Shown here one piece after another: positions 1-64,000 of a DNA stretch of 64,000 nucleotides (position 1 is its first letter; the number at the start of each line of letters is the position of its first letter). The notes under the pieces were generated by a model. It was not told the DNA's origin. It was given only the letters and a program-made list of their open reading frames with translations, and made no database searches. The position numbers and the translations under genes are program-made. This DNA is from Tolypothrix bouteillei VB521301 (GTDB lineage Bacteria; Cyanobacteriota; Cyanobacteriia; Cyanobacteriales; Nostocaceae): contig NZ_JHEG04000001.1 of NCBI RefSeq assembly GCF_000760695.4, positions 7,030,478-7,094,477 on the forward strand. The letters run 5' to 3'.

Positions 1-5
1 GCTAA

Positions 6-132
6 TGGTGAGACCAGCCCTGTAGGCGGGTTTCCCGCCGTAGGGGACTGGTGAGACCAGCCCTGCAGGCGGGTTTCCCGCCGTAGGGGACTGGCGAACC
101 CGAAGGGCGAACCCGAAGGGCGAACCCGAAGG
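6..132. repeat. Dispersed repeat family A, two tandem copies plus 13-bp tandem units
   Basis: Two near-identical units each contain the palindrome GGCGGGTTTCCCGCC followed by GTAGGGGACTGG. Three tandem copies of the 13-mer GCGAACCCGAAGG follow at 94-132. The same unit occurs at 36589-36648 and 53455-53645, and in decayed form near 60635. It is non-coding and behaves like a mobile palindromic repeat. Confidence 0.85.
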
Positions 133-190
133 GCTAATGGCTAATTGCTAATGGCTAATTGCTAATGGCTAATTGCTAGTAAGAACTAAC
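133..190. repeat. STRR heptamer array (GCTAATG/GCTAATT)
   Basis: Alternating heptamers GCTAATG and GCTAATT run for about 46 bases and fade into AACTAATAACT just before the first gene. This is the short tandemly repeated repetitive type known in filamentous cyanobacteria. The same heptamer recurs near 46870, 53440, 60590 and 63470. Confidence 0.85.
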
Positions 191-211
191 AACTAATAAC
201 TGACCAAATAC

Positions 212-1546
212 ATGAAACTATATCAATTCATCATTTCATTACTACTAACAGTTACACTTGCTATTTGCTTTGTATCTCCCGCTTGGGCTTTTTGTGGATT
301 TTATGTTGCTAAGGCTGATAGTAAACTGTATAACAAAGCTTCACAAGTTGCGATCGCTCGAAGTGGCGATCGGACTGTTCTCACGATGGCAAATGACTAT
401 CAAGGGGAAGTCAAAGATTTTGCAGTTGTCGTACCCGTACCTACTGTAGTTAAAAAAGACCAAGTTCGAGTTGCTCTCCCCAAAATTCTCGAACGTTTGG
501 ATGCTTTTAGTGCGCCGCGATTGGTAGAGTATTTTGACTCTAACCCTTGCGAGCAAAATTACCCAGAAGCTATGGATGCTTTACCAGCACCAATAGCTAG
601 AAGTGCAGGTTCTGCAAGGAGAGAGCGGAATGACAGTTTGGGTGTAACTGTCGAAGCCCGCTTTAATGTTGGTGAATACGACATTGTGATTCTGAGTGCT
701 AAAGAATCAGGCGGATTGGAAACTTGGTTGAATCGTAACGGCTACAAAATCCCTAAAGGAGCAAAACAATTACTTCAACCTTACATCCGTCAAAAAATGA
801 AGTTTTTTGTTGCCAAAGTCAACCTAGATAAATTTGAAGAAACAGGATATCAGTTTTTGCGTCCGTTGCAAATTTCTTACCAATCGCCTAAATTTATGCT
901 GCCCATTCGGTTGGGAATGATTAATTCAACCAACGAGCAAGATTTAATTGTCTATATTTTATCGCCTAAAGGACAAGCTGAAGTTACAAATTACCGAACT
1001 GTGAAAATCCCCTCGGATGCAAATATCCCTCTATTTGTGAAACAAGAATTTGGTAAGTTTTACCAATCCATGTTCCAAACTGCCTACACGCGAGAAGATA
1101 AAAAAGTCGCTTTTTTAGAATATGCTTGGGACATGAGCAATTGCGATCCTTGTTCTGCCGATCCTCTCAACCGTGAAGAACTCAAGCAAGCAGGCGTATT
1201 TTGGCTCGATGATGTCTCTCCAGAGAACAGACCGGTACCCCGTCCTAGAGTGGTGCGCCCTCCGATTGTGTCCGATAATGTTTTTATAACCCGTCTGCAC
1301 GTGCGTTATACCCGAAATAAATTCCCAGAAGACTTAATGTTTCAAGAAACCTCGAACCGCGAATCTTTCCAAGGACGATACATTTTGCAGCATCCTTTTA
1401 CAGGGGAAATGAACTGTGAAAGTGGTAGACAATACAAACAGTCTTTGCCGAAACGTTTTGAAAGGGAAGCCCAAACTCTTGCAAAATTGACCAACTGGAA
1501 CATTCAGGAAATTCGCAAAAAAATCAAGCTAGGGGCTAAAGTGTGA
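212..1546 (+). CDS. DUF2330 family secreted protein
   Basis: The 444-aa protein starts with a clear signal peptide: a hydrophobic core at about residues 5-22, then Ala-Trp-Ala at 24-26 as the likely cleavage site. The mature protein begins FCGFYVAKAD and continues with a run resembling the DUF2330 family, whose function is unknown. A Cys motif NCDPC lies near residue 311, and a Pro/Arg/Val-rich linker (about 340-353) precedes a C-terminal domain. It is probably periplasmic or outer-membrane associated. The stop codon lies at the start of an AAGTATA-type heptamer array. The family assignment is from recognition of the N-terminal pattern. Confidence 0.75.
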   Translation: MKLYQFIISLLLTVTLAICFVSPAWAFCGFYVAKADSKLYNKASQVAIARSGDRTVLTMANDYQGEVKDFAVVVPVPTVVKKDQVRVALPKILERLDAFSAPRLVEYFDSNPCEQNYPEAMDALPAPIARSAGSARRERNDSLGVTVEARFNVGEYDIVILSAKESGGLETWLNRNGYKIPKGAKQLLQPYIRQKMKFFVAKVNLDKFEETGYQFLRPLQISYQSPKFMLPIRLGMINSTNEQDLIVYILSPKGQAEVTNYRTVKIPSDANIPLFVKQEFGKFYQSMFQTAYTREDKKVAFLEYAWDMSNCDPCSADPLNREELKQAGVFWLDDVSPENRPVPRPRVVRPPIVSDNVFITRLHVRYTRNKFPEDLMFQETSNRESFQGRYILQHPFTGEMNCESGRQYKQSLPKRFEREAQTLAKLTNWNIQEIRKKIKLGAKV

Positions 1547-1575
1547 AGTATAAAGTATAAAGTATGAAGTTAACC
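1547..1575. repeat. STRR array (AAGTATA/AAGTATG)
   Basis: Heptamers AAGTATA, AAGTATA, AAGTATG follow immediately on the stop codon of the DUF2330 gene. A related array lies near 27958-27985 upstream of gltB. Confidence 0.7.
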
Positions 1576-1646
1576 TCCTTAATTCATTGAGGAGGCTTCA
1601 TCCATTTAGCAACTGATTCTTCATCTTCTTTTTTGCAATCATCTCT

Positions 1647-2279
1647 ATGAACATAGAAGAAATTCGATTGGGACAACTCAAACACTTGCCTGGTGCTTCT
1701 TTAGAAGACGAAGATTTATCAAATCTCGATTTAAACCGCATTAATCTTGCTGGTGCAAACCTTGTTGGCGTAAATTTCACAAGTTCCAAACTTGAGGGCG
1801 GACATTTAGAAGGCGCTAATTTGATGGGCGCAATTCTGGTACAAGCTGACTTGCGAGCAAACCTTATGGGAGCAAATTTAATGCAAGCAGATTTAACAGA
1901 AGCTGACTTGCGAGGTGGTAACTTCCGGGGTGCTAACTTAATGGGCGCGAGATTGAGTGAGGTATCTTGTGCTGGTGCTTTTTTAAGTGGGGCTAATTTA
2001 ATGAATGTTAACTTACAAGGTGTTGACTTTCGCGGTGCCGATTTGCGTGGTGCGAATTTAACTGGGGCAAATCTTAAAGGCGCAGATTTAAGCCGTGCAG
2101 ATTTACAAGGAGCTTTGTTAAGTGAGGCAAATTTAGAAGAAGCTGATTTGCGAGGGGCAAATCTTGCGGGGGCAAATCTCACAGGCGCAAACTTACTCTG
2201 TGCTGAATTAGATGGTGCTAATTTGAGTGGTATTAATTTAGACAGGGCGTGTTTGGCAGGAACAGTGACAGAAGAGTAA
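1647..2279 (+). CDS. Pentapeptide repeat protein
   Basis: The 210-aa protein is built almost wholly of A(D/N)LXX pentapeptides from about residue 30 to 200 (for example ANLMGANLMQADLTEADL). This predicts a right-handed quadrilateral beta-helix. There is no signal peptide or membrane segment, so it is probably cytoplasmic. Such proteins are abundant in cyanobacteria and most have no known function. One unit near residue 70 is a residue short (ADLRANLMGANL), a small phase slip in the repeat. The repetitive codons create a long antisense open frame that is not a gene. Confidence 0.85.
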   Translation: MNIEEIRLGQLKHLPGASLEDEDLSNLDLNRINLAGANLVGVNFTSSKLEGGHLEGANLMGAILVQADLRANLMGANLMQADLTEADLRGGNFRGANLMGARLSEVSCAGAFLSGANLMNVNLQGVDFRGADLRGANLTGANLKGADLSRADLQGALLSEANLEEADLRGANLAGANLTGANLLCAELDGANLSGINLDRACLAGTVTEE

Positions 2280-2430
2280 GGTAGGCAGTGTTCGCAGTGA
2301 GATATCAGTGGGCACTGCCCACCTAATAAAAATTTGTTGCTTAACACTATCAAGTAATTATACTGTGTTATGTCTTACACGTACAAGGCATACTGACTGT
2401 TATAAGCCAATGTTTGGAGAAGAAGTCAGT

Positions 2431-4074
2431 ATGAACGTGAATGTAGCAGTAGATGTAACCATCACAGAACAATTGCCTTTTAAATTGGCTGAAACAGAGA
2501 GTCTTACCAATACTTCTTCTGGGGACTATAAAGCAACAAGCTTTGACGGTGGTGCTTCAGACACGTTGGATTTTAAAACTGTTCTCGAGCGTTACCAAGA
2601 GTTACAAGAATATGCCCAACAATTAGAAGAGACACTAGCCTTATCCGATGGACAGCATCAAATCCTAGCATCCATTGCTCAGGGAAAGCCATTGGGAACT
2701 GTTTTAGAGGAGTTAGCCCTGTTAATTGAATCGCGCTCAAAACAGACAGTCTTTTGTTCCTTTTTATTTGTTGAAGATGGCAAACGGTTGCGCCACGGTG
2801 CAGCACCCAGTTTGCCCGCAGAATATAATGCAAAGATTGATGGTATCGAAATTGGACCAATGGTAGGTTCCTGCGGTACTGCTGCTTACCATAAAGCTTC
2901 GGTCATTGTAGAAGACATTGCCACAGATCCGTTGTGGGCAAAATTTCAAATTGCTTTGGACTATGGTTTGAAAGCGTGTTGGTCTACACCCATTCTCTCA
3001 GCAGACGGACACGTGCTGGCAACTTTTGCAATGTACCATCCCTTCCGCTACAAACCAACTAACCACGATCGCGCACTCCTTGAAAAAGCAACATATTTAG
3101 CACGAATTGCAATTGAACGGCATTTAGTAGAAATTACTCTCAGACACCAAGCAGAAAAATTAGAGCAAGCTTTAAAGAACCTCCAGCAAACCCAGATGCA
3201 ACTCGTGCAAAAGGAAAAAATGTCAGCTTTAGGTAACCTTGTCACGGGTGTTGCTCACGAAATTAACAATCCTGTTGGTTTTTTATTGGGGAATCTACAG
3301 CCAGCACAAGACTATGTGAAGGATTTGTTGAGGTTGCTTGACCTTTATCAGCAAGAATATCCCCATCCCAACGTCTCCATCGAGTCTGAAATTAAGGCTG
3401 TTGACCTCCAGTATTTACGGGAAGATCTGCCCAAACTGTTAAGTTCCATGCAAATTGGTATCAAGCGCCTTCACAGTATTAGCACCAGCTTACGCACCTT
3501 CTCCCGCGCTGATAAGGATTACAAAGTCCCCTTTAATATCCATGAAGGGCTTGAGAGTACGCTGCTGATTCTCAAACATCGATTAAAAGCTAACGACGAT
3601 CGCCCGATAATTGAAGTTATTACTGAGTATAGCGAATTACCAGTAATTCATTGTTTCCCAGGACAACTTAATCAGGTTTTTATGAATCTTCTAGCAAATG
3701 CGATCGACGCCTTGGAAGAATCAAATCAAGGGCGCAGTTTTGCCGATATTTCAGCCAATCCCAATCGTATTGCGATTCAAACCTTGCAGTTAGATAGCGA
3801 TCGCGTGAGAATCCGTATTACCGATAACGGTATTGGTATGACTGAGGAAGTTAAACAGCGTATCTTCGACTACCTTTATACAACTAAAGCTGTAGGTAAG
3901 GGAACTGGGCTGGGGTTGGCGCTTGTCCGTGAAATCGTTGTAGAAAGACACGGCGGGGAAGTTGAGGTGAATTCCTTACCCGGTCAAGGAACTCAATTTA
4001 CCGTCGTGTTACCGATTAACAACAACCCGTGCTCCACGCTTAGTGACATTGAAATCTCTAAGAAGACTTCATGA
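2431..4074 (+). CDS. GAF-domain sensor histidine kinase
   Basis: Two-component sensor kinase, about 547 aa. The start at 2431 is preferred because GGAGA lies about 10 bases upstream; the open frame runs on to 2308. Order of parts: short N-terminal coiled coil, GAF domain (about 80-230), coiled-coil linker, dimerisation domain with H-box GVAHEINNP (phospho-His 276), N-box QVFMNLLANAIDAL (about 415), G1 DNGIGM and G2 GKGTGLGL (about 490). There are no membrane segments, so it is a soluble sensor. The usual F-box FFTTK reads YLYTTK here. No receiver domain or response regulator is adjacent. A related kinase follows 90 bases downstream. Ligand unknown. Confidence 0.88.
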   Translation: MNVNVAVDVTITEQLPFKLAETESLTNTSSGDYKATSFDGGASDTLDFKTVLERYQELQEYAQQLEETLALSDGQHQILASIAQGKPLGTVLEELALLIESRSKQTVFCSFLFVEDGKRLRHGAAPSLPAEYNAKIDGIEIGPMVGSCGTAAYHKASVIVEDIATDPLWAKFQIALDYGLKACWSTPILSADGHVLATFAMYHPFRYKPTNHDRALLEKATYLARIAIERHLVEITLRHQAEKLEQALKNLQQTQMQLVQKEKMSALGNLVTGVAHEINNPVGFLLGNLQPAQDYVKDLLRLLDLYQQEYPHPNVSIESEIKAVDLQYLREDLPKLLSSMQIGIKRLHSISTSLRTFSRADKDYKVPFNIHEGLESTLLILKHRLKANDDRPIIEVITEYSELPVIHCFPGQLNQVFMNLLANAIDALEESNQGRSFADISANPNRIAIQTLQLDSDRVRIRITDNGIGMTEEVKQRIFDYLYTTKAVGKGTGLGLALVREIVVERHGGEVEVNSLPGQGTQFTVVLPINNNPCSTLSDIEISKKTS

Positions 4075-4164
4075 TTTCTACGTGATAATACTGTATTAAA
4101 TTCTCAAATATAATGTTATCAATCCAACATAACACAAATAATACTTAAGCATCTATCAAAAAAA

Positions 4165-5913
4165 ATGATATCCTCAGAAAATTCAAATCAAATTCGGGGA
4201 TTTTGTTCGCGAAGTGACGCTGAAAGCGGCTTGGAGAGTGAAACTGGCGGACTGTGTGAAGCAGAATCGGGCACAAAATATGCTCTGCGATCGCCAGAAG
4301 ATACACTAGAACAGCTAGAAGCAAGCCATAACTTGCTAAAAGCCCTAACTGTCGCTCAGTCTCAGTTTATAGTTGACGCCAATCCACGCATTCTGTTTGA
4401 CAATTTACTAGACAATCTTTTAGAACTCACAGAAAGTGAATACGGCTTTATTGGAGAAGTTGTTTATACAGATAACGGTCAACCTGAGTTGGAAGCACAC
4501 ATGAAAGTCCGAGGTCAGCCCTATCTCAGGACTTACACCATTACCAACAATACTGGGAATGATGAAACAAGAGCTTTTTATGAAGAAAATACCCCAAAGG
4601 GGATGGAATTTTACAATCTCAAAACCTTCTTTGGAGAAATCTTGGTTACGGGTCAACCCGTGATTGCCAACCATCTCACTACCGACCCCAATAGGGGAGG
4701 AACACTGGAAGAGCATCCACCTTTAAAGGCGTTTTTAGGCTTGCCCTTTTTCATGAAAGAAAAGCAATTACTGGGTATGGTGGGAATCGCTAACCGTCCC
4801 GGTGGTTACGGTAAATCTTTGATAACCTACTTAGAACCATTTTTGCTAACCTGTAGCAACGTCATAGCCGCCCACCGCAATGACAAACGCCGACAGCAAG
4901 CAGAATCCGCATTACTTCGGCGGACAATCGAACTTCAACAGGTACTCGATCAATTATTACAAGAAGTAGTTGAACGCAAACAAGTAGAAAATGCATTGCG
5001 TGAAAGTGAAGCGAGAGAACGTCAAAAAGCGGTAGAACTCCAAGAAGCGATAGAACAGCTAAAACGTACCCAAAGCCAATTGGTTCAAACAGAGAAAATG
5101 TCTAGCTTGGGGCAATTAGTGGCAGGTATTGCTCATGAAATTAACAACCCTGTTAATTTTCTTTGTGGTAATCTTAATTACGTAAATGAGTATAGTAAAA
5201 ATTTGCTGAGTCTTATTGAGAAGTATCAACAATATTATAATCTCAAACCAAACCCAGAAATTGAAGATTTGTTAGAAAAATTCGATTTAGATTTTATCAA
5301 ACAGGACTTACCAAAAGTCATGTCTTCAATGAAATTTGGAATTGAGCGCATTCATGATATTGTTGTTTCTCTAAGAACTTTTTCCCGATTAGATGAAGCT
5401 ATTATCAAAACTGTCAATATTCATCAAGGTTTAGATAGCACGCTCTTCATATTGCAACACCGACTGCAACAAACATCACAACGCAAGGAAATTCAACTGA
5501 TTAAAATTTACGATCGCTTACCTCCTATTAGATGTTATGCCAGTCAATTAAATCAGGTATTTATGAACTTGCTTGTCAATGCTATAGATGCTGTAGAACA
5601 AAAAATTGAAAGAGCAAAACAAGCAAGTGAAAATTTCTTACCTCAGATTCAAATTCGTACTGAATTACGAGAGGGTGAAAAAGTCGCAATTTATATTGCT
5701 GACAATGGGGTTGGCATTCCGGAAACATTCAAGCCACGGATCTTCGATCCCTTCTTCACCACTAAACCTGTTGGTAAAGGTACGGGGTTGGGCTTAGCCA
5801 TTAGTCATCAAATTATTGAGAAACACCAAGGTGAATTGCGCTGTATTTCAACAGTAGGTCAGGGTACAGAGTTTATTATTGAGATTCCTTTGAAAATAGG
5901 GATTAGGGGTTAG
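4165..5913 (+). CDS. GAF-domain sensor histidine kinase (second of pair)
   Basis: 582-aa soluble histidine kinase: GAF domain (about 85-235), long coiled coil (about 245-310), H-box GIAHEINNP with His 324, N-box [14 protein letters not shown] (about 465), G1 DNGVGIPE, F-box FDPFFTTK and G2 GKGTGLGL (about 537). The catalytic half closely resembles the preceding kinase, so the pair probably arose by duplication, but the GAF domains differ and may sense different signals. The C-terminus IGIRG and stop are written by a GGGGATT-like repeat. A weak 6-bp hairpin (5913-5918/5928-5933) separates it from the convergent CPBP gene. Confidence 0.88.
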
Positions 5914-5949
5914 GGGAAACGATCTTCTTCCCCGTTCTACTCCCTTGTC

Positions 5950-6822
5950 TTAATTTTGGTTTTTAACGCTCCTGGTTGAGAGCTTTGACGCTTCACCCAA
6001 CTTACCAGCGCGTCCCCGTATAAATAATGCCAGAACAGCCATAAATAACAACCCCATGATTCCAGCCAAAGGATTCCTATTCACACCAGTTACCCAGTCC
6101 GGTACTTGTCCGGAATAAGTCATTAAATTCCCAACATTAATAATGTAGTACCCCCAAGCCAAACCCCCATGCAAACCCATTGCTAGACCAAGGCGTCCCC
6201 TACACCAGCGCTTACTCCATACCTGCGTTAACCCTAAGAGAACTAAAGCAGGAAATTGAGGAAATGAGTGAATAATTGCTTCCAAAGGTTTAATAAAATG
6301 CGATACAGCAAATAAAACTGCATTTACCCAAAGACTTACGTTTGGGCTGTAGTTCCGTTGCAACTCATCAAGCAACCAGCCTCGAAACAGGAGTTCTTCA
6401 GCGAACCCTACCGCCAAGCCTACAATTAAACCTTCTAAAACAATTTTCAATAAAAAAACTTCGGGTTGTTGCCAAACCAGCCAACCTAAAATGCCTTCTA
6501 TTCCAAATAAAACTAAAACACAAATAAAACCGATAGCCAATCCACGCAACAGTTCTACACCATTCTGGCGTGTAAACTCCAAGCCATAGCGCCGCAGTAC
6601 CTGAGACTCATTGTAAACGTGCTTGCCCCATAGCTTGGTTAAAATCATAAATTCGACATACAGCAACACCATTGTCACAATGCTGACTAGGTTAGTGTCG
6701 CGTACATACAAATAAAATGGAGCAGCTAGAGGCAACCACAGGATTAGCAAACACAGCACAAAACAACCCAGCCTAATAGGGGCGGGGCGTTGAGACAAAC
6801 GGTGAATTTCTGTTTTCAACAA
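5950..6822 (-). CDS. CPBP family intramembrane metalloprotease
   Basis: 290-aa multipass membrane protein of the CPBP (CAAX protease/bacteriocin-processing, Abi) family. The signature AEELLFRGWLLDEL gives the paired glutamates and arginine of motif 1, and FAVSHF gives a motif with the expected His. About seven hydrophobic segments are visible, the first near residues 20-40. The start lies 10 bases downstream of the clpS stop, so the two genes are probably co-transcribed. The substrate is unknown. Confidence 0.82.
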   Translation of the reverse strand: MLKTEIHRLSQRPAPIRLGCFVLCLLILWLPLAAPFYLYVRDTNLVSIVTMVLLYVEFMILTKLWGKHVYNESQVLRRYGLEFTRQNGVELLRGLAIGFICVLVLFGIEGILGWLVWQQPEVFLLKIVLEGLIVGLAVGFAEELLFRGWLLDELQRNYSPNVSLWVNAVLFAVSHFIKPLEAIIHSFPQFPALVLLGLTQVWSKRWCRGRLGLAMGLHGGLAWGYYIINVGNLMTYSGQVPDWVTGVNRNPLAGIMGLLFMAVLALFIRGRAGKLGEASKLSTRSVKNQN

Positions 6823-6832
6823 CTGTTGTCTT

Positions 6833-7177
6833 CTACTCTTCAGGTTCTATTGTGCTGGTTAAACCATGATTTTTCAACGTTTCACAATAGAACTCCGCAT
6901 GTTCTTGGGCGCAGGTAATGACCAAAGCAAGACCATTTGTATGTGCTTCCATCATGATACTAACAGCCTGAGGCTGAGTCAGATTCGGCACAGTAGTCAG
7001 TAGAACTTGGACTACATACTCCATAGGGTTGTATTCGTCGTTATGGAGCAAAACTTTATATCGAGGCGCTAGCTTGCGCGATGTTGAACGCTTTTCTAGG
7101 GTTTCGACAGACACGGCTCTTTGCTCTTCTTTTACAGGATTAGTACAACGAAAGTTATTGAAATGATGACTTAACAC
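6833..7177 (-). CDS. clpS: ATP-dependent Clp protease adaptor ClpS
   Basis: 114-aa ClpS adaptor, which presents N-degron substrates to the ClpAP/ClpCP protease. The core motif YKVLLHNDEYNPMEYVV contains the His-Asn-Asp-Glu-Tyr stretch typical of the family, and the C-terminal half (MMEAHTNGLALVITCAQEHAEFYCETLKNHGL) continues the fold. The first 20 or so residues are variable, and an internal start cannot be excluded. It is first in a two-gene unit with the CPBP protease and divergent from the gene at 7296. Confidence 0.9.
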   Translation of the reverse strand: MLSHHFNNFRCTNPVKEEQRAVSVETLEKRSTSRKLAPRYKVLLHNDEYNPMEYVVQVLLTTVPNLTQPQAVSIMMEAHTNGLALVITCAQEHAEFYCETLKNHGLTSTIEPEE

Positions 7178-7295
7178 TTGTTAATCTATTCTATAACATA
7201 GCTATGCAACAAGTGTTTAATTTTTTGCATTTTGAATTTTTTGGTATGTATGAAAATAGGGGCTAGGGGTCAGTTTTTCCCGCCCAAGCTGAAAC

Positions 7296-7652
7296 ATGGA
7301 CGATCGCCCGAACTTTCAACCCGGTCAAATTGTGTCTTTAGAGCACGGTAACAAGAAGTTGTACGCAGAAGTTATTCAAGTGGTAACCTCTCGTCAGTTA
7401 TGTTGGGTGCGTCCTTTACTGTTGGTTACCTTTACCCAAGAAGACTCCCCTGCGATCGCTGACTTGCGGGATGCATCTGACTTACTCTGGTCTGTGGGTT
7501 TATTTCAACCTGCTTTGGACGTAGAAGTTATTGGTTTGTTAAGTCAGGTTTTGGCTAAGGAACCCAAACCCGGACATGAAACCGTCGCCAAACACCAACT
7601 CAATCAATTTCTTCACCAAATTTGGCGATCGCAAAGGAATTATGAATTATAA
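7296..7652 (+). CDS. Conserved hypothetical cyanobacterial protein
   Basis: 118-aa soluble protein beginning MDDRPNFQPGQIVSLEHG. The N-terminal half looks like a small beta-barrel (PGQIVSLEHGNKKLYAEVIQ) and the C-terminal half is helical. I do not recognise a named domain. It resembles small proteins annotated only as hypothetical in cyanobacteria. The last residues, Tyr-Glu-Leu-stop, are encoded by the left arm of a perfect 27-bp inverted repeat shared with the convergent aminotransferase gene. Confidence 0.7.
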   Translation: MDDRPNFQPGQIVSLEHGNKKLYAEVIQVVTSRQLCWVRPLLLVTFTQEDSPAIADLRDASDLLWSVGLFQPALDVEVIGLLSQVLAKEPKPGHETVAKHQLNQFLHQIWRSQRNYEL

Positions 7653-7710
7653 ATTATGAATTATGAAATTTTCTTATTCATAATTCATAATTCATAATTT
7701 ATAATTCATA
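7641..7710. repeat. Perfect 27-bp inverted repeat of AATTATG heptamers
   Basis: Arms 7641-7667 and 7684-7710 are exact reverse complements, with a 16-base loop. Each arm contains the last three codons and the stop (Tyr-Glu-Leu-stop) of one of the two convergent genes. It probably works as a bidirectional transcription terminator, although T-runs are short. Confidence 0.85.
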
Positions 7711-8874
7711 CCTGATTCCCGCATCACGCATCCGTTGAAGGGCTTCTTCGATGCGTTCTTCAGGGAGAGTCAGGGCTATGCGGAAAAAACCTTCTCCCGA
7801 TTCGCCATAACCTATACCAGGCGCAACAATAATGCCGCATTTGTCAAGGAGTAGTGTGACAAATTCTGTAGAGGAATATCCTTGAGGAACGGGAACCCAA
7901 AAATACAGGGTTGCTTTGGGTGCTTCAATAGACCAACCTAACGATCGCAATCCTTGAACGAGAATTTCGCGTCGGTTTTGATAAACTGCTGAAACAGACT
8001 TGAGTTCTTCTTCACTCGCACAAAAAGCTGCGATCGCACTCATTTGAATTGCTCTAAACACTCCAGAATCGATATTACTCTTGACCTGTTTTAAAGCACC
8101 AACAGCTTTAGCGTTTCCTGCTACAAATCCAATGCGCCAACCAGCCATGTTGTAAGACTTAGACAAACTGTGAAACTCAATTGCTATATCTTTTGCTCCA
8201 GGAATTTGCAGTACGCTTGGCGGTTTGTAATTGTCGTAGGCAATTTCTGAGTATGCGTGGTCGTGACATAACAAAATATCGTACTGTTTACAAAATGTAA
8301 CTAGTTCCTCGAAAAATTCTAAAGTCGCGATCGCACCTGTGGGATTGTTAGGGTAATTTACCCATAACAGCTTACTCTTATGGGCTATTTCTTCCGGGAT
8401 AGAAGTTAAATCGGGTAAAAAATTATTTTCTGCCTTTAGAGGCATGGCATATGGTTCGCCACCCACGAAAATTGTAGATGTCCGATATACTGGATAGCCT
8501 GGGTCAGGAATCAGGGTGTGGTCTCCTTCTTCTACGAATGCTAAGAACAGATTGTGGATGGATTCCTTGGAACCAACAGAAGATATTATTTCCGAGTTGG
8601 GATCTAGATCTTCCACTTTGAATCTACGTTCCATCCACCGAGCGGCTGCTTCACGAAAATCTTTGGTTCCTTGATAAGGTGGATAGGCGTGGCTAGAAGG
8701 GTTATCGATTGCATCATGCATTGCCCTAACAACGCGAGCAAGTGTGGGTTTATCTGGATCGCCTTTTGCTAAATTGATGACGTCAATACCCTGGGAAACA
8801 AGTTTCGCTTCCTTGCGATCGATCTGGGCAAATAGGTAATGGGGAATTTTTTCTAAGCGTTTGGCAAGCTGCAT
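7699..8874 (-). CDS. PLP-dependent aminotransferase, LL-diaminopimelate aminotransferase-like
   Basis: 391-aa fold-type I class I/II aminotransferase. Visible motifs: INLAKGDPDKPT near residue 35, YPNNPTGA, and SLSKSYNMAGWRIGF with the PLP-binding lysine. The N-terminal pattern resembles the group annotated as LL-diaminopimelate aminotransferase (TIGR03540-like), which would make lysine and peptidoglycan precursor in one step. It could instead be an aspartate- or alanine-type aminotransferase; sequence alone does not settle substrate. It is monocistronic and ends inside the inverted repeat at 7684-7710. Confidence 0.85.
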   Translation of the reverse strand: MQLAKRLEKIPHYLFAQIDRKEAKLVSQGIDVINLAKGDPDKPTLARVVRAMHDAIDNPSSHAYPPYQGTKDFREAAARWMERRFKVEDLDPNSEIISSVGSKESIHNLFLAFVEEGDHTLIPDPGYPVYRTSTIFVGGEPYAMPLKAENNFLPDLTSIPEEIAHKSKLLWVNYPNNPTGAIATLEFFEELVTFCKQYDILLCHDHAYSEIAYDNYKPPSVLQIPGAKDIAIEFHSLSKSYNMAGWRIGFVAGNAKAVGALKQVKSNIDSGVFRAIQMSAIAAFCASEEELKSVSAVYQNRREILVQGLRSLGWSIEAPKATLYFWVPVPQGYSSTEFVTLLLDKCGIIVAPGIGYGESGEGFFRIALTLPEERIEEALQRMRDAGIRYEL

Positions 8875-9190
8875 GGCAACTGTTACGGACTACTTTATGA
8901 ACTGGAAAAGCATTGTTCTCACAGTTTACGCCATTACAGTCAGTAGTTAATCAGAAATATATTTTCTTTTCGATCGATAGTAATAGTCTTAGAGGGTATG
9001 TGAAATATTTTTAGTGCTGTATCAAAGTTTTGCAGAGACACCCAAATCCCCCGTTTTAAGGGGGACTTTAGGAATATTTTTTAATAAAGGTAATAAGTAG
9101 GTTGAAGCTAATATAAAGTCAGCAGGCAAAGAAATATAAATTGTTACCCGTCCCAATTTTTATCGATCGAAGACTGGTTCTCAATCGCTG
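8875..9190. other. Intergenic region with a CCCCC/GGGGG hairpin
   Basis: About 316 bases without a convincing gene. The one structured element is a short hairpin near 9045-9064 (TCCCCCGTTTTAAGGGGGA), a common dispersed motif in cyanobacteria with a relative inside the fold-back element near 45730. I see nothing else. Confidence 0.5.
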
Positions 9191-9388
9191 TTAAGAAATG
9201 CTTGGAACTAACTGAATGCGCCCAGCATCCATCTCTGCCATAAGTAATTCTAATGCTTCATAGTCTATATCGGAAATATATCCCGTCTGCGTTAACTCCC
9301 AGTTAATTTCGTTTTCTATTTCAGGAGTTAGTTTTTTGATATCAAGAGCTTTTTCTACCAAGAGACGAATAGAATATCTGGTTTTCAT
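9191..9388 (-). CDS. Small conserved hypothetical protein
   Basis: 65-aa protein if translation begins at the ATG complementary to 9386-9388 (MKTRYSIRLLVEKALD); the frame is open further upstream to 9457. It is helical, acidic and soluble (LTPEIENEINWELTQTGYIS, then DIDYEALELLMAEMDAG). It resembles small cyanobacterial proteins of unknown function with the same NWEL and ALELLMAEM pattern. A CRP-type palindrome lies about 80-97 bases upstream of the chosen start. Confidence 0.55.
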   Translation of the reverse strand: MKTRYSIRLLVEKALDIKKLTPEIENEINWELTQTGYISDIDYEALELLMAEMDAGRIQLVPSIS

Positions 9389-9469
9389 ACAAAAATAAGC
9401 GTAATATCCTAAATTGTTATTCTCCACGAGAAGATTTTGTATAAAAAGCGATCGCAAACCCCGCTTTTT

Positions 9470-9485
9470 TGTGACCTAGATCACA
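9470..9485. promoter_or_regulatory. CRP/SyCRP1-type operator TGTGACCTAGATCACA
   Basis: The 16-mer TGTGACCTAGATCACA matches the cAMP receptor protein consensus TGTGA-N6-TCACA exactly; its central bases CCTAGA are one change from perfect symmetry. It sits between two divergent genes, about 90 bases from the 65-aa gene (minus strand) and about 370 from the STAS gene (plus strand). Distance favours control of the former. The match is direct; regulation is inferred. Confidence 0.6.
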
Positions 9486-9856
9486 GCTTTTTTTAACATT
9501 GAGTTTGCTGGAAAGCCAAAAGACATAGTGAAAAAAATGTATACAAAACTTATAAGTTTTCTCATTTTAAATCTCGAAATGGTCTTAGAATCATAGCTTA
9601 CATGAGTCTTTCTCTACAAAGCAAGTAAAACCATTTTTTCTTTATTAAACTTATATCCAGAATCTTAGAATGAGTTCCCTTGAATGTATATTTAAATACA
9701 GTTTTTTGTGAATTTGAGACAATCTTTAAAGAGAACGGCTGTGGCAATAAAGATTCAGCAAAGAGGCGTAGGACAAATGGTCGATGTGAGGAAAAAAAGA
9801 TTATGGTCAAATACATCTATCTTTAAAATTTCATGAACCAAACATAGGATGTCACA
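9486..9856. other. Long AT-rich leader or promoter region upstream of the STAS gene
   Basis: About 370 bases with no convincing gene. It is T-rich and holds the divergent CRP-type site at its left edge. A 72-codon minus-strand open frame inside has no recognisable features and was rejected. Confidence 0.4.
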
Positions 9857-10255
9857 ATGTTGTTAATAGATTATCCAAAAATTGCAGTTATTCGCCCACA
9901 AGGTAGTTTAAGCGGCTCAAAAGCTCTAGAGTTAGATAAAGACCTGAGGACTACCCTAGTAAAAGAAGATATTTCTGTCTTACTGTTAGATTTACAATAT
10001 GTAGAATCTTTAGATTGCTCTGGGTTGATGGCATTGGTGTCTGCACTGAAATTGGCTCAAACCAAGAGAAAGCGTTTTAGCCTCTGCTGCGTCCCTGCTC
10101 CATTAAGAATGATTTTTGAACTGACACAACTCGATACAGTTTTTGAAATGTTTGATTGCGAGGCAGAATTTGAAGCCACTTGTGAATCTGTACGCGAGGC
10201 AGAATTTGAAGCCACTTGCGAGTCTGTAGGGGAACCAGCACTGTTGTGTGCCTGA
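9857..10255 (+). CDS. STAS-domain anti-sigma factor antagonist
   Basis: 132-aa protein: STAS fold over residues 1-105, with LLLDLQYVESLDCSGLMALV carrying the Asp-X-Ser-Gly site where SpoIIAA-like proteins are phosphorylated. In cyanobacteria such proteins take part in partner-switching with serine kinases and PP2C phosphatases; none is adjacent here. The tail is odd: a 12-residue unit (EAEFEATCESV plus one residue) occurs twice in tandem at about residues 102-125, the two DNA copies differing at only a few bases, so a recent duplication has lengthened the C-terminus. Confidence 0.82.
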   Translation: MLLIDYPKIAVIRPQGSLSGSKALELDKDLRTTLVKEDISVLLLDLQYVESLDCSGLMALVSALKLAQTKRKRFSLCCVPAPLRMIFELTQLDTVFEMFDCEAEFEATCESVREAEFEATCESVGEPALLCA

Positions 10256-10354
10256 AATTAGGAAAATAAAACGAGCGGCTCGCCACCAAACACCGAATCA
10301 ATGCTAAGGTTGGAGGGGAGTATCTGTATTATAAGGTAGCTCGAAGATAGCACA

Positions 10355-13126
10355 GTGGCTGTTGCATTTGAAAAGTTAATCTCACCGGATATATTAAAGC
10401 CAGCTCGTTACCTAGGTAACGAGCTCTTAGCAGTTCATAAGCCTTGGGACTCCGCAGTAGTACGCTGGGTACTTACCTACCCAGAAGTCTATGAAGTTGG
10501 TGCCGCAAATCTAGGGCATGTTATTCTCTATAACATTCTTAATACCCAGCCGCGCCAGTTATGCGATCGTTCGTATCTACCAGGAACGGACTTAGCGGCG
10601 AAGTTAAGAGCAACAAACACACCGTTGTTTGCGGTGGAATCCAAGCGAGCGTTGAGCGAATTTGACATTTTAGGATTTAGCCTCAGTTATGAGTTAGGGG
10701 TAACCAACATTTTGGAGATGTTGGATTTAGCTGGTATTCCTTTAACTTGGCGGGAACGTATGGAAGGGACTGGGGATAGGGGACTAGGGGACAAGGAAGA
10801 CAAGGGGGACAAGGAAGACAGTTATACCTTATCTCCCCCCTCTCCCTTGTCTTATCCTTTAATCTTCGCGGGTGGACAAACGGCGACGTCCAATCCCGAA
10901 CCCTATGCTGATTTCTTTGATTTTGTTGCATTGGGGGATGGTGAAGAACTTCTACCAGAAATTGGTTTGATTTTGGAAGAAGGTAAGAAAGCAGGGCTCA
11001 ATCGTACAGAGTTATTGCTGGAGTTAGCACAAATACCGGGCGTGTACGTTCCTCAGTTTTACGATATGGCGGAGGACGGTTCGGTTCATCCCAACCGCCC
11101 GGATGTTCCCAAAAAAATCTTGCGCCGAGTCGCAACTCCCATACCCGCCTACTCCATTGGCTTGGTTCCCTACATCCAACCAGTCCACGATCGCCTGACA
11201 ATTGAAATACGTCGCGGTTGTACCCGTGGCTGTCGCTTTTGTCAACCGGGAATGCTGACTAGACCGGCGCGAGATGTAGAACCGGAGCGCGTGGTTGAAG
11301 CAATTGAGCAAGGAATGCGGCAGACGGGTTATAATGAATTTTCCTTGCTATCTCTCAGTTGTTCTGATTATTTGTCTCTGCCAGCTGTAGGGATGGAAAT
11401 TAAGAACCGTCTCAAAAATGAGAACATAACTCTTTCTTTACCAAGCCAACGAGTAGACAGATTTGATGAAAATATTGCCAATATCTTGGGTGGTACAAGA
11501 CAAGGGGGATTGACTTTTGCACCAGAAGCTGGTACGCAACGGATGCGCGATATTGTCAATAAAGGATTGACAAATGAAGAACTGTTGCGAGGTGTAAAAA
11601 CGGCTTGGGAAAAAGGTTGGGACAAAATTAAGCTGTACTTTATGATTGGCTTACCCGGAGAAACTGATGCTGATGTTTTGGGTATTGCGGAAACAGTAAG
11701 CTGGTTGCAACAAGAGTGTCGGGCAAATCGGAGAAAACCTCTGTCGTTAAACTTAACAATTTCTAATTTTACGCCCAAACCCCATACTCCTTTTCAGTGG
11801 CACTCAGTTTCAACAGCAGAGTTTAAACGCAAGCAAGGCTTATTGCGGCAAGCATTTCGCCGTATGAAAGGAGTGAAGGTGAATTTCACCGATGTCCGGA
11901 TTTCAGCAATGGAAGATTTTGTAGGACGAGGCGATCGCACCCTTGCTCGTGTGGTCCGTCGTGCTTGGGAACTAGGTGCTGGAATGGACTCTTGGTACGA
12001 GAATATAGAAAAAGCATACAGCGCATGGGGAACTGCGATCGCAGAAGCAGGTTTGGATTGGAAATACCGCCTGGTTGAAAACGGTGAATGGAATTTGTTT
12101 GGAGTTGAACACACAGGGGAAGAAGGAGACAAGGAGGACAAGGAAGATCCGGTAGAACTTTCTCCTTTGTCTACCTTGTCCCATGCTCTAGACCGACCCC
12201 TCCCTTGGGACCATCTCGATACAGGTATCGATAAAAAATGGCTCAAGGAAGATTTACAACGCGCTCTACAAGCAGCTACAGTACCGGATTGCTCTTTTGA
12301 AGGCTGTTCTCATTGTGGGGTTTGCAGTACTGATTTTGGTCACAATATAGTGATTTCGCCACCAGAGATTCCTAAATTTGCTGGGGAGTTTGTACCCAAC
12401 AAAACAAAAGCACAAAGATTGCGTGTTTGGTTTGGTAAACTGGGTAACATGGCTTTAGTCAGTCATTTGGATCTATTGCGCTTGTTCGATCGGGCTTTGC
12501 GAAGAGCGGGATTACCAATTTCTTTTACAGGTGGATTCCACCCACATCCTCGTATCGCTATTGCCAGTGCTTTATCTTTAGGAGCAACTAGCAGCGGTGA
12601 AATTGTGGATTTCGATCTAACTACACCAATCGAATTGGAGGATTTCCGGCAAAAGCTAGCCGCAGCCTTGCCACCAGATACTCCTTTATATAAGGTGGAA
12701 CAACTGGATTTAAAAGCACCAGCAGCCAGTCAACTGTTGGAAGCAGCAGAGTATTTGATGACTGTAGCTTGTTCCAATGGAGAAGTGGTTCCTGTACAAT
12801 GGCAAGGTTGGATTGATACAATAAAAGCAAAAGATGAAATTTTGTGGGAACACACAACCAAGTCTGGTAAGACACAGTTAGTAAATCTGCGCGATCGCTT
12901 GAGAGAGTTGGAAATAGTAGAGCCATCAAGTCTGACCTCAACTAATGTCCAAAGCTGTTTTAAACATCAAGAACAATCCGCAGTCGTTCTACGTTATGTA
13001 GGCAGTTGTCGCCAAGATGGAACAGTGTTGCGTCCGGAGCAAATTCTGTCTATCCTAGAACAAGTAGCAGGTGCAGAATTTCATCTGCTTCACGTTCACC
13101 GCAATCGGCTGGTTTTAGCGGTATAA
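10355..13126 (+). CDS. TIGR03960-type B12-binding radical SAM protein fused to DUF2344
   Basis: 923-aa fusion protein starting at GTG. The N-terminal half has a B12-binding-like region, then a radical SAM core with RRGCTRGCRFCQPG (Cys 289, 293, 296 bind the 4Fe-4S cluster). The C-terminal part, from about residue 690 (LRVWFGKLGNMALVSHLDLL), matches the TIGR03936/DUF2344 family. A Cys cluster CSFEGCSHCGVC lies near 650. The reaction is unknown. It lies just upstream of rne. Two low-complexity stretches (about 139-166 and 588-612, rich in Gly-Asp-Lys-Glu and Ser-Pro) look like repeat DNA inserted in frame, since each is encoded by a GGGGACAAGG / CCTTGTC partial palindrome. Confidence 0.85.
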   Translation: MAVAFEKLISPDILKPARYLGNELLAVHKPWDSAVVRWVLTYPEVYEVGAANLGHVILYNILNTQPRQLCDRSYLPGTDLAAKLRATNTPLFAVESKRALSEFDILGFSLSYELGVTNILEMLDLAGIPLTWRERMEGTGDRGLGDKEDKGDKEDSYTLSPPSPLSYPLIFAGGQTATSNPEPYADFFDFVALGDGEELLPEIGLILEEGKKAGLNRTELLLELAQIPGVYVPQFYDMAEDGSVHPNRPDVPKKILRRVATPIPAYSIGLVPYIQPVHDRLTIEIRRGCTRGCRFCQPGMLTRPARDVEPERVVEAIEQGMRQTGYNEFSLLSLSCSDYLSLPAVGMEIKNRLKNENITLSLPSQRVDRFDENIANILGGTRQGGLTFAPEAGTQRMRDIVNKGLTNEELLRGVKTAWEKGWDKIKLYFMIGLPGETDADVLGIAETVSWLQQECRANRRKPLSLNLTISNFTPKPHTPFQWHSVSTAEFKRKQGLLRQAFRRMKGVKVNFTDVRISAMEDFVGRGDRTLARVVRRAWELGAGMDSWYENIEKAYSAWGTAIAEAGLDWKYRLVENGEWNLFGVEHTGEEGDKEDKEDPVELSPLSTLSHALDRPLPWDHLDTGIDKKWLKEDLQRALQAATVPDCSFEGCSHCGVCSTDFGHNIVISPPEIPKFAGEFVPNKTKAQRLRVWFGKLGNMALVSHLDLLRLFDRALRRAGLPISFTGGFHPHPRIAIASALSLGATSSGEIVDFDLTTPIELEDFRQKLAAALPPDTPLYKVEQLDLKAPAASQLLEAAEYLMTVACSNGEVVPVQWQGWIDTIKAKDEILWEHTTKSGKTQLVNLRDRLRELEIVEPSSLTSTNVQSCFKHQEQSAVVLRYVGSCRQDGTVLRPEQILSILEQVAGAEFHLLHVHRNRLVLAV

Positions 13127-13132
13127 TCTTGG

Positions 13133-13161
13133 AGAGGGCAATTTGCTAGTGGTTGCCCTCT
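13133..13161 (+). terminator. Hairpin after the radical SAM gene
   Basis: AGAGGGCAA (13133-13141) pairs perfectly with TTGCCCTCT (13153-13161) around an 11-base loop, starting seven bases past the stop codon. No T-run follows, so it may be a terminator or an mRNA 3'-end stabiliser. Confidence 0.55.
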
Positions 13162-13767
13162 AAATGCATATCTTGGGAATTGATTTTTGACAAGGTTGCG
13201 TTAGAATTAGAGGAAGAGAAATTTTCTGGCGCTGCATTGAGGGATCTGGTTCACTACCCTGGTACTGTTCAGGGCGTAAGAGCAAAGATGTTAGAGTGCG
13301 ATATTTAGGATTTTATGGGCGTGAAAAACCGCTATCTGATTCATGAAACACTCTCCTTGATAGCTAGAATCTCGATCCAGCAATCAACAACAAGCACCGT
13401 AGGCTTCTCTAACTCTATAATTTTTAAAACTACTTTGAGTGCTCGAGCCTTAAGTGGTAAGAGACCTGCATCAAAAATTAACCGGGGACGGGTGCTTAAA
13501 TTTGCTTAAATAGTATGCAGCCGTTCTAGAATAATCAAAAAAGCCAAGTGCGTTGGGAAGGCGCGTCATCGGGCGGCAATGCTCCCTTGAATATAGTGCC
13601 ATTGAGTTTCCCAACTTGAAGCAACTAGCGCTTATTGGAAGCGGAAGTTTGAGCAAAGAATCGCAATTTTTATTACAAGCTGCACTGACTCAGGCTTGCT
13701 GGGGCTTTTCAAGAACAATAAACCCCAAAGTCTGTTTGTGCCGCCGAGAATTGAGGAACATAATTGA
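13162..13767 (+). promoter_or_regulatory. Long upstream/leader region of rne
   Basis: About 600 bases separate the hairpin from the rne start. RNase E genes in other bacteria carry long 5' untranslated leaders that the enzyme itself cleaves for autoregulation; a similar role is plausible here but inferred. Small open frames inside (13315-13509, 13553-13789) have no ribosome site or familiar sequence. A GAGGA ribosome-binding site lies about 10 bases before the rne ATG. Confidence 0.4.
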
Positions 13768-15852
13768 ATGCCAAAACAAATTATCATAGCAGAACAGCAT
13801 CAGATTGCTGCTGTATTTTCTGAAGATCAAATACAAGAACTTGTTGTAGCTACAGGTCATCACCAAATTGGTGATATATATTTGGGTGTAGTTGAAAATG
13901 TATTACCTGGGATAGATGCTGCGTTTGTCAATATAGGAGATCCGGAACGGAACGGTTTTATTCACGTAACTGACTTGGGACCCCTACGGCTCAAGCGTAC
14001 AGCCGCAGCAATCACAGAATTGTTAGTGCCACAGCAAAAAGTGTTGGTTCAAGTGATGAAAGAACCAACAGGAACCAAAGGACCGAGACTGACGGGAAAT
14101 ATTACCTTACCCGGACGTTATGTAGTGCTGATGCCCTACGGGCGGGGTGTAAATTTATCACGGCGAATAAAGAGCGAAACCGAACGCAACCGCTTGCGTG
14201 CTTTAGCAATTTTAATTAAGCCCGCAGGTATGGGTCTGCTCGTTCGTACCGAAGCAGAAGGTAAGCCGGAAGAAGCAATCATAGAAGATTTAGAATTACT
14301 GCAAAAGCAGTGGGAAGCCATTCAGCAAGAAGCGCAATCAACTCGTGCGCCAGCACTGCTAAATAGAGATGATGACTTTATCCAACGCGTACTGCGCGAT
14401 ATGTACGGTGCGGATGTCAACCGGATTGTGGTTGATTCGAGCACGGGTTTAAAGCGAGTGAAGCAGTACTTGCAAAACTGGAGTGGCGGACAAACTCCAC
14501 AAGGGTTGTTAATCGACCATCACCGCGATCGCACTGCTATATTAGAGTACTTCCGCATTAATGCTGCTATTAAAGAAGCCCTCAAACCTAGAGTAGATCT
14601 ACCTTCTGGCGGATATATTATTATTGAACCAACAGAAGCATTAACGGTGATAGATGTCAACTCCGGATCGTTCACGCGATCGGCAACAGCTAGAGAAACC
14701 GTTTTGTGGACTAACTGTGAAGCAGCAGCAGAAATTGCTCGCCAACTCCGCTTGCGAAACGTTGCTGGCGTGATAGTCGTTGATTTTATTGATATGGAAT
14801 CGCGACGCGACCAACTACAAGTTTTGGAACACTTCAACAAAGCACTCAAAGCAGACAAAGCCCGTCCCCAAATTGCCCAACTCACCGAATTGGGCTTGGT
14901 GGAACTGACTCGCAAGCGCCAAGGTCAAAACATTTACGAATTGTTTGGCAAAACCTGTCCAACTTGTGGCGGTTTGGGACATGTTGTCCATCTCCCTGGC
15001 GAAACTGAAAGCCGTTTACCAACATCACCAGCAGAATTACCAGACCGATTTGCTCCTCTGTCTAATAGAGAGCAACCCCGATTGGCGCAAACAACCAGAG
15101 TCCCCGAACCCCGAGAAAGTAATTACGACGGGTATGGAGAACCATCATCCTATGAAACAAGTGGCGAGTTGTCTTCTCTCAATTTAGATCATCATCCCAG
15201 CTACCGGGAAATAGGTGAAGATAGAATCAAGCGCCGTATCCGTCGCAACCGCCAGCAAGGGCTGAATGGAGGAAATGGCAAAGAAGAAAACCGGACAATC
15301 GGTAGCCCATCACTTTCTTTCGATCAAGACTTCGATCTTGATGACGAACCGGAAATTGGAAGCGTATCAGAAATTCCCTTACCCGTTCCTAAAGGAGCAT
15401 GGGGCGACAGACCCGAACGGACTAAAATTACCAGGATAGAACCTGTCAAACCAGTGGTAGAACCACCTGAGATTGTCACAGTAGAAATGTCTTCTCCAGA
15501 ACAGGAAGTTTTTGCTTACACGGGTGCGTCTCCACTGCTGAAATTGAATCGTGAAGTCAAAAATCCCAAGGCAGTTATTATTAACGTTACCCTTCCCGGT
15601 CAAAATTCAACAGCAACAGTTACGGAATCAAGTTCTGTAGATGAAGAAGAAGAATCAACCCCGTTACCTATTAGCGAACCACCAACAATCACTCAAACCA
15701 TAGTTGAGCCAGTGGTAATTCGCAAACCTGTAGAAGCAGAAACAACGGTTGATGAGCCAGTCGTTTCTGAAGCAGTAGATAACTCTGAAGCAAGTGGTAG
15801 CATAAGCGGGCGTCGCCGTCGTCGCCGTTCCTCTTCTGTAGACTCCGATTGA
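13768..15852 (+). CDS. rne: Ribonuclease E/G
   Basis: 694-aa endoribonuclease for mRNA decay and rRNA/tRNA processing. S1 RNA-binding domain (about 35-120, GDIYLGVVENVLPGIDAAF), then the RNase E/G catalytic region with Asp 296 in IDVNSG and Asp 339 in VVDFIDME as metal-binding candidates, and the zinc-link CPTCGG (Cys 397 and 400) that joins dimers. After about 415 comes an acidic, Pro-rich disordered tail ending GRRRRRRSSSVDSD. A C-terminal poly-Arg nonapeptide of this kind is known in cyanobacterial RNase E as the contact for polynucleotide phosphorylase. rnhB follows 29 bases after the stop. Confidence 0.93.
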   Translation: MPKQIIIAEQHQIAAVFSEDQIQELVVATGHHQIGDIYLGVVENVLPGIDAAFVNIGDPERNGFIHVTDLGPLRLKRTAAAITELLVPQQKVLVQVMKEPTGTKGPRLTGNITLPGRYVVLMPYGRGVNLSRRIKSETERNRLRALAILIKPAGMGLLVRTEAEGKPEEAIIEDLELLQKQWEAIQQEAQSTRAPALLNRDDDFIQRVLRDMYGADVNRIVVDSSTGLKRVKQYLQNWSGGQTPQGLLIDHHRDRTAILEYFRINAAIKEALKPRVDLPSGGYIIIEPTEALTVIDVNSGSFTRSATARETVLWTNCEAAAEIARQLRLRNVAGVIVVDFIDMESRRDQLQVLEHFNKALKADKARPQIAQLTELGLVELTRKRQGQNIYELFGKTCPTCGGLGHVVHLPGETESRLPTSPAELPDRFAPLSNREQPRLAQTTRVPEPRESNYDGYGEPSSYETSGELSSLNLDHHPSYREIGEDRIKRRIRRNRQQGLNGGNGKEENRTIGSPSLSFDQDFDLDDEPEIGSVSEIPLPVPKGAWGDRPERTKITRIEPVKPVVEPPEIVTVEMSSPEQEVFAYTGASPLLKLNREVKNPKAVIINVTLPGQNSTATVTESSSVDEEEESTPLPISEPPTITQTIVEPVVIRKPVEAETTVDEPVVSEAVDNSEASGSISGRRRRRRSSSVDSD

Positions 15853-15881
15853 TTCATCTACCTGGCTCGATCGACCAACTT

Positions 15882-16550
15882 ATGATAGACATAGAGCAAA
15901 ATGCCGCTTCTTCCAAATTGCCAGCGCCTTTACAAGAAACAAGGTGGTTGGAGTTTTCCACGCTGTTAAATGTTCAAAAACCTATTGCAGGCGTAGATGA
16001 AGTAGGTCGAGGTGCTCTATTTGGTCCTGTGGTAGCAGCAGCTGTGATATTACCCAATTTGGCTTTGCCTCATCTTGTGGCTGCTAATATTAAGGACAGT
16101 AAAAAGCTGTCTGGTAATCAAAGACGATTGCTCGCCCAACAGATCTGTGAGTTGGCAGTAGACTGGAAAATAGGATTTGCATCCACCGCAGAAATTGACC
16201 GGATAAACATTTTGCAGGCAACACTGTTGGCGATGAAGCGGGCTGTGCTGAAATTGAAAATACAGCCTGCTTTATGCTTGATTGATGGCAATCAGTTAGT
16301 GAATGATTTACCACTGCCACAACAAACAATAGTTAAAGGTGATGAGTGCTCTTTAGCTATAGCTTCTGCCAGCATTGTTGCCAAAGTTTGGCGCGACGAC
16401 TTGGTGTTACGACTTGCTTCTAAATATCCCATGTACGATTTAGAACGCAACAAGGGATACGGTAGCCAAAAGCATTTAATGGCATTGCGCCAGTATGGTC
16501 CTTCGCTTTTACACCGCAAGTCTTTCCGTCCCTGCCAGAATAATTCGTAA
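15882..16550 (+). CDS. rnhB: Ribonuclease HII
   Basis: 222-aa RNase HII, which cuts the RNA strand of RNA-DNA hybrids and removes misincorporated ribonucleotides. Motifs: GVDEVGRGALFGPVVAAAVI (Asp-Glu active site), DSKKLS, KGDECSLAIASASIVAKVWRD and the C-terminal KGYGSQKHLMALRQYGPSLLHRKSF. The ATG at 15882 is preferred over an in-frame TTG at 15849 that would overlap rne by four bases. It is probably co-transcribed with rne. The tail Asn-Asn-Ser-stop is encoded by an AATTCGT repeat that also holds the stop of the convergent gene. Confidence 0.92.
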   Translation: MIDIEQNAASSKLPAPLQETRWLEFSTLLNVQKPIAGVDEVGRGALFGPVVAAAVILPNLALPHLVAANIKDSKKLSGNQRRLLAQQICELAVDWKIGFASTAEIDRINILQATLLAMKRAVLKLKIQPALCLIDGNQLVNDLPLPQQTIVKGDECSLAIASASIVAKVWRDDLVLRLASKYPMYDLERNKGYGSQKHLMALRQYGPSLLHRKSFRPCQNNS

Positions 16551-16565
16551 TTCGTAATTATTCTG
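16536..16565. terminator. Inverted repeat between convergent rnhB and DUF1997 genes
   Basis: CAGAATAATT (16536-16545) is the exact reverse complement of AATTATTCTG (16556-16565); the 10-base loop holds the rnhB stop, and the right arm holds the stop of the opposing gene. The two coding regions are only seven bases apart. Probably a shared bidirectional 3' end. Confidence 0.6.
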
Positions 16566-17142
16566 TCACCATCGGTAAGTCTGCGCTTTCGGTTGTCAGG
16601 GGTGTTTGCCGTGTTTGTGATAAAGCCCATTGGCGGTAATCGGCTAGTAACTGATACTGCAATCTTTGCTTTATAGTTAGCAAAACACTCTTCAACAATC
16701 CATTGCCCGTTGCTTCTAGGATGGCTTTAGGTGTAAAGGAAAATGGAGGTGGTAATTCCACTTGGACTTCTAAATCGGCTCTTCCTTGGAGGTAGGTGCC
16801 AGTATTTAGTTGTTCTGGTGCTAAATATCCTTTTAAGTTTAAAGAAAACCGTTGGTTGATATATTCAATACCGAGAATTTCACAACCTACCGATCGCACG
16901 CAAATTGTTCCATTTGATTCCGCCGTGACTTTTAAGTCCACAGTGGGCTGAATGCTTAGTGTCATAAAACTTAGAGGACGCAATTTCAGACGAAAGACTT
17001 CCTCAGACAGCTGCTGAATGCGATTGGGGTCAAACAATGCCCTAACTAATCGTTGGGGCTGGCGCAAATAGTGTTGAATCGGAATAGGCTGAGCCGGAAT
17101 TGCGATCGCAACCAATTGAGATGCAGTAAACCGAGTAGGCAT
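16558..17142 (-). CDS. DUF1997 domain protein
   Basis: 194-aa soluble protein of the DUF1997 family found in cyanobacteria and plastids, function unknown. The sequence alternates short beta-strands (TVDLKVTAESNGTICVRSVG; LNTGTYLQGRADLEVQVELP) and ends in a helix, consistent with a START/polyketide-cyclase-like fold. No catalytic residues are obvious. It stands alone on the minus strand between rnhB and pheA. Confidence 0.8.
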   Translation of the reverse strand: MPTRFTASQLVAIAIPAQPIPIQHYLRQPQRLVRALFDPNRIQQLSEEVFRLKLRPLSFMTLSIQPTVDLKVTAESNGTICVRSVGCEILGIEYINQRFSLNLKGYLAPEQLNTGTYLQGRADLEVQVELPPPFSFTPKAILEATGNGLLKSVLLTIKQRLQYQLLADYRQWALSQTRQTPLTTESADLPMVTE

Positions 17143-17399
17143 GAGAGTATTTAAAAACTTGTTAATTAATTGTAATAGTTTTTAACTTTCTTTGTGTTTT
17201 TGTGCAAAAAAACTGAGAGATGTCCTTAATTGTAGGACTTTCGGTCATCAGAAAACAAGATAAAAGTAGTAATGGAGAGCCAAATATAAAATTTATGGCA
17301 GCTTTGATAGAAATGGGATATAAAGACCTGTATAAGGAAAAGGTTCTGATGTATTATTAAGAACCTATAAATGTATCTCATTGCGCTACAAAAAACTTC

Positions 17400-18284
17400 A
17401 TGACCTTATCGATCGCACATTTAGGACCTCCTGGCACTTATGCGGAACAAGCAGCAATTCTTTATTACAACTGGCTGACTCAAATCTCAGCCCAGAAAGC
17501 CATTCTATGTCCGTATCCCAGTATTGCCCAAACATTGCGAGCTGTTGCACAAGGACAGACAAAACTGGCTGTGGTCCCGGTGGAAAATTCTATCGAAGGT
17601 AGTGTGACTATGACGTTAGATGCACTATGGCAACTTGATGGTCTGCAAGTTCAGCTAGCTTTAGTCATGCCAATAGTCCATACATTAATTTCTTGTGCTC
17701 AAAGTATGGAAGATCTTAAAACCGTTTACTCTCATCCACAAGCCCTAGCACAATGTCAGAGATGGTTGGATAGAGTTCTACCAAAAGTACAATTAATTCC
17801 AACAAATTCTACAACAGAAGCATTACTGCAACTCGATCGAGACACAACAGCCGCCGCCATTTCTTCTCAACGTGCAGCACAACTCTATAATTTACCCGTG
17901 CTAGCAACTGGGATTAATGATTACCCGGAAAATTGCACTCGATTTTGGGTGATCGGCAAAAATTACATCCCATTTGCCCGCCCTTCTCATTTAGAACGAG
18001 CCAGTCACACCTCGCTTGCTTTTAGTACTCCTGCAAATGTACCCGGCGCACTAGCAAAACCACTACAAGTGTTTGCCAGTATAGGAATTAACTTAAGCAA
18101 AATTGAATCTCGTCCTACAAAGCGATCGTTAGGAGAATATTTATTTTTTATCGACTTAGAAGCAGATTTATCCGAACCTCAAGTCGAGTCTGCCTTGGCA
18201 GAGATAGCGTCTTATACAGAGATCTTAAAAATCTTTGGCAGCTATAATGTTTTGCCAATTCAAGAGTTAGTGGTTAGCTGTTAG
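17400..18284 (+). CDS. pheA: Prephenate dehydratase
   Basis: 294-aa enzyme converting prephenate to phenylpyruvate in phenylalanine synthesis. The prephenate dehydratase domain spans about 1-185, with NSIEGSVTMTLDAL and a TRFWVIG segment. The C-terminal ACT regulatory domain (about 200-285) contains GALAKPLQVFASIGINLSKIESRP, whose ESRP motif marks the phenylalanine-binding site, so feedback inhibition is likely. It stands alone and lacks a chorismate mutase domain. The last residues, ELVVSC, and the stop are encoded by TTAGTGG heptamers. Confidence 0.93.
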   Translation: MTLSIAHLGPPGTYAEQAAILYYNWLTQISAQKAILCPYPSIAQTLRAVAQGQTKLAVVPVENSIEGSVTMTLDALWQLDGLQVQLALVMPIVHTLISCAQSMEDLKTVYSHPQALAQCQRWLDRVLPKVQLIPTNSTTEALLQLDRDTTAAAISSQRAAQLYNLPVLATGINDYPENCTRFWVIGKNYIPFARPSHLERASHTSLAFSTPANVPGALAKPLQVFASIGINLSKIESRPTKRSLGEYLFFIDLEADLSEPQVESALAEIASYTEILKIFGSYNVLPIQELVVSC

Positions 18285-18338
18285 TTGTTTATTATCACTA
18301 CTAGCTACTAACCACTAACAACCAACCAATAACTATTA
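18265..18338. repeat. STRR inverted repeat between pheA and the LON-domain gene
   Basis: TTAGTGGTTAGCTGTTAGTT on the left faces ACTAACCACTAACAACCAAC on the right across a short spacer. The array overlaps the pheA 3' end and abuts the end of the convergent gene, and is a likely bidirectional terminator. Confidence 0.65.
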
Positions 18339-18977
18339 ATTAAAAGTATCTTTGAGAACAGTACGGGCTGCTAAATGATTGCGAGTGGAAGTCAAAATTT
18401 CTGATTCTCTTTGCAAACGCTCTGCCGTATCTTGAAGCTCTAACAATGCTTGCTGCTCGGCGGCAACACCATAAAGGTTGCTTGCAATCCAGTAAGATAG
18501 CTCTATAGGTAAGTCTGGCAAATCATCAGGTAACTCGATGTTTTGGTCTGTCAGTTTTGCTGACAACCTGACTACATCTCGCAGCAGTTGTTCTACGTCA
18601 GTTGCTAAAGGTCTTAAATCTTTTACAGGGGGTTTGTCTTCAATCCACTCGACCAAACCTACCCGGTAGGGCTTTTCTCTGACATACTTGAGAAGACGAA
18701 ACCTCTGTTGCCCTAACGTTAACATCTTCATCCGATCGTCAGGCATGCGCTGATAGTGAATGATTTCCGCACAGCAACCAACATTAGCGATCGTACCTCT
18801 TACCGGATCGACCATCAAAACACCAAACCTGCGATCGCTCTCCAGAATCGTGTTCATCATAATTCTGTAGCGAAATTCAAAGATATGCAGGGGTAATGGT
18901 CTAGTAGGGAACAAAACTACTTCTGGCAACGGGAACAGAGGTAGTTCGCAAACAGCAATTTTAGAAGTTGATGTCAT
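18336..18977 (-). CDS. LON peptidase substrate-binding domain protein
   Basis: 213-aa protein with only the N-terminal substrate-binding (LAN/PUA-like) domain of Lon: ELPLFPLPEVVLFPTRPLPL, then HIFEFRYRIMMN, then RFGVLMVDPVRG, then a helical C-terminus. It has no AAA or protease domain. Stand-alone forms are widespread in cyanobacteria, and their role is unknown; they may be accessory to proteolysis. Confidence 0.88.
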   Translation of the reverse strand: MTSTSKIAVCELPLFPLPEVVLFPTRPLPLHIFEFRYRIMMNTILESDRRFGVLMVDPVRGTIANVGCCAEIIHYQRMPDDRMKMLTLGQQRFRLLKYVREKPYRVGLVEWIEDKPPVKDLRPLATDVEQLLRDVVRLSAKLTDQNIELPDDLPDLPIELSYWIASNLYGVAAEQQALLELQDTAERLQRESEILTSTRNHLAARTVLKDTFN

Positions 18978-19070
18978 GTTTCCTATGTATAAATTTTTCA
19001 GTCTTAAATATTTATTTTTCTTTACTTTTCCCCTACTTTCTCATATTCTATCATTTCGACCTTAAAGCAA

Positions 19071-19112
19071 ATAAAAAACCCTGAAAAAATCTTTCTCAGG
19101 GCTTTGTTATTT
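19071..19112 (-). terminator. Intrinsic terminator at the end of the str operon
   Basis: Read on the minus strand, CCCTGA and TCAGGG (19096-19101 and 19079-19084) pair around an A/T loop that can extend the stem, and the hairpin is followed by TTTTTTAT. On the plus strand a T-rich tail also follows, so it may work both ways. It lies about 100 bases past the rpsJ stop. Confidence 0.75.
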
Positions 19113-19127
19113 TTTATACATGATTGC

Positions 19128-19210
19128 GAGTTAGTAGTTGGTAGTTAGTGGTTAGAAATACAAGTGGGTGAGCTGTGCCTACCAACTAACAACTAACTAA
19201 TAACTATAAT
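19128..19210. repeat. STRR inverted array (GTTAGTG type) downstream of rpsJ
   Basis: GTTAGTA, GTTGGTA, GTTAGTG units face AACTAACAACTAACTAATAA on the other side, forming a long imperfect hairpin. The right arm contains the rpsJ stop codon. Confidence 0.65.
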
Positions 19211-19521
19211 TTCACTTCAATATCCACACCAGAAGGAAGATCCAGTTTCATCAAAGCATCGATAGTCTTGGAAGAAGGCTGATAAATGTCAATGATTCGG
19301 CGATGGGTGCGGGTTTCAAAATGTTCGCGTGAATCTTTATCTACGTGGGGAGAACGCAACACACAGTAGATACGGCGTTTTGTAGGAAGAGGAATCGGTC
19401 CGATAGCTGTCGCATTGGTGCGGTTAGCTGTGTCTACAATCTTCTCGCAAGATGTGTCCAGCAAGCGACGGTCAAAAGCTTGTAAACGAATTCTAATCTT
19501 TTGCTGCTGTAGTGTTGCCAT
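19204..19521 (-). CDS. rpsJ: 30S ribosomal protein S10
   Basis: 105-aa S10 (NusE), a small-subunit protein that also takes part in antitermination. The sequence [21 protein letters not shown], with [19 protein letters not shown] and [15 protein letters not shown], is typical. In cyanobacteria it ends the str cluster, as here after tuf. A strong hairpin with T-run lies between tuf and rpsJ, so rpsJ expression may depend on readthrough or on its own promoter. Confidence 0.95.
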
Positions 19522-19621
19522 TTTTAATTGTCCAGGTTCTGATTGGGTTGGTTAGTGGTTGGTGGTTAGTGGTTAGTAGAACAATTCACAACTAACAACT
19601 AACCACTAACAATAAAGCGTG

Positions 19622-19653
19622 AAAAAAGCAGAGATGTATTATACCATCTCTGC
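19622..19653 (-). terminator. Intrinsic terminator between tuf and rpsJ
   Basis: GCAGAGATG (19628-19636) and CATCTCTGC (19645-19653) form a perfect 9-bp stem with an 8-base loop. On the minus strand the hairpin is followed by TTTTTT (complement of 19622-19627), a textbook intrinsic terminator directly after the tuf stop. It would split rpsJ from the rest of the operon at least in part. Confidence 0.8.
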
Positions 19654-19680
19654 TCCTTTTTTAGTTAAGGTGCAAAGGTA

Positions 19681-20910
19681 CTATTTGAGGATCTTAGAAA
19701 CAACACCAGCACCGATGGTACGACCACCTTCACGAATAGCGAAGCGCATTCCTTGCTCGATCGCGATGGCGTTGATGAGTTCTACACTCACTTTGATACG
19801 GTCACCGGGCATAACCATTTCTGCTTCACTGCCATCATCACTGGTGAAAGCTTTGATGGTGCCGGTTACGTCTGTTGTCCGCACGTAGAACTGAGGGCGG
19901 TAGCCAGCGAAGAAGGGTGTTTTGCGACCACCTTCTTTTTCTGTCAATACGTACACTTCACCTTCAAATTGGGTGTGTGGAGTGATAGAACCGGGCTTAG
20001 CAATTACCATTCCCCGTTCAATATCATTTTTTTGGATACCGCGCAGTAGTATTCCGGCGTTATCCCCAGCCATACCTTCTTCAAGACTCTTCTTGAACAT
20101 CTCGATACCGGTAACGGTGGTGCTGCGAGTTGGTTTGATACCAACAAGTTCCACGTTATCGCCGATTTTGACTTTACCCCGTTCAATACGTCCGGTAGCT
20201 ACTGTACCGCGACCCGTGATGGAGAACACGTCTTCTACTGCCATCAGGAAGGGCTTATCAACATCGCGCTCTGGGGTGGGGATGTAGGAGTCTACAGCAT
20301 CCATCAGTGAGTATATTTTATCTACCCACTTGTCATCGCCCCGTTGTGTTTTGGGGTTAGCAGTCATTTTTTCCAGCGCTTGCAAGCCAGAACCGATGAC
20401 AACGGGAATATCATCGCCAGGGAATTGGTAGCTAGAGAGAAGTTCGCGGACTTCCAATTCTACCAGTTCCAAAAGTTCTGCGTCGTCCACCATGTCTTCT
20501 TTATTCAAGAAAACAACCAAGCTGGGTACACCCACCTGTCTTGCCAAGAGGATGTGTTCGCGGGTTTGAGGCATGGGTCCGTCAGCTGCGGAAACCACTA
20601 GAATGGCACCATCCATCTGAGCAGCACCGGTGATCATGTTTTTCACATAGTCAGCGTGTCCGGGACAGTCTACGTGAGCATAGTGCCGATTTGCGGTTTC
20701 ATACTCTACGTGAGCGGTGTTGATGGTAATACCCCGTGCCTTTTCTTCTGGAGCAGCATCAATTTCATCGTACTTTCTTGCTTGTGCCTGACCCAGAGCT
20801 GACAAGGTCATGGTGATAGCTGCTGTTAAAGTGGTTTTACCGTGGTCAACGTGACCGATAGTACCGATGTTGACGTGGGGTTTATTCCTTTCAAACTTTG
20901 CGCGTGCCAT
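19681..20910 (-). CDS. tuf: Elongation factor Tu
   Basis: 409-aa GTPase that brings aminoacyl-tRNA to the ribosome. G1 GHVDHGKT (residue 18 onward), G3 [13 protein letters not shown]4 NKED, then domains 2 and 3 with [19 protein letters not shown] and the C-terminal [12 protein letters not shown]. Length and motifs are normal for cyanobacteria. The gene begins 22 bases after fusA ends and is followed by a terminator hairpin. Confidence 0.97.
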
Positions 20911-20932
20911 GAATGCTAATTTCCTTTACTAA

Positions 20933-23011
20933 TTAAGCGTTCCCTTTGCTTTTAGCGATGATTGCCTCAGCTACGTTGCGAGGTACTTCTTCATAGTTGC
21001 TAAATTCCATTGAGAAGATGCCCCGACCTTGAGTCTTAGACCGGATGTCAGTAGCGTAGCCAAACATCTCTGACAGTGGTACTTTGGCAGTGACTTTAGC
21101 AAGCCCTGCTTCAGATCCCATGCCCTCAATTTGTCCGCGACGGGAATTGAGGTCGCCCATTACATCCCCAAGGAAGTTTTCGGGAACTTCTACCTCAACT
21201 TTCATCATAGGCTCTAACAGAATGGGTGTAGCCTTCATGGCTGCTTCTTTCACTGCCATTGAACCAGCAATTTTGAAAGCCATTTCTGAAGAGTCTACTT
21301 CGTGATAAGACCCATCGACTAAGGTTGCCTTGATATCGATGAGTGGGTATCCAGCTAATATGCCAGATTCGCAGGTTTCTTTGATACCTGCTTCTACAGG
21401 GGATACGTACTCTTTAGGTACGGAACCACCTACAATCTTGGAGACAAATTCAAAACCGCTTCCGGGTTCCCCTGGCTCCAAGTCAATCACAACGTGACCG
21501 TACTGACCTTTACCACCACTTTGCCGGATGAATTTACCTTCTACTCTGGTTACGGGTTTGCGAATGGTTTCGCGGTAAGCAACCTGTGGCGCACCAACGT
21601 TTGCTTCCACTTTGAATTCGCGTAACATCCTGTCTACCAGAATTTCGAGGTGAAGCTCGCCCATCCCTGCAATCACGGTTTGGTTGGTTTCCGGATTCAC
21701 GCTCACGCGGAAGGTGGGGTCTTCTTCCGAGAGAGATTGTAGAGCCTTGGACAATTTGTCCATGTCGTTCTTGGTTTTGGGTTCAACCGCCACCGAGATA
21801 ACAGGCTCGGGAATGTATAGGGATTCGAGAATGACTGGCGAACCTTCATCACATAGCGTGTCACCTGTCAAGGTATCTTTCAATCCCAATGCAGCTCCCA
21901 AATCGCCGGCTCTGAGTTCGTCAACATCCAATCGGTCGTCTGCTTTTAATACCACCAACCGGGAAATCCGTTCTTTCTTTCCTTTGGTAGCATTGAGAAC
22001 GTAACTGCCCTTCTTCAGAACACCAGAATATACGCGAACGAATGTTAGACGACCGTATGGGTCTGCCATAATCTTGAAAGCCAGCGCTGATAGAGGTTCA
22101 TTGTCGTCAGCACGGCGTTCAACAGTTTCACCAGAAGATACTGTACCTTGGATTGGCGGTACATCAATTGGCGCGGGTAGGTAGTCTACCACTGCATCCA
22201 ACAGCAACTGTACGCCTTTGTTTTTGAATGCGGAACCACAAAGCATGGGCACGATCGTACCTGCATTTGTTCCTTTCCGCAGTGCTATGCGAATTTCTTC
22301 TTCGGTCAGTTCTTCGCCCTCGAAGTACTTGTTCATCAGCGCGTCGTCAGTTTCTGCGACTGCTTCAATCAACTTGGTGCGGTACTCTTCTACTTGAGCC
22401 GCCATATCTTCGGGAATCGCTGTTTCCTGAATATCGGTTCCTTGGTCGTTGTTGTAGATGTATGCGCTCATCTTCACCAAGTCAACGATTCCTTTGAAAT
22501 CGCTTTCACTGCCTATGGGTAACTGAATGGCAATAGCATTTGCCCGCAGGCGATCGCGTACTTGATCGTAAACTTTATAGAAGCTTGCGCCCGTGCGATC
22601 CATCTTGTTAACAAACACGATGCGAGGCACTTTGTAGCGGTCTGCTTGACGCCATACAGTTTCTGTTTGGGGTTGTACGCCACCTACAGAACATAGCACT
22701 GTAATAACACCATCTAGCACCCGCATGGACCGCTCTACTTCTATAGTGAAGTCTACGTGTCCGGGAGTATCAATAATGTTAATTTGATGGTTTTTCCAAC
22801 TGGTACTGATAGCAGCAGCAGTAATAGTAATTCCCCGCTCTCTCTCCTGTTCCATCCAGTCGGTTACAGCGGTTCCTTCGTGAACTTCACCAATCTTATG
22901 AATTATCCCAGAGTAAAATAATATTCTCTCTGTTGTTGTGGTTTTGCCCGCATCTATATGCGCCGCAATACCTATGTTGCGTACCTTCTCTAGCGGGTGG
23001 TTACGTGCCAC
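20933..23011 (-). CDS. fusA: Elongation factor G
   Basis: 692-aa translocase GTPase. G1 [14 protein letters not shown], switch region [10 protein letters not shown]3 [10 protein letters not shown]4 NKMDRTGA, and domains III-V ending [20 protein letters not shown]. Length and order are those of a housekeeping EF-G rather than a mitochondrial-like paralogue. It is the third gene of the str operon. Confidence 0.97.
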
Positions 23012-23094
23012 AGCTGCCTCCTATAGTTTTCGCCTCATGATATCTTGTATATTACACTTTGTTAAGATAGTATACTTCTACGGAAAACCGTCTT

Positions 23095-23180
23095 TTGAAT
23101 TATGAATTATGAATTGTGAATTATGAAATTTTGAGTCATTCAGCCTTTTTCACCATTCATCATTCATAATTCATAATTCT
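23095..23180. repeat. STRR hairpin between rpsG and fusA
   Basis: GAATTATGAATTATGAATTG on the left faces CATTCATAATTCATAATTCT on the right, giving an imperfect stem of more than 20 bp. It lies within the str operon, 85-170 bases upstream of fusA and close to the rpsG stop. Confidence 0.75.
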
Positions 23181-23651
23181 TTAGTAGCGATAATGTGCAA
23201 ATGCTTTATTCGCTTCTGCCATGCGGTGCGTTTCTTCCCGCTTGCGAATGGCGTTCCCGGTTTCGTTTGCTGCATCCATCAACTCGTTTGCCAGTCTACC
23301 TGCCATCGTTCGACCCGGTCTAGATCTTGAGAACTGAACCAGCCAACGTAACGCAAGAGTTGTACCTCTTTCAGAACGGACTTCCATTGGAACTTGATAG
23401 GTAGCACCACCTACACGTCGGGCTTTCACCTCTACCAATGGAGTGGCGTTTCTTACTGCTCTTTCAAAAACTTCTAATGGATCGCCTCCAGTCCGTTCTT
23501 GAATCGTTTTCATAGCATCATAAACAATGCGTGCGGCTAACGATTTTTTGCCATGACGCATAATACGTCTAATCATCATACTGATAAGACGGCTATTGTA
23601 TACAGAGTCAGAAGGAACTGGACGCCTTTGAATTACACCTCTACGAGACAT
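23181..23651 (-). CDS. rpsG: 30S ribosomal protein S7
   Basis: 156-aa S7, the primary 16S rRNA 3'-domain binder. Typical sequence: [20 protein letters not shown], then [21 protein letters not shown] and the C-terminal [21 protein letters not shown]. Second gene of the str operon. Confidence 0.96.
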
Positions 23652-23684
23652 ACTTAGTAACCTTTAGTTTCGATCTTGCAATAG

Positions 23685-23870
23685 GGAGTAGGGTTTATGA
23701 GGTCGGAGTTAGGGGGTTGGGGTCAGGGGTTAAAAATCGCTTCATTCCTACTCCCCAGTTCCCAATCCTCTGTCCCCAATCCCCAGTCCGCTACTTCATT
23801 CAATCTCTACATAAAGTGCCAAGTGCTGAGGAAAACGCGTGTTGCTCAGCACTCAATACTCAGCACTACT
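23685..23870. repeat. Repeat-filled spacer between rpsL and rpsG
   Basis: This 219-base gap holds G-rich heptamers (GGGAGTAGGG, GTTGGGGTCAGGGG) facing C-rich ones (CCCAGTTCCCAATCC, CCCCAATCCCCAGTCC), and a separate perfect 9-bp hairpin, AGTGCTGAG (23822-23830) with CTCAGCACT (23845-23853). It looks like successive repeat insertions within a ribosomal operon. Confidence 0.7.
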
Positions 23871-24248
23871 TTATGCTTTTTTAGGACGTTTCGTTCCATA
23901 CTTAGAACGACCTTGTTTGCGGTCTTTGACTCCGGCTGTATCTAAGGTTCCACGAATAATGTGGTATCTCACGCCTGGTAAGTCCTTAACCCTACCGCCA
24001 CGAATCATAACCACTGAGTGTTCTTGCAGGTTGTGACCAATTCCTGGAATGTAGGCTGTGACCTCAAATCCAGATGTTAATCTTACCCTCGCGACTTTGC
24101 GTAAAGCTGAGTTAGGCTTTTTGGGTGTGGTAGTGTATACTCTAGTACACACACCTCGGCGCTGAGGGCATTCCTTCAGAGCTGGGGACTTGGTTTTCTG
24201 ACGCGCTTTTTCGCGTTCAGTACGTATAAGTTGCTGTATTGTTGGCAT
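23871..24248 (-). CDS. rpsL: 30S ribosomal protein S12
   Basis: 125-aa S12 of the decoding centre. [20 protein letters not shown] start, [37 protein letters not shown] containing the streptomycin-resistance lysine region in its wild-type form, and the basic C-terminus [10 protein letters not shown]. First gene of the str operon. Confidence 0.97.
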
Positions 24249-24334
24249 GAGTTACAGCGCGAAAAGCTGCTTTTATTCTAAGTAACAACAAATCCTGATT
24301 ATAGCTTTTCTTTTGGGTTTTGTGTCAAGTTTTT

Positions 24335-24402
24335 TTGTCATTTGTCATTCGCCCTTTGTCCTTTGCCTCAATCAATAGCAAATGACAAATGACGAATGGC
24401 AA
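24335..24402. repeat. STRR inverted array (GTCATTT type) upstream of rpsL
   Basis: TTGTCATTTGTCATTCG on the left faces CAAATGACAAATGACGAATG on the right. It sits between rpsL and the end of the IscA-like gene's upstream neighbour region, about 90 bases before rpsL, so it may shape the operon leader. Confidence 0.7.
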
Positions 24403-24436
24403 TTTTTGTTTCACTTAGGACTCTCGATCGCAAGCC

Positions 24437-24769
24437 CTATTCCTTCACTATTGAGAAAGAATTACCACAACCGCAGCTAGCGCTTGCTTGAGGGTTTTGG
24501 AAGCGAAAGCCCCCACCCATCAAATCTTCTGAGTAATCTACAGTTAAACCGTCAACATATTTTTGGCTCTCAGCATCTATAACCACTTGAAGACCACTAG
24601 TGGTAACAACGCGATCGCCAAGCTTCGCTGCCTCATCAAAAGACATATCATAGTAAAACCCGGAACAACCACCGGATTTAACTGCTAGGCGAAAAAATGT
24701 GTATGACGGCTGCTGCTTTGATTTGAGTCGCTCAATTTCATTAGCAGCTGCTGAACTCAGTTGAATCAT
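24437..24769 (-). CDS. Iron-sulfur cluster assembly protein, IscA/SufA/HesB family
   Basis: 110-aa A-type carrier that delivers Fe-S clusters. The conserved cysteines are visible: one in SGGCSGFYY and two in SCGCGNSF near the C-terminus. The start complementary to 24767-24769 (MIQLSSAAANEI) is favoured because GGAG lies five bases upstream; a frame extension to 24781 adds four residues. It precedes the str operon on the same strand. Confidence 0.9.
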   Translation of the reverse strand: MIQLSSAAANEIERLKSKQQPSYTFFRLAVKSGGCSGFYYDMSFDEAAKLGDRVVTTSGLQVVIDAESQKYVDGLTVDYSEDLMGGGFRFQNPQASASCGCGNSFSIVKE

Positions 24770-25056
24770 CGCGCTCCGCAATGCAATTAAAACTCATGCT
24801 ACGATATTATATCAAAAATTTAGCGCTGATTTCTTCACAATATTTAGTTTGGCAAGCAATACCCACCAACCGTAGCATTCAACATACTAAAAGGACAGGC
24901 AAAGCACTGACCCACAAAACCAAAATTGGCTTGTGGCATACAGCCTTTAACCCGTCCTTAACCACTCAAGGTGAACTAACGTATTTGGTTTGGAATTTAT
25001 GGATAAAAACTTTCAGCCGTTACGATAAGATAAACGGTGCTGCCGCTCGGCCAGCG

Positions 25057-25488
25057 CTATTTTTGATTGGAATCTGGAGTACGAGCGTAGTCGTCTTGGT
25101 ATCGAACAATATCATCTTCACCTAAATACTCGCCATTTTGGACTTCAATTAATACCAAGGGAATAACACCAGGATTTTCCAAGCGATGAGCGGTACACTG
25201 AGGTACGTAAGTAGACTCGTTATTTCTCAGAAGCACTTCGCGATCGCCACAAACAACCTTAGCTGTACCGGAGACAACAATCCAGTGTTCGCTGCGATGG
25301 TGGTGCATTTGTAAGCTGAGGCGGTGTCCGGGCTTAACTTCAATACGTTTAATCTTGTATCCACGTCCTTCTTCGAGAACGGTAAAAGAACCCCAAGGAC
25401 GAAGTTCTGTAGCAGCAACGCCTCTAGCACTCACAGCTGGGGGAAGGGGCAATGTATTAGCTTGTGTTGCCTCTTGAATTTGAACCAT
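25057..25488 (-). CDS. Cupin protein, mannose-6-phosphate isomerase type II-like
   Basis: 143-aa single cupin resembling the C-terminal isomerase domain of bifunctional GDP-mannose pyrophosphorylase/phosphomannose isomerase. Motifs: RPWGSFTVLEEGRGYKIKRI, the metal-binding HHRSEHWIVVSGTA, and RLENPGVIPLVLIEVQNGEY. The nucleotidyltransferase domain is absent. It could be a stand-alone phosphomannose isomerase for polysaccharide precursors or a non-catalytic cupin. Confidence 0.85.
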   Translation of the reverse strand: MVQIQEATQANTLPLPPAVSARGVAATELRPWGSFTVLEEGRGYKIKRIEVKPGHRLSLQMHHHRSEHWIVVSGTAKVVCGDREVLLRNNESTYVPQCTAHRLENPGVIPLVLIEVQNGEYLGEDDIVRYQDDYARTPDSNQK

Positions 25489-25749
25489 AGTTACCTCATT
25501 ATTTTTTGACAGAACAAACCGTCAGTACCTGTAGAATATTGATGAAAAAAACGCAATCGATGTTTCAGATCTCTGGCAGTGACCGATTCATGCCACTTTG
25601 CCAACCATAGCAAATCAACTCTGGAAGTGTAATCAATGATTTCCGCAAAGTCACATCTCTACACGAATTCTTCATTAAAGAACATGGCGACTTATTAAAA
25701 GCTTTAAAGTGTTTGGGGACAAGGGGGGATAGGGGGTGCTCCCCACTCC

Positions 25750-27753
25750 CTACTTCCCCAAAAATACCCCAATTCCGTTATGAACGCGAGCTGCTGTATT
25801 GGGGGAACGATCGAGGAGTTGACCCCCCAAGTAAAGACTCGTAGAACTACCACCATCTAAATTGAGAGCATTTACACACCCCAAAAGCTGCATTAACTGC
25901 GCGTGTTCTGCTAAGGTAGGCCCAGCACCACCTGCACGATTGTGTACTGCAGCGATCGCTAAATTTCCTGTTGCTGTCGTACAAATTCCACTACGAACAG
26001 CTTTTTCTGCGATGAAAGCATCACTAAATTTTTCCCCTTTGGCATCAAGCACAATCTGACGGTTCCGCAACAATAATGGACCTGCCCCTACTATGTGGGA
26101 ATAGCGGTTAAACTCAGTGGAGATGGTAGAACTCTTAATCTGGATTGTGGAATTTACTGTTAATTGTAAGGCGTTAGCTGTAGCTAACCCGCGAAAAGTG
26201 AGTAGGTACCCATCTTGAGGAATGGGAATAGCTGTTTCTCCGGCTTTACCTGCTGTTATTTGATTGAGGATTTTATTTTGTTGTACAACCAGGATGACTT
26301 CGTTATCGGTAAGGGGGGTGTAGGTTGCTCCCCATGCAGGAGTGTAACGAGCAATGCCACTCTGAACGTAGCCACTATTTAAATAGAGAATCGGTAACTC
26401 TACCTTGTTTGGTACAATTATGCTTTCTTGTAAGGTGAGGCGATCGATGTAAAACTGTCCGGAATCATTCCAAGCGATCGCACCTCGATTGAGAATCGGT
26501 CCTGACAACCACAAACTATCCCGGCGAAGTGCGCCTAAAGGCAATCGATTATTACGGTTAAAATATCCACCATTAATAGCTGCAACTGCTGTTTGTTGTT
26601 GTGCGAATTGAACCAGAGGCGCGGTTCCAATCATCGTGTCAGAATTTGTCCAAATTGGTTTCAACTTTATCCCGCTTGTACGGGGATTAATTTCCAACCA
26701 CGTGACTGGAAAGCTATCTTGACCTAAACTCAAGTACTGCTGTCTCCATGTCAATCCTGTCGCCCATACAATGCGACGCTCTGGCATTGCATCGGGTCGA
26801 ATTTCTATGCTTAAGCGATTGGGGTTGGCTAAAGTATTAACCCGAGGAGCAAAACCAAAGGGAACGCTAAGTCTAACTATTGTTTGGTTGTTCGCAACTT
26901 CTACTTTTTGAATTAACGAGTCTGGTGTTGGAACTCGATCTGATAATGAAGTCCTTTCTTCCCTCCCTCTCTCACTCTCTCCCTCTCTCACTGCCAATAA
27001 ACTAGGATCGGCTATCCCTTCTACAGTCACTACCCATTCTCGATTTGGTGGCGAGGTGGGCTTGGGCGGTGCGGTGTCAGCGTCAAGTGTTGAAGTTGGA
27101 GACTTTGGTACGGGTAATCCCTGTGAAATTTGCCAGGGAGTTGGACGATTTAAATTTATAATGATGGTATCACCTAAAGTTTGTCTATCCTGACGAATAT
27201 TCAATACCTGGGCATTTGGCGTAGAAATTACCAGAGTGTTACCATTCGCTTGTATCTTCCATCCGGCAGTATTAGCAAAGTTTGTTATGTCTAGATAGCG
27301 ATATCCTGTTGTTATTACACTGGTTAAAACAACAGGGTTGGTGGATGGTGAAAACCACTGTACTGGTTGTTGGGTAGGGTTGTTATTGTTTAATAAATCG
27401 ACTCCTAGTAATTGCTTGATAGCCCCATCATTCAGATGGGTGTTAAGCTTACCAGTCCGAGACTTTTGTTGCAACCAAGCCCCAGGTAAAATGCGCCCGT
27501 TAAGAGCAACTCGATCGCCATAGGAAACTACTCCCGGTAATGCAGGTGCCAAAGGTTGTGGTATTGTTTTTGGATTTGGTGCGCTTGATGTTGAAGGTTG
27601 TGCTTTGGCACTATCATATATATCTACCAGGCAAAGTAGAGTTGAAAGTACTGATGGTATTACAACCTTAAGAAAACGATCGCTACTTTTATTGAGTGCA
27701 AAACAGCAATCTCGTGTTAGGACACACCTCAGTATTCTTACCATAGTTACCAA
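25750..27753 (-). CDS. Phosphodiester glycosidase (NAGPA) family protein
   Basis: 667-aa probably exported protein: hydrophobic segment at about residues 28-50 ending in AKA, then a Pro-rich linker, an AMIN-like beta region, and a C-terminal NAGPA-type domain (about 390-665) with AAINGGYFNRNNRLPLGAL, AAVHNRAGGAGPT and LNLDGGSSTSLYLGG. The family removes sugar phosphodiesters; the bacterial substrates are mostly unknown. Residues 254-268 (REGESERGREER) are a low-complexity in-frame stretch encoded by CTCTCCCTC repeats. The start is uncertain; an internal Met could be used. Confidence 0.8.
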   Translation of the reverse strand: MVTMVRILRCVLTRDCCFALNKSSDRFLKVVIPSVLSTLLCLVDIYDSAKAQPSTSSAPNPKTIPQPLAPALPGVVSYGDRVALNGRILPGAWLQQKSRTGKLNTHLNDGAIKQLLGVDLLNNNNPTQQPVQWFSPSTNPVVLTSVITTGYRYLDITNFANTAGWKIQANGNTLVISTPNAQVLNIRQDRQTLGDTIIINLNRPTPWQISQGLPVPKSPTSTLDADTAPPKPTSPPNREWVVTVEGIADPSLLAVREGESERGREERTSLSDRVPTPDSLIQKVEVANNQTIVRLSVPFGFAPRVNTLANPNRLSIEIRPDAMPERRIVWATGLTWRQQYLSLGQDSFPVTWLEINPRTSGIKLKPIWTNSDTMIGTAPLVQFAQQQTAVAAINGGYFNRNNRLPLGALRRDSLWLSGPILNRGAIAWNDSGQFYIDRLTLQESIIVPNKVELPILYLNSGYVQSGIARYTPAWGATYTPLTDNEVILVVQQNKILNQITAGKAGETAIPIPQDGYLLTFRGLATANALQLTVNSTIQIKSSTISTEFNRYSHIVGAGPLLLRNRQIVLDAKGEKFSDAFIAEKAVRSGICTTATGNLAIAAVHNRAGGAGPTLAEHAQLMQLLGCVNALNLDGGSSTSLYLGGQLLDRSPNTAARVHNGIGVFLGK

Positions 27754-28585
27754 TGTATTTATGAAAACAATTTGGGCAACTCACTTCTTGAAACATCAAA
27801 AAATGATGACAAGAGTTTTGTTGTGATTGGAATGTGATATTGTATATATGGGCTTTTTATCTCTGAAAACAAGATTTTTTTTAAGAATGCGATTGTTACA
27901 AGAGTGCTATGCAATTTTTGATAATCGCAGACGTATTGGATTGCTGTAAAAAGAAGGATGAAGTATAAAGTATGAAGGATAAAGTGTACCTCACAGATGA
28001 AGTAGGGGCTAGGGATGCAGACACTGCGTGTTAAATATTTTTTTCGCAGATAAATTTAGAAATTTGTATCCATTCAACAGATGAAGCTTTTGCCCTTTAT
28101 CCTTTATTCTTATTCAGAAGTCAAGCAAGTGGCAATACAAGTAGCAAAGAATAACAAATAAAAAGTCAGAAAACACAAGAGATCTGTAGGATAGGAATTG
28201 TCAAATGGGTATATAGTGTAATACGCTGATTTTGTTGCTAAATCCGAATAATATTCCCGTTAAGAGTCGTGAGATCGTATTTCACATCTGTTTCGGGTAA
28301 ACCTCGCTTATTAAGTAGAAGATTGGAAAAGGACTGGGCAATTTACTTAGTGAGCGTACTTAAGTAAAAACTTATAAGTTCGGAAGTAGTTTAATTTACT
28401 CAGGATAAAGACATAAAAAAATATCCCAAAGATTTTAACACGGGTCAAACAAAAATAAAAGCCCGAAGTTAAAATTTTTTTTCCCTAAAAATCAGTCACT
28501 CTGTATTTTCCATCTTGCAATTTAGAAATTTTCCCAACCAGAAGTAGCAAAATTCGTAACTCACGTTGTCAGGGATAACAAAAGG
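27754..28585. other. Long intergenic region upstream of gltB with an STRR array
   Basis: About 830 AT-rich bases lie between divergent genes. An AAGTATG/AAGGATA heptamer array at about 27956-27990 faces CCCTTTATCCTTTATTCTTA near 28090-28110, forming an interrupted inverted repeat. I looked for an NtcA site (GTA-N8-TAC) before gltB and found none with correct spacing. No gene is seen. Confidence 0.5.
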
Positions 28586-31500
28586 ATGAATCAACAACAA
28601 AACATGACACATTCTGATATTACTAACGGGTATATCTATCCAGGTCAAAGATGGTTAGTGGAAGAGCGAGATGCTTGTGGTGTGGGTTTTATTGCCCACC
28701 GCCAAAATCAAGCTAGCCATGAAGTCGTAGAAAAAGCTTTAGGTGCTTTAAGTTGTTTGGAACATAGGGGTGGTTGTAGTGCAGACCAAGATTCGGGTGA
28801 TGGTGCGGGAATATTGACGGCTCTGCCGTGGGAGTTGTTCCAACAGGATCTCGAAGCATGGGGGAAACAAGGTTTTGCTACGGCTCACATGGCTGTAGGA
28901 ATGATATTTTTACCGCAAGATGAAGAATCAGCCCAAAAAGCAAGGGCGCTTGTGGAGCAAATAGCCATTGAGGAGAATTTAACTGTATTGGGCTGGCGAG
29001 TGGTTCCAGTACGACCTCAATTATTGGGGGTACAAGCAAGAGAAAATCAACCCAGAATCGAACAACTTTTTGTAGCATCAGAAGAGAAAAAAGGTGATGA
29101 ATTAGAGCGATCGCTGTATATCACGCGTCGTCGAATTCATAAAGCCGTTCGCCAAAACGATAACAGGTGGTCAGACGACTTTTACGTTTGCTCGCTTTCG
29201 AGCCGCACAATTATATATAAAGGTATGGTGCGTTCGGCTGTATTGGGAGATTTTTATCAAGATTTAAAAAATTCATCCTACACAAGCCCCTTCGCAGTCT
29301 ATCACCGCCGCTTTAGTACCAATACCATGCCCAAGTGGCCTCTGGCTCAACCCATGCGGCTTTTGGGTCACAATGGAGAGATTAACACCCTGTTGGGAAA
29401 TATCAACTGGATGATGGCTAGAGAAGCAAGTTTAAATCATCCCGTTTGGGGTGATTTGATTAACGAACTTAAGCCATTTGTCAATATTGACAGCAGCGAC
29501 TCAGCAAATTTAGACAACGTGTTTGAGTTGCTAGTGCATTCCGGACGCAGCCCGTTAGAAGCCATCATGATAATGGTTCCAGAGGCTTACCAAAATCAGC
29601 CAGAATTGCGAACCTATCCTGAGATAGTTGACTTTTACGAATACTATAGTGGTTTGCAAGAAGCCTGGGACGGTCCCGCACTGTTGGTGTTTAGCGATGG
29701 GCGGAAAGTAGGAGCAACACTTGACCGCAATGGCTTAAGACCAGCGCGTTACTGCATTACTAAAGATGACTACATCGTAGTCGCGTCAGAAGCAGGTGTG
29801 GTGAGCTTTCCCGAATCTGACATTATTGAGAAAGGCAGACTCGGACCGGGACAAATGATTGCGGTGGATTTGGAAAGCCACGAAGTTTTGAAGAACTGGG
29901 AAATTAAGCAGCGCATAGCCAAGCAACATCCCTATGGAGAATGGTTGCGCCAGTATCGTCAGAAATTGGGAACTGGGAACTGGGGACTGGGGAACGGCAA
30001 TGGAAATGGACATGGATCTTCATCCGCTCCCCCAGATAAACAAACTCTCCTCCAGCAACAGATGGCTTTTGGCTACACCACAGAAGATGTGGAAATGGTG
30101 ATTCAGCCAATGGCGATAGATGGTAAGGAAGCAACTTTCTGCATGGGAGACGATATTCCTCTAGCAGTATTGTCAGAAAAACCACACTTGCTGTACGACT
30201 ATTTCAAACAGCGCTTTGCTCAGGTCACCAATCCAGCGATCGATCCTTTGCGCGAAAGTCTGGTGATGTCTCTAAAAGTAGAACTGGGAGAACGGGGCAA
30301 TTTGCTGGAGCCGAAGCCAGAATATGCCCGCAGATTGATGCTAGATTCACCAGTTGTGCAAGAGGCAGAGTTGGAGGCTATCAAACTGTCGGGATTTGTA
30401 ACAGCTGAATTATCAACCCTGTTTGAAATTGAGAAAGGTCCAGAAGGGTTGAAAGCCGCAGTCAAAACCTTACAAGCGCAAGCTGCTGAATCGGTGCGGG
30501 CAGGTGCAAAAATTTTGATATTGAGCGATCGCATTCAAGCAGACAATGAACTGGGAATTGGGACAGAGTACACCTACATTCCTCCCTTGCTGGCAATAGG
30601 TGCAGTCCACCATCACCTGATCCGCGAAGGACTGCGGATGAAAACATCTTTGATTGTGGATACCGCACAATGCTGGAGTACCCATCATTTTGCCTGCTTG
30701 ATCGGTTATGGTGCAGCAGCCGTTTGTCCGTACATGGCTTTGGACACCGTCCGCAGTTGGTGGTTTGACCCCAAAACCCAACAGTTTATGGAACGGGGCA
30801 AAATTACTGCCATGAGTTTGGAGCAAGCCCTTGCTAACTACCGTAAAGCAGTAGAAAGCGGGTTGTTAAAGATTCTCTCGAAGATGGGGATTTCTTTGCT
30901 CTCGAGTTACCAAGCCGCACAAATCTTTGAAGCAATTGGTATCGGTCAGGATTTACTGGAACTGGGATTTTATGGAACAGCTTCTCGCGTAGGGGGTTTG
31001 AGTGTTAGTGAATTAGCACAAGAAGTTCTGGCTTTTCACTGCAAGGCTTTCCCAGAATTGATCGCCAAGAAGTTAGAAAACCTAGGCTTTGTCAACTACC
31101 GTCCCGGTGGCGAGTACCATATGAACAGCCCGGAACTGGCAAAAGCGTTGCATAAAGCCGTAGACGGGAAGAAGTACGATCACTACGAAGTTTACAAGAA
31201 ATACTTGCAAGGAAGAACGCTTACAGCTTTGCGCGACTTGCTTGATTTCCAAAGCGATCGCTCTCCCATTTCTCTTGAAGAAGTAGAGCCAGTGAGCGAG
31301 ATTGTCAAGCGCTTCTGTACTGGTGGTATGTCTTTAGGCGCACTGTCACGAGAAGCACATGAAACTTTGGCAATTGCCATGAACCGCCTCGGGGGTAAAT
31401 CCAATTCTGGAGAAGGTGGGGAAGATCCCGTTAGATACAAAATCTTGGATGATGTGGATGGTTCTGGTAACTCAGCTACCTTACCTCATTTGAAAGGTCT

Positions 31501-33262
31501 GCGGAATGGAGACAGAGCTTCTAGTGCAATCAAGCAAGTTGCTTCGGGACGCTTTGGTGTTACACCAGAGTATTTGGTCAGCGCCAAACAAATTGAGATT
31601 AAAATCGCTCAAGGTGCAAAACCGGGTGAAGGCGGACAGCTTCCTGGGAAAAAGGTTAGCCCTTATATTGCCATGTTGCGGCGTTCCAAACCGGGAGTGA
31701 CGCTGATTTCACCCCCACCGCACCACGATATCTATTCTATTGAGGATTTGGCGCAACTCATTTTCGACTTGCACCAAATCAATCCCAAAGCTCAAGTTTC
31801 GGTGAAGTTGGTTGCAGAAGTCGGTATTGGTACCATTGCTGCAGGGGTAGCGAAGGCAAATGCTGATATTATTCAGATTTCCGGTCACGATGGCGGTACG
31901 GGAGCCTCACCACTGAGTTCTATTAAGCACGCTGGTTCACCGTGGGAATTGGGGTTAACGGAAGTGCATCGCGTGTTGATGCAAAATAGCTTGCGCGATC
32001 GCGTAGTTTTACGTGTTGACGGCGGGCTGAAGACAGGTTGGGACGTGCTGATGGGCGCATTGATGGGAGCAGAAGAATTTGGCTTTGGTTCCATCGCCAT
32101 GATTGCTGAAGGCTGTATCATGGCAAGAATCTGCCACACCAACAATTGTCCTGTAGGTGTTGCTTCTCAGAAAGAGGAACTGCGGAAACGCTTCCCCGGT
32201 ACGCCAGAACACGTAGTGAATTTCTTCTACTTTATTGCAGAGGAAGTTCGCAGTCTGTTAGCCAAACTCGGTTACCGTTCCTTGCTAGATATTGTTGGAC
32301 GCGCCGATCTGTTGAGAGTGCGTGAGGATGTACGCACGACAAAGACGCAAGCGCTGAATCTCAATTGCTTGCTTCAGTTACCCGATTCTCGGGAAAATCG
32401 CAGCTGGCTGGTGCATGAAGAAGTTCACAGCAATGGTGTTGTTTTGGATGACCAATTGTTGCGCGATCCGGATATTCAGGCGGCTATTCACAACCAATCA
32501 ACGGTCAGCAAAACTATGGCGATCGTGAATACTGACAGAACAGTCGGTGCGCGGTTGGCGGGTGCGATCGCATCACAGTACGGTGACAGTGGTTTTGAAG
32601 GACAAATCAACCTCAACTTCAAAGGAAGTGTCGGGCAAAGTTTTGGTGCTTTCAATCTTCCCGGTATGATTTTGACATTAGAGGGAGAGGCTAACGACTA
32701 CGTTGGTAAGGGGATGAATGGTGGTGAGATTATTATTAAACCGCCCGTAGAAGCCACCTATAACCCAGCACAAAACGTCATTGTTGGCAATACCTGTCTT
32801 TACGGTGCGACTGGAGGATTCCTATTTGCAAACGGTTTAGCAGGAGAACGTTTTGCAGTGAGGAATTCCAAAGGAACAGCCGTGATTGAAGGTGCAGGGG
32901 ATCACTGCTGCGAGTACATGACTGGCGGTGTTGTTGTCGTCCTTGGAAAAGTAGGGCGTAACGTAGCGGCTGGTATGACAGGAGGTTTGGGTTACTTCCT
33001 AGATGAAGACGGAATGTTCCCTGAGTTAGTTAACCGAGAAATTGTTAAACTTCAGCGAGTTATGACTCCTGCGGGTGAGAAGCAATTGCAAGAGTTAATT
33101 AAAGCCCATGCGGAACGCACTGGTTCGCGCAAAGCAAAGATGATTCTAGAAAATTGGCAAGAGTATTTGCCCAAGTTCTGGCAATTAGTTCCACCTTCTG
33201 AAGCGGATAGCCCCGAAGCAAATTCTCAACTCACAACCGAGAAGCAGTTAAGTTCCGTGTAG
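28586..33262 (+). CDS. gltB: Glutamate synthase large subunit, probably ferredoxin-dependent
   Basis: 1558-aa GOGAT, the ammonium-assimilation partner of glutamine synthetase. The N-terminal class II amidotransferase domain uses Cys 31 ([10 protein letters not shown]) after removal of a 30-residue propeptide. Then come the central domain, the FMN-binding synthase domain, the 3Fe-4S ligands Cys 1177, 1183 and 1188 (CHTNNCPVG) and the C-terminal GXGXG beta-helix. No gltD subunit lies nearby, which suggests the ferredoxin-dependent form (glsF in some cyanobacteria). Residues about 461-482 ([16 protein letters not shown]) are encoded by GGGAACT/GGGGACT heptamers and look like an in-frame STRR insertion. 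Confidence 0.94.
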
Positions 33263-33287
33263 GTTCGTTGAGTATTACTGCTTAAAT

Positions 33288-33353
33288 TAGACCCCTCCCT
33301 CGTTCCCAGGCTCCCGCCTGGGAATGCCTTAACAGAGGCTCCGCCTCCCGTCC
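33288..33353. repeat. Dispersed palindromic repeat family B, copy 1
   Basis: TTCCCAGGC (33303-33311) and GCCTGGGAA (33316-33324) form a perfect 9-bp stem, followed by AGGCTCCGCCT. Related copies lie at 36332-36399, 36771-36831 and 43380-43435. Here it sits between gltB and the convergent antitoxin gene. Confidence 0.8.
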
Positions 33354-33402
33354 CACAAGATTGAGTCATTTTTTTAAAAAAATACATTAGTATCAAGAAT
33401 AA

Positions 33403-33648
33403 TCATTCAAAAGTGGGTGCAGTCCGCATAGGTTCCCCAGTCACTTCTCCGAGTTCAAAATCTCCCAAGTGAGCAAAACGTTTTTCAATCATATTCACAA
33501 GATTTACAGGAGGTTTTTGATTTTCTATTAAAGCCTGAGGGAGAATCTCTTTTACTTCTTCTTCTATCGAACGGTCATTTTTTGCAGCACGTTGTTGCAA
33601 AAGATTTTTAATGTTGCCGTCAACGTTAAAAATGGTAATGCTTGTCAT
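33403..33648 (-). CDS. FitA-like ribbon-helix-helix antitoxin, orphan
   Basis: 81-aa protein resembling FitA/VapB Arc-type antitoxins: SITIFNVDGNIKNLLQQRAA, then RSIEEEVKEILPQAL, the ribbon-helix-helix DNA-binding motif, followed by an acidic tail that normally wraps the toxin. The PIN-domain toxin expected just downstream is missing: only 50 bases follow before repeat B. It is therefore an orphan, either a regulator or a relic. Confidence 0.72.
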   Translation of the reverse strand: MTSITIFNVDGNIKNLLQQRAAKNDRSIEEEVKEILPQALIENQKPPVNLVNMIEKRFAHLGDFELGEVTGEPMRTAPTFE

Positions 33649-33845
33649 AGTGAGCGAATTAGGTTGTGATGTATTCAGATATTTAGTAATTATATTTTAG
33701 TTTAATTAGGCATTGATTCACGAGCCTTAATTATGTACTCTGGCTTAGGAAAAACTTATTCGGTCTGGTTTCAAGCGTTTTTTTCCAGAATTTATTACCT
33801 ACTTGGTAACTCAATTGAAATTCGCTAGAATAATAGACCGAGAAC
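33649..33845. other. Short AT-rich spacer
   Basis: Nothing recognisable; probably holds the promoter of the antitoxin gene. Confidence 0.3.
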
Positions 33846-34859
33846 CTAAGTAACAAGCTGTTTAAAAGGAGTCGATTTTAACAAATAAATTGATAGAGTA
33901 GTAAAGAATATTACAAAAATACTTTCTACCAGGAAAATTATGTTTAAAGGTATTCCAAAGATACCAATCATCATAGCTATTTTATACTTTTGAAGTAATA
34001 ACACAAATAAATATTGCCAGTACTTATGTAATGCGAATAGACCAAGAGAGTATTTAGCTATTTTTTCTACTAACAAATTTTTTTGATTATTTTGAGGTGA
34101 ATAAATATAACAAAAAATACTCAAAGCTCCACAAACAATAGAAACTCTACCATAAATACTGGGAATCTGGTTATATATACGCAAATAAATATCATGAAGA
34201 GAAAACAGTACGTATGCGATTAAATAGCAGCCTTTAAACTTTAATATTTTCTCTGGATGGTTTACCAAATAAAAAGCAATAGGAATATAAATGAGAAAAT
34301 TTAATAACCAATGGTAAGGAAGATTGGAATTGAAAAAGTAAAGTGCTTCAAAATAAAATAAAGAAAACCCTACAAGTGTAAGCGATACAATCAGTTTTAA
34401 CTTTTTTGATTGTATTTGATATAAAAAAGCAAAGATTAATAAAATGATTAAATTAAACAGGAAATAGAACACAGAATCTCCAACTAATGGTAAGCTTGGT
34501 TGTATACCTGTAATAATATCCCAAGACCAAGTAGGAAGTTCTTGTGAAATTATCATATAAAAAATATTTTGAAAAATCGACCAAACTAAATATATTTTTA
34601 TCAATCTAATAAGTCTTTTCTTTAAAGATTGAAGCTCGGGTTTTTGAAAAAATAGATAAAGAGAAATTATATAAAATAAAGGAACTGCTATTAAACATAA
34701 TTGAAGTTGTAAATCTAGAAAAATTCTTGCAATAACAACTAAAAGTGTATGAGAGTTGCTATCTATAATAAATTTAATAGGTTGTAAATGCCATATCAAA
34801 ACAAAAATAATACTTAATGCTTTTAATCTGTCCAAACTATTATTTCTTTCTGGTTTCAT
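33846..34859 (-). CDS. Acyltransferase 3 family membrane protein
   Basis: About 337 aa from the chosen start (MKPERNNSLDRLKALSII); the frame is open to 34931. Around ten hydrophobic segments and the N-terminal RLKALSIIFVLIWHLQPIKF fit the acyltransferase 3 (AT3) family, which O-acetylates envelope sugars; the His in the first membrane segment is the usual conserved one. The gene is clearly more AT-rich than its neighbours and lies in an accessory patch, suggesting horizontal acquisition. The substrate is unknown. Confidence 0.7.
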   Translation of the reverse strand: MKPERNNSLDRLKALSIIFVLIWHLQPIKFIIDSNSHTLLVVIARIFLDLQLQLCLIAVPLFYIISLYLFFQKPELQSLKKRLIRLIKIYLVWSIFQNIFYMIISQELPTWSWDIITGIQPSLPLVGDSVFYFLFNLIILLIFAFLYQIQSKKLKLIVSLTLVGFSLFYFEALYFFNSNLPYHWLLNFLIYIPIAFYLVNHPEKILKFKGCYLIAYVLFSLHDIYLRIYNQIPSIYGRVSIVCGALSIFCYIYSPQNNQKNLLVEKIAKYSLGLFALHKYWQYLFVLLLQKYKIAMMIGIFGIPLNIIFLVESIFVIFFTTLSIYLLKSTPFKQLVT

Positions 34860-35010
34860 AAATGTTTCTTTATAAATATGCTTTTTAGGGCGATGGCTAT
34901 ATGATTCCCAAAAATTTTGTAAAAGTAACATGAAACTATGTTGAACCTTACCAAACCCAACTTTGCACTACAAATAAAGAAAAAGGTAATACGAATGCGA
35001 TCGCGTAACT

Positions 35011-35083
35011 TATAGATAATTCAAGTGTTAGTATCTAGTAGGAATTCTACAAGATGGGTTCGCGTTCTGGTTGTTGTCCTATG
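35011..35083 (-). pseudogene. Remnant of a second VapC/VapB junction
   Basis: This stretch is a diverged copy of about 35646-35716, the start of the intact PIN toxin gene and end of its antitoxin. Long shared runs include AAGTGTTAGTATCTA and TTCTGGTTGTTGT. Read on the minus strand it gives VEFLLDTNT, then a stop where the intact gene has Cys 10 (TGC to TGA). It is a clear decayed duplicate. Confidence 0.75.
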
Positions 35084-35235
35084 AGTCTTTTCGCGGAGAA
35101 GGTTACGGGGATGCTCTTCTAGCTACTGCGGAACAAGAAGCCGTGAAGCGAGGTTGCCAATATGTGTATTTGGATACATTCAGTTTTCAAGCTCCGGAGT
35201 TTTACCGGAAACAGGGAAGGATTTTACACCGAGAA
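35082..35235 (+). pseudogene. GNAT acetyltransferase fragment (middle part)
   Basis: Translates to [20 protein letters not shown] followed by [20 protein letters not shown] and YRKQG. This is motif A of a GNAT N-acetyltransferase (RGEGYG acetyl-CoA loop) and the start of motif B, without the beginning or end of the domain. It is fused on its left to the VapBC remnant and breaks off on its right before the expected YxVFGEL. Non-functional. Confidence 0.72.
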
Positions 35236-35277
35236 AGGAGCCATGCGAATCGCATAACTTTGCTGCTTGTTTCATTG

Positions 35278-35685
35278 TCAATTATCTATCTCCCAATCTT
35301 CAATCAGCAAGTTATTAACGCGCTTGAATTCTCTAGTATTATGGGTAATAAGAGTTAAATTATTTGTCAGTGCGATCGCAGCAATTTGTAAATCATACGC
35401 TCCGATTGGAGTACCTAATGCTTCTAACTCAGAGCGAATCATTCCAAATGTCATTGCAGAGAAATCGTCAAAGGGTAGCGATATAAATTGAGCTAAAAAT
35501 TCTTGCTGTAAGGTTAGATTACGTTCTGGGTTAACACTTTTGATTGCTCCATAAAATAATTCGGCTTTGACGATTGAGCAAACAGCAATATCTTTGGTAG
35601 TAGTAGATTCTAGTTTCTGCTTTAAGGCGAGATTTTTACCACGCATATAGATAATGCAAGTGTTAGTATCTAACAAGAATTTCAC
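35278..35685 (-). CDS. vapC: PIN-domain ribonuclease toxin, VapC-like
   Basis: 135-aa PIN toxin starting at [19 protein letters not shown] gives the first acidic residue (Asp 6), [12 protein letters not shown] the conserved Glu, and [20 protein letters not shown] with THNTREF the remaining acidic sites. All look intact, so it is probably an active RNase that cuts tRNA or rRNA when released from its antitoxin. Its GTG overlaps the TGA of the upstream antitoxin by four bases, the classic translationally coupled arrangement. Confidence 0.87.
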
Positions 35686-36026
35686 AGGATAGATTCTCTT
35701 TCTGGTTGTTGTTCTTGAGGATGGCGAAAGAATGTTTCATCTTGGATACAACCGTAGAATTGAGGAAGCGGATATTCTGAGGTTTCAGTTTGGATTTCTG
35801 GTTGTAAGGACTCGATAAGAGTTTTGAGCAATGTCCAGCCTTGGCTAAGATCGAATTCTTTAGTAAGTTCAGCTAAGGGAGATTGATGGAAAAATTCAGC
35901 AAGTTTGGTAGATCGATCGGGGTAAGAATTGTGTGAGTTCAGTCTTTGAGCAAGGAGTTGGATAAGGTATAGTTTATCTTTGGGGGAAAGCTGAAGCAGC
36001 TGTTTTTCGAGTTCTGAGATAGCCAT
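35682..36026 (-). CDS. Antitoxin partner of the PIN toxin
   Basis: 114-aa protein from the preferred start at 36026 (MAISELEKQLLQLSPKDKLY); the open frame extends nine codons further. The N-terminus (LSPKDKLYLIQLLAQRL) resembles helical antitoxin regions found with VapC in cyanobacteria, and the C-terminus is Gln/Glu/Pro-rich and probably disordered. The four-base overlap with vapC is the main support. I cannot assign a DNA-binding fold with confidence. Confidence 0.7.
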   Translation of the reverse strand: MAISELEKQLLQLSPKDKLYLIQLLAQRLNSHNSYPDRSTKLAEFFHQSPLAELTKEFDLSQGWTLLKTLIESLQPEIQTETSEYPLPQFYGCIQDETFFRHPQEQQPERESIL

Positions 36027-36139
36027 AATAAGGTTTACAGGGGAGAATATCATTTCATTATAGTTCTACTGAACAAGAACGCTAAGTACAGGAAAATAAG
36101 CAAATGAGAGCGCTCGCGTATAGCCATCTCTAGAAAAAT

Positions 36140-36264
36140 TCACAGCCTAGTCGGAATTGCTTTAGTATTAGCTGAAGATAGTCAGTACTTACAGAAGCCT
36201 TAGAGAGAATTTTTAACTGGTTACAAAGATACGATCCCGAAGCAGCAGTTGAGTCAGCTTCGTG
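36140..36264 (+). pseudogene. Possible gene remnant with frameshift
   Basis: One frame reads GIALVLAEDSQYLQKP then stops; a +1 shift continues as SVLTEALERIFNWLQRYDPE and AAVESAS, then stop. The combined text looks protein-like (helical, with a NWLQRYDPE motif), but I do not recognise it. No start or ribosome site is seen. Low confidence. Confidence 0.35.
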
Positions 36265-36331
36265 AAGTGATTCTTTGAAACAAAGGCTAAAAAACATGAA
36301 AAGATATGTTTTTAAACCTCTGTCATTGCGA

Positions 36332-36399
36332 ATTAGACACCTCCCTCGATTCCGGTGGCTCTGTCTGAGAATGCCTTAGCAAAGGCTCCGCCTTCCGTA
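36332..36399. repeat. Dispersed repeat family B, copy 2
   Basis: TTAGACACCTCCCTCG, GAATGCCTTAGCAAAGGCTC and CGCCTTCCG match copy 1, with decay in the first stem. It ends within about 15 bases of where the GNAT fragment becomes recognisable, so its insertion may have truncated that gene. Confidence 0.75.
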
Positions 36400-36400
36400 C

Positions 36401-36546
36401 TCAAGAAGTTACAAACTGCCTATTTGGACACGTTCAGTTTTCAGGCTCCAAAGTTTTATCAGAAACGTGGATATGTCGTATTTGGTGAGTTACCAAACTT
36501 TCCACAGGGTCACAGCCGCTTTTTTCTAAAGAAGGAGTTATACTGA
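36401..36546 (+). pseudogene. GNAT acetyltransferase fragment (C-terminal part)
   Basis: Translates to [20 protein letters not shown] then KRGYVVFGELPNFPQGHSRF and FLKKELY-stop, the C-terminal third of the same GNAT family as the 35082 fragment. It shares [10 protein letters not shown] with that fragment, so the two are parts of different copies, not halves of one gene. The 5' part is replaced by repeat B. Confidence 0.75.
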
Positions 36547-36588
36547 ATCCTCGTCTTGTACCCCGTTTATAATTTAGTCCGCGTAGGC

Positions 36589-36648
36589 GGTGAGTCCAGT
36601 CCTGCAGGCGGGTTTCCCGCCGTAGGGAACTGGCGAACCCGAAGGGAC
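36589..36648. repeat. Dispersed repeat family A, single copy
   Basis: GGCGGGTTTCCCGCC followed by GTAGGGAACTGGCGAACCC matches the units at 6-106. It lies between a GNAT remnant and the convergent deacetylase gene. Confidence 0.8.
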
Positions 36649-36770
36649 TTCGTTTGTATAGCCGCGATTTCCAATCGTTAGGCTAAAAGGGGTTATAAAA
36701 CCGGATTTAGTATTACACCGATTTAAAAAACCCTCACCCCTTTTCTCATCGGGCAAGGGTTTTTCCTATT

Positions 36771-36831
36771 GGGGGAGGCGGAGCCTCCTTAAAGGCATTC
36801 CCAGGCTCCGCCTCGGATCGAGGAAGAATGA
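36771..36831. repeat. Dispersed repeat family B, copy 3 (inverted)
   Basis: GGAGGCGGAGCCTCC forms a palindrome, followed by AAGGCATTCCCAGGCTCCG, the reverse of copy 1. It abuts the 3' end of the deacetylase gene and may act as its terminator. Confidence 0.75.
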
Positions 36832-36841
36832 GATGTTACGG

Positions 36842-37801
36842 TTATCGGTCACTGTTCGCCGATCGCTTGTTCTTTTTAACTGCTGTTACAGTACCTTTCT
36901 TAGCTTCTGCTAACTTGATGCCATTGTCTTCCATTTCTAGAAGTTCTGGAACAGTTACAAAACGATAGCCCCGCTCTTTAAAGTTATTAATAATTTGCGG
37001 TAATGCTTGGATAGTTTTTGTGCGATTTCCACCACCATCGTGCATCAGTACAATTCCACCTGATTTAGAATCTTTCATAACATTCCTAACCAGCCTGGGT
37101 ACAGCAGGACGGCTGTAATCAACGGAGTCAGCAGACCACATAACGACTGTATATTTTTGATTTTTAGCATAATTCACCAAGCCGTTGTGCATCATTCCAC
37201 CTGGTGGTCTGAATAAAGTTGTTTTTACACCTGTCGTTTTATAAATTAGGTCTGATGTCGTTTCGATTTCATACGCTGCGGCTTGAGGACTAAATTGGTG
37301 ATACCAGTGATGCCACGTATGATTACCTATAATGTGACCTTCTGCTACTATTCTTCTGGCTAATTCTGGGTGTTCCTTCAGCATCTGTCCCACGACAAAG
37401 AAGGTAGCCTTTATATTATTTTTCTTAAGAATATCTAGTATCTGTACGGTTCCTCCAGACCAAGGACCATCATCAAAAGTTAACGCAATAGCTTTTTCAC
37501 CTGTTATCTGGTTTGCACTTTTAATAGTGACACCTTGAAAGCGTGATGGGATGGCATAGGAAAGACCCTTTATGCTTGCTTCTTGCTGCCAAGTTGTTAT
37601 CATGGCTGTCTTGAATTTCTCAACTCGCTGTTGATTTCCCGTGCTGGCTGCTATTTCTTTTAAATTTACAGGTTGTTCAATCTGAGCTTTAGAAGCATTT
37701 GGGTTGATAGGCATCATCAAACCAAGACTAAAACTACCGCATAAAGCAACTAATGCTATAAATATTCCTTGAGACCAAACATATGATTTATTGCTTTCCA
37801 C
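36842..37801 (-). CDS. Polysaccharide deacetylase (NodB domain)
   Basis: 319-aa carbohydrate esterase family 4 protein. An N-terminal membrane anchor or signal (about 12-28, GIFIALVALCGSFSLGLMM) exports it. NodB motifs are complete: ALTFDDGPW with the catalytic Asp-Asp pair, GNHTWHHWYH with metal-binding His, RPPGG, MWSADSVDY and IVLMHDGGG. It probably deacetylates peptidoglycan or an exopolysaccharide. The tail is basic (KKGTVTAVKKNKRSANSDR). Confidence 0.9.
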   Translation of the reverse strand: MESNKSYVWSQGIFIALVALCGSFSLGLMMPINPNASKAQIEQPVNLKEIAASTGNQQRVEKFKTAMITTWQQEASIKGLSYAIPSRFQGVTIKSANQITGEKAIALTFDDGPWSGGTVQILDILKKNNIKATFFVVGQMLKEHPELARRIVAEGHIIGNHTWHHWYHQFSPQAAAYEIETTSDLIYKTTGVKTTLFRPPGGMMHNGLVNYAKNQKYTVVMWSADSVDYSRPAVPRLVRNVMKDSKSGGIVLMHDGGGNRTKTIQALPQIINNFKERGYRFVTVPELLEMEDNGIKLAEAKKGTVTAVKKNKRSANSDR

Positions 37802-38750
37802 TTCAAGCGCTCCTTCACTTGTGGAACCGTCAGCTACGGTATGACGGTATGTTATAGCACATCTTTCTTTAAATACTTAGATATTTCCAGAAGGTCTCCG
37901 AAAATATGGAAAACTAAAATACGGGCTTAACAACAAATTATAGATATTAAGCCAATAAATTATAAGGTTTCGATGCTAGCAAATACAATGTGACTTAGCA
38001 GTTATATTGCTACGAACAGTCAGCAAAGATAAAAGTGATTGTATGTTCGGACATAAATTTTGTATTTCATAAGTACTAAGGATTGTTGGCATATAAAAAC
38101 AGATTGGAAAAATCTTTGCGACACGTTATAGGCTATCAGCCAAGTCACATCAGATCGGTCTATCTAAAATCTCAACGCCAAAATTCAAAACTGTATAACC
38201 CAGTATATTCTACTGCTGAATATTGTGCTTTTCTAGAAAAAAAAGTTAAAGTTTGAACATATTTAACATCTTCTCATTTTTTTGATAAGAAGCTAGACGC
38301 GGACTGACTTAATATGTTTCTTCTTGAGAATTACAATCTCCGGTTAATGCAAACGTCATCAACCTATCTTTACAAGGTGTGCTTGAATTAATTTGACTTT
38401 TGTACTCTCAATGACTCCAGTTCTGGTACTCCTCAGCCTGTACTAAAGTAAGTGTAAAGCAGTCGCCTTAATAGAAAACTTACAATCACAAGTTTATGAC
38501 GACTATTACCTCATTAATATTCTAAACTTGACATATATGTTTTCAGTATAAATACTGAATTAACTATAAGTTTCATAAATTAGACTCTCTACATATTTAT
38601 AGTGGTATTCTTGCAGGATTTTACTATCTAACAACAGAGTGAAATCCTATACAAAGAATTAAAGCTTATTTAAAGCAAGTCTATTGTATTTAAAATTTCT
38701 ATGAATTCAAGAGAAATTGTGCTTTAATCTGCATTATATGTGTTATTGTC
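37802..38750. other. Gene-free AT-rich region
   Basis: About 950 bases without a supported gene, tRNA or tandem repeat on either strand. The left end should hold the deacetylase promoter. I see nothing else. Confidence 0.5.
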
Positions 38751-40010
38751 TTATGCTACCCATAATTCCTGAGCAAATCGTACAGCAAAGCTAGCCAGTG
38801 GAATGGAAAGGGAGGATAGAACAATATATCCCCAACGAGGATAACGGCTGAGCAGCATACCAAGTGCTATTGACAGCGATACAACGCCGTAAGCCAGACG
38901 GTTTAGGGAAATTGTACTTCCAGAAGCCAGTAGCATGGCAATCGCACACAATCCATAAACCAGTGCGATCGTTCTGAGTTCAGTCCGCAAAAGCCACAGT
39001 AGATAGATTCCTCCGAAAATCATGACAACGTTAGTTAGGGGATCTCCAGCTAGCAGCCAAAGGAGTAGCCCCAAGAAAACAAAGCCGTATCTGACCTTGC
39101 TAGCAGCTAATTGTTTGCGAAAACGCCATAACAAGTATCCAATAATGATAACCATTACAAATAGCAATGGATGCCAGAGGTCTTTTATATAGCCGTACTT
39201 CCAATTGGTTGAACCAACAATAATTTGCATAAACATCTTTAACCAACCCACCCACTCAAATCCCCATGAAGAACGCCATGCTTTTTGTGCGTGGAGAAAT
39301 GCCAAGGGGTCATTGTATTTTATTTGGCAGTAGAGGCTAAACAAAAGTAGACCGCCACCAGTGGCTAAACTGGCAAAAAAAGCTTTGATCCCTCTGCGCT
39401 CGAGTATTGCAACCAGCAAAAATGATATCCATAGTGCAATGCCGGTGGGACGCGTTGCTGTGGCTAGAGAACCCCAAAGGGCAGTCTCACCGTATTTTTT
39501 ATTATCAAAAGCCCGTAAAGCAGCCGTGCTAAAAAGAAGATACAAGCCTTCAGTGTAAATAACTGTACCAAACAAAGACAGGGGAAACCATGCCAAAACA
39601 GCCGTTGTCCACCTTGCTACATTGACCCCGTAACGCTCGTTTATCCAAGCGTATAACACTATGAGCGCTCCTAAAAATGCTAGATTGTTCACCAGCACGG
39701 CTGCTATTTGAAAAGGCAAGCCAACGCTCATTATTGCTCGAACAATTAAAGGAAATAATGGAAAAAAAGCAACAATTACAGATGGCTTTCCATTTTGAGA
39801 ATCAGTGTAACCATCAATTGCGATCGCCTTATAGTTTCCGCTATCCCAAGCATAAAAAACGTCCCAGCTAAATGTGGCTGCAGTACCCCCAGGTGGAGAT
39901 GGTAATAAAGGAGCGATCGACAGCATGAACACTGCAATAAATAACCGACTCGTCAGCCACATGGTTATTGCAAAAAAGAATCCTTGAATAAAGATTTTTG
40001 GGATCTTCAT
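38751..40010 (-). CDS. PIG-V/mannosyltransferase-like integral membrane glycosyltransferase
   Basis: 419-aa polytopic membrane protein with around ten hydrophobic segments. The first loop has FSWDVFYAWDSGNYKAIAID, where an Asp-Ser/Asp pattern recalls the lumenal-loop aspartates of GT-C enzymes, and ATRPTGIALW and NDPLAFLHAQKAW recall the PIG-V (GT76) family. It probably uses a polyprenyl-phosphate sugar donor. Its ATG overlaps the stop of the upstream DUF2079 gene by four bases, so the two are translationally coupled. Confidence 0.75.
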   Translation of the reverse strand: MKIPKIFIQGFFFAITMWLTSRLFIAVFMLSIAPLLPSPPGGTAATFSWDVFYAWDSGNYKAIAIDGYTDSQNGKPSVIVAFFPLFPLIVRAIMSVGLPFQIAAVLVNNLAFLGALIVLYAWINERYGVNVARWTTAVLAWFPLSLFGTVIYTEGLYLLFSTAALRAFDNKKYGETALWGSLATATRPTGIALWISFLLVAILERRGIKAFFASLATGGGLLLFSLYCQIKYNDPLAFLHAQKAWRSSWGFEWVGWLKMFMQIIVGSTNWKYGYIKDLWHPLLFVMVIIIGYLLWRFRKQLAASKVRYGFVFLGLLLWLLAGDPLTNVVMIFGGIYLLWLLRTELRTIALVYGLCAIAMLLASGSTISLNRLAYGVVSLSIALGMLLSRYPRWGYIVLSSLSIPLASFAVRFAQELWVA

Positions 40011-41401
40011 GGTTGTTTTTGAGAAAACAAATAAACCTCATCGCGATCGTAATTTAATTGAAATTTTGGATGACTTTTCAGTTGATTAACCAAACTAGAA
40101 GCAAACTGTTGATTGCTAGCCCAACCTGGGTGGCGAACGTTAAGCAAGACGTGTTGAAACTGAGCTAAATCCTTTGGAGGCACATCAGCATTGGTCAATT
40201 GAATAAACTGTCGTTGTGACAAATGTGGAGAAATTGAAGCTGTCGTATAAAGACTTTCTTTTGATGGAACTCGAGCAACAGCTTCCCATGTAGCTTGCCA
40301 ATTATCCACAGATTCTAAATATTTGCCGCCAAAATGGGTAAATTTAGCTAAACTTAAAAATGTAATTGCAGACCATATAATAATTGCTTTTTGGTTCCGC
40401 AACCATCCTCGATTTGCAGCGAGGCTGGCAATAACAGCTAACAATAAAAATGGAAGTGCTGGTAGAGAATATTGATGGACTAAATCTTTTTGTGGTTGGT
40501 AATCAGCTATTAGGTTGAGGGCTACACACGGAACGGCTCCTATTAAAGGTTTGAGACTTTGCCAAGACAGACCCCAAGCAACAGGTACTAAAAGCAAAAT
40601 TAAATATCCTAAGTTCTCTAAAGAAAAGACTTTTCCCAACACAACTCCTGGTTTCAATACCAAATTTTGAGCAATTTCTACAACTGAGTTTCCTAAATAA
40701 CTGTAACGCCCAACTGCGGCTGCTTCCCTACCACTAAAAAAAGGAATCACAATTTGAGAACTGATGAAAAACCAGGCAATACCAGTACTAATAGCAAAAG
40801 CACCGCAGAAACGCCGCTTCTCAATTAGCAGTAGCCAAACACCCATAGCTGCTACTGTAAGTGATAAGACGGCTTTGCATCCCAAAATAAACACAATGGC
40901 GAAACAAAACCAGCCAATCTTACCCTGTTTTGCCCACCATACTGCCGCTAATATCAAGGGAAGAGCCATGACTTCTGGGTGGAAATCAAATAAATTGATA
41001 TTGTAAACGAGTGGGTACAGTAAATACACAGCTACCATTGCTATCGATTGCCGATCTGTCAATTTAGCTTCTTGTGCCAAATACCAAGTCGGCAAAGCAC
41101 CAATCGCTAAAGCTATTGCCTGTATGGCGAATAACCAGTAAACGCTGGGATAAATTTTGTATAGCAAAGCTAAGGGATAGAAAACAAAAGCAGCATGATC
41201 CCCAAGAATGTGATAGCCCATGAAAGAAGAAATGGGCGGTTGACCTTGACCGATCAAGTAAACGGCTTGGTCAAAGATTCCTAAATCAAAAGCAGTTGAT
41301 TGAAAGAGGATGTGTCGTAAACTGCTAGACACAAAGAGAATAACGGCACTAACACCAATCATCCAAACAACTGTACTGGGAATTATTACTTTTGTTTTCA
41401 T
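40007..41401 (-). CDS. DUF2079 family membrane protein
   Basis: 464-aa polytopic membrane protein of the DUF2079 family, which is related to GT-C glycosyltransferases. The first loop reads STAFDLGIFDQAVYLIGQGQ, with acidic residues (FDLGIFDQ) typical of the family, then GYHILGDHAAFVFYPLALLY. The C-terminal soluble part holds PHLSQRQFIQLTN. It forms one transcription unit with GT2 upstream and the PIG-V-like gene downstream. Confidence 0.8.
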   Translation of the reverse strand: MKTKVIIPSTVVWMIGVSAVILFVSSSLRHILFQSTAFDLGIFDQAVYLIGQGQPPISSFMGYHILGDHAAFVFYPLALLYKIYPSVYWLFAIQAIALAIGALPTWYLAQEAKLTDRQSIAMVAVYLLYPLVYNINLFDFHPEVMALPLILAAVWWAKQGKIGWFCFAIVFILGCKAVLSLTVAAMGVWLLLIEKRRFCGAFAISTGIAWFFISSQIVIPFFSGREAAAVGRYSYLGNSVVEIAQNLVLKPGVVLGKVFSLENLGYLILLLVPVAWGLSWQSLKPLIGAVPCVALNLIADYQPQKDLVHQYSLPALPFLLLAVIASLAANRGWLRNQKAIIIWSAITFLSLAKFTHFGGKYLESVDNWQATWEAVARVPSKESLYTTASISPHLSQRQFIQLTNADVPPKDLAQFQHVLLNVRHPGWASNQQFASSLVNQLKSHPKFQLNYDRDEVYLFSQKQP

Positions 41402-41416
41402 GTTAGTGGTTGATGA

Positions 41417-42403
41417 TTAGTGTGTATTACTCACTGTTTGTGCTTGAAGTACCGATGGTTGAGAAACCCCCCCAGTTTCTTTCAACGTATAAATAGGACG
41501 CCCTTTCACTTCTTCATAGATACGACCAATGTATTCCCCAAGAATACCAATGCAGAATAATTGAACAGAACCGATAAAGAATAGAGCAATGGTAATTAGG
41601 GTAAAGCCCATTAATGGAGTCGCTCGATCGAATAAGCGCCAGTAAAGTACGAGAAATATCATCAGTATAGCGGCGGCAGCTGACACTAACCCCAAATAGG
41701 TTGCCAACCGCAGGGGAACTCGTGACAGAGAAATAATTCCGTTCAGTGCTAACGCCCAAGATTTACCAAAGGTATATTTGACTTTCCCCGCATAACGAGG
41801 TTCTCTTTCAAAGTAAACAGCAGTTTGGCGAAACCCTACCCAAGCCCTTAAACCGCGAATGTAGCGATTGCGTTCTGGCATGGAGTTGAGGACATCAACA
41901 ACTTGCCTGTCCATCAAGCAAAAATCCCCCGTATCCGATGGTATGTCTACATCAGATAACCTTTGGAGAATGCGATAAAAAGCAAAAGCCGTAAAGCGCT
42001 TTAGCCAGCTTTCTTGTTTGCGAGATACCCGTTGAGCGTAAACAACTTGGTAACCTTGTCGCCATTTTTCAATCAGGGACAAAATCAGTTCTGGTGGATC
42101 TTGTAAATCCGCATCCATAACGATCGCAACCCTACCTTGAACGAAGTTCAAACCTGCAGTCACTGCGATTTGATGACCGAAATTACGCGCCAAACTCAAG
42201 TATCTTATCCGACTATCGTGCATGTGGAGATCGCGCATTAGAAACAGCGATCGGTCTCGACTCCCGTCATCTACTAAGATTGCCTCTGTTTCCCCGTCCA
42301 ACTGCTTCATCACCTGACAAAGACGACGGTACATTTCCGAAATATTTTCTTCTTCGTTATATATCGGTATAACTATAGAGTAGGTTGGCTTAATCAAAGC
42401 CAT
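41417..42403 (-). CDS. Family 2 glycosyltransferase, polyprenyl-phosphate sugar synthase type
   Basis: 328-aa GT2 enzyme of the DPM1/GtrB type: catalytic GT-A domain with [14 protein letters not shown], the DDG motif in [12 protein letters not shown], and the DXD-type [12 protein letters not shown]-terminal pair of membrane helices (about 232-255 and 268-292). It probably transfers a sugar from a nucleotide donor to a polyprenyl phosphate, feeding the membrane transferases next to it. It begins 145 bases after the methyltransferase gene. Confidence 0.9.
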
Positions 42404-42547
42404 ATCAGTTCTCCTATGAGATTGGGTATTGGGGATCGGCTAGCAGTAAATACTTATTAAATAACTAAGCATCATACAGGGTATATTGCAAGCAAAATCA
42501 TAAGATGGTAAACCGTAAAAAGAAAAGTCATCCCCTGTCCCCAAGCT

Positions 42548-43288
42548 CTAGTCTGTTTTCTGTGCTAAAAGCACAATAGATACACCAAAGGGTATGCTAA
42601 ACCGATTGAGTAAATAGCGTTCGCTTGCAAACAAAAGACTCAAAAACCGATTCACAGGTTTCGATGGCAAAGCTAGATCGCTGCTAGCAACGGAATTGCT
42701 CTCCAAGCGAAACAACTTCCGCAGACCACGAACAAGAGCAACAATAGGAAATAAAAAAGAATTAAAATAGCTGCTGTAACGCACTGTAAAACCAGCTTTC
42801 CTGACAAGTTGCTTCAAAGCTGTTAAAACGTAACGACGTTTGTGATGGTTAATTTCATCATGCTGGCTCCATAAAAATTGGTAAGCGGGAACTGTCACTA
42901 ACAACCAACCACCAGGCTTCAGTCTCGAACGCAAGGCTAATAAAGCTGCTTTATCATCATCTATATGTTCTAAGACATCAAGTATCACAATCAGATCGTA
43001 TTTCTCTGTAAAAGGAATATGATTCGGCAAACTTCCCAACTGAACTTGCGTGACTTCTTGCTTGTTGGCGATCGCACAAGCAACTTCGTCTAACTCCATT
43101 GCTGACACTTGACCGTGTCGAGCCAGCATATTCAAGTTGCCACCCGTACCGCACCCAGCTTCTAAAATTTTGGGATTTTTTGGCAAAGAGAGTTTGCCAA
43201 TCATCATATCTACGATCGCACGGCGACCAACAAACCACCAATGCTTTTCTTCAACAGAGGCGTACTGGAGATAAAAATTTTTGTCCAT
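42548..43288 (-). CDS. Class I SAM-dependent methyltransferase
   Basis: 246-aa methyltransferase with motif I ILEAGCGTGGNLNML, motif II LIVILDVLEHIDDD and post-motif GGWLLVTVPAYQFLWSQHDE. It starts with YASVEEKHWWFVGRRAIVD, a pattern common in methyltransferases near glycan genes. It is first in a same-strand cluster with GT2, DUF2079 and PIG-V-like genes and probably modifies the glycolipid or its lipid carrier. Substrate unknown. Confidence 0.87.
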   Translation of the reverse strand: MDKNFYLQYASVEEKHWWFVGRRAIVDMMIGKLSLPKNPKILEAGCGTGGNLNMLARHGQVSAMELDEVACAIANKQEVTQVQLGSLPNHIPFTEKYDLIVILDVLEHIDDDKAALLALRSRLKPGGWLLVTVPAYQFLWSQHDEINHHKRRYVLTALKQLVRKAGFTVRYSSYFNSFLFPIVALVRGLRKLFRLESNSVASSDLALPSKPVNRFLSLLFASERYLLNRFSIPFGVSIVLLAQKTD

Positions 43289-43379
43289 ATCTAATTAGCC
43301 ATTATTTTAGAGTTTCAAGCAAATTTACATTTTGTAATATAGTTCTGTGTATTTCTGCTGAGCTTATTATTTAAATTAG

Positions 43380-43435
43380 AACATAGAGGCGGAGCGTCTT
43401 AGAAGGCATTCCCGTGGTCTGCGTGGGAACGAGAA
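43380..43435. repeat. Dispersed repeat family B, copy 4 (inverted, decayed)
   Basis: GAGGCGGAGCGTCTTAGAAG followed by GCATTCCCGTGG and GGGAACGAG is a diverged reverse copy of family B. It lies in the divergent region upstream of dxr, close to where its promoter should be. Confidence 0.65.
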
Positions 43436-43506
43436 AACTTCCTGTTACTAGTCACCGGTCAGGCGGTCACTCTATAGTATTGTTGTTTGTCGATCCCGAA
43501 ATAATT

Positions 43507-44700
43507 GTGAAAGCAATAACACTTCTTGGTTCCACTGGCTCGATCGGTACCCAGACTCTAGATATAGTAGCTCAGTCAAGCGATCGCTTTCGGATTGTTG
43601 GACTCGCTGCTGGGAATAATGTAGAACTATTAGCTTCTCAAATCCGGCAATTTCGACCAAGCATAGTCGCTCTGTGCGCGGTAGAGAAATTACCAGCACT
43701 GAAAGAAGCAATCAAAGATATCGATCCCCAACCCATTTTACTTGCGGGGGAGGCTGGAGTTATTGAGGTTGCCCGATATGGTGAAGCTGAAACAGTCGTT
43801 ACGGGTATTGTTGGTTGTGCGGGTTTGCTACCCACAATTGCTGCCATTGAAGCTGGCAAAGATATTGCCTTGGCAAATAAAGAAACACTGATTGCTGGTG
43901 GTCCTGTCGTTTTACCCCTAATTGAAAAACATGGTGTAAAACTGCTACCTGCAGATTCAGAACATTCAGCTATTTTTCAGTGTTTGCAAGGCGTTCCTAA
44001 AGGCGGTTTAAAGAAAATTTTACTGACTGCTTCTGGTGGTGCTTTCCGCGATTGGGAAGTGGAAAGGTTAGCAGCGGTGACGGTTGCTGATGCTCTCAAG
44101 CACCCCAATTGGACAATGGGGCGCAAAATTACTGTAGATTCTGCCACTTTAATGAATAAAGGGTTGGAAGTTATTGAAGCGCATTTCCTCTTTGGATTGG
44201 ATTACAAGGACATTGAAATTGTAATTCATCCTCAAAGTATCATTCATTCACTGATCGAACTGCAAGATACTTCTGTCTTAGCGCAATTGGGTTGGCCTGA
44301 TATGCGCTTACCCCTACTTTATGCTTTGTCTTGGCCCGATCGCATCTACACCAATTGGGAACGCTTGGATTTAGTTAAAGTTGGTAATTTAACCTTCCGC
44401 GAACCCGATCACCAGAAGTACCCTTGTATGAAATTAGCATACGCTGCAGGTCGTGCTGGTGGTTCCATGCCAGCTGTCTTAAATGCAGCCAATGAGCAAG
44501 CTGTGGCTTTATTTCTAGAAGAAAAAATCCGGTTTTTAGATATTCCTTGGTGCATTGAATGGGTGTGCGATCGTCACACAAAGGATAACCGTTCAAATCC
44601 TTCTTTAGATGATATTGTGGCAGCCGATCGATGGGCAAGACAGGAAGTTTTAACAGCAACAGAAAAGTTGACGTCTCGTTCTCAGATTATTTCTGCATGA
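43507..44700 (+). CDS. dxr: 1-deoxy-D-xylulose 5-phosphate reductoisomerase
   Basis: 397-aa enzyme of the MEP isoprenoid pathway, converting DXP to MEP with NADPH. The GTG at 43507 is chosen because the family begins [18 protein letters not shown], the NADPH-binding motif; the frame is open 31 codons further but that part includes repeat DNA. Active-site motifs: [33 protein letters not shown] and [20 protein letters not shown]. Length is normal. Confidence 0.94.
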
Positions 44701-44724
44701 GAACTTTACCAAATTAGATAAATT

Positions 44725-44762
44725 AAAAGTCAAAAGTTAAAAATCTTTAACTTTTGACTTTT
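44725..44762 (+). terminator. Perfect 17-bp hairpin after dxr
   Basis: 44725-44741 and 44746-44762 are exact reverse complements (AAAAGTCAAAAGTTAAA) with a 4-base loop AATC, made of AAAAGTC/AAAAGTT heptamers. The right arm ends in TTTT, so it can serve as an intrinsic terminator. Confidence 0.8.
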
Positions 44763-45430
44763 GAATGCTGACTTTAATTAGCTTTTACCTGGAGATACAG
44801 TACCTAAGGTTGTGCTTCTCAATCATGCCCATTTGAAAAAGGAATGCGATACATAGATTTTGTATGGATATAGACTGTTACAGTCTTTCGCTTTCTTAAT
44901 TCAAAAGAAAGGCAATACCTCTATAAATCAACCAACAATAACAACACGTATTCTGTTAGAAATTTATATATTTGGTACTGAATAATACCGTTTTACAGCC
45001 ATTTCTTAAATAGTGCCATCCTGAAAAATACTGAATTTTGCTATGACAATTATAGAAAACACTATCCCCAAACTATCATAACTTCTATAGCATCCATTTA
45101 AGAAAGTCAATAAAATTAACTATAATTTTTTGAAAAAAGTATCTATAACTTACCCAATTTCTGATTGTTTTGTTGTATATTAATCGGAGAACAATTACAA
45201 AACTCAAAATAAACCTATAACGCGTTAAATATACATATTTGGCGTGAGGGTTGTTGGTATTTATTGGTTAACAGTTACCGTCCCACTTTAAGTCTCTAAT
45301 TACTGTAGCTACTAACTGCTAACCGCTAACAATCCTTATAAAGGATATGAGAGTATTACATTTGTAATTGTTACGAAAGTCCGGATTTTCTTTGTCAATT
45401 CACACAATTGTTCATCAGGGTTAATCTAAA
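44763..45430. other. AT-rich non-coding region
   Basis: About 670 bases without a gene. Weak STRR heptamers (TACTAACTGCTAACCGCTAAC) lie near 45308-45332. The right end contains a strong AGGAG ribosome-binding site at 45434-45438 for the next small gene. Confidence 0.5.
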
Positions 45431-45448
45431 AAAAGGAGTAGTGTGTCT

Positions 45449-45640
45449 ATGATTGCTACACTGCTTGTAGCTTGGATTGTCTTTACAATCCTCGTTAAAG
45501 CTATGAAAACAACGGCGAATACTGCATTTATTGTTGCTGTCAGCATTGTTTTATTAGAAGCGGGTTTTGGTATCAGTCCTCCAGATATCTGGAACTCTGT
45601 CATGAGTTTGCCCAAATCCACGCAAACCAGCAATCAATGA
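45449..45640 (+). CDS. Small conserved membrane protein
   Basis: 63-aa protein with two hydrophobic stretches, MIATLLVAWIVFTILVKAM and AFIVAVSIVLLEAGFGI, and a polar tail. AAGGAG at 45433-45438 fits the ATG at 45449 (10-base spacing); a GTG at 45443 would be too close. It resembles small uncharacterised membrane proteins in cyanobacteria. The stop codon lies at the left edge of a fold-back element. Confidence 0.65.
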   Translation: MIATLLVAWIVFTILVKAMKTTANTAFIVAVSIVLLEAGFGISPPDIWNSVMSLPKSTQTSNQ

Positions 45641-45857
45641 CCACCTGACAGGTAACCCTATCTTCGCTCTAGGATCTACGGTGGCGTACACAAGTCTTAT
45701 ATAGTGCATTAAAAGCAGTTTCGATCCCCCTAACCCCCCTTAAAAAAGGGGGGAACTTAATTCCAATTCTCCCTTTTGACGATGTTTCATCTCTTTTCTA
45801 GAGATCTGTACACCACCGTAGGCTCTAGGATAGGGTTACCTGTTAGGTGATTCACTT
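45636..45857. mobile_element. Fold-back/MITE-like element with about 45-bp inverted arms
   Basis: The left arm (about 45636-45695) contains ACAGGTAACCCTATC and CTACGGTGGCGTACA; the right arm (about 45803-45857) is its inverted copy (TGTACACCACCGTAG and GATAGGGTTACCTGT), imperfect with one short indel. The 110-base centre carries a CCCCCTTAAAAAAGGGGGG hairpin. No transposase is present. Both neighbouring convergent genes end at the outer edges of the arms. Confidence 0.75.
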
Positions 45858-46355
45858 GATTGATGCAGAAAGCCGTGCCAAAACGTCCTGGACTTTGGCA
45901 GGCAATTGACGCAAGGCTTTACCTCTTTCACGATCCACCGCTACTAAAGTCACTTTTGCAGTTACGTATAATTCTTGCCTATCTAGTGATTCAATTGCAT
46001 AATCCCAGTTAATACGAATTCCTGTAACCTCAGCCATGCGCGTTCTCACAACTGCTGCCATACCTAATTGAAGAGAACGGTGATAGCGTACTGACAGTTC
46101 TACAACAGGTAAATCACAACCCAAGACGACAAGCTCTGCGTAATCAACCCCAATTGCTCGCAAGCATTCTACACGTGCTTCTTCCATCCAAGCTATGTAA
46201 GTACCATGCCAAACAATACCCGCATAGTCAGTATGGTGCGGTTGTACCCTCACAGGATATTCAAACCAATTTTCCAACTCTTGATTTGATAATTTGTCAA
46301 GAGCACTTGTGGGAGGAAGTTGTGGCTGATTTAGCGTTTCTTCTGACATTTTCAA
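45852..46355 (-). CDS. Acyl-CoA thioesterase, 4HBT hotdog family
   Basis: 167-aa hotdog-fold thioesterase. The YbgC-type active-site motif is clear: HHTDYAGIVWHGTYIAWMEE followed by ARVECL, with Asp in HTDYAG as catalytic residue. An N-terminal extension of about 35 residues is rich in Gln/Pro/Leu. The acyl-CoA substrate is unknown. A Met two codons in (MSEETLNQPQL) is an equally likely start. Confidence 0.87.
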   Translation of the reverse strand: MKMSEETLNQPQLPPTSALDKLSNQELENWFEYPVRVQPHHTDYAGIVWHGTYIAWMEEARVECLRAIGVDYAELVVLGCDLPVVELSVRYHRSLQLGMAAVVRTRMAEVTGIRINWDYAIESLDRQELYVTAKVTLVAVDRERGKALRQLPAKVQDVLARLSASIK

Positions 46356-46983
46356 AACTCAAGAGACTGCCTCATCTGACATAACACAAAATTTGTGCAA
46401 ATTGTGCATTATTATTTTTTGAAGTACGGTCTATTGACTGGAATATCGCTGTGAGCCATAATATAGAGCGCTCCCCAAGTTGCAGTAAAATATTTGAAAT
46501 GCAAAGGGATCGAACGTTGATAACAAGTCCTGTTTGGAAAGGAATTGCAGAGATTACTGCCAACTTTCACTTATGGAGCAAGCAATACAGGCGAACATAA
46601 ACAGGAATATTAATTTTTTACACTACCTTACACCTTCTGAGTTCTGCAAGTCAGCGTGTGATAGAGGTAATGCAGAGGAAACTGCCGATTGTAGTTGCTA
46701 AATTGTGAAAATAGTTGCTAAATCTACGAGCGATCCAATACGAGATACCAACAATGGTGGCACCTTGTTGTTAATAAGTGCGTGTTATTGCACTGATTTT
46801 TTTGCCCAAACAAATTTAACAATAGCAAGTCAAAAACAACATGAGTGCCAACCCTTTGAAAGGTAGCCTCATCTGAATGGCTAAGAGCTAATCGCTAATG
46901 GCTAATAGTTAATGATCGAGAGCTGACCGTTTTTCAGGAACAGCAATTAGCAATCAGCAATGAGCTTTTTAGCAATGTTAAAT
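46356..46983. other. Intergenic region with STRR array
   Basis: About 630 bases without a supported gene. GCTAATC, GCTAATG, GCTAATA heptamers at 46888-46912 face CAATTAGCAATCAGCAATGA at 46944-46963, a loose inverted array 20 bases downstream of the DUF1815 gene end. Confidence 0.5.
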
Positions 46984-47328
46984 TTAATAACGCTTAGCTA
47001 GAGTTTTAGTGGCTACAGGTGGTTGCACGGGATGCTTGACAATATTGGCAAGTTCCTGTAATTGATTTACCGCTTCTGCGCCTTCTAATTTCATCAATTC
47101 GCGATCGTCCCGCATCTCAGTCCATGTGATCCCGTAGTCGGAGACCAAAAATCGAATGAGGTGATTTTCTCCCAAGCTGACCATAAACGAAGCACTGTTC
47201 ATTTGGTCGCCACAAGTATAGCAGGATGCTGGATATCCCCGCTTCTCTAGCACGATTGCCAAAGCTTGCAGGTTCATCACTAAGTCCTGAACGAATTGCC
47301 GATGTTGTTGTGCTAATCTGAGAAACAC
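46984..47328 (-). CDS. DUF1815 family protein
   Basis: 114-aa cyanobacterial protein of the DUF1815 family, function unknown. It begins MFLRLAQQHRQFVQDLVMNL and contains a Cys pair in ASCYTCGDQMNSASF, then LGENHLIRFLVSDYGITWTE. No signal or membrane segment. It stands alone. Confidence 0.8.
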   Translation of the reverse strand: MFLRLAQQHRQFVQDLVMNLQALAIVLEKRGYPASCYTCGDQMNSASFMVSLGENHLIRFLVSDYGITWTEMRDDRELMKLEGAEAVNQLQELANIVKHPVQPPVATKTLAKRY

Positions 47329-48195
47329 GTCTTTCCTCCTAACACCACTATCATTTGGGTCTCTTTTATATTTTCTTTAGATTCTCTCTCCAACTGGTAT
47401 TGTAAACTATCCATTACAATTTATAGGTGTAAACAGAATCCTTAATTGCTACCTAGATTAGGTTAATCTATATATTTCTGGACTGTCGTATCAAAATATT
47501 CAGTTTGCTATTCCATAATTTCGGATAGAACGGCAAAAATTTATATTGTTTTTAGACAGTTCTATCAGGGTAGACGGAAAGCAGGAGTAATTCGCTATTA
47601 GATTAACTCAAATTTGGTACAAGTCAACTGAAGAAAATACCGATATTTTCTCGAAATCGGTTACATTGCACTAAAAATGCTACCCCTGATGCTACAAGTG
47701 CATCTTTATACCCTTTAAATTGTAAGAGATGGCAAGCTGTGTTAGCAGTTATCTCACAGCAATTAGTATGACACAATATTTCAACTATCTGCTTCACATA
47801 TCTTAAGAATCAAGAAAAATTGGTAGATGACCCCGAACACTTGAGGCTCAGGGGTGTAGATAGGCAATATCTTGTAGAAGATGAATCTTACCCGTCTTAG
47901 AGGCAAGATGCAAGGCAAACACAAGAACGATATTGGATGCAACTGAGCGATCGCTATATACTACTGCTTTGCGTTGCTTGATGTTCCAAAGCAGCACGTG
48001 CATTTCTAAAACCTAGATTTGAAGCAAGTAGTCCTTTCCCTCCGCAGGCAACTGCAAACCAGAAGGTGATTATTTATACAAATTTGTCCTTTCTACAATC
48101 TCAAGTGAAAAACCCTAATTGTTTGACCTAACAGTGAAGATACCGAAAATCTGAAAACCAATGTTGCCATTTCGGCAGAAATTTTATACTGAGTG
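47329..48195. other. Gene-free region
   Basis: About 870 bases. I found no open frame with recognisable content, tRNA or tandem repeat. It may include decayed sequence, but nothing I can name. Confidence 0.5.
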
Positions 48196-48199
48196 AATA

Positions 48200-48249
48200 G
48201 TTAGTGGTTAGTGGTTAGTAGAAAAAACGACTAACCACTAACCACTAAC
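48200..48249. terminator. Perfect 20-bp STRR hairpin after the DUF2839 gene
   Basis: 48200-48219 (GTTAGTGGTTAGTGGTTAGT) and 48230-48249 are exact reverse complements around a 10-base A-rich loop. It begins three bases past the DUF2839 stop on the minus strand. Confidence 0.8.
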
Positions 48250-48251
48250 CA

Positions 48252-48467
48252 TTACCCAACAATTTGCCACCAACCAAAAGCCGGACCGATAAAACGAATG
48301 GTCAACCAAGCAACAACCAAACCGCCAATTCCAAACCAAGTTAGGCGATTTGCCCATTTAACAAAAAATTCTGCTTGAGATTTGGTAACGGGTACCCAAG
48401 GTAGGATACGGGTTTCTTGACCGTATTTCTCTCCTATTAATTCTTTACGACGCTTTGCTTCACCCAT
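48252..48467 (-). CDS. DUF2839 family small membrane protein
   Basis: 71-aa cyanobacterial protein of the DUF2839 family: MGEAKRRKELIGEKYGQE, then one or two membrane segments (about 38-60, WFGIGGLVVAWLTIRFIGPA). Function unknown. Confidence 0.8.
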   Translation of the reverse strand: MGEAKRRKELIGEKYGQETRILPWVPVTKSQAEFFVKWANRLTWFGIGGLVVAWLTIRFIGPAFGWWQIVG

Positions 48468-48555
48468 AATGTTAAAAAAGAATCAATTCTATGGCTGATG
48501 ATAGCGCTTGGTTGCAGCAATAAGGAGAAAAAGTTATAAGTTTTAGAGTTCTTGC

Positions 48556-49620
48556 CTAAAAAGAAAAGGCTTTGGCAATCTTATCTCCACTCCCACTGAC
48601 AAAGCCTTGACCATCTGGATAAAAGACTACAGACGTGACCACATCGGAATATGATGTAAATGTACGGATTTGTTCTCCCGTATTTCCATTCCAGAGTTTG
48701 ATGGTTTTATCCTCGCTGCCACTGACTAAGGTTTGTCCGTCTCGATTGAAAGCAACAGAGTTAATCAAACTGGTGTGACCTGCAAGCGTCCGATTGAGTT
48801 CTCCGGTACTCACATTCCACAATTTGATGGTTTTATCGTTGCTACCACTAGCTAGAGTTTGACCATCAGGGCTAAACGCTAGCGATCGCACTGAATCTTG
48901 ATGCCCGGTGATGGTACGATTGAGTATACCTTTTGTTAGGTTCCAAAGCTTAATGGTTTTGTCTTTGCTAGCACTGGCAATGGTTTGACCGTCAGGGCTA
49001 ATAGCAACAGCAAAGACTCCTTCTGTATGACCTTTAAGAGTATGGAGGGATTTACCAGTTTGTACGTTCCAGACTTTAATCGTGTTATCCCAACTGCTGC
49101 TAACTAGTGTTTGTCCATCAGGGCTGAAAACAACTGACCTGACGTTTTTAGGATGCTCTGCCAAAGTCCGAATAAGTTTTCCCGATGGCACATCCCAAAG
49201 TTTGATAGTTGCGTCCTTCCCACTACTTGCTAACATCTGTCCGTTGGGACTGAAGACAACTGACAAAACTCCTTGAGCATGACCTTCCAAAGTCTTAAGG
49301 TTTTTCCCGGTTTGTAAATCCCAAAGTTTAACGGTTTTGTCCTCACTAGCCGTAGCAAGTAAAGGTATGCTACCCTCGGACACGGGGTGAGGGCTCACTG
49401 CCACCGACCAAACCCTGCCTTGATGACCTGTAAAGGTGTGTGCGAGCTGAATCTTCTGCCAGTTTATGGCTTTTACTTCAATGGAAGAATTATTGATTTG
49501 CCACTGATAGACCCCGAAGGCTGCACCAGAAAGCACTACCACAGCCGCAATACTCCCAACAAGCAGTTTCGGAGATTTGCGAACAGGAGCTTGCTTTTGA
49601 GTTGTTTTATTATCTAGCAT
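48556..49620 (-). CDS. Membrane-anchored seven-bladed WD40 repeat protein
   Basis: 354-aa protein: a basic N-terminus, one membrane segment at about 20-40 (LLVGSIAAVVVLSGAAFGVY), then seven WD40 repeats (about 60-354), each ending KTIKLWN or similar, enough for one closed propeller. The repeats are very similar to those in the kinase upstream, which points to shared origin. It starts 22 bases after that kinase and is probably in its operon, a likely scaffold for it. The first blade has an insertion (HPVSEGSIP). Confidence 0.85.
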   Translation of the reverse strand: MLDNKTTQKQAPVRKSPKLLVGSIAAVVVLSGAAFGVYQWQINNSSIEVKAINWQKIQLAHTFTGHQGRVWSVAVSPHPVSEGSIPLLATASEDKTVKLWDLQTGKNLKTLEGHAQGVLSVVFSPNGQMLASSGKDATIKLWDVPSGKLIRTLAEHPKNVRSVVFSPDGQTLVSSSWDNTIKVWNVQTGKSLHTLKGHTEGVFAVAISPDGQTIASASKDKTIKLWNLTKGILNRTITGHQDSVRSLAFSPDGQTLASGSNDKTIKLWNVSTGELNRTLAGHTSLINSVAFNRDGQTLVSGSEDKTIKLWNGNTGEQIRTFTSYSDVVTSVVFYPDGQGFVSGSGDKIAKAFSF

Positions 49621-49642
49621 GGGAGACCTCTAACTTTTTATG

Positions 49643-51604
49643 TTATTTCCATATCCTCATGGTTCGATCGCGACTACCACTTACTAAAATGTGTCCCCAA
49701 GAACTCATCGTCATAGACAATACCCAGTCTGAATGTCCGGAAAGGGTTTGATACAAATTTCCCGTTTGTAAGTCCCAAATCTTAACGGTTTTATCAACAC
49801 TTGCACTCGCGAGTGTTGTGCCATCAAAGCCAAAAGCGACAGCAACAACGCGATCGCTATGTCCTGGGATTGTGCGGAGTAATTTGCCAGTTGCGATATC
49901 CCAAACCTTGATTGTCTTGTCCCAACTGCCACTAGCAAACTTTTGCCCATCTGGACTAATAGCCACAGATCTGACAGCATCAGTATGATCTTCAAGAGTG
50001 CGAATTAATTTTCCGGTTTGTAGATTCCAGATCTTAATAGTTTTATCTTGGCTACTACTGATAAGAGTTAAACCATCAGGTGTCAAAGCCAGGGAAAAAA
50101 CAGCACTTTTATGTCCGTTCAGAGTTTTTAACAGTTCTCCGGTGCGGACATTCCAAATTTTAATAGTTTTATCTTCACTTCCACTAACAAGGGTTTGACC
50201 GTCACGGCTTAAGGTCACCGACCAAACGGGTTGAAGGTGACCCCTAAGGGTATTCAGCAATTGACCCGTTCGAGTCTGCCAAATTTTGATAGTATTATCC
50301 CCACTTCCACTCACGAGTGTTTGTCCATCTGCACTGAGAGTAACTGCCCTCACATTCTCGGAGTGAGATTTTAGCGTGTGTAAGAGTTTTCCCGTACCGG
50401 CTTGCCAGATTTTAATGGTTTTGTCCTCGCTACCACTTGCGAGAGTTTGTCCATCGGCGCTTAAGGCAACTGACCAAACAAAACTGTCATGGGCAGCAAC
50501 AACTCTTGCAAGAGTGTATCCTTCTTTCCTGCTAGGGGTGGGTTGTTCTTGGCTCGGTTCGGGATTGTCTTCTTTGGATAACGGGGATTTGGGTACTAGG
50601 AAAAAGTAAAGCCCTGCTGCTGTTGCGATCGCCAGGGCGATGACTCCGAGCCCTACAGGCAGCCATTTCGTCAAAAATTGCTCCTGTGGTGTTGATTCTA
50701 TCTTTGTGACATTTGAAACTGTAGAATTACTGAATAGTGGCGAGCGAGATTCAATAGCAAGAGTTTGACTCGGCGGATCGATTTTTTGTAACCCTTTTAA
50801 GACCTCTTCTGCTGTTTGATAGCGCAGGCGGCGATCCGACTCCACCATTTTTTCAAGGATCTCAGCCAGTTCTTGGCTGATTGCGCTACTATCGCGCCAA
50901 TTTTTTATACCCGCATATGGGCTGTTGGGATCGATAAGAGTTTTGACTTCTTGAGCAGATAATCCACTTGCTGCTTGTATGCCAATGACACCCACGGCAT
51001 AAATATCGCTATTAAGTTGAGGGTAACCGTAAACCTGTTCTGGGGGCATATAAGCAGGAGTCCCCACTGCCATTGTTAAATTAGGTACACTTTGCCCATC
51101 TAGGGGAGGAATTTGTTTAACTGTACCAAAGTCAATTAAGACTAATTTACTATCTGTTTGTCTTCTAATTAAGTTAGAAGGTTTCACATCGCGGTGAATA
51201 ACTCCATAACTGTGAACAAATTGTAAGATTTCTAAAATACCAGTTAATAAATCGGTAACCCGTTTTGAGTCCCAGGGGTGTCCCAGAATTAGCTCGTGAG
51301 TGAGAGTATGTCCGGCTATGTACTCCTGAACGAGATAAAATTCCTTGTTTTCTTCAAAATAAGCAAGTAATTGTGGAATGCGGTCATGCAAACCCAATTT
51401 TTCTAAAATTTCCGCTTCGTTTTTAAACCAAAGCTGAATTTTTGGCATTAATTCTGGGTTTTGTTTTGTTGGTCGTAATTGCTTGACGACGCAAACAGGA
51501 TGACCGGGACGGTGGGCGTCGTTAGCAAGATAAGTTTGCCCAAATCCTCCTTGTGCAAGAACTTGAATAATTTGATAGCGACCACCCAAAAGTTGACCGT
51601 TCAT
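49643..51604 (-). CDS. Serine/threonine protein kinase with C-terminal WD40 propeller
   Basis: 653-aa Hanks-type kinase. Kinase domain about 8-275: glycine loop LAQGGFGQTYLA, ATP-binding Lys in VCVVKQLRP, catalytic VIHRDVKPSNL, DFG in VLIDFGTVKQ, and APE-equivalent TPAYMPPEQ. A membrane segment follows (about 317-338, LGVIALAIATAAGLYFFL), then seven WD40 repeats (about 370-653). The kinase is predicted cytoplasmic and the propeller on the other side of the membrane. The combination is common in filamentous cyanobacteria. Substrates unknown. Confidence 0.92.
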   Translation of the reverse strand: MNGQLLGGRYQIIQVLAQGGFGQTYLANDAHRPGHPVCVVKQLRPTKQNPELMPKIQLWFKNEAEILEKLGLHDRIPQLLAYFEENKEFYLVQEYIAGHTLTHELILGHPWDSKRVTDLLTGILEILQFVHSYGVIHRDVKPSNLIRRQTDSKLVLIDFGTVKQIPPLDGQSVPNLTMAVGTPAYMPPEQVYGYPQLNSDIYAVGVIGIQAASGLSAQEVKTLIDPNSPYAGIKNWRDSSAISQELAEILEKMVESDRRLRYQTAEEVLKGLQKIDPPSQTLAIESRSPLFSNSTVSNVTKIESTPQEQFLTKWLPVGLGVIALAIATAAGLYFFLVPKSPLSKEDNPEPSQEQPTPSRKEGYTLARVVAAHDSFVWSVALSADGQTLASGSEDKTIKIWQAGTGKLLHTLKSHSENVRAVTLSADGQTLVSGSGDNTIKIWQTRTGQLLNTLRGHLQPVWSVTLSRDGQTLVSGSEDKTIKIWNVRTGELLKTLNGHKSAVFSLALTPDGLTLISSSQDKTIKIWNLQTGKLIRTLEDHTDAVRSVAISPDGQKFASGSWDKTIKVWDIATGKLLRTIPGHSDRVVAVAFGFDGTTLASASVDKTVKIWDLQTGNLYQTLSGHSDWVLSMTMSSWGHILVSGSRDRTMRIWK

Positions 51605-51649
51605 AAGCTGTTGTTACGCACTGAATTTACAGACTTGGCGTGAAGATTG

Positions 51650-51788
51650 TTAGGGATTAGTGGTTAGTAGTTAGTGGTTAATGGTCACTGGTTACTAGTG
51701 TGAACTGAATTTACAAGCATTGTACCTACTAATTCTTGTAGGGGCGCAACGGTCTTGCACCCCTACGTACCACTAACAACTAACACTC
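51650..51788. repeat. STRR cluster between kinase and helicase genes
   Basis: ATTAGTGGTTAGTAGTTAGT and GGTTAATGGTCACTGGTTAC on the left face ACCACTAACAACTAACACTC on the right; in the middle TTGTAGGGGCGCAACGG pairs loosely with TGCACCCCTACG. Likely the terminator of the helicase gene. Confidence 0.65.
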
Positions 51789-51789
51789 C

Positions 51790-53370
51790 TCAAGCCGAGT
51801 CTTCTTCTTGGGTGGGGGAGAACAGGCTGGGGTCGAGATAATTGATCCGTGCCAAAGGGCTAAGGGCTGCCAGAACTTGAGCGCCGTAACTTCTGAGAAT
51901 GACACGAGTATCTAGCAGGGCAACAACACCTTTGCTTTCTCGCACGGGGGCAATAGCCCGTTGCAATTCATTCAACGCCGTTGGTAACAAGTACAGACGG
52001 AACCAATCCTGATGCGATCGCTTGTAGTATGAGACTCTTCCTGCCACTAAAGGATGTTCTAGGGATGGCAGGGGCAAAGTGGAAATAACCAGGAGTTGGG
52101 GGGCTGGCAAAACTTTTTGATGTTCGCGCCAAAATTCCCAGCCCGTCACCAAAATACCTTTCTCATCCAAACAAGTTTTTTCTACCTGCACTCGCGAACC
52201 GAACTCAGCTGCGAGAATAGCACCCACTTGAGCTTTTAGTGGTACATCTCCCACAATAACAACCGTCAAACCGGGAGCTGTAGCGCCCAGACACACTAAA
52301 GTTCGTACTTTATGAATAAATGCTGTCTGAAATTCTGGCGTGTTAGGTAAGGGGAACTGGTAAGGTACGTACAATTGAATGGCTTCTGTTTGGCTATCCG
52401 ATGAAAACTTCAAACACGTCAGATCGCCCAAACCCAACCGAGTCCGGAATAAAGGCGCTTCCGTTTCTGGTTCTAAGGCAGTCCCAACGAGTACAACAGG
52501 TTGGCGTTGCCAAATGGTCTCCAGTCTCTTGCCTAATTGAATGGGGGCGCAGTGTAAAGAAAACAAACCCGGACGGCGAGCAATAGTTGCCCAAAGGAGG
52601 GGAGGGGAGGGAGGGAGAGGGGGAGAGGGGGAGAGGGGAAGAGGGAGATTTTCGTGACGTTCTTTAAATTGATGCCAGAAATTTTGCCAAGCATTTGGTG
52701 TCTTTGTTATATCCAACGCTCCAAACAACCGACTTAAAACTTCTTCTTCAGCTAAGGTTAGGAGATAACACTCGTAAGGGTTGGTTGGATGTTGAAATAG
52801 TTCGTGGGTAAGTTGTACCCGAGAAGCACGAATTGTGTCTGCTTGGCTTGGGTAAGCAAGCATGAGTTCATCCCAGTCATGTGCTTCCAAACTGACTGAC
52901 ATTTGTTGACGCGCCCAATCTTCTAAATCATCTACCCCATCAATAATTGTGGGAATGCCAGCAGGAAAACTATTATCTGAGATGAGTTGCCCTTTTAACC
53001 AAGCCTCGGGTGAAATTAGGAGTAGCCCTTGGAAGTCGTGACCGGGCCAAGAGTCCCCCGTTCTGATTGGCTTGTTGACTTGCAACCACTGCTGCAATCG
53101 GGGTATTTCCACCCGCAACAAGCGTTGCTGTACGGATTGGGTGGCAACAATAATTACCGCACCGGGCCACATCAAAGCCGAAGCAACAAAACTCGTGCGA
53201 TATCGCCCTTGATAGCCACTCACTGCCCCCACTTGAATAAGAGCACTCCGTCCGAGACGCAAGGCGCGTGCTACCAACCGTGCCATCGTCAAATGATGAG
53301 GCCACGAAGGGAACCCCGCCTGCGATCGCAGGAAGTTATGTAGTGATAAATGAACTTCTGCCTCAATCAC
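51790..53370 (-). CDS. DinG/Rad3-like helicase homologue with degenerate ATPase motifs
   Basis: 526-aa protein of the DinG/XPD superfamily 2 type, recognisable by its C-terminal half (LVISTLPLPSLEHPLVAGRV, then QRAIAPVRESKGVVALLDTR). The Walker A site reads GAVSGYQGRYRTSF with no GKT/GKS lysine, and the DEAH box position reads IIDGVDDLED. The iron-sulfur cysteines of XPD/DinG are not seen. It is probably not a working helicase, or uses altered chemistry. Residues about 241-259 (LPLPLSPSPPLPPSPPLLW) are a low-complexity in-frame stretch encoded by GGGAGAGG repeats. Confidence 0.7.
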   Translation of the reverse strand: MIEAEVHLSLHNFLRSQAGFPSWPHHLTMARLVARALRLGRSALIQVGAVSGYQGRYRTSFVASALMWPGAVIIVATQSVQQRLLRVEIPRLQQWLQVNKPIRTGDSWPGHDFQGLLLISPEAWLKGQLISDNSFPAGIPTIIDGVDDLEDWARQQMSVSLEAHDWDELMLAYPSQADTIRASRVQLTHELFQHPTNPYECYLLTLAEEEVLSRLFGALDITKTPNAWQNFWHQFKERHENLPLPLSPSPPLPPSPPLLWATIARRPGLFSLHCAPIQLGKRLETIWQRQPVVLVGTALEPETEAPLFRTRLGLGDLTCLKFSSDSQTEAIQLYVPYQFPLPNTPEFQTAFIHKVRTLVCLGATAPGLTVVIVGDVPLKAQVGAILAAEFGSRVQVEKTCLDEKGILVTGWEFWREHQKVLPAPQLLVISTLPLPSLEHPLVAGRVSYYKRSHQDWFRLYLLPTALNELQRAIAPVRESKGVVALLDTRVILRSYGAQVLAALSPLARINYLDPSLFSPTQEEDSA

Positions 53371-53429
53371 TGGCTTTCAATCCCCTACAAATTCATTTTT
53401 TACTTGTAATAGCCCCATAAAAATCCATT

Positions 53430-53700
53430 ATGTTGTTAGTTGCTAATGGCTAATGGTGAGACTAGTGCGTTCCCTTGTGCGTGGCATGCTCATTGCCATA
53501 GGAGGGTTTCCGTCCGCAGGCAACTGGTGAGTCCAGCGCTGCAGGTGGGTTTCCCGCGCCGCAGGCGACTGGTGAGTCCAGCGCTGCAGGCGGGTTTCCC
53601 GCGCCCTGGCGACTGGCGAACAAGGGAGGGCGAAGACGAAGGCCTAATAGCTAATTGTTCATTACCATTAGCTATTAGCAATTAACCATTAGCCGGTACC
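53430..53700. repeat. STRR plus dispersed repeat family A cluster
   Basis: GCTAATGGCTAATGGTGAG leads into about three tandem family A units with GGGTTTCCCGC palindromes and ACTGGTGAGTCCAGCGCTGC joints, followed by CTAATAGCTAATTG and its inverted copy CAATTAACCATTAGCC. About 270 bases with no gene. The M48 gene starts eight bases later. Confidence 0.8.
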
Positions 53701-53707
53701 CTAAGTT

Positions 53708-54685
53708 ATGCCAACTTATACAGGAATCTCTAGTGAAGCCTTTAAACACCCCCTGGACCGTGAAGCCGAGGAAGCCCTACGTAGTTTACCGGGGTTTGAT
53801 TTTATCGCCCGGAAATTCATGGAATTTTTTGTTGAGCGCCCTCAGTTAATTTATCTAATGGGTAACACCATCCAAGTTGGGCCTCGTCAATATTCCACTA
53901 TTTACCATATGTTTCGAGAATGCGTGCGGGATTTGGATATTTATCCAGAACCTACACTGTTTGTCGAACAAAATCCAAGCGCGAATAGCTATGCGCTGGG
54001 GCAAGAGCATCCTTATATAGTCATCAATACAGGGATCTTAGACTTGCTAAGCGAAGCCGAAATCAGGGCAGTGTTAGCCCATGAACTGGGGCATATTAAA
54101 TGTGGTCATACTATTTTAATTCAAATGGCGATATGGGCGATGGGTGCTGCATCTGTCATTGGAGAATTAACTTTAGGCATAGGTAACTTGTTGAGTCAAG
54201 GGTTGATTTACGCCTTTTATGAATGGCGGCGTAAAGCCGAGTTATCAGCAGACCGAGCTGCTTTGTTAGTCATGGATGACTTGAACCCAGTGATGACTTC
54301 AATGATGAAAGTTTCTGGGGGCAGTCTTAAATATGCTAACGAATGCAGCTTACAAGAGTTTATTCTTCAGTCAGAGGATTATCAAGCACTTGACGCAGAC
54401 GGATTAAATCAAATTTATAAATTTTTAATTTACAATGGGGGTCAAGGTGCATTTTTAAGTCATCCCTTCGCTGTCGAACGCGTGCATTATTTGCGACAGT
54501 GGTTAGAATCGGAAGAATATCGGCAAATTAAGAGGGGAAACTATCAACGTTCTGCTGCATCGGGTGCAGTCAACGTAGAAGCACAAGCCGCCCAACAAGC
54601 AGAGGCAGATACATTGCGTCGGCAAATTGAAGAATTGCAAAGAGAAATAGACAGAATGAGAAGATCTGATTCTAGCGATCGCTAA
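53708..54685 (+). CDS. M48 family zinc metallopeptidase
   Basis: 325-aa M48 peptidase. HELGH at residues 125-129 binds zinc and Glu 178 in RRKAELSADRAALL is the probable third ligand. A hydrophobic hairpin (about 138-170, LIQMAIWAMGAASVIGELTL) follows the active site. The C-terminal tail (about 285-322) is an Arg/Glu-rich coiled coil (DTLRRQIEELQREIDRMRR). It resembles cyanobacterial HtpX-like or Oma1-like proteases without the usual N-terminal membrane helices. Likely role: membrane or envelope protein quality control. Confidence 0.88.
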   Translation: MPTYTGISSEAFKHPLDREAEEALRSLPGFDFIARKFMEFFVERPQLIYLMGNTIQVGPRQYSTIYHMFRECVRDLDIYPEPTLFVEQNPSANSYALGQEHPYIVINTGILDLLSEAEIRAVLAHELGHIKCGHTILIQMAIWAMGAASVIGELTLGIGNLLSQGLIYAFYEWRRKAELSADRAALLVMDDLNPVMTSMMKVSGGSLKYANECSLQEFILQSEDYQALDADGLNQIYKFLIYNGGQGAFLSHPFAVERVHYLRQWLESEEYRQIKRGNYQRSAASGAVNVEAQAAQQAEADTLRRQIEELQREIDRMRRSDSSDR

Positions 54686-54705
54686 GGTTAACTCCCAAGG
54701 ATTGT

Positions 54706-54732
54706 TGTTGGGTGGGCATCGCTCACCCAACA
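54706..54732. terminator. Hairpin between convergent M48 and DUF2283 genes
   Basis: TGTTGGGTG (54706-54714) pairs with CACCCAACA (54724-54732), a 9-bp perfect stem and 9-base loop. This is the GGTGGGCA...TGCCCACC-type repeat frequent in cyanobacteria, also seen near 2305 and 60783. Confidence 0.65.
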
Positions 54733-54802
54733 GTCAAGAGAATGCGAAGCACAGCCTCGCTCTACACATTCCCCAGTAGAGGAACGAGTATGGCACAAAT
54801 GA

Positions 54803-55042
54803 TTATGCAGTTGCTGAAAAGTGGAAATCTGCTATCAGTGGCAGTTCAACAAGAGGATGCTGCGATAGTCTTTGCGAGAAAGAGAGAATTTCTAAATTCT
54901 CAATCTCACCAGTCGTAGGGTTAAGACGAGCAAGTACACCATAATCAATTTCAGCTGGTTCCTGTTCTGGGTAAGGAGGGCGCTTGCTAATGTACAAGAC
55001 GTCGCCAGAACTATCGTATTCAAATCGTAATTTCCCTTGCAT
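54803..55042 (-). CDS. DUF2283 family protein
   Basis: 79-aa protein with the DUF2283 pattern: LRFEYDSSGDVLYISKRPPY, then ARLNPTTGEIENLEILSFSQ. The function is unknown. Some DUF2283 genes lie next to toxin-like proteins; no partner is seen here. Confidence 0.8.
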   Translation of the reverse strand: MQGKLRFEYDSSGDVLYISKRPPYPEQEPAEIDYGVLARLNPTTGEIENLEILSFSQRLSQHPLVELPLIADFHFSATA

Positions 55043-55290
55043 AGAGTGTCTCTTTGTTAATTTTTAAGATGAAGACAGCGATTGGCAAGCAACAAGAGTG
55101 CTTTTCTTTTATTTCCTGTAGTGGCCAGTGATGCAACTGTCTACTCTCACTTAACAAACAGTAACCTTTACATTCCACGGGTGCAGTTAGTCAACAACTG
55201 TTTTTTGGTTTGAAGCGAGTTGTTTCCCGTTCGTTCTTTTTAAGATGAACATAATTATAATTAAATCTTGCCCTAATTAGTTCGTTAATC
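55043..55290. other. Divergent promoter region of DUF2283 gene and lysS
   Basis: About 250 bases with no gene. TTAAGATGAA occurs twice (near 55063 and 55240), otherwise nothing notable. Confidence 0.35.
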
Positions 55291-56973
55291 ATGTCGGAAG
55301 AAGATATTCGTGCCACGCGACTGGAGAAAGTAGAACAACTGAGACAGCTAGGCATGAATCCCTATGCCTATCATGGGGAATTAACTCATCATGCTGCTGA
55401 ACTACAGGAGAAATTTGCCGATCTGCCTAGCGGTGAAGAAATTGACGTTGAAGTTGCTGTAGCGGGACGCATTATGGCGCGTCGTGTTTTTGGCAAACTG
55501 GCTTTCTTTACCTTGCAAGATGAAACCGGCACAATTCAGCTTTACTTGGAGAAAAAGCGCATAGAGGAAGGCATGGCAGAGGTTGCTGGTGCTTTCGATA
55601 ATTTGAAGCAACTCACAGATGTCGGTGATATTCTGGGAGCGAAGGGAACAATCAAACGAACTGAAAAGGGCGAGTTATCTGTATACGTAAAAAAATACAC
55701 TATTCTTACTAAATCCCTTCTCCCCTTACCTGATAAATGGCATGGGTTGACGGATGTTGCCAAACGCTACCGTCAGCGTTATGTCGATTTGATTGTTAAT
55801 CCTGAAGTTCGCCAAACATTTCGCCGCCGTGCTCTGATTACATCTGGTATTCGTCGCTACTTAGAACAGCGTGATTTTATTGAAATTGAAACTCCCGTTT
55901 TGCAATCGGAAGCAGGGGGTGCAGATGCGCGTCCGTTCATCACTTACCACAACACTTTAGAGATAGAACTGTACCTGCGAATTGCTACGGAACTCCATCT
56001 CAAGCGTTTGATTGTTGGCGGTTTTGAAAAAGTCTTTGAACTGGGCCGGATTTTTCGCAATGAAGGAGTTTCTACCCGTCACAATCCTGAATTTACCACG
56101 ATTGAAATTTACCAAGCGTATGCCGATTACAACGACATGATGGCATTAACGGAAGATATTGTGACTACCGTTACTAAAGAAGTGCTCGGCACGCTCGAAA
56201 TTAGCTACCAAGGTACACCAGTGAATCTGACTCCACCTTGGCGGCGTGCGACTATGCATGACTTGGTGAAGGAATATACGGGATTGGATTTTAACTCGTT
56301 CGGGACTTTGGAAGAGGCAAAAGAAGCAAGCAAGAATGCTGGTCTTGAAGGTATAGAAGATTGCTCCTCAATAGGTAAGCTTTTGAATGAAGCCTTTGAG
56401 CAAAAGGTAGAGGAAAACTTAATTCAGCCGACTTTTGTTATCGATTATCCTGTGGAAATTTCGCCACTGGCAAAACCCCATCGTTCCAAGCCCGGTATTG
56501 TAGAACGTTTTGAGTTATTCATCGTCGGAAGGGAAACTGCCAATAGTTTCTCCGAGTTGACCGATCCTATCGACCAAAGACAGCGTTTGGAAGCTCAAGC
56601 AGCACGCAAAGCGGCTGGCGATCTCGAAGCGCATGGGGTTGATGAAGATTTCTTGACGGCGCTGGAATACGGTATGCCCCCTACAGGTGGTTTGGGAATT
56701 GGAATTGACCGCTTGGTGATGGTGTTAACAGACTGTGCTAGCATTCGGGATGCGATCGCATTTCCATTGCTAAAACCTTCTAGTAGCGTTATTAAGGGAT
56801 TTGACTACAACTCAGCAACTCAAACACTGACAATTGAATTCAGTAGTGGTAGCGTTTATGAATATTACAAAGTGCCTCCTGAAGTCAAGGAAGCTTTAGA
56901 GAACGCTCCTTCCGATGGCAAATACTTTAACGAGTCTATTAAAGGAAAGTTTAAGCACGAACAGTTGAGTTAA
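55291..56973 (+). CDS. lysS: Lysyl-tRNA synthetase with C-terminal KTSC domain
   Basis: 560-aa class II synthetase charging tRNA-Lys. OB-fold anticodon-binding domain (about 55-150, [20 protein letters not shown]), then catalytic motifs: motif 2 [20 protein letters not shown] and motif 3 [20 protein letters not shown]. After residue 500 comes a KTSC domain ([20 protein letters not shown], with the characteristic YEYY motif), a short module named for its place at the end of some LysRS enzymes, function unknown. A perfect 15-bp hairpin follows the stop. Confidence 0.95.
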
Positions 56974-56980
56974 GCAGGTC

Positions 56981-57015
56981 TAAGGTACATGATGGTCAAG
57001 CCATCATGTACCTTA
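56981..57015 (+). terminator. Perfect 15-bp hairpin after lysS
   Basis: TAAGGTACATGATGG (56981-56995) pairs exactly with CCATCATGTACCTTA (57001-57015); the loop is TCAAG. It starts eight bases after the lysS stop. No T-run follows, so it may end transcription with help or protect the mRNA 3' end. It also interrupts the start of the toxin remnant. Confidence 0.75.
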
Positions 57016-57187
57016 GAGGACTCAATTAGTGAGGATGACTTGTATGAGTTACGCATGACGAAGAGCGAGCATAACCCTCGATTTATCTTGACAACCGCTA
57101 CTCCTCAGTGTTTCGTAGTTCTCCACGCTTTTATGAAGAAATATGACGGTGCTATTCGGGAGAAGGAGAAGTTCGCAAAACGGATTA

Positions 57188-57430
57188 ATTCGTAGTAAAC
57201 CGGAGTAATTCGGTTAACTGACTTCACCATAACTCAGTACAGAACTGTTTATTCTGTATTACTCGCAAGAGTTTTAGTCCGCTTTTAAATGATGACTTAA
57301 TGAGATTAGCCAGTCTCAAGCGTCGAGGGAGGAACATGGCTGCTTTGCGACAGTGCAACACCGAACCTTACCCCGTGAAGTTTAAAAGCAGTGTTGAGGC
57401 AAACTAGACCCCGCACAGGGAGTTAATCAA
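57188..57430 (+). ncRNA. HEARO / omega RNA of the IscB element
   Basis: The 243 bases directly before iscB are non-coding and foldable. Seen stems: AACCG/CGGTT (57198-57202, 57211-57215); AGTACAGAA/TTCTGTATT (57236-57244, 57252-57260, one G-U); ACTC-GCAA-GAGT with a GNRA loop (57261-57272); a long-range perfect 9-bp stem GCTTTTAAA/TTTAAAAGC (57281-57289, 57381-57389) closing a multibranch region; TGAGA/TCTCA (57301-57305, 57314-57318). Position right upstream of iscB is where the guide scaffold of IscB lies. The guide would be the roughly 16 bases just left of 57188. Confidence 0.78.
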
Positions 57431-58804
57431 ATGATTACCAACTCTGTATTCGTTTTAAGCAAGAACGGTAAAATATTAAAACCAACAACGCCAGCTAGAG
57501 CTAGAATTCTTCAAGCACAGGGTCAAGCTAAGAAATTGAAGTTATTTCCATTTACTCTAATTCTAGATAAGGAGGTTGATGAAAATGTAGAACCATTATT
57601 AGAATTACGAATTGACCCAGGTTCTAAGTATAGCGGGTTTTCGTTAGTAGACTTAAATAAGAATGAAGTAGTCTGGGCAATGGAATTAGAGCATCGGGGA
57701 TTAGCCATTAAAATGGATTTAATCAAAAGGGCCAGTGTTCGTCGTTCTAGAAGGTCAAGAAGACTTCGTTATCGTCAAAAGAGATTTGACCGCAAAAAGC
57801 CCTATGGTTGGTTACCACCATCTTTGAAACATCGTTTGTTAACTACCCAGACTTGGATTAAACGGTTGCTTAAGGTCGCTCCCATTAAATCAATTGCAAT
57901 TGAATCTGTTAAATTTGACTTGCAAAAAATAGAAGCACCAAATATTGAGGGGATTGAATATCAGCAGGGTACGCTGTTTGGATATACGCTACGCGAAGCA
58001 CTTCTAGAGCATTGGGGAAGAGAGTGTGTTTATTGTGGTCTGACGGATGTCCCCTTACAAATAGAACACATCAATCCGCGAAGTAAAGGTGGTAGCGAGC
58101 GCTTTTCAAATTTCACCTTATCGTGTGAAAAATGTAATCAGAAAAAAGGTAGTAAACCAGTAGAGCAATTTCTGAAAAATCAACCAGAAATATTGAAAAA
58201 AATTAAAGCACATCAGAAAAAATCATTGTCAGACGCCGCCGCAGTTAACTCAACTCGTAAAGCAATATTTGAAATGGCACACCAATTTGAGTTACCAGTT
58301 ATCTCAGGTGATGGTGCGTCTACCAAGATGATTCGGATTCAAAGTCAATTGCCAAAGGCTCACTGGCTCGATAGTGCATGCGTGGGAACTGACCAAATTG
58401 TGAAATTGCGTGTATGCCAACCACTGCTTGTTACTTGTACTGGTCATGGGACAAGACAGGTTCAAAGAGTAAATGCTAAGGGCTTTCCTGCAATTGCTAG
58501 TATCAAAAAGAATCCCATGACTGGTAAAAAAGAAGTTAAGTTAGTGAGTAAAAATCAGAAATATACTCATGCGACAGCAGGTGATTATGTGATTTGCACT
58601 TTGTCAGAAAACCGTAAACATATTAAAGCGGGAATTTATCGTGCTAGAGTTAAAACTCCAACTCCTAAAGGAGTAGAAGTGCTAATTAACGGTCATCGGA
58701 TCGGAGTCAATCAAAAATACTTCAAGCTGATTCATCGCTCCGATGGTTATGAATACAGTTTTACTACGATTGACCCTGATTTACTACGTTTAAAGCCTAT
58801 CTAA
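57431..58804 (+). CDS. iscB: RNA-guided endonuclease IscB
   Basis: 457-aa IscB, the transposon-encoded relative of Cas9. N-terminal PLMP-like domain (1-45, VFVLSKNGKILKPTTPARAR; ILKP replaces the usual PLMP). RuvC-I LRIDPGSKYSGF with Asp 62; Arg-rich bridge helix about 101-125; RuvC-II IAIESVKFD with Glu 158; HNH domain with zinc cysteines C199, C202, C232, C235 and His 213 in QIEHINPRSKGG; RuvC-III HWLDSACVG with His 311 and Asp 314; C-terminal target-interaction region to 457. Every catalytic residue is present and the frame is intact, so activity is likely. GGGAG precedes the ATG. It would cut both strands of DNA matching its omega-RNA guide. Confidence 0.92.
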   Translation: MITNSVFVLSKNGKILKPTTPARARILQAQGQAKKLKLFPFTLILDKEVDENVEPLLELRIDPGSKYSGFSLVDLNKNEVVWAMELEHRGLAIKMDLIKRASVRRSRRSRRLRYRQKRFDRKKPYGWLPPSLKHRLLTTQTWIKRLLKVAPIKSIAIESVKFDLQKIEAPNIEGIEYQQGTLFGYTLREALLEHWGRECVYCGLTDVPLQIEHINPRSKGGSERFSNFTLSCEKCNQKKGSKPVEQFLKNQPEILKKIKAHQKKSLSDAAAVNSTRKAIFEMAHQFELPVISGDGASTKMIRIQSQLPKAHWLDSACVGTDQIVKLRVCQPLLVTCTGHGTRQVQRVNAKGFPAIASIKKNPMTGKKEVKLVSKNQKYTHATAGDYVICTLSENRKHIKAGIYRARVKTPTPKGVEVLINGHRIGVNQKYFKLIHRSDGYEYSFTTIDPDLLRLKPI

Positions 58805-58867
58805 TGGTATGATAAAGAACCTGCACGGATTAGACTGCGGGAATTGCAGCAGAGAGAAACACTATGA

Positions 58868-59328
58868 CAAACTTGATAACAAATTTCCTCAATTCTTAAA
58901 GGCTTGGGCTACAAATATCCTACATCAAGAGGAGCTAATCCCAAAAGAAGTACTAGCATTACATATTTTTTATTATGTAGGGATTTTATTAGGTACAAGT
59001 AAAAGACGACAACAGAACTGACTCAGGTAAGCTAAAAATATTTTAATTTGCACACCTAAATTTTCAATAAAAATCTTGTGGGGCGGGCGAGACGCCCGCT
59101 TTCCCCGGTATGAACGGGCGGGGACGCCCGTTCCACTAGAAAGAGGTGCGTTACATTTCTATAAGAAAGTGCTGTATTAAATTACCTAAAAACTGCTGTC
59201 GCCATAAGACAATGTAAAAGGGTCTGTTACAATTGACAATTTGTACCCAACAAACCTGTATATTTTATATTAAGTACGAGTCATATTACGGGATATAGAA
59301 TATAACATGGTTTGAGGTAGAACATCTG
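58868..59328. other. Region right of the IscB element with a GC-rich repeat
   Basis: After the toxin tail, the overlapping ATG opens only 11 codons (MTNLITNFLNS). Another frame (to 59021) reads HQEELIPKEVLALHIFYYVG and resembles nothing I know; both may be relics of an antitoxin. At 59079-59142 GGGGCGGGCGAGACGCCCGC and GGGCGGGGACGCCCG form dispersed palindromes common in cyanobacteria. Confidence 0.45.
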
Positions 59329-60024
59329 TTGCAAGCAAAAGAGATAAAAGATAGACTAAAAGCACTCCTGAAAGAAGCATCTTCCATCGACTCTAATTTA
59401 GCGAAAAGATTAGACGAGGTAAATCGTTGGGTTAAAGATGTAAAGCTGGGGTCGCTGACATCTAAGAAATTTGTCATGTTCTTTCTTCAACAAATTATTA
59501 GGGATGCTCAAATTTGGTTAGACATCAAAGCGCAAACCTCAGAAGAAGAACGACAACTGTATTATCAGCAAATGACTGCAACAGAAAGATATTGGTACGG
59601 TTATCTATTTCCCAAATGGCTGGAACAGAATGATTCAAAATTCTTAATTTGGAAACAAAAATTAATGTCCGGTGAGTTTAGTCAAGCAGATACCATGCTT
59701 TTGCGCTCCATAGCTACTGAAGTCGTCCGACGTGAAGGAACTTTTTGGCAGTGCTATATTGCAGATTTGTCAATGGCAACTGATATAATTGTAAGTAACA
59801 AGCAGCAAAAGCCACTTTGCAGCCAAATCACCAGTCTCTCTGATGAATTCTTGCAAGGAAAATATGATGAGTGGAAAAATACCCTACAAAATTGGGGTAT
59901 GGATAGAGGTATTTTCTTAAGTTACAACCCCAATACAATAGATGGCATAAATCAGATAGTTAACGTAGTGCTGTACAACAGCGATCATTTGAGAATAAGC
60001 GTTTATTTAAAATTAAATTTATAG
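59329..60024 (+). CDS. Hypothetical protein
   Basis: 231-aa soluble, helical protein starting at TTG with GAGG 11 bases upstream. It is Lys/Gln/Glu-rich, with a Trp/Tyr-rich middle (TERYWYGYLFPKWLEQNDSK) and a beta-like C-terminus (INQIVNVVLYNSDHLRISVY). I recognise no domain. It lies in an accessory stretch with the gene at 60087, 62 bases downstream on the same strand. Confidence 0.55.
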   Translation: MQAKEIKDRLKALLKEASSIDSNLAKRLDEVNRWVKDVKLGSLTSKKFVMFFLQQIIRDAQIWLDIKAQTSEEERQLYYQQMTATERYWYGYLFPKWLEQNDSKFLIWKQKLMSGEFSQADTMLLRSIATEVVRREGTFWQCYIADLSMATDIIVSNKQQKPLCSQITSLSDEFLQGKYDEWKNTLQNWGMDRGIFLSYNPNTIDGINQIVNVVLYNSDHLRISVYLKLNL

Positions 60025-60086
60025 TTGCAGGTTTGTGACATTTACTCTTTTTTAAAAAAAGCATTATTAACTAAAATATTGTCATT

Positions 60087-60587
60087 ATGGTGAAAGAAAC
60101 ATCTTCTGACGGTCACGCGAGTTTCACAACGTTTCTGAAACACTTAGAAGAAGCAAGAAAATTACAGATTGACTGGATGACATATGGTATTGACTCTGTA
60201 GACTTGTATGTTGATGATGTAGATGGAGATTGGTTGGAAAACTGGGGAGAGGGTGAAGACGAAGAAGTACAGCGCCAGAAAATTGTGGCGGCTATAACTG
60301 GATTTCTAGAAAGCAATGATTGGGTAGCCATTAGAATACGCAAGCACTTCAATAACGAATCTAAGCCTTTAGAAGAAATTGCGAATGAGCTAGAGAAATG
60401 TTTAAGTATTCTCGAATTTCATGAAAGACTTTTTGCTGTCAAGAAAGTTCTAGCTGATGGTATCACAACTACAGATAGTGAAGCTCTTACAAGTGCTAAA
60501 TGTAACGATTTCGAGTTACTGGATCTGGCAGAGGAATTGCTGGAAAAATTAGCAGAAAATTTTTGTTGGGTGTATAGGTCGAATTAA
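60087..60587 (+). CDS. Hypothetical acidic protein
   Basis: 166-aa very acidic protein: SVDLYVDDVDGDWLENWGEG then EDEEVQRQKIVAAITGFLES. Helical C-terminal half. No known domain. Same strand and close spacing suggest it is paired with the preceding unknown gene. The stop codon TAA is the first part of a TAATGGC heptamer array. Confidence 0.55.
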   Translation: MVKETSSDGHASFTTFLKHLEEARKLQIDWMTYGIDSVDLYVDDVDGDWLENWGEGEDEEVQRQKIVAAITGFLESNDWVAIRIRKHFNNESKPLEEIANELEKCLSILEFHERLFAVKKVLADGITTTDSEALTSAKCNDFELLDLAEELLEKLAENFCWVYRSN

Positions 60588-60893
60588 TGGCTAATAGCTA
60601 ATGGCTAATGGCTAATGGCTAATGGCTAATAGCTAATGGTGAGACTAGCTCTCTAGGTGGGTTTACCACGCCTTGGGAAACGCTTCGCGTTTGGGATGCG
60701 ATAGCTGTATAGCCTTGGGGGTGTAGCATGGCATTGCGTAGGTACCGAAGGCATACAGTTAATGGTAATAATTGATAGAGTTAGGTGGGCATATTGCCCA
60801 CCGTATGAAATATTTGTTAGGCAATGCCTTTTATAGCTACGTGAACCATTAGCCATTAGCTGTCAGCCATTAGCCATTAGCCATTATCCCTCA
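60585..60893. repeat. Large inverted STRR array with decayed family A repeat
   Basis: Seven or so TAATGGC/TAATAGC heptamers (60585-60637) face ATTAGCC heptamers (60847-60889) in opposite orientation. Between them lie a decayed family A unit (GTGAGACTAGCTCTC) and a GGTGGGCA...TGCCCACC hairpin (60783-60801). No gene. Confidence 0.75.
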
Positions 60894-61487
60894 ATTTGCT
60901 ACTTCAGCCATCTCGATAATTCGCCCTTCGTAATCTTTAACTAAAAAGTTGAGGGGTTTTTGGTTGCGAATTTTAAATTTCAAACCACGGGTTTCGACTC
61001 GCATTAAAATCATTTCCAAGCAGTCGCGATCGAAGCAAACATGGCGTTGCTGATTTTTAGTGCCTATACTCGCTCCCGTAATGACATGTAACTGAGTATT
61101 TTTCTTGAGCTGATACCAAAGCCCGTCACTGGCGTTGGTCATTCTACTACCAGCTAGGGAAGGGCTGCTAGACAGGTACAACGGATCGACTCCTGTTGCA
61201 CCAATGGTTTGCTCGTAGTTGTAGTAATAGTGCAAGGGAACTTCTGCTGCTGGTAAATCGAGCAGCCCTTCGTACAACTGCCTTGCTATTTCTAGATCGG
61301 ACACCATCACAGTATGCACTTTTGGGGCGCTGGTCAGAAACATCCACATAGCACCAGCATATGCGGCTAGTAGCATCACCATGATGCCCTGGGTAGAAAA
61401 TATGCTGTCTAAGGGTAGGGAGGGCAAAAACGATCCGATGATGTGAGGAATAGACAGGGATTGTAACACGTTGGCAATTATAATCAT
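60891..61487 (-). CDS. Membrane-anchored VOC/glyoxalase-like protein
   Basis: 198-aa protein: one hydrophobic segment (about 32-53, GIMVMLLAAYAGAMWMFLTS), then a vicinal oxygen chelate-like domain beginning VHTVMVSDLEIARQLYEGLL and ending KPLNFLVKDYEGRIIEMAEV. Metal-binding residues are not obvious. Similar proteins are annotated glyoxalase-like in cyanobacteria without known activity. Divergent from the sigma factor gene. Confidence 0.72.
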   Translation of the reverse strand: MIIIANVLQSLSIPHIIGSFLPSLPLDSIFSTQGIMVMLLAAYAGAMWMFLTSAPKVHTVMVSDLEIARQLYEGLLDLPAAEVPLHYYYNYEQTIGATGVDPLYLSSSPSLAGSRMTNASDGLWYQLKKNTQLHVITGASIGTKNQQRHVCFDRDCLEMILMRVETRGLKFKIRNQKPLNFLVKDYEGRIIEMAEVAN

Positions 61488-61685
61488 GAATACGTTTGAT
61501 CTGTATAAGGATATCCGCTTTTTAAGGTTTGTAGATGTAAGATTTTGGTTAAATTTGTATCTCTAGTGTATCAATTAAGATACATTCTAACTGTTCAGCC
61601 TTGGTGGGCTGACAGCAGGATAATATTTCGGTTAACAACAAGATTGCCACTTTTACACTAATTCTAGCAACATACTCTTATCTCA

Positions 61686-62327
61686 ATGATACAAATACCT
61701 CATTTTACTGAAGCCAATCATCCATTGGTCAAGTCGCTCTTTCATCAAAGCGACCAAGAACTGCTGACTCAGTTTCAACAAAACCCGGATGCGGGGAGAT
61801 TCTTTACAGCAGTTTTTTGTCGGTACACTCCTATAGTTTATACCTTGATTCGGCACTCCGCCCGATCGCCCGTGCAAGCGGATTATTTGTTCGCTCTCAC
61901 TTGGCGACACATTTATCACGAACTTCGGGGCTTGGATTTAAACAGCGGTCTGTCTGCTAGGGAAGGTCTGACCTTACAGAACTGGCTGATTAATATGACT
62001 GCCTTGTGTATTAACGAAATTCAATTACCTCCCACCGAAGCGATTCATTATTCTCTGAAAACCACTTCTCCGCCACTTTGGTGTTATGTGGAACAAGCTT
62101 TAGATCGGTTACCTCCCATGTTGCGATTGATCGTGGTGATGGCTCAAACGTTCCACTGGAGCGAAACAAGAATTGCTGCTTACCTGCAAGCCGAAGGCGA
62201 AGCGATCGCCCCTATTGAGGTAGCAAATTTTCTCCAAGAAGGTTATCGTATGTTAGAGGAAAAATTACCAACAGATATACGCGCTATCTACTTAGGCGAA
62301 AATTTTCTTCAACCTGGAGTAGCGTAA
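61686..62327 (+). CDS. Sigma-70 family (ECF-like) RNA polymerase sigma factor
   Basis: 213-aa protein: region 2-like N-terminal part (HQSDQELLTQFQQNPDAGRF, then YLFALTWRHIYHELRG) and region 4-like C-terminal part (LDRLPPMLRLIVVMAQTFHW, then SETRIAAYLQAEGEAIAPIE). The conserved DNA-contact residues are weak, as in a cyanobacterial group of divergent ECF-like sigma factors. No anti-sigma gene is adjacent; a TPR protein follows 89 bases downstream. Confidence 0.75.
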   Translation: MIQIPHFTEANHPLVKSLFHQSDQELLTQFQQNPDAGRFFTAVFCRYTPIVYTLIRHSARSPVQADYLFALTWRHIYHELRGLDLNSGLSAREGLTLQNWLINMTALCINEIQLPPTEAIHYSLKTTSPPLWCYVEQALDRLPPMLRLIVVMAQTFHWSETRIAAYLQAEGEAIAPIEVANFLQEGYRMLEEKLPTDIRAIYLGENFLQPGVA

Positions 62328-62416
62328 ATTTACGGTATAACGTGTTATTGGGTTGGTAAATTTTTAATTTTTGTTTAAACCGTTTACTTAAAACCGTAAT
62401 AGCACGGAAAATTTTT

Positions 62417-63472
62417 ATGAAAAGAGGGTATTTATTGCCAGGAGCAAATTATATTTTGCTGTTGGTTGTTTTGCTATATCCATTTGCTGCAAGTGCGGGC
62501 GACATTACCGAACAACTGCACCGTCCTGTCGATCGCTCAATGGTCAGAGAAACAACAGCTCGAGCAGATGAGTTGCAGCGTCAGGGAGAACAACAGTACC
62601 AGCAAGGAAGTTCGGACAAAGCAGTTCAGTCGTGGTTAAAAGCACTAGAGCTTTATCACTCAATTAGAGACCTCAAAGCACAAGGTCTGACTTACGATGC
62701 TCTTAGCAGGGGTTACGTCAAATTGGGTCTTTATAAAGAAGCAGAAGATGCCATGCGCCGACGTTTGGCCATCGCCCGCGATCTAAAAGACTTCCAGGGT
62801 CAGATTTTTGGCTTAAATAACATTGGCAGTTTACTTCTACAGAAAGGAGAAAATAAAGCTGCTTTCCAAACCTTGATAGAAGCGGTAGAAATTGCCACTA
62901 AATTAAAGAACATTGAAGGTCAAGGGCTGTCATTAAACAGTTTGGGTTTGGCAACTGCAAGATTGGGAGAGTACAACAAAGCCATTAAACTCTACGAAAA
63001 AGCTTTGACTTACCGCCGTCAGCTCAATGATGTCCTCGGTCAAGCCAATACCCTAAATAATCTCGGTGATGCTTACTCAGCAGCCAATGATTACCGAGGG
63101 ACAATTGGCGCTTACGGCGAAGCACTCGGGTTAGCTAAAATAGCAAGCGATCGCACCAATCAATTACGGGCGATCGACGGTTTGGTCATTGCCCATGGTA
63201 GTGTTGGACGTTACGAACGCGCCCTAGACTTACTAGAAAAGAGATTGACACTAGCAAAAGAATTAAACAGTCGGCGAGAAGAATTAAGATCCTTTGAGGT
63301 ATACGCTCAGTTATACGAGCAAATGGGAGACCTTCCAACTGCTCGCAATTTTTATGAAAGAGCAGTTATTTTAGCAAGAAACCTTGATGAAAACAAATTA
63401 GAAGTGCAACTGCTAGATAAAATGAGACAGATTCAAGGTAAAGTCGCCGCTAGATCGAAAAAGAAAAGATAA
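62417..63472 (+). CDS. Exported tetratricopeptide repeat protein
   Basis: 351-aa protein with a signal peptide (hydrophobic about 11-27, cleavage near AASAG) and about six TPR units from residue 50 to 340 (for example GQGLSLNSLGLATARLGEYN; QANTLNNLGDAYSAANDYRG). A protein-interaction scaffold, probably periplasmic. It ends in a basic tail (ARSKKKR). The TAA stop is the first three bases of a perfect 20-bp STRR hairpin. Confidence 0.85.
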   Translation: MKRGYLLPGANYILLLVVLLYPFAASAGDITEQLHRPVDRSMVRETTARADELQRQGEQQYQQGSSDKAVQSWLKALELYHSIRDLKAQGLTYDALSRGYVKLGLYKEAEDAMRRRLAIARDLKDFQGQIFGLNNIGSLLLQKGENKAAFQTLIEAVEIATKLKNIEGQGLSLNSLGLATARLGEYNKAIKLYEKALTYRRQLNDVLGQANTLNNLGDAYSAANDYRGTIGAYGEALGLAKIASDRTNQLRAIDGLVIAHGSVGRYERALDLLEKRLTLAKELNSRREELRSFEVYAQLYEQMGDLPTARNFYERAVILARNLDENKLEVQLLDKMRQIQGKVAARSKKKR

Positions 63473-63518
63473 TGGCTAATGGCTAATAGCTAATTGCACT
63501 ATTAGCCATTAGCCATTA
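63470..63518. terminator. Perfect 20-bp STRR hairpin between convergent genes
   Basis: TAATGGCTAATGGCTAATAG (63470-63489) is the exact reverse complement of 63499-63518, with a 9-base loop. It contains the stop codon of the TPR gene and ends 10 bases before the end of the opposing gene. Confidence 0.85.
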
Positions 63519-63528
63519 GCCATTAGCA

Positions 63529-64000
63529 TTAATTCAAGTAAACTTGTCCGCTTTGTTGAATTCTGATAACACCCTGTTCGTTACCGGGATTTGCTTGTTC
63601 ATCTAAAGAAAACTCAATCATTCCAGATTTAGTAGAGACTGGAATCACTCGGACAAAACCGTTATCTTGACGAACGGTAGTAATAGTTACGGGTACTGGC
63701 AAGTTTTGCAGAACAACTTCTTGTCCTCCAGCAAGAACGCGCCGTTCTGTGTGTCCAATGACTTCATAGTTAATAGCAGCGTTTGTGTCGTTCTTGATTT
63801 TGACAGAAACTTGTCCGTTTGTAGGTGTGACTGAAGCGATAGGAGATTGTTGCTGGTTGGGTGATGGCGGTGCAATAACAGAAACTTGTCCCTGTTGTCT
63901 ACCAGAATAATTTTGATTTGCGTTATCAGGAGCCTCACCGCCAACGCCCAACCTTACTTGTTCTTCAGTTGGGTTAGCTGGGACAGCGCCTGTGGGAATA
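63529..64000 (-). CDS. Hypothetical protein, 5' end beyond the window
   Basis: At least 156 residues, open to the right edge; the true start lies outside. The visible part is Gln/Asn/Pro-rich (about the first 55 residues) and then a beta-rich domain, QVSVKIKNDTNAAINYEVIG followed by LAGGQEVVLQNLPVPVTITT, ending QVYLN. It looks like an exported beta-sandwich protein. Family not recognised. Confidence 0.6.
   Translation of the reverse strand, partial: IPTGAVPANPTEEQVRLGVGGEAPDNANQNYSGRQQGQVSVIAPPSPNQQQSPIASVTPTNGQVSVKIKNDTNAAINYEVIGHTERRVLAGGQEVVLQNLPVPVTITTVRQDNGFVRVIPVSTKSGMIEFSLDEQANPGNEQGVIRIQQSGQVYLN

What the first reader, a model, noticed from the sequence alone, without database searches (positions are those of the whole stretch)
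57188..58832. Intact IscB/omega-RNA element with definable ends, lacking its own transposase
The 457-aa protein has PLMP-like, RuvC-I/II/III (D62, E158, H311/D314), bridge helix and HNH (H213, four zinc cysteines) features, all intact. The 243 bases upstream are foldable. The flanking ACGGATTA repeat and a restored toxin frame mark both ends, which is rarely possible from a single genome. No tnpA is present, so it depends on a transposase elsewhere or moves by cut-induced copying.
Basis: partly seen in the sequence, partly recalled or inferred. Interest (0 to 1): 0.85.

Follow-up and report, generated by a model that had tools for sequence, protein, structure and literature searches.

The report
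Cyanobacterial IscB element, ends corrected
This is an apparently intact mobile DNA element carrying an RNA-guided DNA-cutting protein (a relative of the ancestor of Cas9) and its guide RNA; it lies about 20 bases from where it was first placed, and its close relatives include miniature copies that keep only the guide RNA.

Summary
The window holds an intact IscB element, but not with the ends first given. The protein (57431-58804) is IscB (400.6 bits, cut-off 175); dN/dS is 0.07-0.11 against six intact copies. The omega-RNA is supported by covariation (28 of 63 pairs) but not detected by the Rfam HEARO model. Twenty-five left ends and 26 right ends from two genomes, and 17 relatives with the interrupted Gp49-like gene unbroken at this site, place the element at 57166-58810, followed by GAT (GAC in most copies). 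The ACGGATTA repeat is a coincidence: left copy inside the element, right copy host gene. The predicted guide is host sequence 57149-57165. Lack of tnpA is usual for IscB elements. Less usual: (1) 13 omega-RNA-only elements of about 355 bp with both ends in the sister genome, each with another predicted guide; (2) ends alike in inverted orientation, unlike another IscB type in the same genus, so the mobilising recombinase is open; (3) three of eight IscB elements in this genome have a group II intron in the omega-RNA region. A new variant of a known kind; cutting, guide and TAM are inferred.

The parts
57149..57165 (+). Predicted 17-nt guide: host DNA immediately left of the element (part of the interrupted Gp49-like gene)
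   Evidence: The 6 columns left of 25 aligned left ends carry at most 0.33 bit each, the element begins sharply after them; guide length and 5' position follow the OgeuIscB structure paper (PMC9640706, passages). Inferred, no RNA data.
57166..58810 (+). The mobile element (1645 bp); one of the two GA at 57166-57167 and 58811-58812 may be the target's
   Evidence: 25 left ends and 26 right ends from two genomes; spacing in 17 relatives with the site uninterrupted
57166..57430 (+). Omega-RNA scaffold; its first stem (57168-57172 with 57221-57225) begins at the element's left end
   Evidence: Alignment A3 of 19 sequences, 28 of 63 pairs with compensatory change, one pair of the first stem A-U in 10 and G-C in 9; no HEARO match
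57431..58804 (+). iscB, 457 aa, intact
   Evidence: NF040563 400.6 bits; dN/dS 0.07-0.11 against 6 intact copies; conserved catalytic and zinc residues
58738..58810 (+). Right end; last part of iscB plus 6 bp; similar to the left end in inverted orientation
   Evidence: Inverted score 33 against a shuffled 99% value of 26; direct score 16, at chance
58811..58813 (+). GAT: host bases at the insertion point, candidate TAM (GAY)
   Evidence: GA in 26 of 26 right ends (12 of them located with a motif that includes GA), next base C in 25 and T here; one further copy, L255, lacks the GA; GAC in 16 and GAT in 1 of 17 empty relatives
56974..57165 (+). Left fragment of a Gp49-like (HigB-type by recall) toxin gene, missing its 5' half
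   Evidence: PF05973 E 4e-6; 18 in-frame residues before the match against 68-72 in nine relatives
58811..58867 (+). Right fragment of the same gene
   Evidence: blastn to 14 relatives starting at 58811, one more from 58831, and to the sister genome locus L114 over 58811-58867

Best explanation
A non-autonomous IscB (ISC-type) element. Its omega-RNA is read from the left end; the 17 or so bases of host DNA just outside the left end become the guide, and the GAY just outside the right end is the TAM. IscB with this RNA would cut only an allele of the site that lacks the element, so that repair from an occupied copy puts the element back (retention), while movement to new sites is done by a recombinase supplied in trans. 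Shown: the protein family, intact residues, purifying selection, the RNA fold, the ends, empty sites. Inferred: guide identity, TAM, cutting, retention, trans mobilisation.
For: IscB family match, residues, dN/dS 0.07-0.11; covarying RNA whose first stem starts at the terminus; sharp ends with unrelated flanks in 25 left and 26 right ends; 17 relatives with the site uninterrupted and GAY at the insertion point; all 17 differ from the predicted guide at 4-8 of the 14 TAM-proximal positions, so only the founder allele should be cut (mismatch effect from PMC9640706 passages); a second natural empty site, for the omega-only copy L188, where 13 of 16 relatives have GAT at the insertion point.
Against: No expression, cleavage or transposition data. 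The omega-RNA is not recognised by HEARO, although four other IscB loci of the same genome score 73.5-89.5 bits, one of them above the gathering score; a published survey found HEARO hits for only 65% of such nucleases, so this is not rare (PMC9755519). The window has T where 25 of 26 right ends have C; copy L255 has no GA at its right end; 3 of 16 relatives of the L188 site have no GA there. Three of the six longer IscB-bearing copies in the sister genome are broken. No transposase with matching ends was found.
Confidence: 0.8

Rival explanations
1. The element ends at 57188 and 58832 and is flanked by an 8-bp ACGGATTA target duplication.
For: The 8-mer is really present at both places.
Against: Other copies carry the left copy's sequence as part of the element; bases from 58811 on are host sequence in relatives without the element (15 of 17 by blastn, the other two by position) and in G018; 180 of 2000 shuffles share an 8-mer.
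Confidence: 0.02
2. It is a dead relic: the protein is intact by chance and nothing moves or cuts any more.
For: No transposase in cis; several copies in both genomes are truncated or frameshifted; the omega-RNA is divergent.
Against: Four of four longer copies of this type in this genome have an open frame and dN/dS is low; the RNA keeps its pairs by compensatory change; a different IscB type in the same genus has copies 100% identical over 1,769 bp with different flanks, so IscB elements without tnpA move there now.
Confidence: 0.1
3. Mobilised by an IS200/IS605-type Y1 transposase in trans, like ISC elements in general; the GA at the left is part of the element and GAC at the right is the target motif.
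For: Y1 transposases exist in the genome (16 matches); insertion without a long target duplication; the conserved C after GA (25 of 26) fits a target motif; published view of ISC elements (abstract of Kapitonov 2015, recalled, not read here).
Against: Left and right ends resemble each other only in inverted orientation in the 8 IscB copies tested (direct similarity at chance in 8 of 8), whereas another IscB type of the same genus (L308) shows direct hairpin similarity (49 against a shuffled 99% value of 23); 11 Y1 neighbourhoods share no ends beyond what a reversed control gives.
Confidence: 0.45
4. Mobilised by another recombinase, for example a serine recombinase with GA as crossover dinucleotide.
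For: GA at the 25 left and 26 right ends and once in most empty sites; subterminal inverted similarity. GA-core large serine recombinases exist (recalled).
Against: No such recombinase was searched for or found; the conserved C is not explained; GA also fits the Y1 reading; L255 lacks GA and 3 of 16 relatives of the L188 site lack it; the control L308 also scores in inverted orientation (24, p 0.008) because its hairpins are palindromic, and 3 of 7 omega-only copies show no clear inverted similarity. Lowered from 0.3 to 0.25 for these facts.
Confidence: 0.25

Closest known systems
ISC / IscB OMEGA elements (OgeuIscB and relatives)
   Same: RRXRR/PLMP, split RuvC, HNH, structured RNA upstream, no tnpA; guide from the left flank by inference
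   Different: Omega-RNA not detected by the HEARO model; ends with inverted rather than direct similarity; GAY candidate TAM
HEARO RNA (RF02033)
   Same: Position upstream of iscB, structured; by eye a similar GAGGCAAAC-containing 3' part
   Different: No match at E up to 1; 17 of 20 other IscB loci examined match above the gathering score
Standalone omega-RNAs reported for IscB (Altae-Tran 2021, cited in a passage of PMC9581776)
   Same: Omega-RNAs without iscB that could serve IscB in trans
   Different: Here they are elements of about 355 bp with both ends defined, 13 in one genome, each with another flank; the 2021 paper is not held, so I could not compare ends
IStrons (group I intron with an insertion sequence; PMC4227781, search listing and start of abstract only)
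   Same: Self-splicing intron combined with an insertion sequence
   Different: Here group II introns with HNH-containing maturase ORFs sit in the guide-RNA region of three IscB elements

Membership tests
IscB | Match to a curated IscB model above its cut-off | tested here: met
   NF040563 400.6 bits, cut-off 175
IscB | RuvC and HNH catalytic residues and zinc cysteines | tested here: met
   29-31 of 32 aligned proteins, gaps from two fragments counted as misses
IscB | Structured omega-RNA directly upstream | tested here: met
   28 of 63 pairs with compensatory change in 19 sequences
IscB | RNA-guided double-strand cleavage | not testable with these tools
   needs protein and RNA
HEARO RNA (RF02033) | Covariance-model match | tested here: not met
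   no match at gathering score or at E up to 1; positive controls in the same genome reach 73.5-89.5 bits
IS200/IS605-type (ISC) transposon | Same-strand similar hairpins at both ends | tested here: not met
   direct similarity at chance in 8 of 8 IscB copies; present in the control L308. A Y1 acting on unlike ends remains possible
IS200/IS605-type (ISC) transposon | No long target duplication, short fixed target motif | tested here: met
   GA/GAY at the insertion point in most copies and empty sites, with the exceptions L255 and 3 of 16 relatives of L188
IS200/IS605-type (ISC) transposon | tnpA in cis | tested here: not met
   non-autonomous elements also lack it
Serine-recombinase element with GA core | Recombinase acting on these ends | not tested
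   no genome search was left for it

The most novel reading that the evidence does not exclude
This genus carries an IscB family that has left the IS605 way of moving (GA-core, inverted ends, a different recombinase in trans) and feeds a swarm of miniature omega-RNA-only transposons; each insertion captures a new guide, so that a few IscB genes are served by many mobile guides, and in part of the elements a group II intron splits the guide from the scaffold so that splicing decides whether the nuclease is armed.
Probability: 0.22. Interest if true: 0.8.

Novelty: new variant of a known kind. Interest (0 to 1): 0.5.

Why it matters
IscB is the likely ancestor of Cas9. A family with well-defined ends, natural empty sites and omega-RNA-only miniature copies makes it possible to test in one genus how IscB guides are acquired, whether they act in trans, and which recombinase moves an IscB element that lacks one. 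The introns inside omega-RNA regions give a natural test of splicing control over a guide RNA.

Tried and rejected
Rejected: the 8-bp duplication; HEARO membership. Not found: a transposase partner recognisable by the same left end. One search gave 7 places in G000 and 24 in G018 at 0-1 mismatch; those I looked at are IscB-bearing, omega-only, truncated or intron-split copies. Two lone left ends, L254 and (at 2 mismatches) L259, show no obvious transposase in their ORF lists (no family search of those ORFs). At 2-3 mismatches most hits are chance by the reversed-pattern control (25 in G000 and 32 in G018, against 40 and 60 hits in all). Y1 elements: 11 neighbourhoods of the 14 Y1 places were compared (three with the same score as another were dropped), with no shared ends. 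Papers by Altae-Tran 2021, Weinberg 2009 and Kapitonov 2015 are not held, so what I say of Kapitonov is recalled. No paper on group II introns inside omega-RNA genes appeared among the listed rows (in 77 only 12 of 75 were listed); that is not proof of absence. Rows dropped: for the left-end count I left out copies whose left end is missing or interrupted (L160, L161, L162, L164, L190), L166, and the later finds L254-L259; for the right-end count L176 and L178, which lack it, and L166, L256 and L257, located only; L255, whose right end has no GA, was missed by my motif and seen only. The 12 omega-only right ends were located with a motif that includes GA. In one search the script stopped with an error at L176, after the values used here were printed; its values for the broken copies L172 and L175 are meaningless and not used.

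Full report
What was given. The window is part of a 9.9-Mb genome (G000).

The protein. The ORF 57431-58804 (457 aa) is IscB: NF040563 E 4e-120, 400.6 bits, cut-off 175; Pfam RRXRR and HNH; solved IscB chains at E down to 6e-38. Against six intact copies dN is 0.08-0.11 and dS about 1.0-1.2, giving dN/dS 0.07-0.11: strong purifying selection.

The family in two genomes. Eight IscB loci exceed the cut-off in G000. Four are of the window's type: the window's own and three that are 81-82% identical to it over nearly the whole length. The only other held genome of the genus, G018, has six longer IscB-bearing copies of this type, of which three have an open 457-aa frame and three are broken, besides deleted ones.

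The ends. Twenty-five left ends, from IscB-bearing, deleted and omega-only copies in both genomes, begin with GAG[A/G]AG; the flank to their left is different in every copy (at most 0.33 bit per column in the six bases before it). Twenty-six right ends are followed by GA, then C in 25 of 26 and T in the window (the 12 omega-only ends were located with a motif that includes GA, the 14 others by alignment). One further copy, L255, which my motif had missed, has no GA there. Seventeen genomes of the same family carry the interrupted gene without the element at this site. Their DNA matches the window's left flank, in most up to about 57155 by blastn; 14 match the right flank from 58811, one from 58831, and two are aligned by position only; the nine or so bases between are divergent but of the right number. 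At the insertion point 16 have GAC and one GAT. In the sister genome the right flank 58811-58867 also stands next to non-element DNA. An omega-only copy, L188, gives a second natural site: of 16 relatives that carry its right flank, 13 have GAT at the corresponding point and three (L198-L200) have no GA there. So one GA usually lies in the empty site and one at each end of the inserted element; whether it belongs to the target or the element cannot be told.

ACGGATTA is present twice, but the left copy lies inside the conserved left end of the family and the right copy is host gene. A shared 8-mer occurs in 180 of 2000 shuffles of the two 80-base regions. The toxin gene (Gp49-like, PF05973) was not otherwise intact: it has 18 in-frame residues before the matched part, against 72 in eight of nine relatives measured and 68 in the ninth.

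The RNA. An alignment of 19 left ends (9 from IscB-bearing copies, L178 which keeps only the start of iscB, and 9 omega-only) folds with 63 pairs, 28 of which have compensatory changes; the first stem starts at the left terminus and is A-U in 10 and G-C in 9 sequences at one pair. Rfam HEARO does not match the window at gathering score or 56950-59050 at E up to 1, although it matches four other IscB loci in the same genome (89.5, 82, 79.4 and 73.5 bits; gathering 83) and 17 of 20 distant IscB loci (20 of the 32). A survey reports HEARO hits for 65% of such nucleases (PMC9755519, passages), so a missing hit is not rare. In the published OgeuIscB structure the guide is the 5' part of the RNA, about 17 nt, and a TAM is needed (PMC9640706, passages); the guide here would be 57149-57165, with GAT (58811-58813) as TAM. 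The 17 empty relatives differ from this guide at 4-8 of the 14 TAM-proximal positions, positions at which mismatches abolished cutting by OgeuIscB; so the expected target is only the founder allele. This supports a retention role and speaks against homing into relatives. All of this is inference from sequence.

Omega-only elements. G018 has copies of about 355 bp with the left end, the omega-RNA and the right end but no iscB: twelve with both ends plus L257, 13 in all; seven measured lengths are 327-362 bp. Further hits are partial or lack the GA. G000 has one such copy (L166, 360 bp), one split by an intron (L253), and one 122-bp copy with ends only (L165). Each has another left flank and so another predicted guide. 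Standalone omega-RNAs that can function with IscB have been reported (Altae-Tran 2021, as cited in a passage of PMC9581776), so the kind is known; their form as a miniature transposon family with both ends defined is what this adds, as far as I could read.

How it moves. No tnpA is in the element, which is usual (PMC9755519, passages). The genome has 16 Y1 matches; 11 of the 14 Y1 neighbourhoods were compared and share no ends with the element beyond what a reversed control gives. The two ends of the window type resemble each other in inverted orientation (p at most 0.01 in 8 of 8 IscB copies; 4 of 7 omega-only copies at p below 0.01, the other three at 0.05-0.39) and not in direct orientation in the IscB copies (8 of 8 at chance). 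A different IscB type in G018, L308-L311 (86-93% identical to L169, whose RNA scores 79.4 bits with HEARO), is present in four copies with different flanks, 100% identical over 1,769 bp (1,731 in the fourth), and shows direct hairpin similarity of its ends (49 against a shuffled 99% value of 23), the pattern I expect for Y1; being palindromic, its ends also score somewhat in inverted orientation (24, p 0.008). So IscB elements lacking tnpA do move in this genus, and the window type may use a different recombinase. The copies tested are related, so the eight results are not independent.

Introns in the guide RNA. In three of the eight IscB elements of G000 (L158, L163, L167) a group II intron of about 2.5 kb with an HNH-containing ORF lies in the sense direction in the omega-RNA region; in L158 it starts 31 bases from the left end. 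For L163 and L167 the placement inside the RNA rests on HEARO matches on both sides of the intron, the upstream ones weak (41.5 and 40.5 bits). A copy of the L158 intron, identical over 2,477 bp, lies at the same position of another left end (L258). The IscB ORFs of the three are open. Related introns are common in the family (103 of 145 genomes, the two of this genus included) and mostly not near IscB: of the 29 intron loci from other genomes that were fetched, 2 (L286, L289) have an IscB within the fetched flanks, and none of 20 distant IscB loci had a group II intron match. Whether they splice is unknown.

Verdict. Interest 0.5; new variant of a known kind. On re-checking I lowered the serine-recombinase rival from 0.3 to 0.25 and the novel case from 0.25 to 0.22 because of the GA exceptions and the control's inverted score.

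Noticed in passing
L158:1558-4049; L163:4892-7368 (minus); L167:1397-3875; L258:1972-4463: Group II introns with HNH-containing ORFs in the omega-RNA region of three IscB elements and in the left end of a fourth element (L258, followed directly by a second intron). 3' ends approximate.
   Followed up: partly
L253:2635-4969 (approximate): An omega-only copy whose left end is separated from the rest by about 2.3 kb that includes a group II intron match in antisense orientation.
   Followed up: partly
L286:1288-3907; L289:855-3311: In two other genomes a group II intron lies beside or inside an IscB ORF; in L286 it falls between the parts matching residues 66 and 69.
   Followed up: no
L308-L311: Another IscB element type in G018, four copies 100% identical over 1,731-1,769 bp with different flanks: very recent movement without tnpA in cis.
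   Followed up: partly
L165:3050-3171: A 122-bp copy made of the two ends only, the smallest derivative seen.
   Followed up: no
window 59067-59142: GC-rich repeat dispersed in the sister genome (44 matches to this flank in G018, most of them in this stretch).
   Followed up: no
window 56781-56970: lysS has a C-terminal extension of about 60 residues (KTSR-like by recall, no search made) that the G018 lysS lacks.
   Followed up: no
L158, L159, L160, L161 right ends: The element's last two bases AT plus the host GA give ATGA, which looks like a start codon for a downstream ORF in several copies; not tested.
   Followed up: no
L258:8226-10554: A dense array of tRNA matches follows the tandem introns.
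   Followed up: no
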